Shown here: positions 1-33,231 of the stretch, in pieces
Layout: each line of letters starts with the position of its first letter
Position numbering within the stretch: position 1 is the stretch's first letter
DNA from: an uncultured Succinivibrio sp.
GTDB taxonomy: Bacteria; Pseudomonadota; Gammaproteobacteria; Enterobacterales; Succinivibrionaceae
Length of the DNA: 33,231 bases
Assembly: GCA_902785325.1 (NCBI GenBank)
Contig: CACZXZ010000024.1
Location: 1-33,231, forward strand
Direction: 5' to 3'
Notes under the pieces: generated by a model
What the model was told of the DNA's origin: nothing
Database searches by the model: none
The model's input: only the letters and a program-made list of their open reading frames with translations
Position numbers and translations under genes: made by a program

Positions 1-1
1 C

Positions 2-514
2 AAAGCCTTAACAGAAAAATTTGGTTACAAGACAATCATGCAAGTCCCTCGGATTGAGAAGATCACCCTGAATATGGGTGTTGGTGAAGCAGTTGCAGAC
101 AAGAAAGTTTTAGAGAATGCTGCACGCGATATGGCCGCTATTGCAGGTCAGAAGCCTCTAATCACCAAAGTTCGTAAATCTGTAGCGGGCTTCCATATTC
201 GTGAGGGCTATCCAATCGGCTGTAAGGTAACACTACGCGGTGAGCGTATGTGGGAGTTCCTCGAGCGTTTAATTGTGATTGCAATTCCACGTATCCGTGA
301 TTTCCGTGGTTTATCATCTAAGTCATTTGATGGTAGAGGAAATTACTCAATGGGTGTACGCGAGCAAATCATCTTCCCTGAGATTGATTTTGATAAAGTT
401 GATGCTGTTCGTGGTTTAGATATTACTATCACCACAACTGCTAAGACCGATGAAGAAGGCAAAGCACTTCTAGAGTCTTTCAACTTCCCATTCCGTACTC
501 ACGCAAGCAAGTAA
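2..514 (+). CDS. rplE: 50S ribosomal protein L5 (5' end cut by window)
   Basis: L5 binds 5S rRNA in the central protuberance of the large subunit. The frame is already open at base 2 and reads [13 protein letters not shown] before the internal Met at base 38, which matches the region before MQVPR in E. coli L5. The gene is therefore truncated by the window edge and does not start at base 38. Seen motifs are [44 protein letters not shown] and the C-terminal [17 protein letters not shown], all near identical to E. coli. It is followed after 15 nt by rpsN in the standard spc-operon order. The S8 autoregulatory site that in E. coli lies at the rplE start would be upstream of the window. Confidence 0.97.
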
Positions 515-529
515 TTCGAGGACGAATAA

Positions 530-835
530 ATGGCTAAGACTTCAATGATTTACAGAGATCTTAAAAGAAAGCGTTTAGCAGACAAGTATCGTACAAAGCG
601 CGAAGATCTCAAAAAGATTATTTCAAGCGTATCTGCATCAGATGAAGAGCGTTTTGCTGCAGTGCAAGCTTTAGCTGCACTACCACGTGATTCAAGCCCT
701 TCACGTCAGCGTAACCGTTGCAGTGAGACTGGTCGTCCACATGGTTACTTACGTAAGTTCGGTTTATGCCGTATTAAACTACGTGAGCACATGATGCGTG
801 GCGAGATCCCTGGTCTACACAAGGCTAGCTGGTAA
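530..835 (+). CDS. rpsN: 30S ribosomal protein S14
   Basis: Small-subunit head protein S14. At 101 aa it has the same length as E. coli S14 and is the long form without the zinc-binding CXXC pairs: only two cysteines are seen ([12 protein letters not shown] and FGLCRIK). The C-terminal half, [14 protein letters not shown] and [13 protein letters not shown], is close to identical to E. coli. The ATG is preceded by a GAGG Shine-Dalgarno in the 15-nt gap after rplE. Sits in the usual rplE-rpsN-rpsH order. Confidence 0.97.
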
Positions 836-849
836 GAGGAGATTTATAA

Positions 850-1239
850 ATGATGCAAGATCCTATTGCGGATTTATTAACCCGCATTCGTAACGGCCAG
901 GCTTCTGGCAAAGTTGCTGTTTCTATGCCTTCATCAAAGTTAAAGGTTGCTATTGCTAACCTACTTTTAAAAGAGGGTTATATCTCATCAGTTTCTGAGA
1001 ACGGCGACGTTAAGAAAGTTTTAGAAATTGGTCTTAAATACTACGAAGGTGCTCCAGTTATCGAGCTAATCCAACGTGTTTCACGTCCAGGTCTTCGTGT
1101 ATATAAGAAGAGCAGCGAGCTACCACGTATCATGAATGGTTTAGGTATTGCTGTAATTTCTACATCAAAAGGCTTAATGACCGATCGTGCTGCCCGTAAG
1201 GACGGCTTGGGCGGCGAAGTTATTTGCTACGTCGCATAA
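850..1239 (+). CDS. rpsH: 30S ribosomal protein S8
   Basis: S8 binds the central domain of 16S rRNA and, in E. coli, represses the spc operon by binding mRNA at rplE. The 129-aa product shows [16 protein letters not shown] at the N terminus, [13 protein letters not shown], and the family C-terminal signature [20 protein letters not shown] ending in ICYVA. Two adjacent ATG codons are possible starts; the first has AGAGGAG nine bases upstream. Length and order match E. coli. Confidence 0.97.
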
Positions 1240-1253
1240 TTTAGGGAGGCAAC

Positions 1254-1787
1254 ATGTCACGTATTGCTAAGGAACCAGTTATTGTTCCTCAGGGCGTCGA
1301 AGTTACTCTCGACGGTCAGAATGTAACCATCAAGTCAAAGAAAGGCCAGATGGTTTTAAATGTTCATCCATTAGTTGGCGTTAGCTTTGAAAATGGTGAA
1401 TTAAGAGTTTCTCAAAAGGAAGACTCTCAAGAATCAAACATGCAGTCTGGTACTGTTCGTGCTTTACTACACAACATGGTTGTTGGTTTAGATAAAGGTT
1501 TCGAGAAGACACTTAAGTTAGTAGGTGTTGGTTACCGTGCAGCAGTTAAGGGTAAGGTATTAAACCTAGTTTTAGGTTATTCTCACCCAATCGATTTCGA
1601 ACTACCTGAAGGCGTTACCGCTGAGACTCCATCTCAGACCGATATCGTTCTAAAGAGCTTCGACAAGGCTTTATTAGGCCAAGTTGCTGCTAAGGTTCGT
1701 GCATTCCGTGCTCCTGAGCCATACAAAGGTAAGGGTGTTAGATATGCAGACGAAATCATTCACATTAAAGAAGCTAAGAAGAAATAA
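1254..1787 (+). CDS. rplF: 50S ribosomal protein L6
   Basis: L6 sits near the factor-binding site of the large subunit. At 177 aa it equals the E. coli length. It starts [15 protein letters not shown] and carries two L6 repeats, with the C-terminal rRNA-binding signature around [25 protein letters not shown] Shine-Dalgarno lies just upstream in a 14-nt gap after rpsH. Confidence 0.97.
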
Positions 1788-1801
1788 TAGGGTGGCATAA
1801 C

Positions 1802-2155
1802 ATGTTCGATAAGAAAGAAGCACGCATTCGCCGCGCTACTAAATCACGTGCAAAGATGCACGAGTTAGGTGTAACCCGTTTAGTTGTTACTCGTACACCT
1901 CGTCACATTTATGCACAGATTATCAGCAATGATAACCGTGTTTTAGCTTCAGCTAGCACTTTAGAGAAAGACCTAGCTAAGGGTCTTAAGTACACCGGCA
2001 ACGTAGAAGCAGCTAAAGTAGTTGGTAAAGCTGTTGCTGAGCGTGCTATTGCAGCTAAGGTTGAAACCGTAGCTTTTGACAGATCAGGCTATCAGTATCA
2101 CGGTCGTGTTGCAGCATTAGCTGAAGCAGCTCGTGAAGCCGGCCTTAAGTTCTAG
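1802..2155 (+). CDS. rplR: 50S ribosomal protein L18
   Basis: L18 is a 5S rRNA-binding protein of the central protuberance. The 117-aa length is that of E. coli L18. Visible family features are an Arg/Lys-rich N terminus ([15 protein letters not shown]), [15 protein letters not shown], and the C-terminal [20 protein letters not shown] followed by EAGLKF. GGGTGG precedes the ATG. Standard spc-operon position between rplF and rpsE. Confidence 0.97.
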
Positions 2156-2167
2156 TAGGAGTGTGAA

Positions 2168-2674
2168 ATGCAACACAAAGACGAAACTCAAGCTGGCGAA
2201 TTGCAAGAAAAATTAGTTGCAGTTAATCGTGTAGCTAAAGTTGTAAAAGGTGGTCGTATTTTCTCTTTCACCGCTTTAACAGTAGTTGGTGATGGTAATG
2301 GCCGCGTAGGTTTTGGTTATGGTAAGGCAGGCGAAGTTCCAGCTGCTATTCAAAAGGCAATTGAACAAGCTCGCCGTAATGTAAAGAATGGCATTGTTTT
2401 AAACAATGGCACTTTATTCCATGCTGTTAAGGGTGAACACTCAGGTTCTATGGTTTACATGCAGCCTGCATCAGAAGGTACCGGTATTATTGCTGGTGGT
2501 GCTATGCGTGCTGTTCTAGAAGTTGCTGGTGTTCGTAACGTTTTAGCTAAGGCTTATGGCTCTACTAACCCAATCAACGTTGTACGTGCTACTGTTGCAG
2601 CTTTAGCATCAATGCGTACTCCTGAGGCTGTTGCTGCTAAGCGTGGTCTTTCAGTGAAGGAAATAATGGAGTAA
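2168..2674 (+). CDS. rpsE: 30S ribosomal protein S5
   Basis: S5 is a decoding-fidelity protein of the 30S body. At 168 aa it is one residue longer than E. coli. The N-terminal double-stranded-RNA-binding-like domain shows [38 protein letters not shown] and the helical [11 protein letters not shown]. The C-terminal half has [19 protein letters not shown] and the [13 protein letters not shown] tail. The N terminus ([15 protein letters not shown]) differs slightly from E. coli. TAGGAGTG precedes the start, and rpmD follows after 4 nt. Confidence 0.97.
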
Positions 2675-2678
2675 AAAA

Positions 2679-2864
2679 ATGGCAGATAAGAAAACCGTTA
2701 AAGTTACTCTAATTAAGAGCACTATTGGCCGTCAGCCAAAGCATATCGCTACCGTAAAAGGTTTAGGCTTACGCCGCATTCGTCATACTGTTGAGCTAGA
2801 GGATACTCCTTCAGTTCGCGGTATGATCAACAAGGTAAGCTACTTGTTAAAGGTAGAGGAGTAA
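2679..2864 (+). CDS. rpmD: 50S ribosomal protein L30
   Basis: Small large-subunit protein L30, 61 aa against 59 in E. coli. The signature [20 protein letters not shown] is intact and is followed by [14 protein letters not shown]. The Shine-Dalgarno GGAG overlaps the end of rpsE, so translation is probably coupled. rplO follows after 3 nt. Confidence 0.96.
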
Positions 2865-2867
2865 TAA

Positions 2868-3467
2868 ATGCGTTTAGATACTTTAAAGCCTGCAGAAGGT
2901 TCTCGTAAAGCAGCTGTACGCGTAGGCCGTGGTATTGGTTCTGGCTTAGGCAAGACCTGCGGTCGTGGTGTTAAAGGTGCTGGTGCTCGTAAGAGTGCTC
3001 ACAAGCGTCCAGGTTTCGAAGGCGGTCAGATGCCATTAAAGATCCGTTTACCAAAGTTTGGTTTCTGGTCTCCAAAGGCTTCTGTAACTGCTGAAGTTAC
3101 CTTAAACGATTTAAATCGTATTGAGGGTGATGTTGTTGATATGCAAGCTCTATTAGATGCTCGTTTAATCAGCAAGAAGATCAAGTACGTTAAGGTTGTA
3201 TTATCTCGCGTACCTAACTTCACTAAGAAGATCACTCTAAAGGGCTTAGGTGTTACTAAGGGTGCTAAGGCTGCTATTGAGGCAGTTGGTGGTACCGTTG
3301 AAGTTGCACAATACATTGTTGAAGCTCAACAACGTTTAGAGAAGTCAAACAAGAAGTCTGCTGCAAAGCAACAAGCTCGTTTAGACGCTCTAGCTGCAGC
3401 TGGTAAGCAAAAGCCTGCAAAGAAGACTGCAGAGCAAAAAGCAGCTAAGAAAGCTGCTAAAGCTTAA
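2868..3467 (+). CDS. rplO: 50S ribosomal protein L15 with a C-terminal Lys/Ala-rich extension
   Basis: L15 is an early-assembly protein of the large subunit. Residues 1-146 match E. coli L15: [45 protein letters not shown], and [18 protein letters not shown] near the normal C terminus. E. coli L15 is 144 aa; this one runs to 199. The extra 50 or so residues are strongly Lys, Ala and Gln rich ([12 protein letters not shown] at the end), look helical and basic, and are in frame with no sign of a frameshift. The rplO Shine-Dalgarno is GAGGAG at the rpmD stop. The function of the tail is unknown; extra rRNA contact is the simplest guess. Confidence 0.96.
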
Positions 3468-3477
3468 ATAATAGATT

Positions 3478-3494
3478 GGGGGCTTTAAGCCCCC
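3478..3494 (+). repeat. G+C-rich hairpin between rplO and secY
   Basis: Perfect inverted repeat GGGGGCT-TTA-AGCCCCC (7-bp stem, 3-nt loop), ending 4 nt before the secY Shine-Dalgarno TGAGG. There is no T-run after it, so it is unlikely to be a full intrinsic terminator. It could protect the 3' end of the upstream mRNA or tune secY translation; neither is shown. Confidence 0.6.
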
Positions 3495-3509
3495 TAATTG
3501 AGGTTTTGC

Positions 3510-4856
3510 ATGGCTAGAAAATCGCTTTTTGATAGAAGTCGTGAAATGGCTGCACAACAATCTAAAGGTTCAGGCGAAATTCGTCAGAGACTTTTGTTTG
3601 TTGTTTTTGCGCTAATTATGTTCAGACTTGGTTCATATATTCCTGTTCCAGGTGTGAATGCTGACGTACTTCAGCGCGTTTTCGATTCGCAAAGCGGAAC
3701 CATTGTTGGCATGTTCAATATGTTTGCTGGTGGTGCGTTAGAGCGTGCTTCAGTATTAGCATTAGGTATCATGCCATACATTTCTGCATCGATTATTATT
3801 CAGTTACTTGCAGTATTAAACAAGAACTTAGCAGAACTTAAAAAAGAAGGTGAATCTGGTCGTCGTAAGATTACTCAGTACACCCGTGTTGCTACTGTTT
3901 TCTTAGCTGCATTACAAGCATTTGGTATTGCTACAGGTATTCCAAACATGACTCCAGGATTAGTTGATAATCCAGGTCCTGCTTTCTACTTCGTAACCAC
4001 CGTATGCTTAGTTACTGGTACTGTATTATTGATGTGGCTTGGTGAGCAAATTACTGAGCGTGGTATTGGTAATGGTATTTCCCTTATCATCTTCGCAGGT
4101 ATCGTAGCTGGACTTCCTACAGCTCTAGCAAGAACCTTCGAGCAATCACGTCAAGGTGATCTATCCACCATCGCTTTATTGATTATCGGTGTAGTAGTGG
4201 TCCTAGTGACCTTCTTCGTGGTTTTCGTTGAGCGCGGTCAGCGTAGAATAGTTATTGAATACGCTAAACGCCAAATGGGTAATCGAATTTACTCTCAGCC
4301 ACGCTCTAATTTACCATTAAAGATCAACCTATCAGGTGTTATTCCAGCAATTTTTGCTTCGTCAATTATTCTGTTCCCTGGTACTGTTGTTTCTTGGTTC
4401 GGCCAAGGTGATAACGCGGTTTCAAATGTACTTGGAAGTATTTCAGTATTTTTGCAACCAGGACAACCTTTATATGAATTGTTATATGCAGCAGCAATCG
4501 TGTTCTTCACATTCTTCTATACAGCGTTGGTATTTAACCCACGTGAAATAGCTGATAACTTGAAGAAGGGCGGTGCTTTCATTCCTGGTATTCGTCCAGG
4601 TGAACAAACTGCTAGATTCATCGATAAAGTAATGTCACGTTTAACTTTAAGTGGTTCTTTATACATGGTTTTAGTATGTTTAGTTCCTCAGTTGTTAATG
4701 AACTGGTTTAATGTACAGTTCTACTTCGGTGGTACTTCCTTACTAATTATCGTTGTGGTTTGCATGGACTTCGTTTCTCAATTACAAAGTCACATGATGA
4801 ATCAGCAATATGGCGATATCATGCGTAAAGCAAACCTTAAGAATTACGGTCGATAA
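3510..4856 (+). CDS. secY: Preprotein translocase subunit SecY
   Basis: Core channel of the Sec translocon in the inner membrane. The 448-aa product has the ten hydrophobic segments expected. Recognisable E. coli-like blocks are [12 protein letters not shown] (plug region), [85 protein letters not shown] and a C terminus ending [10 protein letters not shown] place the start at the ATG that gives [10 protein letters not shown] because TGAGG lies 6 nt upstream. An in-frame TTG four codons earlier overlaps that Shine-Dalgarno and is rejected. Last membrane-protein gene of the spc operon, followed by rpmJ. Confidence 0.97.
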
Positions 4857-4880
4857 TTTTTCGTTAATTGGAGAATAAAA

Positions 4881-5000
4881 ATGAAAGTTGGTGCTTCAGT
4901 TAAAAAAATGTGCCGCAACTGCAAAGTAGTTCGTCGTCACGGTGTAGTTCGCATTATCTGTGACTGTGAAAATCCAAAGCATAAGCAACGTCAGGGCTAA
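4881..5000 (+). CDS. rpmJ: 50S ribosomal protein L36, zinc-binding form
   Basis: A 39-aa gene beginning [17 protein letters not shown] and ending NPKHKQRQG, the unmistakable L36 pattern. Zinc ligands C11, C14, C27 and H34 are all present, with an additional C29; the CDCENPKH segment is one residue longer than E. coli. TTGGAG precedes the ATG. In E. coli rpmJ is also the last gene of the spc operon, directly after secY. Confidence 0.95.
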
Positions 5001-5005
5001 TGCTG

Positions 5006-5035
5006 TTATTTATGCAATTAAACTTGCATAAATAA
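5006..5035. repeat. Perfect 12-bp inverted repeat after rpmJ
   Basis: TTATTTATGCAA and its exact complement TTGCATAAATAA are separated by six bases (TTAAAC), starting 5 nt after the rpmJ stop. It is a plausible AT-rich end-of-operon hairpin. Its right arm contains the TTGCAT -35 element of the promoter proposed for the alpha operon, so transcription from upstream and initiation downstream share the same sequence. Confidence 0.6.
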
Positions 5036-5052
5036 TTTAAAGTCTGTATAAT
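5024..5052 (+). promoter_or_regulatory. Sigma-70 promoter of the alpha operon
   Basis: TTGCAT (5024-5029) and a consensus TATAAT (5047-5052) are separated by exactly 17 bp. Initiation near 5059 would give an untranslated leader of about 130 nt before rpsM. The -10 lies in a short dyad CTGTAT-AATC-ATACAG. This is the best promoter-like sequence in the gap between rpmJ and rpsM. Confidence 0.65.
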
Positions 5053-5062
5053 CATACAGCTT

Positions 5063-5092
5063 AAAAGCACTAAGAGAAATCTTGGTGCTTTT
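5063..5092 (+). promoter_or_regulatory. GAAA-capped hairpin in the alpha-operon leader
   Basis: AAAAGCACTAAGA - GAAA - TCTTGGTGCTTTT forms a 13-bp stem with one G-U pair, closed by a GNRA tetraloop. The 3' arm ends in four T residues. It begins a few bases after the predicted transcription start. It could be a 5'-stabilising stem or a weak attenuator; the U-run is too short for a confident terminator call. Confidence 0.5.
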
Positions 5093-5118
5093 CTGACATG
5101 CCAAAGTGCACTATGAGC

Positions 5119-5200
5119 GGTTGTCGCGTATCCTAACGGGCTTTGCGACAGCCATTGTTTTTAAACTGACCTAAAATTTAGGAGATCAATAGTGGCCCGT
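5119..5200 (+). promoter_or_regulatory. Alpha-operon leader pseudoknot, S4-binding site (Alpha_RBS type)
   Basis: A 9-bp stem GGTTGTCGC / GCGACAGCC (one G-U) encloses the loop GTATCCTAACGGGCTTT. The core GTATCC..ACGGGCTTT is the same as in the E. coli alpha-operon leader, where ribosomal protein S4 binds. The loop bases ACGGGC (5136-5141) are complementary to GCCCGT (5195-5200), immediately after the GTG start of rpsM, giving the second helix of the pseudoknot over the ribosome-binding site. Since rpsD (S4) is the third gene of this operon, S4 autorepression is the expected logic. The fold is deduced by base pairing and comparison, not calculated. Confidence 0.8.
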
Positions 5201-5548
5201 ATAGCTGGCATTAATGTGCCTGATCAAAAGATCGCTGTGATTGCTTTACAGTCAATCTATGGCATCGGCCCAACCCGCGCAAGCGAGATTCTTGCTAATG
5301 CAGGTGTTGAAGAGTCTGCAAGACTTAAAGATTTAGATGAGTCTGTTGTAGATAAGATCCGTGCCGAAGTAGCAAAGTTCACCGTTGAAGGTGACCTTCG
5401 TCGTGAAATTTCTATGAACATCAAGCGCCTAATCGACCTTGGTACCTATCGTGGTTTACGTCACCGCAAGGGTCTTCCTGTACGTGGTCAACGTACAAAG
5501 ACAAATGCACGTACTCGTAAGGGTCCACGTAAGAGCATTAAGAAGTAG
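5192..5548 (+). CDS. rpsM: 30S ribosomal protein S13
   Basis: Head protein of the small subunit that contacts the 50S in bridges B1a/b. The 118-aa product equals the E. coli length: [43 protein letters not shown] and the basic tail [20 protein letters not shown]. It starts with GTG, as in E. coli, with TAGGAGA upstream; the first codons take part in the leader pseudoknot. First gene of the alpha operon. Confidence 0.97.
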
Positions 5549-5558
5549 GAGAGCTTAG

Positions 5559-5981
5559 ATGGCTGAAGAAATTAAGAATGAGCAGCAAGCAGCTGCTACC
5601 ACTCGTGCTCGTTCAGGCAAGCGCTCTAAGAAGCAAGTTGCTGACGGCGTAGCACACATCCATGCATCTTTCAATAACACCATTGTAACTATTTCAGATC
5701 GTCAAGGTAACGTTCTATCTTGGGCAACTGCAGGTGGTTCAGGTTTCCGTGGTTCACGTAAATCAACTCCTTATGCTGCACAGGTTGCTGCAGAGCGTGC
5801 TGGTGAAGCTGCAAAAGAGTTCGGTGTTAAGAACCTTGAAGTTTTGGTAAAGGGTCCAGGTCCTGGTCGTGAGTCTTCAATCCGTGCTTTAAATGCACAA
5901 GGTTACAAGATCACTAACATTACTGATGTTACCCCAATCCCTCATAATGGTTGTCGCCCACCTAAAAAGCGTCGTGTATAA
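5559..5981 (+). CDS. rpsK: 30S ribosomal protein S11
   Basis: Platform protein of the small subunit. The body from [20 protein letters not shown] to the end, [16 protein letters not shown], is nearly identical to E. coli. The 140-aa length exceeds the E. coli 129 by an N-terminal addition of about 11 residues ([15 protein letters not shown]), supported by TAGGAGAG upstream of this ATG. Lies 10 nt after rpsM. Confidence 0.97.
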
Positions 5982-6012
5982 CCTAACGAGTTCAATTTCT
6001 GGAGAAAGATAA

Positions 6013-6636
6013 ATGGCAAAATATACAGGTCCAGCCCTGAAATTAAGCCGCCGTGAGGGTGTAGACTTATTCTTAAAGTCTGGCGTTCGCGCAATTGATA
6101 CAAAGTGCAAGCTAGACACAGCACCTGGTCAACATGGCGCTAACAAAGCACGCCTATCAGATTACGGCATGCAGTTACGTGAGAAGCAAAAAGTTCGTCG
6201 TATCTACGGTGTTCTAGAGCGTCAATTCCGTAACTACTACAAGAAAGCTTCAAGAATGTCTGGTAATACTGGTGAGAACCTATTACAACTTCTAGAGGCT
6301 CGTTTGGATAACGTAGTTTATCGTATGGGTTTCGGTTCAACCCGTATGGAAGCACGTCAGTTAGTAAGCCACAAGGCTATTACTGTTAATGACCAAATCG
6401 TAAATATTCCTTCTTACCAAGTACAGCCAGATGATGTTGTTGCTGTTCGCGAAAAGGCAAAGAAGCAATTACGTATTAAGGCAGCAATCGACTTATCAGG
6501 TCAACGCGCTACTAAGCCAACATGGATCGATGTAGATCACGATCACATGAAGGGTACTTATAAGAGCAATCCTGAGCGTTCTGAGTTACCTTCTGATATT
6601 AAAGAAGCACTCATCGTCGAATTGTATTCTAAGTAA
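6013..6636 (+). CDS. rpsD: 30S ribosomal protein S4, alpha-operon autoregulator
   Basis: S4 nucleates 16S rRNA folding and in E. coli represses the alpha operon by binding the rpsM leader. At 207 aa it matches the family (E. coli 206). Seen blocks are [20 protein letters not shown], the invariant [19 protein letters not shown], and the S4 RNA-binding domain [20 protein letters not shown] followed by [10 protein letters not shown]. The conserved leader element in front of rpsM makes the feedback circuit likely here too. TGGAGA precedes the start. Confidence 0.97.
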
Positions 6637-6683
6637 TATAGGCAACATTGCCTGCACCGCTTTTTTAATGTGGGGTATCTCTA

Positions 6684-7676
6684 GTGTCTGTTGTTGAACT
6701 GCTAAAGCCAAAGCCAGTTAATTATACTGAAATCAGTCCTAATCATGCACGTTTAGTGCTTGAGCCTTTAGAGCGTGGTTTCGGCTATACATTAGGTGTT
6801 GCTTTAAGCGGAATTTTACTAAAGACCCTATCTGGAACTGCAGTTGATGCTTTCCAGATGGCGGGCGTAAAGGATGTTAACAGCTCAAAAGATGATCTTG
6901 TTGAAAGCATTTTTGAAGTAGTTATGAACTTAAAGTCCTTAGCTATTGCTTCTCAAGAGCCATTAACCGAGCCTGTTTGGTTATCAATCGATAAACGTGG
7001 TGAAGGTGAAGTTCACGCTTCAGATATCGTTTGTCCTGAAAATTTATCCTTTGTAGACCCTGAAGCCCGTATTTGCACTTTAAAAGGTGCTAAGGCTTCG
7101 TTGTCGATGAAACTTCGCATTTCATCAGGCCAAGGTTATGTAATGACTACCTCTGATAAGCATATTCCAGCTGATGCAGAGAACGTTATCCTAATCGACG
7201 CAAACTACTGCCCAATTCGTCGCTATGTGTACGAAGTTGAGTCAGCTCGTGTTGAGCAGCGTACAGATTTAGATAGATTAGTTATTGATTTAGAGACTAA
7301 TGGAACAATTGCTCCAGAAGTTGCTCTAATGAATGCTTCTAACTTAATCTGTGAATGCATGGATAACATCATTGATAAGGAAGAGATCAGCGAGCGTGTA
7401 AGCGCTCCTGTAGCTCCACCAATGCCTGATCCTGTGTTAATGCAACCAGTTGAAGATCTAGAATTAACTGTTCGTTCAGCTAATTGCTTAAAAGCGGAGT
7501 CAATCATTTACATCGGTGATTTGGTACAAAGAACTGAAGTTGAGCTTCTAAAGACTCCAAATCTAGGTAAGAAGTCATTAAATGAAATTAAGGACGTTCT
7601 TGCTCAGAGAAACTTGTCTTTAGGTATGCGCGTAGCAAACTGGCCACCTCCAGGACTTCGTACATCAAATAACTAA
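6684..7676 (+). CDS. rpoA: RNA polymerase alpha subunit, first copy, divergent N-terminal domain
   Basis: Alpha directs RNA polymerase assembly through its N-terminal domain and contacts UP elements and activators through its C-terminal domain. This 330-aa copy occupies the standard place after rpsD and starts at GTG with GGGG upstream. The C-terminal domain is intact: [15 protein letters not shown] holds the equivalents of E. coli R265, N268 and C269, and NLGKKSL those of G296, K298 and S299. The N-terminal domain is odd. [10 protein letters not shown] is kept, but E. coli NALRRILLSSMPG reads [13 protein letters not shown], so S42 and G43 stand where R44 and the beta-binding R45 should be. 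The VEIDGVLHEYS, GIGPVTA, RGRGYVP and GRLL blocks are also lost. [10 protein letters not shown] (188-197), near the beta' contact region, is fully kept. Likely functional but specialised. Confidence 0.93.
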
Positions 7677-7697
7677 TTGTTTTAGAAGGAATAAAAA

Positions 7698-8087
7698 ATG
7701 CGTCATCGTCAAAGTGGCCGTCATTTAGGTCGTACAGCTGCACATCGTGCTGCTTTATACCGTAATTTAGCTAAGGCATTGCTAACCTTCGAAGTTATCA
7801 AGACTACTGTTCCAAAGGCAAAGGAATTACGTCGCTTCGTTGAGCCATTAATCACCTTAGCAAAGGTTGATACTGTTGCAAATCGCCGTCTAGCATTTGC
7901 TCGTCTTCGTGATGAAGCTGTTGTAGCAAAGCTATTCAACGTAATCGGTAAGCTATCAGCTAACCGTAACGGTGGTTACACCCGTATCCTAAAGGCTGGT
8001 TTACGTGCATGTGACAGAGCACCAGTTGCTTATATCATGCTAACAGACCGTCCTGAAGTTGCTGAAGAAGAAAAGGCAGCTGAATAA
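7698..8087 (+). CDS. rplQ: 50S ribosomal protein L17
   Basis: Large-subunit protein near the exit tunnel. Starts [17 protein letters not shown]; the family core [20 protein letters not shown] and [13 protein letters not shown] is present, and the C terminus [21 protein letters not shown] is typical. 129 aa against 127 in E. coli. AGAAGGA precedes the ATG. In E. coli rplQ ends the alpha operon; here it is flanked on both sides by rpoA genes. Confidence 0.97.
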
Positions 8088-8092
8088 TACAT

Positions 8093-8112
8093 ATGGGCGC
8101 ATATGCGCCCAT
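8093..8112 (+). repeat. 20-bp perfect palindrome between rplQ and the second rpoA
   Basis: ATGGGCGCAT followed by ATGCGCCCAT, five bases after the rplQ stop. As RNA it would fold as GGGCGC / GCGCCC plus flanking pairs. The following bases, ATTCAGATTTCTTG, hold no strong U-run, so it looks like a partial terminator or a processing/stability stem that could lower expression of the downstream gene relative to the upstream operon. Confidence 0.65.
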
Positions 8113-8143
8113 TCAGATTTCTTGCTTACTAACTGTACAAAAC

Positions 8144-8158
8144 GAGGGTGAAACCTTG
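8144..8158 (+). promoter_or_regulatory. Shine-Dalgarno that decides the TTG start of the second rpoA
   Basis: GAGGGTG lies 5 nt before an in-frame TTG, giving a product whose N terminus aligns with E. coli alpha to within one residue. The upstream ATG at 8093 lies inside the palindrome with no ribosome-binding site, and the ATG at 8168 has none either. Confidence 0.65.
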
Positions 8159-9139
8159 GATCAGATCATGGATTCTATTAAGCCAAACATTAAAGATGTA
8201 ACTGAGCTTTCACATAACGTAAGCCGTGTTATTCTTGAGCCATTTGAGCGTAACTATGCTCAAATCGTAGGCACAGCACTCCGTCGTATTATGCTGTCCT
8301 CTATTCCTGGATATGCCATCACCTCAGTTGAAATTGATGGTGTAGTGCATGAATACAGTGCAGTAGAAGGCATTCAAGAAGATATTCTTCTTATTCTATT
8401 AAACTTAAAAGAAGTTGCTGTAGCTTCTGAAGGTTCTCTACGTGATGAACCTGTTCTTCAAATCAAGAAGAAAGGTATTGGTCCTGTAACTGCAGGTGAT
8501 ATCCAATGCCCAGCAGGTGTTGAAATCCGTAATCCTGACCAAATCATCTGTCACTTAACAGATGAGAATAAAGAGTTAAACATGACCCTACATGTAACTC
8601 GTGGTCGTGGTTATGTTCCTTCAGTAAGTCGTCCAGTTTCAGATGGCACCGAAGAGAGATTCATTGGCAGATTGCTAATTGATGCTTCATATTGCCCTGT
8701 ATTAAATGTTGCAGTTCATACTGCTCCTATTGCTGACGATCAAGAGCAACTAATTCTTGATATCGAAACTAATGGAACAATTGATCCTAAGAATGCTGTT
8801 GGTATTGCAGCTACAATTTTTGCTGATCAATTAAATTCATTCGTTGATATCAGAAATTCAGTAGCACCTACTGAGTCTGCTTCATCAAGACCTTCAGTAG
8901 ATCCTAAGTTATTATGTGCTGTTGAAGATCTAGAGTTAACAGTTCGTTCTGCTAACTGCTTAAAGACCGAGGGTATCAAGTACATCGGTGATTTAGTTCA
9001 GAAGACTGAAGTTGAATTATTAAAGACTCCAAATCTTGGTAAGAAGTCATTAACTGAGATTAAGGATGTTTTAGCTGAGAGAGGATTATCTCTAGGTATG
9101 CGCCTCGAGAACTGGCCTCCTGCAGAGCTAGAAAACTAA
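8156..9139 (+). CDS. rpoA: RNA polymerase alpha subunit, second copy, complementary N-terminal domain
   Basis: A second full-length alpha (327 aa from the TTG start) directly after rplQ. It keeps what the first copy lost: [13 protein letters not shown] with R43-R44 (equivalents of E. coli R44-R45), [48 protein letters not shown] and [12 protein letters not shown]. It has lost what the first copy keeps: LERGFGHTLG reads [10 protein letters not shown], and [12 protein letters not shown] reads [12 protein letters not shown]. The C-terminal domain ([39 protein letters not shown]) is nearly that of the first copy. Synonymous differences show that the two are not a recent duplication. The likely role is the beta-contacting partner of an alpha heterodimer. 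It ends the operon and is followed by a strong terminator. Confidence 0.93.
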
Positions 9140-9150
9140 TTTGATTTCTT

Positions 9151-9177
9151 AAAAGGATCTCAAATGAGATCCTTTTT
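9151..9177 (+). terminator. Intrinsic terminator of the alpha operon
   Basis: AAAAGGATCTCA and TGAGATCCTTTT form a perfect 12-bp inverted repeat around AA (a stem of about 11 bp once the loop opens), followed by TTTTT. It starts 11 nt after the second rpoA stop. A textbook Rho-independent terminator. Confidence 0.85.
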
Positions 9178-9288
9178 AATTTGCACTATCTTTGTTCTTT
9201 TCTTCTGTTTTACTCCAATTCCATATCTAATCTGACATTTTAGTTGTAGAATAAAAATCCTAGACACGATTATTAGTTGGAGATGTAT

Positions 9289-9828
9289 ATGTTTAAGAAA
9301 ATCGATAATTCTTTTGCTTATTCAGTGTTAGCTGGTGGTCCTATTATCAATATTTTTACCATTGGTAAGGATGGTATAGAAGATGGTATGACAGCAGCTT
9401 GGTCATGCCCTTTTGATCCTGATGTTTTACTAGTAGTAATTGATAAGACTCATACAACCGCTAAGAATATCAGAGAGACTAAAAAACTAGTTATTGCATT
9501 ACCAACCAAAGAAGGTATCGAGGATTCTTTAAAGCTTGGTTCCATCCATGGTCGTGATGATCAAAATAAGCTAAACAAGGTAAAGTTAGAGCGCACAGAG
9601 AATTTTAATTACCCAATTTTAAAATCCTCAATTGCTTATTTTGAATGTGAATTGGCAGATGAGAATTTATTTGAGGACAAAGGTATTTGTCTTGCAAAGG
9701 TACAACATGTATATGTTCAAGAGCAATATTGGGATGATAAAGAGCAAGCATTTGTGCCTGGTTGCTTTAATACCATTCACCATGTTGCTGGTTCAAAATT
9801 CTCATTTGGAGGAACTGTAGTTGAGTAG
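9289..9828 (+). CDS. Flavin reductase-like / flavoredoxin-family protein
   Basis: A 179-aa protein with the features of the FMN-binding split-barrel flavin reductase family: an N-terminal PIINIFTIGKDGIEDGMTAAW strand pair, DPDVLLVVIDKTHTTAKNI typical of the FMN phosphate-binding region, and IAYFECELADENLF later. Members bind FMN and shuttle electrons or reduce flavin, and are frequent in anaerobes. The start is the ATG giving MFKKIDNS, with TTGGAG 6 nt upstream; the in-frame TTG and ATG just before it overlap this site. The last bases overlap the start of the next gene, so the two are probably co-transcribed. The exact substrate cannot be told. Confidence 0.75.
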   Translation: MFKKIDNSFAYSVLAGGPIINIFTIGKDGIEDGMTAAWSCPFDPDVLLVVIDKTHTTAKNIRETKKLVIALPTKEGIEDSLKLGSIHGRDDQNKLNKVKLERTENFNYPILKSSIAYFECELADENLFEDKGICLAKVQHVYVQEQYWDDKEQAFVPGCFNTIHHVAGSKFSFGGTVVE

Positions 9829-10162
9829 CGATCCAATTAAAATTACTGAGCAAGATGTTTTAGATTTATTCTCTGGTGTCGCAGTAGAGTCTTTGTCTTG
9901 TGAAAATCCTAATGAATACTTTAGAGTAACCAAATTAATGTCCGATCCAGACTATGATTTTGGTTATGAATTAAGATCTGTTAATGAGAATGATTTATAC
10001 GATAGTGACTTAGGAGAGGTGAGAGCTCTTGTATGTGCTTCAATATACTTAGTCGCTCATGAAGGCTCATTAAAAAATGACATCCACTTAGTAGATATCA
10101 TTTTCTTAAAGAATTATCACGAAGATCAAAGAGCTTGCGCTAACTGGTTCCCTGAAGAGTAG
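9821..10162 (+). CDS. Small acidic protein of unknown function
   Basis: A 113-aa acidic protein that I do not recognise. It starts at TTG with GGAGGA 7 nt upstream, and the start overlaps the stop of the flavoredoxin-like gene by 8 nt, which supports translational coupling. There is no signal peptide or membrane segment. The sequence is rich in Asp and Glu (SDPDYDFGYELRSVNENDLY) with a central hydrophobic stretch, VRALVCASIYLVAHEG. Its stop lies 2 nt from the stop of the converging gene, leaving no room for a terminator. Confidence 0.6.
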   Translation: MSSDPIKITEQDVLDLFSGVAVESLSCENPNEYFRVTKLMSDPDYDFGYELRSVNENDLYDSDLGEVRALVCASIYLVAHEGSLKNDIHLVDIIFLKNYHEDQRACANWFPEE

Positions 10163-10164
10163 TT

Positions 10165-10827
10165 CTATGGATTGATGGTAATAGGAGTGCCCACTTCTAC
10201 TAAGGATAAGAATAAATCGATATCAGGGTTTAAGAGGGCAATACAACCATTAGTCCAATTAGTTCTTTGAACTGTTTCGTGATATTCACTCTTTGATGGT
10301 GGTTGACCATGGATCATAATCATTCCTCCAGGTCTTCTACCATGTTTTCTTGCAAATTCTATGTCTTTAGCATTTGGATATGAAATATGAAATGCTTTGT
10401 AGTAATAGGATTTTTGCTTAATGTAATCTAGTACATAAGTACCTTCAGGGGTCTTTTTATCACCCTCAAATTGCTTATGACCTACTGGCTTATCTGATAG
10501 TGCTATCCAAAAACGGTGTACCTCTTTACCGTTTTTCATCAAAATCATCTGATGAGCAGCTTTGTTTACAATAACTTGATCAACAACTTTAGCGTTTGAC
10601 CTTCTAGTTAGTGTTTGCTTTTTAAGTAAAGTTTCTTCTTTTTGTAACAGATTAGATGCTGTACCTAAGCGAACATAGTCAAACTCCTCATCAAACACGA
10701 TATCTGAGGATACAGCTTGTGCCAAAATATAATCTGGCAAATTCTGATGACTATAAGCTTGGCTATTTGAAGCAAGGAACCATAAAGCAAGCGCTAAAGA
10801 TTTAAGAAAAAAATTTAAGTAATGCAT
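10165..10827 (-). CDS. L,D-transpeptidase (YkuD) family protein, secreted
   Basis: A 220-aa envelope protein. Residues 1-26 form a signal peptide (basic and hydrophobic stretch LNFFLKSLALALWFLAS, then QAYS). The YkuD catalytic domain covers about 84-220: VIVNKAAHQMILMKNG, GDKKTPEGTYVLDY, MIMIHGQP with H173, and TNWTNGCIALLNPD with the catalytic C195. Such enzymes form or cut L,D-linkages in peptidoglycan or attach proteins to it. Length and layout resemble E. coli YafK (DpaA), which removes Braun lipoprotein from peptidoglycan, but assignment to that activity is only a guess. No clear Shine-Dalgarno lies before this ATG. Confidence 0.85.
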   Translation of the reverse strand: MHYLNFFLKSLALALWFLASNSQAYSHQNLPDYILAQAVSSDIVFDEEFDYVRLGTASNLLQKEETLLKKQTLTRRSNAKVVDQVIVNKAAHQMILMKNGKEVHRFWIALSDKPVGHKQFEGDKKTPEGTYVLDYIKQKSYYYKAFHISYPNAKDIEFARKHGRRPGGMIMIHGQPPSKSEYHETVQRTNWTNGCIALLNPDIDLFLSLVEVGTPITINP

Positions 10828-10849
10828 CTAAAATATCAATAATTGAAAT

Positions 10850-10878
10850 TTGATCTTATTAGGATCGTGATTTATACA
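10850..10878 (+). promoter_or_regulatory. Sigma-70-type promoter of parC
   Basis: TTGATC (10850-10855) and TATACA (10873-10878) with a 17-bp spacer. Initiation near 10885 would leave a leader of about 50 nt. It lies in the divergent gap between the L,D-transpeptidase gene and parC. Confidence 0.45.
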
Positions 10879-10936
10879 GTAAAATGGTTAGAGAAAATTA
10901 TAGTCTTTATAAAAGAGCTTTGTGAAAAATTTTTAA

Positions 10937-13255
10937 ATGACAGATCAAAATAATAAAAATTTAAGTCTTGAAGGTATTGAGTTATACCCACTAGGTAAAT
11001 TCACAGAGGATGCTTATCTTAATTACTCCATGAACGTAATTAGAGATAGAGCTCTACCTTCAGTTGCTGACGGTATGAAGCCAGTGCAAAGAAGAATTAT
11101 CTTTGCAATGTCTAAGCTTGGCATTAAACCTAAAGAGAAACATGTAAAGTCAGCAAGAACCGTAGGTGAAGTAATTGGTAAGTACCACCCACATGGTGAT
11201 AGTGCATGCTATGAAGCCATGGTGTTGATGGCACAACCATTCTCCTATAGATACCCATTAGTAGATGGCCAAGGTAACTGGGGTGATGTTGAAGATCCTA
11301 AGTCCTTTGCTGCTATGCGTTATACAGAATCACGTTTAGCGCCTTACTCTGAAGTGTTATTACAGGATATCAACTCTGGTTGCGTAGATTGGATCCCAAA
11401 TTTTGATGGTACAGTAGAAGAGCCTAAGTTTTTACCTGCAAGATTACCAAATATCCTATTAAATGGAACTACTGGTATTGCTGTAGGTATGGCAACCGAT
11501 ATTCCGCCTCACAACTTAAATGAAGTAGCTAATGCTGCTGTTCATCTACTAGAGCATCCTGATGCCACTGTTGTTGATTTAATGAAGTTTGTACCAGGTC
11601 CTGATTACTCCTGTGGTAGTGAAATTACCAACTCAACAGACGAGTTACAAAAGTTATATGAGACTGGTAAAGGATCCATTAGACAAAGAGCTACCTATAC
11701 TGTTGAAAAGGATGAAATTGTAATCAACACTCTACCATTCCAAGTAGCAGGTGGTGCAATCGAAAAACAAATTGCTGATTTGATGTCAAAAAAGAAGTTA
11801 CCTATGGTAGCTAATATAACTAATGCATCTGATCACAATTGTCCTTGTAGAATCATCATTACTCCACGATCAAAGAGAACTGATATTGATGCTCTAATGG
11901 AGCACTTGTTTGCAGTTACTGATCTTGAAAAGACCTATCGTGTAAATCTAAATATCTTAGGTTTAGATGGTAAACCTGCAGTTAAAGATTTAAAGACCAT
12001 CTTGTCAGAGTGGTTAACCTTTAGATTAAGTTGCGTAAGACGTAGATTTACCTCTCGTTTAGAGGTGGTAAATAAACGTTTACACCTCTTAGAAGGTTTC
12101 TTATTAGTAATTCTAAATATCGATGAGGTAATTGAGATCATTCGTAAAGAGGATGATCCTAAAGCTAAACTTATCGAAAGATTTGGCTTAACAGATGCTC
12201 AGGTAGAATACATCTTAGAGACAAAGTTAAGACAATTAGCAAGACTTGAAGAAATCAAAATTAAAGCTGAGATGGATAAGCTTTTAGAGGAGAAGAATAA
12301 GCTTGAAACCTTATTAAACTCTGAAGCTAAATTCAAAACCTTTGTGAAAAAAGAGATTCTCCAAGATGTAAAACTCTATGGCGATGAGCGTCGTTGCAAG
12401 TTGGTACAACGTGACGCAGCCTCAGCTATGAGTGAGGACGATTTCATTCCAAGTACCCCTGTAACAGTTATTTTATCAAAGATGGGCTGGGTTAGAGCTG
12501 CAAGTGGTAGTGATATTGATGCAGCTTCCATGTCCTATCGTTCTGGTGATAAGTTCTTATCTAAAGCCTCTGGTAAGACTAATGAACAGGCAAGCTTTAT
12601 CACTAACAAGGGTAGAGTCTACACTGTCGATATCAAGGATTTACCTTCAGCTCGTGGTCAAGGTGAGCCTCTGTCTGCAAAAGCTTCCTTACAGGCAGGT
12701 GAAAATGCTTGCCATGTAGTAATTGGCAGAAAGGACAATCAATTTGTTGTAGCAACTGATAAAGGTTATGGCTTTATTACTAAAGGCACTGATTTGCAGA
12801 CAAGAAATAAGGCTGGTAAAGCTTTAATTACTTGCGATGACGATGCTGTAATTTTACAGCCATTACAAGTATGTGATCTTGAAACTGATTGTTTGGCTGT
12901 TGCAAGTAAATCAGGCAGATTGCTAATTTATAAGTTGACACAATTACCTTCTTTAGCTCAAGGTAAGGGTAATAAGCTTATGAATATCAATGGAGCAAAA
13001 CTTGATCTTAAAGTAGATGGTATTGCTGCTATGGCAATTCTTCCAAGTGGAAGCTCTATGATTATTCACTGCGGTAAGAGAGTAATTAACCTAAGTGCTC
13101 AAGAAATTGAGCAAAGAATTAGTGAAAGAACTAAAGCAGGTGACTTACTTCCTCGTGGATTCCAAAAGATTGATTCTTTAGAGGTTATCCTTAAAAAGGA
13201 TGATGCTACCCCTGAAGATATCCCACCTGTAGAGCCAGAGTTCACTCTAGAATAA
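10937..13255 (+). CDS. parC: DNA topoisomerase IV subunit A
   Basis: ParC, with ParE, decatenates replicated chromosomes. The 772-aa product has the breakage-reunion core followed by a C-terminal domain. [15 protein letters not shown] carries the catalytic Tyr129 after Arg128. The quinolone-resistance region [20 protein letters not shown] has Ser89 and Glu93 at the positions equivalent to E. coli S80 and E84, so it reads wild type. [20 protein letters not shown] is intact. The match to E. coli ParC, including [15 protein letters not shown], favours ParC over GyrA, and the protein is shorter than GyrA. The start ATG has no strong Shine-Dalgarno. parE is not next to it. Confidence 0.95.
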
Positions 13256-13260
13256 ACTTA

Positions 13261-13288
13261 AGCTAGTGCACTAAGTAGTGCACTAGCT
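13261..13288. terminator. Hairpin between convergent parC and ATPase gene
   Basis: AGCTAGTGCACTA and TAGTGCACTAGCT form a perfect 13-bp inverted repeat around AG. The parC stop lies 5 nt upstream, and the stop codon of the reverse-strand ATPase gene lies inside the right arm. Only weak T-rich sequence follows on either side, so it is a probable but not strong shared terminator. Confidence 0.6.
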
Positions 13289-14686
13289 ATTAAATAAGTC
13301 TTCAAGCTCAAATAGAGTAACTCTGTCTTTTAGAGCATTTTGCTTTACATAAGAGCTAAAGCCAGACTTTGAAAAAGCTATATAGGAAATGTCACAATCA
13401 TTACTAAATACTGCTTTTCTTGAGAGCATGGTTTGGTAATCCTCTTTTGAAAAATGCTCATTTTTGTATTTGCATTCACAAATGATGATTTGACTTCCTG
13501 TCTTATCCTTAAGCAAGATATCAATATCATCTTGGCATTTACGAACAGGATTAGCTCCCCACCAACGCCCCATGTAAAAAGGTACAAAAGCTAATTCTTT
13601 ATGTTTTGCTTTTCTTAGCAAAAACTCGTAACAAATTTGCTCAAATATGTGGCCCATGTAGGTACTTAAGGCATTTTCTTCAAAAATTTCGTCTACAGCT
13701 TCAGCTGGATTTAACAAGCTAAAGTAATTTTGATTACTGAAAATAAATTGATACCAGAAGGCAAAGAAATTGTCAGTAAAGGAATAAATGGTTTTCCTAG
13801 AAACTGTCTCTTCTCCACACGGAGTTTCTCTTTTTAGAATGCGCAAGTTTTTTAAGGTATCAATGTATTTTGAGGTTTTTGAAGTTTCAGCGTGAATTTT
13901 TGTGGCAATTTCGTTGAGTTTAGTCGCGCCTAGCGCCACCGCCTCAAGTATACCGTTGTAAGTATTTAAATCGCGTAACTCCATTCTTAAAAGAGTTTGT
14001 GGCTCATCTTTTAAAAATGCTCCTTCAGTAAGTAACTTTTGCTTTAGGTTCTTTTTGATGCTTAATTTTCTGTCAAATTTTTCAAGATAACTTGGTATAC
14101 CCCCTAATATTCCGTAAATTAAACACTTATCTTCAGCTGAATAGTTCTCAAAAAAAGCACTACTATCTAGGTAATCTAGCGGTTTTAATTCTAATTTAGA
14201 GGTACTTCTTCCGTATAATGGACTTTGATACCCCATTACCTCATTTTCCATAAAGCTAATGCTAGATCCGCAGAGAATTAAAAATAGATTTGTATCTTTT
14301 AAGCCATGATCAATATTGTGCTGTAATATGGATTTTAAGCTTGGATTTTCTTTTCCTAAAAAAGGAAATTCGTCGATGATGAGTGTTACTTTTTCTTGAG
14401 AGCATCTGTCTTTTAAAAAGCTAAACGCATCTTCCCAATTGTCAAAAGGTGATAGCTTTGACAGGTTAAAGTAACTTAATATAAGCTTACTAAAGTCCAC
14501 TAAGTTTAGGTAATCGTTTTTCTCTTGTGCGCTAAAGAATATCACTTTACAAGTTTTTGCAAACTCTTTTAAAAGTGTAGTTTTGCCAACTCTACGTCTG
14601 CCATACATGATTAAAAACTCAAAGTGATCACTTTGTTGCAGATCCTTTAATTGACCTAATTCTTTTTGACGAGCGATGAACATCAT
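13283..14686 (-). CDS. P-loop ATPase with C-terminal PD-(D/E)XK (DUF234-type) domain
   Basis: A 467-aa protein of the archaeal-ATPase/DUF234 class. The N-terminal ATPase has Walker A YGRRRVGKTTLL (about 28-39), Walker B LIIDEFPFL (D105-E106) and a sensor-like ILCGSS. A winged-helix-like middle follows (LNEIATKIHAETSKTSKYID, then TLKNLRILKRETP). The C-terminal part contains DDIDILLKDK and IIICECKYKN, a D...ExK arrangement (about D389, E404, K406) of the PD-(D/E)XK nuclease fold. The family is widespread in anaerobes and archaea with no settled function; defence or a mobile-element role is speculation. It starts at one of two adjacent ATGs behind AGGAATA. No partner gene is present; parC and yggT are unrelated. 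Confidence 0.85.
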   Translation of the reverse strand: MMFIARQKELGQLKDLQQSDHFEFLIMYGRRRVGKTTLLKEFAKTCKVIFFSAQEKNDYLNLVDFSKLILSYFNLSKLSPFDNWEDAFSFLKDRCSQEKVTLIIDEFPFLGKENPSLKSILQHNIDHGLKDTNLFLILCGSSISFMENEVMGYQSPLYGRSTSKLELKPLDYLDSSAFFENYSAEDKCLIYGILGGIPSYLEKFDRKLSIKKNLKQKLLTEGAFLKDEPQTLLRMELRDLNTYNGILEAVALGATKLNEIATKIHAETSKTSKYIDTLKNLRILKRETPCGEETVSRKTIYSFTDNFFAFWYQFIFSNQNYFSLLNPAEAVDEIFEENALSTYMGHIFEQICYEFLLRKAKHKELAFVPFYMGRWWGANPVRKCQDDIDILLKDKTGSQIIICECKYKNEHFSKEDYQTMLSRKAVFSNDCDISYIAFSKSGFSSYVKQNALKDRVTLFELEDLFNS

Positions 14687-14699
14687 TATTCCTAAATAT

Positions 14700-14743
14700 T
14701 TACTAACTTACGATTAGTATAATCTAAAGTTAGTAATTTTCAA
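14700..14743 (-). promoter_or_regulatory. Promoter of the ATPase gene inside a nested dyad
   Basis: On the reverse strand TTGAAA (14743-14738) and TATACT (14721-14716) are 16 bp apart, about 30 nt before the ATPase start. The -10 sits at the centre of a two-level dyad: outer TTACTAACTT / AAGTTAGTAA (10 bp, 14700-14709 and 14727-14736) and inner GATTA / TAATC around GTA. A protein bound to such an operator would block the promoter. The forward strand also reads TATAAT at 14718-14723 in the same dyad. Confidence 0.5.
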
Positions 14744-14785
14744 GAAAGAGAATTTTATGAATTTGGCAAGTAAGGTAGGAGTGTT

Positions 14786-14815
14786 TTAAAGAGCATGCTT
14801 GTGCATGCTCTTTAA
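14786..14815. terminator. Hairpin after yggT
   Basis: TTAAAGAGCATGC - TTGT - GCATGCTCTTTAA, a perfect 13-bp stem, 9 nt from the reverse-strand yggT stop. U-runs are short on both strands. Probably ends the yggS-proC/yggT transcript. On the forward strand it also follows a tiny open frame (14757-14789, MNLASKVGVF) for which I see no support as a gene. Confidence 0.55.
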
Positions 14816-14824
14816 GAAGTGATA

Positions 14825-15364
14825 TTAGAATAATCTCCAAATTGGAATTAGTCTTGCAAATAAAGAATCAAGGGCAAATAGACCTAGCATAACTATCATG
14901 AGGGAAATATCAATCATGCCAATAGGAGGGATGATCTTTTGCACAGGAGCTACTATAGGATAAGTGATCTGTGAAAAGAAAATAGACCATTGTCTAGTAC
15001 TTGGAAGCCAGGAGGTTAATGCCTGGGCAAGTAGTAGAATAATAATCAAATAGCCAAAGGTTTTTACAGTAATGATAGTTGTGAATAAGAGTACTAATCT
15101 AATGTCAAACTGTAAGATGGTAACTACTAGAATAGATACGCAAATTAAAGCAATTACAAAAGATACTATCATGCCACAATAGTAAAAGCCTTTGATATTG
15201 GCATTTTTAATTGGAATTAGCCTGATTACAGGTTGGGTTAATTTAAAGACCACCTGAGTTACTGGGTGGTAAAAATCTACACTTGAAGATTGCATCAAGG
15301 CTCGTAATTGAAACAGCATTACTAAAGCTTCAATTACCATGACAATGAGTGAAAGAACGCTCAT
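14825..15364 (-). CDS. yggT: YggT family integral membrane protein
   Basis: A 179-aa inner-membrane protein with several hydrophobic segments in two repeats of the YGGT domain; the second holds the typical LTSWLPSTRQWSIFFSQITY and PIVAPVQKIIPPIGMIDISL. Family members have been linked to osmotic tolerance and cell-division site placement, but the molecular role is uncertain. It lies 13 nt downstream of the yggS-proC fusion with AAAGGAA before its ATG, matching the yggS-(proC)-yggT clusters of other gammaproteobacteria. Confidence 0.88.
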   Translation of the reverse strand: MSVLSLIVMVIEALVMLFQLRALMQSSSVDFYHPVTQVVFKLTQPVIRLIPIKNANIKGFYYCGMIVSFVIALICVSILVVTILQFDIRLVLLFTTIITVKTFGYLIIILLLAQALTSWLPSTRQWSIFFSQITYPIVAPVQKIIPPIGMIDISLMIVMLGLFALDSLFARLIPIWRLF

Positions 15365-15377
15365 AATATTCCTTTAA

Positions 15378-16898
15378 TTAAAACATTTTCTCAAATTCGT
15401 AAGTTCTATCAAGACTTGCTTGAATAGTGTTTTCCATGATCTTCTCAAAGTTGCCTTCGGTCATCTTTGTTAAACCTGCAAAGGTGGTACCACCTTTTGA
15501 GGTAACAGCTTCACGTAAGGCTGCGATGGTAGTATCTTGGTTTTGAATAACCATATTAACAGATCCAAATACTGTTTGTTCAACCATCTTTCTTGCATCC
15601 TGTTCACTGATACCATGACGGATAGCTTCAGTGATTAGAGCTTCCATGAATCTATAGACAAAAGCAGGACCACAACCACAAACAGCGCCAATAACATTTA
15701 AGTTGTTCTCATCGCCTTCAATGCAAGTACCCATGTGACTTAACATAGTCTTGCAAAGAGTCTTTTGCTCATCTGTAACCTCGGTATCATAAGTTACAGC
15801 GATAACACCAAGACCTAATTTTGCAGGGGTGTTTGGCATAATTCTAATGAGTTTGTGAGTCTTTAATAGGTTGCTAATAGAGGATAACTTAAAGCCTGCA
15901 GCCATCGAAACAAATAGCTTGTCAGATAGGTTTACACCACTTGCTGATAGCTCCTGTAATACGGAGGTTAAAATCTGAGGCTTTACACCTAGGAAAATAA
16001 CTTGAGCATCTTTAATTGCAGCTACATTATCAGTAGTAATACTTGCGCCTTTTGCTTTAAATTTTTCTAATTTCTCAAGATGAGGTCCACTTACAGTAAT
16101 ATTCTTTACATCAAAAGATTTTACAATGCTTTCAAAAATACAGGTGGCCATGTTGCCACCGCCAATAAAGGCAATTTTTTGCTCGTTCATAGTAACTTTG
16201 TTCTTATATTCTCTAGCACCAAAGATAGCAGTGCCAATACGTACTTCATTTGATCCGTGCTTGATAGCCAAATCAAGATCATGGGTCATACCCATTGATA
16301 GTATGTCAAAATTGTCAAACTTTGTCTTGTACTTATCAAATAAGGCTTTTAAGTGTGCAAATTCGCTTTCAATTAGAGCTTTGTCGGTAGTATCTGTAGC
16401 AATACCCATAAAGCCACGTAAACGAAGTTTTGGTAATGAATTGATGCATGAAATGATGTCATCAATATCACTTTCCTCACAACCAGACTTTTGATCTTCA
16501 TGAGAGATATTAACTTGGACTAAAACGTCTAAGGCTGGTAGTTCATCTGGACGTTGATCGTTTAGTCTTTTAGCTACGATGTCTCTATCTACGCTTTCTA
16601 CGATATCAAAATTAGCTGCAATAAGTTTGGTTTTATTCTTTTGAATAGGACCTATAAAATGCCAAACAATATCGTTGTAACCTTGAGCTTTTAAGCTTTG
16701 AATTTTCTCACTAGCTTCTACAGCGTAGGATTCACCAAAATGTCTTTCGCCACAAGCATAAGCTTGTTTAATTAAATCTTCAGGTTTAGTTTTGCTTACA
16801 CACAATAAATTAACTGATATTTTTTCGCAATTATGTGTAGTGCAAGCATCAGCAATGCTTTGATGTACTAAGGAGAGATTGTGTTTTATGCTATCCAT
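15378..16898 (-). CDS. proC: Fused PLP-homeostasis protein YggS and pyrroline-5-carboxylate reductase ProC
   Basis: A single 506-aa frame joins two proteins that are usually separate. Residues 1 to about 233 are YggS/PLPBP: CVSKTKP with the PLP lysine K36, FGESYAVEA, VWHFIGPIQKNK, VNISHEDQKSGC, and SMGMTHDLDLAIKHGSNEVR with IGTAIFGAR. From Met237 on it is ProC: a Rossmann start NEQKIAFIGGGNMA, FLGVKPQ, RIMPNTPAKLGLGV, GCGPAFVYRFMEAL and a C-terminal TSKGGTTFAGL. ProC makes proline from pyrroline-5-carboxylate with NAD(P)H; YggS buffers free PLP. The linker REYKNKVT is short, and the internal Met237 has no Shine-Dalgarno. AAAGG precedes the first ATG, and TATAAT on the reverse strand (16937-16932) is a likely -10. 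In the conserved TSPGGTT motif Pro is replaced by Lys468. Confidence 0.92.
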   Translation of the reverse strand: MDSIKHNLSLVHQSIADACTTHNCEKISVNLLCVSKTKPEDLIKQAYACGERHFGESYAVEASEKIQSLKAQGYNDIVWHFIGPIQKNKTKLIAANFDIVESVDRDIVAKRLNDQRPDELPALDVLVQVNISHEDQKSGCEESDIDDIISCINSLPKLRLRGFMGIATDTTDKALIESEFAHLKALFDKYKTKFDNFDILSMGMTHDLDLAIKHGSNEVRIGTAIFGAREYKNKVTMNEQKIAFIGGGNMATCIFESIVKSFDVKNITVSGPHLEKLEKFKAKGASITTDNVAAIKDAQVIFLGVKPQILTSVLQELSASGVNLSDKLFVSMAAGFKLSSISNLLKTHKLIRIMPNTPAKLGLGVIAVTYDTEVTDEQKTLCKTMLSHMGTCIEGDENNLNVIGAVCGCGPAFVYRFMEALITEAIRHGISEQDARKMVEQTVFGSVNMVIQNQDTTIAALREAVTSKGGTTFAGLTKMTEGNFEKIMENTIQASLDRTYEFEKMF

Positions 16899-16981
16899 AA
16901 TTTAGCCTTTAATTATTCTTTAACTTTAGGTATTATAACTTTTTTAGAAATAGCTAAACTAATATTTTATAGGGGTTGTTG

Positions 16982-17167
16982 ATGTTTGTAATTGATAATG
17001 AGATTTGTTCTCAATGTGGTGAGTGTCAGGATATTTGCCCTTGTGGTGCAATTGAACAGCAACCAGACGATTCTTTCAAGATTGATGCTCAAATGTGTTC
17101 CGATTGCGCAGCTTGCCAATCAGTATGTCCTTTTGAAGCTATCAAGGAAGTTGAAGACGAGCAGTAA
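16982..17167 (+). CDS. 2[4Fe-4S] ferredoxin, clostridial type
   Basis: A 61-aa ferredoxin with two complete CxxCxxCxxxCP motifs: C9, C12, C15, C19-P and C39, C42, C45, C49-P. It carries two low-potential [4Fe-4S] clusters for one-electron transfer in the cytoplasm. An extra C21 follows the first motif. The acidic tail KEVEDEQ is usual for such carriers. The ATG has AGGGG 6 nt upstream; an in-frame TTG two codons earlier overlaps this. Divergent from the yggS-proC fusion and closed by a strong terminator, so it is a single-gene unit. Short ferredoxins of this type are typical of anaerobes. Confidence 0.92.
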   Translation: MFVIDNEICSQCGECQDICPCGAIEQQPDDSFKIDAQMCSDCAACQSVCPFEAIKEVEDEQ

Positions 17168-17187
17168 TTTTTGTTGTTACTCGTCTT

Positions 17188-17221
17188 AAAAGAAAACCTA
17201 CCATAAGGTAGGTTTTCTTTT
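17188..17221. terminator. Bidirectional terminator between ferredoxin and mscK-like gene
   Basis: AAAAGAAAACCTACC - ATAA - GGTAGGTTTTCTTTT: a perfect 15-bp stem, G+C-rich at the top, A-rich on the left and T-rich on the right. It can terminate the ferredoxin on the forward strand and the large channel gene on the reverse strand, whose stop is only 4 nt away. Confidence 0.85.
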
Positions 17222-17225
17222 ATCC

Positions 17226-20200
17226 TTAGCAAGGAGCTTTTTCCTGCTCTTTATTGAATAAGCCTACCTTTAGCTTCTTAATAAATTCGTCCTTTTCTAA
17301 AGTCTTAACATTCACATCTAATTGATCAAATGGAATTTCAATACCATTTTGAGCAAAGGCAGATAAGGTTTCACGACTTAAGTAATCGATAGTAAGCTTT
17401 CTATCACCGATATTACCAACATAAATGTCGGCTGCGATGTTTACAGAGCTTGCAGCTAATTCTTTTACATAGATTAGACAAGCTTTGTCTTTAGAGATGT
17501 ACTTACACTTATAAACAATCTGCTTTAAGAGGTTCTTAGCTTTTTCAACATCAGCATCATAAGCAACTCCCACCACAAATTCCATCTTAGTAACAGAATC
17601 AGTTAAAGACCAGTTAGTTAAAGCACTAGTAATGAACTCACGGTTTGGGATCATCACTTCTTTATTCTCAAAGGAGATAACTGTTGTAGCTCTAATTCTT
17701 ATCTTACTTACAGTACCTGATAGACCATTTAGGGTAATGATATCGCCTACACGAAGTTGTCTTTCAAATAGTAGAATCAAACCTGATACGAAATTAGCGA
17801 AGATTTCTTGTAAACCAAAACCTAAACCTACGGATAAGGCTGCTACAAGCCATTGTAAGTTCTCCCAATGAATACCAATGGCAGCGGCTGCTGCAACTAT
17901 ACCTAAGCCTGTAATCACATAGGAGGAGATAACTTTAGCTGTATAACTTGTAGAGTTAGTCTCTTTGGTCTTTCTAATCTGAAAGAGCTTTTCTAAGATA
18001 GAAGGTAAATTCTTATTTAGAATGCTGGTGAAAATCAAAATGGCAATTGCAAGCAAGATATCAGATAGTGATAAGTAATCTGTAACTTCTAGTTTGCCAT
18101 TTATAAGTTCACTGTTAGACCATAAGTGCACAGTATCAAGATAACGTAGTACTGAGGCTAAATCGTTCCATTGTAAATATAAGAAGAAGGCTGCAGTAGC
18201 GATGAGTAGTACGTTGACTAATTTGTAAACCTTACTAAATAAAACTGAAGGGCTTACGTTTAAAGAAGCTAGTAAATGGTTTTCATTATGATCTTTATTA
18301 GCATTGATATTTAAAAAGGCTTTATGTAAATAAACATAAATCATTCTGTGTACGGTTTGACTTACTAGGTAGTAAGCTAAAACGATATAACAAGAATAAG
18401 CAATTCTATTAGTTAAAGTTACTACAGAATATAGATAACCTAAAGCTACAAACATCAAAGCAATACCAGTTACTAGCATGCCTGTAATGCAGGTGATAAC
18501 TGTTGTAGCAGAGGAGGAGTTGTAGTCTTTTAAGCTATTGATAAATAGTCTTGTAAAAATAGCAAATAAAGCAATAAAGGAGATTAAAACCACCAAGTGG
18601 GAGCTTATATCTGCGTAGATATAGTTAGAGTCAGTTTCTGCCACATTAGCAAAGATAAGTAGTGGTAAGGCAAATAACCAAACAATGTTTAAAGATGATC
18701 TAAACTTTGCTAACTTGTAAGGAGGTACGCTAAAGTGACGTTGCAATAAAGCATTTGGCTTTACAATCTGCAAGAAGAAAGTAAATACAAAAATATGTAA
18801 CACCATAATGAGAATAACAGTGCCTTGCATCTTGGTGTTAGCAAGTGCAATACAAATTACGATGGATCCTATGATTACTTTCCAACATAACTGTGGCAGC
18901 ATCATAAAGGCGTTGTTTACAATCGCAAGTGGCGTTACAAAGATTGAATCCTCAGCCCTATCTAAGCATCTTGCTAGCTTATTGTTATTTCTTGAAATCC
19001 AGTTGTGTAAAGCTAATACAATGAAAGATAAGAACACAAAGGGCAGAATAATAAACTTTACTGTATTAGTGGTATTAGTAATAAATTGCTCTTGAGATAA
19101 CTTTAAGATTAAATTTCTAGATTCATATTTGATGGTTGGAATAATCATTTTGACAAAGTCTGCACCAATAGAGTGGTTAGACTTAACCCAGAACAATTGT
19201 TCTTGAATGTCATACTTAATCTTTTCGCTAATGGTTTTGTATTCAGTGTACTTTACACGTAAGGAGATGGCGGTACTTAACTCATTAGCTAATACTTGAT
19301 AAAGCTCATTTAGGGATCTTCTCTTTAGAATATAAACCGCAGTTAAATCTTTAACGTTATCTTCTAAAGCTTTATTGATGCGAATTTCATTTTGGACAAC
19401 TTTTTCAACATCCATAAGCTTATCAAGTTGCTCACGGATCTCGTAAATATAAATGTTTAAGTTAGCAATAGTTTCATCAAGATCGTAGTTTAAATTGATC
19501 CCAGGCATTAAAGACAATTGCTTATTTAAAAGTCTTGATAAAACTAGACTTTTACCAATTTCTTTAATCTGATTAGACAGATCTTTATCCATTTGCTCAA
19601 CTTTAGCATAAGCACTATCTACAGCTTGGTAATCGTGCTCTAAGTTAGCGTATTTTACGCGATGCTCATTGATGTAGGTTTGAATACCAATCTCAGAGTT
19701 AATTAACTTCTCTAAGTTAGGATTTTTTTTCTTTAATTCATTTAAATCAATTGAGCTTGAGGTGTCTGCAAAGTCTACATTCTTACGGTATTGCAGATTC
19801 TTTAAATTCTTTTCTAAACGAGCATATTTTAGGCTGGAGATCTTAAGGTAGTAGTTTGTAAGATCCTGCAAAATAGACAAATTTGCTAATTGGTTTTTAT
19901 AAAAATTGCTTTCTAAATTAGAGCTATAAATTAACAGAGCTGTAGCTCTATTTTTAAATAGAGTAGGGCTTGAGTCTTTATCAATAGAGGAGATAAGTCC
20001 TTTTACTTTGTCATTGTTTAGCGTGATGATGTTTTGGGCTTTTTCAGGTAAGGTTTGGATATTGTTGTGGTAGTCACCTGCAGCAGATAACTCTAATTGA
20101 CAAGTAGTTAAGTCCTGTTGTGCTTTAGTAATAGCTTCTTCAAGTTGCTTTTGAGTAAGTTTAGCTATTTCTGCTTTAGATGTAGGCTCTGCGTTTTGTT

Positions 20201-20519
20201 CTTTAGTAAGCTGATTTGATAACTTTACAATATGCTCATTAGCTTGTTTTAAGGTGTTGTCTAAGTTCTTTTGTTTAGTGGTGTTTTCAGCAATTCTTGA
20301 GAAATTATCAAGCGCTACTTGATAGAGGATCTCAAGTTTTTTCTTTTCATCTTCAGGGGTAGTTGTATCCTCTTTTAAAAGATTTAATTGCTCAGACAAC
20401 TCTTTATCTGTAGGTAAAGTGATGTTACCAATTTGTGTTTGCAACACAATAGGCTCACCCGCGTGAGAGACAGTAAAGAAATTAACTAATAAAACTAAAG
20501 CTAAAAAGAATTTTTTCAT
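17226..20519 (-). CDS. mscK: MscK/KefA-type giant mechanosensitive channel
   Basis: A 1097-aa inner-membrane protein of the large MscS superfamily. It opens with a signal peptide (KKFFLALVLLVNFFTVSHAG), then a long periplasmic region of some 450 residues rich in predicted coiled coil (KLTQKQLEEAITKAQQDLTT and similar). Many hydrophobic segments follow. At the end is the MscS core: pore helix LVAALSVGLGFGLQEIFANF, VSGLILLFERQLRVGDII, SGTVSKIRIRATTV, VMIPNREF and TNWSLTD, very close to E. coli MscK. MscK releases ions under hypo-osmotic stress and responds to external K+. The first possible ATG (20525) lies only 2 nt after AAGGTG; the ATG two codons on has 8-nt spacing and is preferred. TATAAT on the reverse strand (20554-20549) may be its -10. 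Confidence 0.9.
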   Translation of the reverse strand: MKKFFLALVLLVNFFTVSHAGEPIVLQTQIGNITLPTDKELSEQLNLLKEDTTTPEDEKKKLEILYQVALDNFSRIAENTTKQKNLDNTLKQANEHIVKLSNQLTKEQNAEPTSKAEIAKLTQKQLEEAITKAQQDLTTCQLELSAAGDYHNNIQTLPEKAQNIITLNNDKVKGLISSIDKDSSPTLFKNRATALLIYSSNLESNFYKNQLANLSILQDLTNYYLKISSLKYARLEKNLKNLQYRKNVDFADTSSSIDLNELKKKNPNLEKLINSEIGIQTYINEHRVKYANLEHDYQAVDSAYAKVEQMDKDLSNQIKEIGKSLVLSRLLNKQLSLMPGINLNYDLDETIANLNIYIYEIREQLDKLMDVEKVVQNEIRINKALEDNVKDLTAVYILKRRSLNELYQVLANELSTAISLRVKYTEYKTISEKIKYDIQEQLFWVKSNHSIGADFVKMIIPTIKYESRNLILKLSQEQFITNTTNTVKFIILPFVFLSFIVLALHNWISRNNNKLARCLDRAEDSIFVTPLAIVNNAFMMLPQLCWKVIIGSIVICIALANTKMQGTVILIMVLHIFVFTFFLQIVKPNALLQRHFSVPPYKLAKFRSSLNIVWLFALPLLIFANVAETDSNYIYADISSHLVVLISFIALFAIFTRLFINSLKDYNSSSATTVITCITGMLVTGIALMFVALGYLYSVVTLTNRIAYSCYIVLAYYLVSQTVHRMIYVYLHKAFLNINANKDHNENHLLASLNVSPSVLFSKVYKLVNVLLIATAAFFLYLQWNDLASVLRYLDTVHLWSNSELINGKLEVTDYLSLSDILLAIAILIFTSILNKNLPSILEKLFQIRKTKETNSTSYTAKVISSYVITGLGIVAAAAAIGIHWENLQWLVAALSVGLGFGLQEIFANFVSGLILLFERQLRVGDIITLNGLSGTVSKIRIRATTVISFENKEVMIPNREFITSALTNWSLTDSVTKMEFVVGVAYDADVEKAKNLLKQIVYKCKYISKDKACLIYVKELAASSVNIAADIYVGNIGDRKLTIDYLSRETLSAFAQNGIEIPFDQLDVNVKTLEKDEFIKKLKVGLFNKEQEKAPC

Positions 20520-20628
20520 GAACATAACACCTTAATAAACTTGTGAATATTATACGTTTATGAATAGGGAATTTATAGAGATTCAAAGGTGCTTTTTTTA
20601 GATAAACAGTAGACTGTAGCTGAAAATT

Positions 20629-20659
20629 AAAAAGGCTATGGGGCAAGCCATAGCCTTTT
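20629..20659 (-). terminator. Terminator of nadB
   Basis: On the reverse strand AAAAGGCTATGG - CTTGCC - CCATAGCCTTTTT is a 12-bp stem followed by TTTTTAATTTT, 18 nt after the nadB stop. This is a good intrinsic terminator separating nadB from the mscK-like gene. Confidence 0.8.
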
Positions 20660-20677
20660 CAATCAAAGTCCTAAATT

Positions 20678-22282
20678 TTAAGGATTTAAAATGGTTGGAC
20701 CTGATTTCTCATCGGTTTGTGGGTAGTCTAGATTGTAGTGAAGACCACGAGATTCATGACGCATCATGGCAGATTTAACAATAATCTCTGCAACTTGAAG
20801 TAGGTTACGTAGCTCTAGTAAGTTACGTGAAACTCTAAAGTTAGAGTAGTACTCGTGTACTTCCTTCTTTAATAGCTCAATGCGGTGCATTGCTCTTTCA
20901 AGTCTCTTATTAGTTCTAACAATACCAACATAATCCCACATGGTAAGTCTTAGCTCATGCCAATTGTGAGTAATGATAACTTCCTCATCAGAATTGGTTA
21001 CTTGGCTTTCATCCCAATCTGGAATTTCATAGTCGTCAAAATCGTCAGCTTCTAAGTGTTTAGTGATGTTTGTAGCTGCAGCCTTACCATAAACAATACA
21101 CTCAAGTAGTGAGTTAGAAGCTAAGCGGTTAGCACCATGTAAACCAGTGTAGGCACATTCACCTATGGCGTATAAACCGTCAATATCAGTTTTAGCTTTT
21201 CTATCAACCATGATGCCACCACAAGTAAAGTGAGCAGCAGGAACGATAGGAATAGGCTGTTTAGTGATATCAATACCAACCTTTAAGCAACGCTCATAAA
21301 TAGTTGGGAAATGCTTTTTAATAAATTCTGGCTCTTTAAAGGAGATGTCTAGGTACATGCAGTGGGCACCTAACTTCTTCATCTCATGATCGATTGCTCT
21401 AGCAACGATATCACGAGGAGCTAATTCCAAACGCTTATCGTAATCTTGCATGAAACGAGTGCCATCAGGTCTCTTTAATTGAGCACCTTCACCACGTAAA
21501 GCTTCTGTTAATAAGAAGTTTCTATCTGCATCGCAATATAGGGTGGTAGGATGGAATTGATTAAACTCCATGTTTGCAACACGGCAACCTGCACGATATG
21601 CCATAGCTATACCGTCACCTGAGCTTACCTCTGGGTTGCAAGTATATTGATAAACTTTTGAAGCACCACCTGTACATAAAGCAACAAACTTAGCTTTTAT
21701 AGATTCCACATGATTTGTTTTGGTATTTAGTACATAAGCACCTAAAACACGGTTACCTACAAGACCTAACTTTTTAGTGGTGATTAAATCGATGGCATTT
21801 CTGTACTCAAGAATAGTGATGTTCTTATGCTCTTTTGCTCTTTGAACTAGAGTTTCTTGAATAGAACGACCAGTATGATCTTCTGCGTGGAAAATTCTTC
21901 TGTTAGAGTGACCACCCTCACGGTGTAAGTGATATGGTGATTGCTCTTTTGTATGTTCAGTTTCTTTTAAATCAAAAGGAACTCCCATATCAATAAGCCA
22001 TTGGATAGCATCGTGTGCACCTTTAGCAACAAATTCAACAGTTTTTTCATCACAAAGGTAAGCACCAGCTACACAGGTATCGCGGATGTGATTTTGAATA
22101 TTGTCATTATCATCTTTGATATTGTATACGCCTGCGATGCCACCTTGGGCATAGTTAGTTGAGCCTGCACATACATTTTCTTTAGATAGAACAATTACCT
22201 TTGTTTTATCTGCAAGACCTAGTGCTAAAGTTAGACCGGCAGCACCACTTCCTATGATTAAACAATCTGTTGTGTAATTCAT
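20678..22282 (-). CDS. nadB: L-aspartate oxidase
   Basis: FAD enzyme that oxidises L-aspartate to iminoaspartate, the first step of de novo NAD synthesis (with NadA). It can use fumarate instead of oxygen, which suits anaerobic life. The 534-aa product has the FAD-binding N terminus [100 protein letters not shown] and [20 protein letters not shown], all nearly those of E. coli (540 aa). TAGGAA stands 8 nt before the ATG. As in E. coli it is divergent to rpoE, but here an ATPase gene sits between them. No nadA or nadC is next to it. Confidence 0.96.
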
Positions 22283-22368
22283 TTGTTAATTCCTACGCTA
22301 CAATCCACGGGAGGTAGTAGCCATTTTTTTACTATAAAGGTTTACAGAAAGATAATTTTACAACTTTG

Positions 22369-22396
22369 TTTATAATTTTTAATCTTTAATTCACAA
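22369..22396 (-). promoter_or_regulatory. Possible nadB promoter
   Basis: Reverse strand TTGTGA (22396-22391) and TATAAA (22374-22369) with a 16-bp spacer; the leader would be about 80 nt. The surrounding sequence is very AT-rich, so chance matches are likely. Confidence 0.3.
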
Positions 22397-22449
22397 AAAA
22401 TACGGCTATAGAGTTTTTGTTAATTAAATTTTTCAGAATTGTTCTTGCC

Positions 22450-22495
22450 GTTTAATTCTCACAAAGAAACGAACTTTGCGTTCGTAAGATTAAAC
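22450..22495. repeat. Compound inverted repeat upstream of the second ATPase gene
   Basis: Outer arms GTTTAAT (22450-22456) and ATTAAAC (22489-22495) enclose ACGAAC-TTTGC-GTTCGT (22469-22485). A competing pair, CAAAG (22462-22466) and CTTTG (22474-22478), overlaps the inner hairpin. It lies in the divergent gap between nadB and the ATPase gene, about 20 bp before the predicted -10. It may be an operator or a leftover of an insertion boundary; neither can be decided here. Confidence 0.4.
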
Positions 22496-22513
22496 AAAGC
22501 TCTATTATTTACA

Positions 22514-22522
22514 TGGTATACT
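22514..22522 (+). promoter_or_regulatory. Extended -10 promoter of the second ATPase gene
   Basis: TGGTATACT: an extended -10 (TG-n-TATACT) with no recognisable -35 at the right spacing. Initiation near 22529 would place the start codon about 25 nt downstream. Confidence 0.4.
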
Positions 22523-22553
22523 ACATACAAGGCAACGCTACTAGGTAAATAAA

Positions 22554-24140
22554 ATGAATTTGTATTTAAATCTTAACAGCAATAGGTTTTTAGAAGATCT
22601 AAAAGGTGGTTATATAGATAAGACTCAGCTTTTAGCTTTTACAAATTCAGTCCTCTTATCAAAAGATAAATATGTTTGTGTATCACGACCTAGACGTTTT
22701 GGAAAATCCATTACTGCGGATATGCTTGTAGCATATTACTCAAAAGGAAGTTCTTCAAAAGAGCTTTTTTCTAAATTTAAGATAGCAAAAGATCCTTCTT
22801 TTAATGAGCATTTAAATAAATACAACACTATTTCTCTTGATATTCAATACATGATAAGTAAATGCGGTAATGTTGCTAGTGTAATTGAGTATATACAAAC
22901 TCAAATCATAGAAGAACTTAAAGAAGCATTTCCTAATTGCATAACTGATGATAAAAATTTAGTAGAAGCCATCGCTGCTGTATATAAGACTTATCACGAG
23001 AAATTTATTTTTATTATTGATGAGTGGGATGCTATTTTTAGATTGTATGAAAATGATTTTACCTTGCAAGCTAACTATATTGACTTACTAAGAGGTCTTT
23101 TTAAAGGTGCTGGTGCAGATGACTCTGTAGTACTTGCTTACATCACAGGTATTTTGCCAATTAAAAAATATAAAACAGAGTCAGCCTTAAACAATTTTGA
23201 TGAATTTACCATGCTAAATCCTATGGAGTTAGCCTCTTGCCTTGGGTTTACCAAATCTGAAGTATTAAAAATTTGCCAAGAAGAGAACATCTCTTTTAAT
23301 GAAACTTGTCGTTGGTATGATGGCTATAGGTTAAAAGATGAAGAAATTTTTAACCCAAAATCCATCATGATGTTAAAGAGAACTCATGAGTTTTTTAACT
23401 ATTGGTCAAAAACAGGTGCTTTTGAGGCAGTAAGTGACTACATAAAGGCAGATTTTGATGGTTTAAAAGAAGCTTTTGTGTCTTTAGTTAATGGTAATAG
23501 ACTTTCAGGTATTGATATAGACAATTTTGAAAACTCACTTGCCTCAATAGATTGTAGAGATGCTGTCTTTGTCTATTTAATACATTTAGGTTATCTAGCC
23601 TATGATGCAACACTAAAACAAGCCTATATACCAAATGAAGAGGTAAGGCAGGCCTTACTTACAGTGCTAAAAGAAAAGAAATGGTCTGAGTATATTGATC
23701 AAATCAAAGCTTCAACAACACTGCTTGAGAAGACAATCTTTGAACATAATTGTAATTTTGTAGCAAAGACAATTGAGAAGTTCCATCAAGAATTAACCTC
23801 TATCATTAAATACAATAATGAAAATGCTTTGAGTATTATTGTGAATAATGCTTATTGTGCAACAGCAGAGTATTACTACAAGCCTGTAAGAGAAATGCCT
23901 TTAGGAAAAGGTTTTGCTGATATTGTTTATCTTCCAAAAACTGAATTTAAAGATGAGTTTCCTGCTCTTGTAATTGAGCTTAAATGGAATAAAGATGCAG
24001 ATTGTGCTATTTCTCAGATTAAAGATAAACAATACTGTAACTCTCTTTTAGAATACACAGGCAACATCGTTCTAGTTGGTATCAATTATGACCAAAAGAC
24101 AAAAGTTCATACTTGTAGCATAGAGACTTTAGAAAAATAG
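22554..24140 (+). CDS. AAA-ATPase-like protein with C-terminal PD-(D/E)XK nuclease domain
   Basis: A 528-aa protein of the AAA-ATPase_like plus PDDEXK_9 architecture. The N terminus has FLEDLKGGYIDKTQLLAF, Walker A SRPRRFGKSITADML (about 44-58) and Walker B FIFIIDEWDAIFRL (D156-E157). The middle has TGILPIKKY and WYDGYRL, both family hallmarks. The C-terminal nuclease-fold core shows GKGFADIVYLP (D456), LVIELKWNK (E475, K477) and the following AISQIKDKQY. Families of this kind are multi-copy in gut anaerobes and have no proven role. It is a lone gene between nadB and rpoE, which are direct neighbours in E. coli, so it is an insertion there. AGG lies 8 nt before the ATG. It is only distantly related to the other ATPase in this window. 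Confidence 0.87.
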   Translation: MNLYLNLNSNRFLEDLKGGYIDKTQLLAFTNSVLLSKDKYVCVSRPRRFGKSITADMLVAYYSKGSSSKELFSKFKIAKDPSFNEHLNKYNTISLDIQYMISKCGNVASVIEYIQTQIIEELKEAFPNCITDDKNLVEAIAAVYKTYHEKFIFIIDEWDAIFRLYENDFTLQANYIDLLRGLFKGAGADDSVVLAYITGILPIKKYKTESALNNFDEFTMLNPMELASCLGFTKSEVLKICQEENISFNETCRWYDGYRLKDEEIFNPKSIMMLKRTHEFFNYWSKTGAFEAVSDYIKADFDGLKEAFVSLVNGNRLSGIDIDNFENSLASIDCRDAVFVYLIHLGYLAYDATLKQAYIPNEEVRQALLTVLKEKKWSEYIDQIKASTTLLEKTIFEHNCNFVAKTIEKFHQELTSIIKYNNENALSIIVNNAYCATAEYYYKPVREMPLGKGFADIVYLPKTEFKDEFPALVIELKWNKDADCAISQIKDKQYCNSLLEYTGNIVLVGINYDQKTKVHTCSIETLEK

Positions 24141-24398
24141 TATGTTTTAAAGTTGATTTTTATCAATTAGTTTTGTCCAAACACAAAATCTACAAAATTC
24201 TTCTTATCAGGAAGTGTAAAGTGATATTTTAGTCATCTTAAAATTCACTTTGCATAAGCTAACAGTTTGGTAAGATTAAAATTGCCACAATACAAGCTTG
24301 GTGATAAAATTTTTTCTTATTTTCTTGCCAAAATTTCGTGCAAATTAAGCTAGTTATAAGTGCTTGAAAAATTTTTTTGAAAAATTAATGTTTTTAAT

Positions 24399-24427
24399 TG
24401 AACTTTTAAATAGTTCTTTAGTCTAAA
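24399..24427 (+). promoter_or_regulatory. Sigma-E-type promoter of rpoE
   Basis: TGAACTT (24399-24405) and GTCTAAA (24421-24427) leave 16 nt between GAACTT and TCTAA, the layout of extracytoplasmic sigma-E promoters (GGAACTT and TCAAA/TCTGA in E. coli). Initiation near 24433 is expected, just before the rpoE ribosome-binding site, so RpoE would drive its own operon. The rest of the 309-nt gap after the ATPase gene is AT-rich, with only a weak TTGAT-TTTT-ATCAA stem (24153-24166) and no gene. Confidence 0.6.
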
Positions 24428-24449
24428 ATTTCAAAAGGTGTAATAAGGA

Positions 24450-25046
24450 ATGTCCTCCGTGAACGAAAACTTAAATACTCAATCAGATGAGTTACTTGTT
24501 AAGAAAGTTCAGGATGGCGATACCAATGCTTATAATGTTTTAGTTATTAAGTATCAGTATAAAGTAGCCCAAATTATTAGTAAGTTTGTTGCTAATAATG
24601 CAGACATCAATGATATTGCTCAAGATGCCTTTATTAAGGCTTATAAAGCAATCAATAGTTTTAGGGGTGAAAGTTCTTTTTACACATGGTTATATCGAAT
24701 AGTAGTAAATGCTGCTAAGACATTTTTAGAATCTAATTCAAAACATAAAAATAGTATTGATGTAGATTCCCCTGAATTTCAAAGTATTGATGAGCAGGGT
24801 ATTTTAGCTAGCAAAGATACACCCGATAGAATCATAGAATCACAAGAGTTACATGAGGTAATTCTTAAAGCGATGAACGATTTACCTAAAGAATTGCGTG
24901 AGGCAATTACTTTAAGGGAAATTGAGGGCATGTCCTATGATGACATGGCTATAGCTTTAAAGGTTCCTGTAGGAACAGTAAGATCTAGAATCTTTAGAGC
25001 TCGTGAGTTTATCGAAAGTAGAATGGCTCATTTAACTTCAAGGTAA
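24450..25046 (+). CDS. rpoE: Envelope-stress sigma factor RpoE (sigma-24)
   Basis: Extracytoplasmic-function sigma factor that directs transcription of outer-membrane and periplasmic repair genes. The 198-aa product has region 2 (VQDGDTNAYNVLVIKYQYKV, DIAQDAFIKAYKAINSFRGE, SSFYTWLYRIVVNAAK) and region 4 (MNDLPKELREAITLREIEGM, SYDDMAIALKVPVGTVRSRI, FRAREFIESR), close to E. coli RpoE. The ATG reading MSSVNEN is used here. The in-frame GTG three codons on has TAAGGA at 9 nt and is a real alternative. It is followed by its anti-sigma factor after 18 nt. Confidence 0.95.
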   Translation: MSSVNENLNTQSDELLVKKVQDGDTNAYNVLVIKYQYKVAQIISKFVANNADINDIAQDAFIKAYKAINSFRGESSFYTWLYRIVVNAAKTFLESNSKHKNSIDVDSPEFQSIDEQGILASKDTPDRIIESQELHEVILKAMNDLPKELREAITLREIEGMSYDDMAIALKVPVGTVRSRIFRAREFIESRMAHLTSR

Positions 25047-25064
25047 TTTTTCACAGGAGAGCGT

Positions 25065-25649
25065 ATGTTAGATTCAAAGCAAACAAATTGGGAAGAGCAA
25101 TCAGCCCTATTTGATAGCGAGAATGTTAATGTCGATAAAGTTGAACTTAATGACGAATTAAAAGATCACTTAAATAATTGGTCTTTAATTGGTGCTACTT
25201 TACGTGACGAGTTACCAAAGCAGGTAAATGTATCTTTTGCTGACAACTTAATGGCTAAAATCGAGCAAGAGAAGATTAAACCTGAACCTAGAAAAGTTTC
25301 CTTTAACTTTACATTTAAGAAAGTTGCTTTTGCGGTATCTCAATTTGCAATTGCAGCTTCAGTTGCAGCAGTAACCATCATCGGTTGGCAAACCTTTAAT
25401 GCTGATGAAAAATTAGGTGTTGATAGCACCTCAACCTCTTTAGGCTCTGTAAATGGTGTTAACTTAGCAAGCTATCAAACTTCACAGACCCAAAAAGGTA
25501 TTAAGCTAAATCAACATTATTCTGATATCGATAGCAAAAACGGTATAAAGATGGATGAGAAAGAGTTTAGAAAACAACAAGCTCTTGAAGTTGACCGTAT
25601 AAATAATTACATTAGAGGTTACGTATTTACCACAGCCTCAAATGACTAA
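25065..25649 (+). CDS. rseA: Anti-sigma-E factor RseA
   Basis: Single-pass inner-membrane protein that holds RpoE inactive until it is proteolysed (DegS, then RseP, in E. coli). The 194-aa product has an N-terminal cytoplasmic domain with WEEQSALFDSENVNV and LNNWSLIGATLRDEL, corresponding to the E. coli RseA sigma-binding domain. One membrane segment follows at about residues 87-109 (VAFAVSQFAIAASVAAVTII), then a periplasmic part that ends in a Lys/Arg-rich helix. The identity rests on position and layout as much as on sequence. CAGGAGAG precedes the ATG. Confidence 0.9.
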   Translation: MLDSKQTNWEEQSALFDSENVNVDKVELNDELKDHLNNWSLIGATLRDELPKQVNVSFADNLMAKIEQEKIKPEPRKVSFNFTFKKVAFAVSQFAIAASVAAVTIIGWQTFNADEKLGVDSTSTSLGSVNGVNLASYQTSQTQKGIKLNQHYSDIDSKNGIKMDEKEFRKQQALEVDRINNYIRGYVFTTASND

Positions 25650-25655
25650 AAATTT

Positions 25656-26606
25656 ATGTTAAAACAAATTTTTAAAACCGCTTGGGCTGCAACCTTAGCG
25701 GTTTTCTATTTTTCAAATCCTGCACTTGCCTCTGATCAGAATAACTCTGACTGTATGGAGCTATTTAATCAAGTTCAAGAGGCCTATTCTAAATCTAATT
25801 TTGAAGCTACAGTGATTGAATCAAATCCTATGGCTTTAGAGTTATATTCTCTTGCTCATTTTGATAGATCAGGAATTTCCTATAGTAGCTGGAAATCTTT
25901 AAATAATGAGATTGCAGGTTATGCTTTAAGAAATAATAAAGGTTTTGATTACAATACTAATCGCTCCTATATAGGTCCTTTATCTTGGCATCAATCCTTA
26001 GTTTGGGATAAGTTATTTTCAAATAAAACTAAGCTTGTAGGCTATGAGTGTACTTTAATTGGCAGATCTCGTTTAGCAGGTCGTAGAGTATCTGTTTTAA
26101 GATTAAATCCAATTGATGAGGTACGCTATGGCTTTATGGTAGCTAAAGATGAAGATACCTCTCTTCCTGTAGAGTTAGCTATCACTACTCCTTCAAAAAT
26201 GGTCAATGCAAGGCTTACTGTGTCAGCAGTACAGGCAACAGCTTTAGACAACTTAAATTTTCCGGATGATACCTTTGACCGTTCAGAATCACTACAACCT
26301 AAGGCTAATACAGAAAAGGCAACCATTTGGTCTGAACTTACTATTCCTAAATTCTTTAAGTTAATTGATCATGGAAAAATTGAACAGCAAAAAGGCGTTT
26401 TTGCTGACTACCAAAAATTCTCCGATGGTTTAGTAGAGTTTATGGTTTATAGAAATTCCAAAACAGATTTGATGATCCAATCTGCATCTGATGGAACTTT
26501 AACTGTATTTAGAAAAAATAGTGATAAATATGAGTATGCAGTGGTAGGTGAAATCCCATTAGAATTAAGTAGCTTAGTTCTATCAAAAATTAAACATACC
26601 AATTAA
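25656..26606 (+). CDS. rseB: Periplasmic sigma-E regulator RseB
   Basis: RseB binds RseA in the periplasm, shields it from DegS and senses lipopolysaccharide or lipoprotein stress. The 316-aa product (E. coli 318) has a signal peptide ending near NPALASD. The lipoprotein-like N-terminal domain carries CTLIGRSRLAGRRVSVLRLN and DTSLPVELAI, comparable to E. coli VGRTRIADRLCEVIRV and ESKLPMRVDL. The C-terminal MucB/RseB domain has LTIPKFFKLI and GLVEFMVYRN. There is no clear Shine-Dalgarno; the start lies 6 nt after the rseA stop, so translational coupling is likely. rseC does not follow. Confidence 0.87.
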   Translation: MLKQIFKTAWAATLAVFYFSNPALASDQNNSDCMELFNQVQEAYSKSNFEATVIESNPMALELYSLAHFDRSGISYSSWKSLNNEIAGYALRNNKGFDYNTNRSYIGPLSWHQSLVWDKLFSNKTKLVGYECTLIGRSRLAGRRVSVLRLNPIDEVRYGFMVAKDEDTSLPVELAITTPSKMVNARLTVSAVQATALDNLNFPDDTFDRSESLQPKANTEKATIWSELTIPKFFKLIDHGKIEQQKGVFADYQKFSDGLVEFMVYRNSKTDLMIQSASDGTLTVFRKNSDKYEYAVVGEIPLELSSLVLSKIKHTN

Positions 26607-26612
26607 AGATTT

Positions 26613-26643
26613 TTGTCAAAAAGCACTCCTAAACTGTTAAAAT
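26613..26643 (+). promoter_or_regulatory. Probable promoter of the lepA-lepB-rnc-era-recO-rlmD run
   Basis: TTGTCA (26613-26618) and an extended -10 TGTTAAAAT (26635-26643) with a 19-bp spacer, starting 6 nt after rseB. The leader of about 55 nt contains a T9 run and a small AGGCA-TATTTG-TGCCT stem. The long spacer is compensated by the TG extension. Confidence 0.4.
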
Positions 26644-26706
26644 ACGAGTTTATGTTTTTTTTTGTACAGGCATATTTGTGCCTATAGATAACCTTTGGAA
26701 GAAATA

Positions 26707-28518
26707 ATGGCTGAAATTTATGATCGTTCTTTAGTTAGAAATTTCTCTGTAATTGCTCATATCGATCATGGCAAATCTACTTTATCTGATAGATTTATTC
26801 AACTATGTGGCGGTTTAACTGACCGCGAAATGACCTCCCAGGTGCTTGATAACATGGATATCGAGCGCGAAAGAGGTATTACCATCAAAGCTCAGGCTGT
26901 AACCTTAAAATATAAGGCAAGAGATGGTAAGACCTACGAATTAAACTTTATTGACACCCCAGGTCACGTAGACTTCTCTTATGAAGTATCACGTTCTTTA
27001 TTCGCCTGTGAAGGCGCATTACTTGTTGTAGATGCAAGTCAGGGTGTAGAAGCTCAAACTCTAGCTAATTGTTACCAAGCTGTAAACTTAGACTTAGAAG
27101 TTATTCCTGTATTAAATAAAATCGATTTACCATCTGCAGATCCTCAAAGAGCTATCGATGAAATCGAAGATCTTATCGGCATTGAAGCTCAGGATGCTTG
27201 CAAGTGCTCTGCTAAAACTGGTTTAGGCGTGCAAGATGTATTAGAGCGTATTGTTTCTGATATTCCAGCACCAAGTGGTGATCCTAATGCTCCACTACAA
27301 GCTTTAATTATCGATTCTTATTTTGATGATTACTTAGGTGTAGTAGCTTTAGTACGTGTTAAAAACGGTACTTTACGTCGTGGTGACAAGATTAAGGTGA
27401 TGTCTCAAGGCGTTGCTTGGGAAGTTGAAGGCTTAGGTATTTCAACTCCAAAGCGTGTGAAGGTAGATGTTTTAAATTGTGGTGAAGTAGGTTGGGTGGT
27501 ATGTGATATTAAATCCGTACACGCAGCACCAGTAGGTGACACTATCACTCACGTAAAACCAGCTTGCACTGAACCTCTACCAGGTTTCCAAAAGGTAAAA
27601 CCTCAAGTATATGCAGGTATGTTCCCTGTGGATACTGAAGATTACAATGCCTTTAGAGATGCTCTAGAGAAATTGTCTTTAAATGATGCTTCTTTATTCT
27701 TTGAGCCAGAAAACTCAAAAGCCTTAGGCTTTGGTTTTAGATGCGGCTTCTTAGGTATGCTCCACATGGAGATTATTCAGGAGCGTTTAGAGCGTGAATA
27801 CAACCTAAATCTAATTACTACAGCACCTACTGTAGTGTATGAGATTTTACAAACCGATGGTGAGATCTTACATATTGATTCTCCTGCGATGTTACCTCCT
27901 ATTTCAAACATTGCAGAGATCCGTGAGCCTATCGCTGAGTGCCGTATGCTAATGCCTTCAGAGTATGTAGGCTCTATCATGAAGATCTGCCAAGAAAAGC
28001 GCGGTATTCAAGTAGGTCTTGAGTATCATGGTGAGCAAGTAGCTTTAACTTATGACATTCCTATGTCAGAGGTAGTGCTAGACTTCTTTGACAGAATTAA
28101 GTCCGCTTCCCGTGGTTATGCTTCACTTGACTATGGCTTTAAGAGATTTAATTGCGACGATTTAGTGCGTATGGATATTCTAATTGCAGGTGAGCGCGTG
28201 GACGCACTTGCAATTATTCTTCATCGTTCTGTAGCTCAATCTCGTGGTAGAGCAGTAGTTGAGAAGATGAAAGAAGTAATTCCAAGACAAATGTTTGATA
28301 TCGCAATTCAAGCTGCTATTGGTTCTCAGATTATTGCTCGTTGCACCGTTAAAGCCTTAAGAAAAGATGTGTTAGCTAAGTGCTACGGTGGTGATATTAC
28401 AAGAAAACGCAAGCTTTTAGAAAAACAAAAAGCTGGTAAAAAGCGTATGAAACAACTAGGAAAAGTTGAAGTACCTCAGGATGCTTTCTTAGCTATCTTG
28501 AAGGTAGGTAAGGAGTAA
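26707..28518 (+). CDS. lepA: Elongation factor 4 (LepA)
   Basis: Ribosome-bound translational GTPase implicated in translation and 30S biogenesis. The 603-aa product has G1 [13 protein letters not shown], the effector region [14 protein letters not shown]3 DTPGHVDF, G4 [10 protein letters not shown] and the LepA-specific C terminus [20 protein letters not shown] with [13 protein letters not shown]. The true start is the ATG giving MAEIYDRS, with GGAAG just upstream; a TTG four codons earlier overlaps that site. In E. coli lepA is likewise the first gene of lepA-lepB. Confidence 0.97.
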
Positions 28519-28520
28519 AA

Positions 28521-29450
28521 ATGATCCAAAGCATAAATGAGAATTTATTTGCTTTTATCTTACTTATTGCAACCATAGTTTCAGGCGCAGCCTGGACCTA
28601 TGACTTTATTAAGGAAAGACCAAAGCGCAAATTAAATTTGTCAAAAGCACAAGAAGCTAAAACGCTTACTAAAAAAGAGCGTAAACAAATTCTTGAGCCT
28701 AAAGGCGTTTTAGGACAAGTAGGTAGCTTGTTTTTTGTGTTGCTCTTTGTATTTGTGTTTAGATCCTTTTTCTATGAGCCTTTTAGAATTCCATCAGGCT
28801 CTATGATGCCTACTTTGTTGTCAGGAGATTTTATTGCCGTAGATAAGAGTGCTTATGGTATTAAAAATCCACTAACTAACGGTACTATCATTGAAGGTGA
28901 AAAACCAAAGCGTGGCGATATTATCGTGTTTAAATATCCTGAAGATAAAACAATCGATTTTATCAAGCGTGTAGTTGGTCTTCCTGGCGATAGAATTATT
29001 TATCACCGTAAACACATTTATATTAAAAAGGCTGATGCTCCTAAAGATGAGGCTCCTATCTTAGTGTCTACAAGAATGATAGAGACTGAGGAAGAAGAGT
29101 TTATGGGCTTTACTCAAAGCTACGATGTGTTTAAAGAGTCCTTTGGTGATGACGAAACTCATCTAATTAGAATCAATACCGCAGCACCTGACTTAAAAGA
29201 ATACTTTTATGTACAAAAGGGCTTTGAGGCTGGGGAATGGGTTGTTCCTGAAAATTGCTATTTTGCAATGGGTGATAACCGCGATAATAGTAAAGATAGT
29301 CGTTTCTGGGGCTTTGTGCCTTTTGAAAATATCGTAGGTAAAACCTCTACTATTTGGTTATCTTTTGAGTTTGACAGAGATGAGAAAAGTGCAATTCCTA
29401 CATGGATCCCATCTGCAATTCGTTTTAATAGAATTGGAAGTATAGATTAA
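28521..29450 (+). CDS. lepB: Signal peptidase I
   Basis: Membrane serine protease that removes signal peptides from Sec and Tat substrates. The 309-aa product has an N-terminal membrane segment (about 9-29), a basic cytoplasmic loop and a second segment SLFFVLLFVFVFRSFF. The catalytic motif FRIPSGSMMPTLL carries Ser94. The general base is Lys149 in DFIKRVVGLPGDR. The late box GDNRDNSKDSRFWGFVP is intact. An AAGGAG lies at the lepA stop, 2 nt away, as expected for coupled translation. Confidence 0.96.
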   Translation: MIQSINENLFAFILLIATIVSGAAWTYDFIKERPKRKLNLSKAQEAKTLTKKERKQILEPKGVLGQVGSLFFVLLFVFVFRSFFYEPFRIPSGSMMPTLLSGDFIAVDKSAYGIKNPLTNGTIIEGEKPKRGDIIVFKYPEDKTIDFIKRVVGLPGDRIIYHRKHIYIKKADAPKDEAPILVSTRMIETEEEEFMGFTQSYDVFKESFGDDETHLIRINTAAPDLKEYFYVQKGFEAGEWVVPENCYFAMGDNRDNSKDSRFWGFVPFENIVGKTSTIWLSFEFDRDEKSAIPTWIPSAIRFNRIGSID

Positions 29451-29452
29451 AA

Positions 29453-30154
29453 ATGGGTAGTACTCTCAACGTAATAGAATTACAAAACCTAGAATTAAAA
29501 TTAGGTTATTCTTTTCAGAATATTAAATTGTTAGATCAAGCTTTAACTCATAGAAGTTTTGGTGCGGTTCATAACGAGAGATTAGAATTCTTAGGTGATT
29601 CTATTTTAGGCATGATCATAGCTAAAGAGCTTTATGACAGATTCCCAAAGTGCCCTGAAGGGGATCTTACTCGTATGAGATCAACTTTAGTTCGCGAAAC
29701 TACTTTAGCGCAATTAGCTCGCGAATTTGGTATTGGAAATTGTTTAAGACTAGGTCCAGGCGAGCTTAAAACTGGTGGTTTTAGACGTGATTCTTTAATT
29801 GCAGATGCAGTTGAATCTATCATTGGAGCTATGTTCATTGACGATAACGAGAACTTTGCAAGAGTAAGACAAGTTGTCTTATCTTGGTTTGATTCTCGTT
29901 TAGCTACTATCCAACCAAATGTTAATCAAAAAGATCATAAGTCTACTTTGCAAGAATTATTGCAATCTTTACACAAGCCTTTACCAATCTATGAGATTGT
30001 TGAAATTAAAGGTACAGACAATGATCAAATCTTTGTAGTTTCAGCTAAAGTTGAAGGTATCCCTGAGCAATTAGGTCGTGGTACCTCAAGAAGAAGAGCA
30101 GAGCAAGAAGCTGCAGGTTTAGTGCTTAATATTTTAGAGCAGAACAAGAAATAA
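29453..30154 (+). CDS. rnc: Ribonuclease III
   Basis: Double-strand-specific endonuclease that matures rRNA and some mRNAs. The 233-aa product has the signature NERLEFLGDSILG with Glu42, Glu45 and Asp49, and DAVESIIGAMFID with Asp118 and Glu121, all metal-site residues. The C-terminal dsRNA-binding domain shows DHKSTLQELLQSLHKPLPIY and GRGTSRRRAEQEAAGLVL. It starts 2 nt after the lepB stop with only a distant GGAAG, so initiation is probably coupled. In E. coli the order lepB-rnc-era is the same. Confidence 0.96.
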   Translation: MGSTLNVIELQNLELKLGYSFQNIKLLDQALTHRSFGAVHNERLEFLGDSILGMIIAKELYDRFPKCPEGDLTRMRSTLVRETTLAQLAREFGIGNCLRLGPGELKTGGFRRDSLIADAVESIIGAMFIDDNENFARVRQVVLSWFDSRLATIQPNVNQKDHKSTLQELLQSLHKPLPIYEIVEIKGTDNDQIFVVSAKVEGIPEQLGRGTSRRRAEQEAAGLVLNILEQNKK

Positions 30155-30170
30155 CTCTTGAAGGATTGAT

Positions 30171-31067
30171 ATGACTCATTTTGGTTTTGTTGCAATCATA
30201 GGTAGACCTAATGTTGGTAAATCAACATTGATGAATCATCTAATTGGTCAAAAAATTTCGATTACATCAAGAAAACCTCAAACTACTAGAAATCGTGTGA
30301 TGGGTATCGATACCGATGGCGATTATCAAGTAGTTTATGTGGATACCCCAGGTTTACACCGTGAGGAAAAAAGAGCCATTAACCATTTGATGAACAGAGC
30401 TGCTGAAAGTGCTTTAGGTGATGTAGAGTTAATCTTAATGGTGATTGATCCTGCTCACTGGACTGATGACGATGAGATGGCATTTGCTCGTGTAAAACAG
30501 TCTCAGGTACCAGTAGTTTTAGTTATCAACAAAGTAGATACTGTAGCTGATAAAGAAACTTTATTGCCTTTAATTGATAAGTTAAGCAAACAAGTTAACT
30601 TTAAAGATATTGTCCCTGTATCTGCTTTACGTGGTACTAATCTTCAGATCTTAAAGAAAATTATTCAAGATTCTTTGCCACAAGGCGATCATTTATTCCC
30701 AGATGATAGCATCACTGACAGATCTTCAAGATTCTTAGCAGCTGAAATCGTACGTGAAAAGCTCATGCGCCAAATGGGTGATGAACTCCCTTACTCATCA
30801 ACTGTAGAAGTTGAGGAGTTTAAGGAAGACAAAGGCTTGTTGCGTATTAGTGCCGCTATCCTAGTTGAGCGCGATGGTCAAAAGAAAATGGTCGTAGGCG
30901 CAGGTGGTGCCCGTATCAAGATGATTGGTACTGAAGCTCGTAAGGATATGGAAAAACTCTTTGATAGCAAAGTGTTCTTAAAACTCTTTGTGAAAGTAAA
31001 GGCTGGCTGGTCTGATGACGTGCGTGCCTTAAAGAGTTTAGGTTATGCTGATTTTGAGGCTAAATAA
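30171..31067 (+). CDS. era: GTPase Era
   Basis: Ras-like GTPase that binds 16S rRNA near the anti-Shine-Dalgarno and assists 30S maturation. The 298-aa product has G1 [15 protein letters not shown]3 [13 protein letters not shown]4 NKVD and G5 VSALRG. The C-terminal KH domain has [20 protein letters not shown] and the ending [19 protein letters not shown]. The KH GxxG loop is GAGG. Its stop overlaps the recO start by one base (TAATG). Confidence 0.96.
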
Positions 31068-31774
31068 TGCCGGTATCGCTAGATGGTGAACCTGGCGTAA
31101 TTTTGCATACAAGGCCATACAAAGAGAATAGTCTCCTAGTAGAGTTATACACTCTAAATTATGGCCGTATCAGTGCTGTAACTAAGCTTTCAAAAAAGGT
31201 AGCTTCAAGATCTAAAGGTGTATATCAACCTTTTATCCTACTTAAATTGTCATTAAGACAAGGTCGTGGGCAATTGTGGCAATTAAAAGATGCCTTCTTA
31301 CAAAGAGTTGCCTTTAATTTTGAAGTCCCTAATGTGTTTATAGCTCAATATTTAAATGAGCTTTTATATTACTTAATTAAAACTCAAGAAAGTGATCCTA
31401 AACTTTTTGCCTCCTACATTGAAACTTTAGAAGCACTAGAGCATAAACAAGACATTTTAGTTGCTTTAAGAAAGTTTGAATTAGTGTTAATCGAAAGTTT
31501 AGGTTATGCACTTAGTTTTGCCGATGAAAATGGGCATGACATTGAGGAAAATTGCTTATATGAGTATTCTCCAACTGTAGGATTTAAGCTTACAGCTGTT
31601 GAAACTCGTAATGCAATCAAAGGCTCTATCATCCAACAAATAGAGCGCAAAGAATACCAAAGTCGTGATGTACTAAGTACATTAAAATCAATCAATATCA
31701 GCATCATAACGGCTCTTTTAGGTGGCAGAAAACTTAAGAGCAAAGAGTTATATGCTCAATATTTAGCGGTGTAA
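31067..31774 (+). CDS. recO: DNA repair protein RecO
   Basis: RecO works with RecR to load RecA on SSB-coated gaps. The 235-aa product has an N-terminal OB-fold region (PGVILHTRPYKENSLLVELY, GRISAVTKLSKKVASRSKG) and PFILLKLSLRQGRGQLWQLK. The helical C-terminal part has LRKFELVLIESLGYAL, a clear family marker. Length is close to the E. coli 242. Start overlaps the era stop, giving coupled translation. In E. coli pdxJ follows; here rlmD does. Confidence 0.94.
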   Translation: MPVSLDGEPGVILHTRPYKENSLLVELYTLNYGRISAVTKLSKKVASRSKGVYQPFILLKLSLRQGRGQLWQLKDAFLQRVAFNFEVPNVFIAQYLNELLYYLIKTQESDPKLFASYIETLEALEHKQDILVALRKFELVLIESLGYALSFADENGHDIEENCLYEYSPTVGFKLTAVETRNAIKGSIIQQIERKEYQSRDVLSTLKSINISIITALLGGRKLKSKELYAQYLAV

Positions 31775-31780
31775 ATTTTT

Positions 31781-33148
31781 ATGGTAACTTTTTATAAACC
31801 AGTTAAAAAAACAGTAGAGAAAAAGGCTGTTAAAGTAACTTGTACGGATTTAGATTTACAAGGTAGAGGTGTTGCCAGAGGCGACAAGTTTGTTTACTTT
31901 GTGGATGGTCTAATGCCAGGAGATACTGCAAATGTCTTAACTGATTTAGTCAAAGGCAAAATTGCACAGGCTACTATTACTAAAATTATTACTCCTTCAA
32001 AAGATAGATTAAAACCAGATTGTGAATTAAGTGGCACCTGCGGTGGTTGTCCACTTTCACATATCCCTGTAAAAATGCTGTTAGATTCTAAAATCGAAGG
32101 TATTAAAAGATTATTTTCAAAAACTCTAAATCAGGAATTTTCAGCTCCATCTTTTGCTCATACAAGTGATGCTACAGCTTATCGTCGTGCATGTAGATTT
32201 GCTATTCGTGGCGACCATGGCAAATTGTATTTAGGTTTTAGACAAGAAAAATCTCACAACTTAGTTAAAGTAACTAAGTGTGTTACTTTAACTGATAGAA
32301 TCAATGCAGCTATTGAGCCTTTAAATAAAGTTATCAATAAGCTTGATGGTAAAGCTAATTTAGGTCACATAGAGCTTATCGATTCAGATGGCTTATTAGG
32401 CATCTTATTTAGAATTACTAAAACTCTAAGTGAAAAAGATACAGCGTTACTTGAAACTGTTGCTACAAAGTTAAATGCAGTCATCTCTGTAGTTGAACCA
32501 TATAAAGATCCTTTAGCTATCACTAAAATTGAGACTACTCGTGAACGTATTATTAGTGGCTCTTTAGATTCACTTTATATCAATAGCTTAGGCGTACATA
32601 TTAAGTGTAAACCATCTTCTTTTGTGCAAGTAAATGCCAAAGTTAATGAGAAAATGCTAAATACTGTATTAGGCATGCTAGCATTAAACTCTGATAGCAA
32701 AGTATTAGATTTATTCTGTGGTATTGGTAACTTTACTATGCCAATTGCTAAAACAGGCGCTAGTGTCGTAGGTGTAGATATCGTCTCAAAGATGATTGAG
32801 GATGCTAGAAATAACGCTAAAGAGCAAGGCTTATTAAATGCTAAATTTGAAGTAGCTGATCTTGCGGAGTTATTTGAAAATCAATCTTGGGCTAAAGCTC
32901 CTTATGATGCGGTGGTAATGGATCCTGGTCGTCAGGGTGCAAAAAGAGCAACTTTGTTCCTAATTAAGAAGAAAGTGAAAAAAATTGTCCTAATTTCATG
33001 CAATCCACTAGCAGCTTCTCGTGATACTCTTGAATTGATAAATGCAGGGTATAAAATTGAACAGTGGGGAGTTTGTGACATGTTCCCAAGAACTGCCCAT
33101 GTAGAAATGATTTTAGAGTTTGTTCTGCAAGATAAAAAAACATCATGA
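31781..33148 (+). CDS. rlmD: 23S rRNA (uracil-C5)-methyltransferase, RlmD type
   Basis: S-adenosylmethionine-dependent m5U methyltransferase, probably for U1939 of 23S rRNA. The 455-aa product has an N-terminal TRAM domain (CTDLDLQGRGVARGDKFVYF) and a [4Fe-4S] site C81, C87, C90 and C167 (CELSGTCGGC and KVTKC). The SAM motif is LDLFCGIGNFTMP. The catalytic nucleophile is Cys407 in ISCNPLAASRD, and Glu443 in FPRTAHVEMI matches the base. The family motif DPARxGA reads DPGRQGA. RlmC and RlmD are relatives; length and the TRAM domain favour RlmD. No terminator is seen before the window ends. Confidence 0.88.
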   Translation: MVTFYKPVKKTVEKKAVKVTCTDLDLQGRGVARGDKFVYFVDGLMPGDTANVLTDLVKGKIAQATITKIITPSKDRLKPDCELSGTCGGCPLSHIPVKMLLDSKIEGIKRLFSKTLNQEFSAPSFAHTSDATAYRRACRFAIRGDHGKLYLGFRQEKSHNLVKVTKCVTLTDRINAAIEPLNKVINKLDGKANLGHIELIDSDGLLGILFRITKTLSEKDTALLETVATKLNAVISVVEPYKDPLAITKIETTRERIISGSLDSLYINSLGVHIKCKPSSFVQVNAKVNEKMLNTVLGMLALNSDSKVLDLFCGIGNFTMPIAKTGASVVGVDIVSKMIEDARNNAKEQGLLNAKFEVADLAELFENQSWAKAPYDAVVMDPGRQGAKRATLFLIKKKVKKIVLISCNPLAASRDTLELINAGYKIEQWGVCDMFPRTAHVEMILEFVLQDKKTS

Positions 33149-33231
33149 GCGGGATTTAGTATGTTCCGTTCACCAAGGCTATATGAAAGCATGATCTCAT
33201 TTGGTTAAGAGGAGAGTTAGAAAAGATCTTC
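33149..33231. other. Downstream of rlmD, nothing identified
   Basis: 83 bases to the window edge. There is an ATG with a 15-codon frame (33161-33208) but no recognisable product, and no hairpin typical of a terminator. GAGGAGAG at 33210-33217 could be a ribosome-binding site for a gene beyond the edge. In E. coli relA follows rlmD, but nothing here can be matched to it. Confidence 0.3.

Follow-up and report, generated by a model that had tools for sequence, protein, structure and literature searches.

We identified two genes for the alpha subunit of RNA polymerase in the window, a 33,231-nt stretch of DNA from an uncultured Succinivibrio sp. whose contig belongs to a 2.28-Mb genome (assembly 97% complete). 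Both rpoA open reading frames are full-length and lie in the alpha operon in the order rpsD, rpoA copy 1, rplQ, rpoA copy 2 (Table 1). Searching the genome with PF01193 gave these two genes and no other (62.1 bits for copy 2 and 48 bits for copy 1, cut-off 24). That two full-length rpoA genes flank rplQ in one operon, as an earlier reading made from the letters alone (the sequence-only reading) had it, is confirmed. The genome search returned one rpoB and one rpoC. By copy 1, the closest named relatives among the 14 loci found are an "Aeromonadales" metagenome assembly (91%) and Succinivibrio and related records (86-88%).

Table 1. Genes and elements of the alpha operon, in positions of the window
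Feature	Position	Strand	Remarks
rpsD	6013..6636	+	Upstream neighbour of copy 1 in the alpha operon
rpoA copy 1	6684..7676	+	330 aa from a GTG start; predicted alpha-II, facing beta-prime
rplQ (ribosomal protein L17)	7698..8087	+	Separates both rpoA genes wherever a two-copy locus was read
GC-rich palindrome (hairpin)	8093..8112	+	Between rplQ and copy 2; + strand without a clear T-run
Ribosome-binding region GAGGGTGAAACC	8144..8155	+	Ahead of the copy 2 start
rpoA copy 2	8156..9139	+	Probable TTG start, from conservation, 327 aa; predicted beta-facing alpha-I

As listed, the open reading frame of copy 2 opens at 8093. A motif-guided search over 43 loci found the TTG at 8156, behind GAGGGTG, conserved in 42, with GTG in the remaining one, and the real start is probably this TTG, not the first position of the listed frame. 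Hairpins at the junction of rplQ and copy 2 also occur in many relatives. Divergence of the two proteins is largely confined to the N-terminal domain (NTD): in the window the NTDs are 32% identical and the C-terminal domains (CTDs) 82%.

Alpha matches were found in 52 of the 56 Succinivibrionaceae genomes searched; the other four are drafts of 77-89% completeness. By a hand count from the genome search and the loci read, two alpha genes are present in 45 of the 52 and a single one in six (genera g5 and g30); in one (G015) copy 2 lies at a contig edge. The order is always rpsD, copy 1, rplQ, copy 2 in loci holding both copies; the copies of G005 are on two separate contigs, where order is not visible. 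The N-terminal reading frame of one copy 2 gene, L034, from a metagenome assembly, is interrupted. Single-copy relatives have rpoA directly after rpsD. In the 16 other families sampled from the order, at one genome per family, rpoA is single-copy.

A class-wide draw covered 370 gammaproteobacterial genomes at least 90% complete, 357 of them with an alpha match. Eight genomes besides the window's own gave two matches, and only the Francisellaceae (G116, G238, G326 and G400) are a clear second case. The two matches of G214 and of G266 are two stretches of one open reading frame, those of G335 look like one gene split over two contig ends, and G260 is a draft, 4% contaminated, in which the copies sit on different contigs. 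Within the order of the Francisellaceae, two matches were found in 28 of 30 Francisellaceae and one in the other two, and of three sister-family genomes, two gave one match and one gave none. We found no paper on rpoA of Succinivibrionaceae, Succinivibrio or Anaerobiospirillum in a literature search in which subscription journals were thinly covered.

In a tree of ribosomal proteins S4 and L17 (67 genomes), the two-copy genomes group to the exclusion of the six with one copy (92/84, not starred) and divide into a main clade (36 genomes), to which the window belongs, and an early-branching clade (8 genomes). In a 59-row tree of the NTD, one branch sets off every copy 1 protein sampled and another every copy 2 protein (100/99 each), so a single duplication suffices. 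The stem branch of copy 1 has 0.79 changes per site, that of copy 2 0.46. Both copies are under purifying selection, with a median dN/dS over 44 pairs of 0.106 for copy 1 and 0.082 for copy 2 (highest pair 0.36 and 0.31, respectively), compared with 0.037 over 3 single-copy pairs. Relatives thus carry both copies, with their order conserved and under such selection. Decay of either copy into a pseudogene, the outcome that the sequence-only reading named as refuting, is not supported in these relatives, given the dN/dS values and the conserved order.

The motif losses first seen in the letters were largely recovered by comparison with E. coli. Copy 1 has S42-G43 at the positions of R44-R45 and matches the VEIDGVLHEYS block at 3 of 11 positions, and it retains ERGFG and the 10-residue block that forms the beta-prime loop. 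Copy 2 has the reverse pattern: R44-R45, HEYS and RGRGYVP are kept, ERNYA replaces ERGFG, and IADD----QE, with a four-residue deletion, stands at the 10-residue block. The proposed loss of GIGPVTA and RGRGYVP from copy 1 holds in part, as GEGEVHA and SGQGYVM are each identical at 4 of 7 positions. Match to E. coli for these two blocks is 0.60 and 0.63 in 36 main-clade copy 1 proteins versus 0.73 and 0.80 in 42 single-copy alphas, and because the losses are partial we give them little weight. The overall pattern is not due to chance, as it is the same over 36 copy 1 and 35 copy 2 proteins of the main clade.

We scored retention, by majority rule over these 36 and 35 proteins, at 103 NTD positions whose conservation among 23 single-copy alphas is 90% or more. 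Forty-five sites are kept in both copies, 23 are lost in copy 1 only, 22 in copy 2 only and 13 in both. R44-R45 and HEY are each found in 0/36 copy 1 and 35/35 copy 2 proteins, and RTDL (195-198) in 35/36 copy 1 and 0/35 copy 2. The loop at 186-202 is 17 residues long throughout the 42 single-copy alphas and the 36 copy 1 proteins but 13 long in 31 of 35 copy 2 proteins; identity of the 10-residue block in copy 1 is 1.00 (rounded, n=36).

According to a study of Francisella polymerase (PMC3294249), the E. coli beta footprints cover 30-55 and 65-75 and the beta-prime footprints 175-185 and 195-210, and R45A abolishes alpha2-beta assembly in E. coli. Sites lost in copy 1 only fall 9 times in beta and 0 times in beta-prime footprints, and those lost in copy 2 only 7 and 5 times (Fisher p 0.045). 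The seven copy 2 losses within the beta footprint are explained by overlap of the footprints with the dimer helix. The proposal that the lost residues lie on the beta and beta-prime faces thus stands as a tendency toward the faces mapped in E. coli, the footprint test being weak by itself. Other residues cited as beta or beta-prime determinants speak against a simple division: L48, K86, V173 and V180 are conserved or conservatively changed in both copies and show no split, and K200 is R in 35/36 copy 1 proteins and mixed in copy 2.

The dimer interface is divided as well. In the cluster described in the same study (PMC3294249), F35, T38 and L39 of one monomer contact I46, S50 and Q227 of the other. 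T38 is kept in 36/36 copy 1 and 0/35 copy 2 proteins, and R33 in 36/36 and 5/35. F35 is present in 25/36 copy 1 proteins (Y in 11) and changed in 35/35 copy 2, and L39 is present in 27/36 copy 1 proteins (I in 9) and kept in only 9 copy 2 proteins. The partner residues behave conversely: I46 is kept in 35/35 copy 2 proteins, S50 in 1/36 copy 1 and 34/35 copy 2, and Q227 in 5/36 and 35/35. With T38 and mostly F35 and L39 in copy 1, and I46, S50 and Q227 in copy 2, a heterodimer would have one ancestral contact cluster nearly whole and one re-made, and neither homodimer would have a fully ancestral cluster.

The CTDs show no such division. The eight residues that we take to be their DNA contacts (R265, N268, C269, N294, G296, K298, S299 and E302) are all present in 36/36 copy 1 and 35/35 copy 2 proteins of the main clade, as in the early-branching clade (8+8 proteins) and Francisellaceae (4+4), so both CTDs should still be competent for DNA binding. 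On average, CTDs are 0.84 identical in pairs from one genome and likewise 0.84 across genomes (NTDs 0.32). Conservation alone therefore explains their likeness, and we rejected gene conversion between them. The fixed CTD positions suggested by the sequence-only reading would follow only from the predicted orientation of the dimer, the two CTDs being nearly alike.

The split seen in the main clade is not complete across the whole family. In the eight genomes of the early-branching clade (INTERMEDIATE), RTDL is absent from copy 2 (0/8), and copy 1 keeps it in 8/8, together with Arg-Arg in 8/8 and HEY in 6/8. Arg-Arg is thus present in both copies (8/8 each), and T38, S50 and Q227 are kept 8/8 in both; S49, E72, G73, D77 and R150 are already mostly lost from copy 1. 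This clade looks like an evolutionary intermediate. We infer obligate heterodimerisation, as the sequence-only reading did, but the claim does not suit the family as a whole because early-clade copy 1 keeps Arg-Arg, mostly HEY, and the beta-prime loop (8/8).

The clades also differ between rplQ and copy 2. The gap measures 158-180 bases in the early-branching clade and has a median of 80 over 35 main-clade loci. A consensus scan, which says nothing on actual transcription, found a sigma-70-like promoter scoring at least 9 in 7/8 early-clade loci (shuffle p <=0.05 in 5/8) and in none of the 35 main-clade loci (shuffle p <=0.05 in 1). A T-rich tail follows the best hairpin in 6/8 early-clade loci and in 4/35 main-clade loci. 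Judging from these contrasts, copy 2 is probably served by a promoter of its own in the early-branching clade and by operon read-through in the main clade.

Assembly of an alpha1/alpha2 heterodimer has been shown in vitro for Francisella RNA polymerase (Mukhamedyarov et al. 2011, PMC3294249). As in Succinivibrionaceae, there are two full-length alphas, with R45 and HEY in one and the beta-prime loop in the other. Francisella chains 6wmp_A and 6wmp_B serve here purely as PDB sequence matches: copy 2 scores 210 bits against alpha1 and 152 against alpha2, and copy 1 188 bits against alpha2 and 168 against alpha1. Over 11 Francisellaceae pairs, alpha1 and alpha2 carry Arg-Arg in 11/11 and 0/11, HEY in 11/11 and 0/11 and RTDL in 0/11 and 11/11, respectively. 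The 186-202 loop has 13 residues in 7/11 alpha1 proteins and 12 in the other 4; the four-residue-shorter form of those 7 is that of the 31/35 Succinivibrionaceae copy 2 proteins. The arrangements differ. Both Succinivibrionaceae genes flank rplQ in the ribosomal operon, whereas Francisella alpha2 lies outside it, as the sequence-only reading stated and as the loci examined and PMC3294249 agree. In Succinivibrionaceae the slot after rpsD holds alpha-II; in Francisellaceae, read at this place in four loci, it holds alpha-I. Q227 has diverged in Succinivibrionaceae copy 1, but all 22 Francisellaceae alphas retain it, and single-copy and intermediate relatives are present within Succinivibrionaceae, unlike Francisellaceae as far as seen here.

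The two families have lost the same faces from corresponding partners. In the set of 42 single-copy alphas, 91 sites are conserved. At 25 of these, each family has lost the residue from one paralogue but not from the other, and 22 of the 25 agree in direction (Fisher p 0.00021); L47, V121 and L133 are discordant. With the first 23 single-copy alphas, chosen independently of the motifs, 24/27 agree (p 6.9e-05). An earlier version with 4 Francisellaceae pairs gave 22 versus 5 (p 0.0018), and the early-clade pair compared with Francisellaceae gave 17 versus 3 (p 0.0014). Because neighbouring sites are not independent, we ran a circular-shift control, in which 1/90 shifts (42-alpha set) and 0/102 (23-alpha set) reached the observed score, and 0 to 2 at other thresholds, near the limit. 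By a hand count of footprints at the 22 concordant sites, alpha-II losses fall 7:0 on beta and beta-prime and alpha-I losses 2:5 (p 0.021). The assignment of copy 2 as beta-side alpha-I and copy 1 as beta-prime-side alpha-II, put forward by the sequence-only reading, is supported by the footprint tendency, the conserved pairs and this same-face loss. Most likely the Succinivibrionaceae pair works as the Francisella pair does, and it probably arose separately.

The likeness could instead reflect common descent, if one family passed an alpha-II gene to the other; this concerns origin only and is compatible with heterodimer function. Trees of the NTD join Francisellaceae alpha2 with copy 1 (99/99; 98/99 in later trees), also with 70 asymmetric sites removed (95/98) and with the early-branching clade alone (93/80). 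However, the best CTD tree places alpha2 beside a single-copy alpha from the sister family (89/63) and another beside G120/G330 (94/73), in neither case with copy 1, and when 103 role-associated sites are removed the copy 1 clade excludes alpha2 (93/98) and alpha1 plus alpha2 is not rejected (p 0.20). With slower Francisellaceae, alpha1 groups with its sister family (99/98), and monophyly of alpha1 and alpha2 is disfavoured there (AU p 0.018; 0.045 with the sister family included), the AU-test groups having been named after the first tree; other values are 0.056 in the first tree, 0.031, 0.295 without copy 1, and 0.41 for the CTD. Transfer is further favoured by alpha2 staying on the E. coli side when copy 1 is left out (91/87) and after the 103-site removal (96/93), by a CTD that does not reject alpha2 with copy 1 (AU p 0.23), and by the location of Francisella alpha2 outside the ribosomal operon (PMC3294249). 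We lean towards convergence strong enough to mislead the tree, as do the CTD and site-removal tests, and consider movement of the gene unlikely. The specific course, in which alpha2 would have been acquired from or given to the copy 1 lineage and the resident alpha would then have lost its beta-prime face, has a similarly small chance of being correct; if true, half of the polymerase platform would have spread by horizontal transfer.

Other alternatives concern function. Homodimeric and heterodimeric polymerases might coexist, and the cell could then regulate genes by alpha composition. A copy 1 homodimer looks feasible in the early-branching clade because both contact sets are kept there (Arg-Arg, HEY and RTDL, with T38, S50 and Q227), and a weak alpha1 homodimer interaction was observed in Francisella (PMC3294249). 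Such mixed populations are nevertheless quite improbable, as main-clade copy 1 lacks R45, the residue at which substitution abolishes E. coli assembly, in 36/36 proteins and copy 2 lacks RTDL in 35/35. Copy 1 might also be a former polymerase subunit that now acts as a regulator, or as a duplicate in decay, titrating alpha partners. The loss of R44-R45 and HEY and the longer stem branch would fit, yet its low median dN/dS, practically invariant 10-residue block, complete set of eight CTD contacts (36/36) and conserved place in the ribosomal operon all speak against it. Moreover, copy 2 alone has no beta-prime loop, so that loop must come from elsewhere, and we regard this explanation as very improbable.

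Given these analyses, we consider it highly probable that copy 2 is a beta-facing alpha-I and copy 1 a beta-prime-facing alpha-II, which together form an oriented heterodimer and a convergent second case. We propose that rpoA was duplicated on the stem of most Succinivibrionaceae, leaving one copy on either side of rplQ, and that the two asymmetric roles within the dimer were then split between the copies. The beta-recruiting face (R44, R45, S49, H66-Y68, G73 and D77) would have stayed with copy 2 and the loop facing beta-prime (190-199) with copy 1, and the interface would have diverged in a complementary manner, as detailed above. The core enzyme is predicted to assemble as alpha-I (copy 2), alpha-II (copy 1), beta and beta-prime in a fixed order, and neither copy is expected to form a working homodimer.

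The rpoA of E. coli K-12 belongs to the same protein family, has the CTD determinants and occupies the operon place of copy 1, but it is one gene whose homodimer does both jobs. Archaeal Rpo3/Rpo11 and eukaryotic RPB3/RPB11 lack alpha CTDs. Like the pair described here, they are asymmetric alpha-like pairs with a counterpart of R45 in one partner, but they are ancient and of unequal sizes (PMC3294249), whereas both partners here are bacterial alphas of the ordinary kind, their CTDs about 84% alike. Two rpoA genes are also mentioned there for Chloroflexus, Streptomyces avermitilis, Psychromonas ingrahamii and Leptospira borgpetersenii, and by description the last two have identical recent copies, unlike those here (PMC3294249). 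An asymmetric alpha pair was known from Francisella; new here is a second bacterial lineage, apparently asymmetric, with a different gene arrangement and roles swapped between loci.

The living single-copy and intermediate relatives in one family make the route from homodimer to heterodimer testable step by step, a route that was taken anciently by archaea and eukaryotes. Both families represent a natural mutagenesis of alpha, from which beta-only or beta-prime-only residues can be read. The Succinivibrionaceae are gut bacteria that include cultured strains, and if the order of their alphas is fixed, activators could address one CTD by its position.

Both alpha genes of the window begin with a non-ATG codon, GTG in copy 1 (the rpoA preceding rplQ) and TTG in copy 2 (the rpoA following it). 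The TTG start was assigned by conservation, and it is conserved in 42 of the 43 loci. Some loci carry extended copy 2 reading frames of 355-383 amino acids with split Pfam matches, which look as if they were genes with internal insertions. The N-terminal frame of copy 2 is broken in a single metagenome assembly (RUG260), reflecting either an assembly error or a mutation.

Pairwise alignment to the E. coli proteins, carried out for the proteins of genome G000 alone, revealed approximately 146 additional residues in beta, between E. coli positions 412 and 416, and 26 additional residues in beta-prime at 593.

Coordinates of the features described here
Feature	Locus	Position
GTG start, copy 1	window	6684
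TTG start, copy 2	window	8156
GC-rich palindrome	window	8093-8112
rpoB	L122 (G000, contig C30)	138-4676
Broken copy 2 frame	L034	6413-6560
Long copy 2 frame	L035	6405-7508
Long copy 2 frames	L053, L061/L062, L068, L084, L086-L089, L091-L092	

The gap separating rplQ from copy 2 is far longer, at 140-520 bases, in the 10 genomes of genus g2 (L064, L069-L077), whose named locus is L041 (Anaerobiospirillum). In the window this gap holds a GC-rich palindrome, and the hairpin it forms has a T-rich tail when read on the minus strand. Many genomes of the main clade (36 two-copy Succinivibrionaceae) have a hairpin in the same gap, with a sequence that differs among them. This hairpin is a candidate attenuator, mRNA stabiliser or minus-strand terminator.
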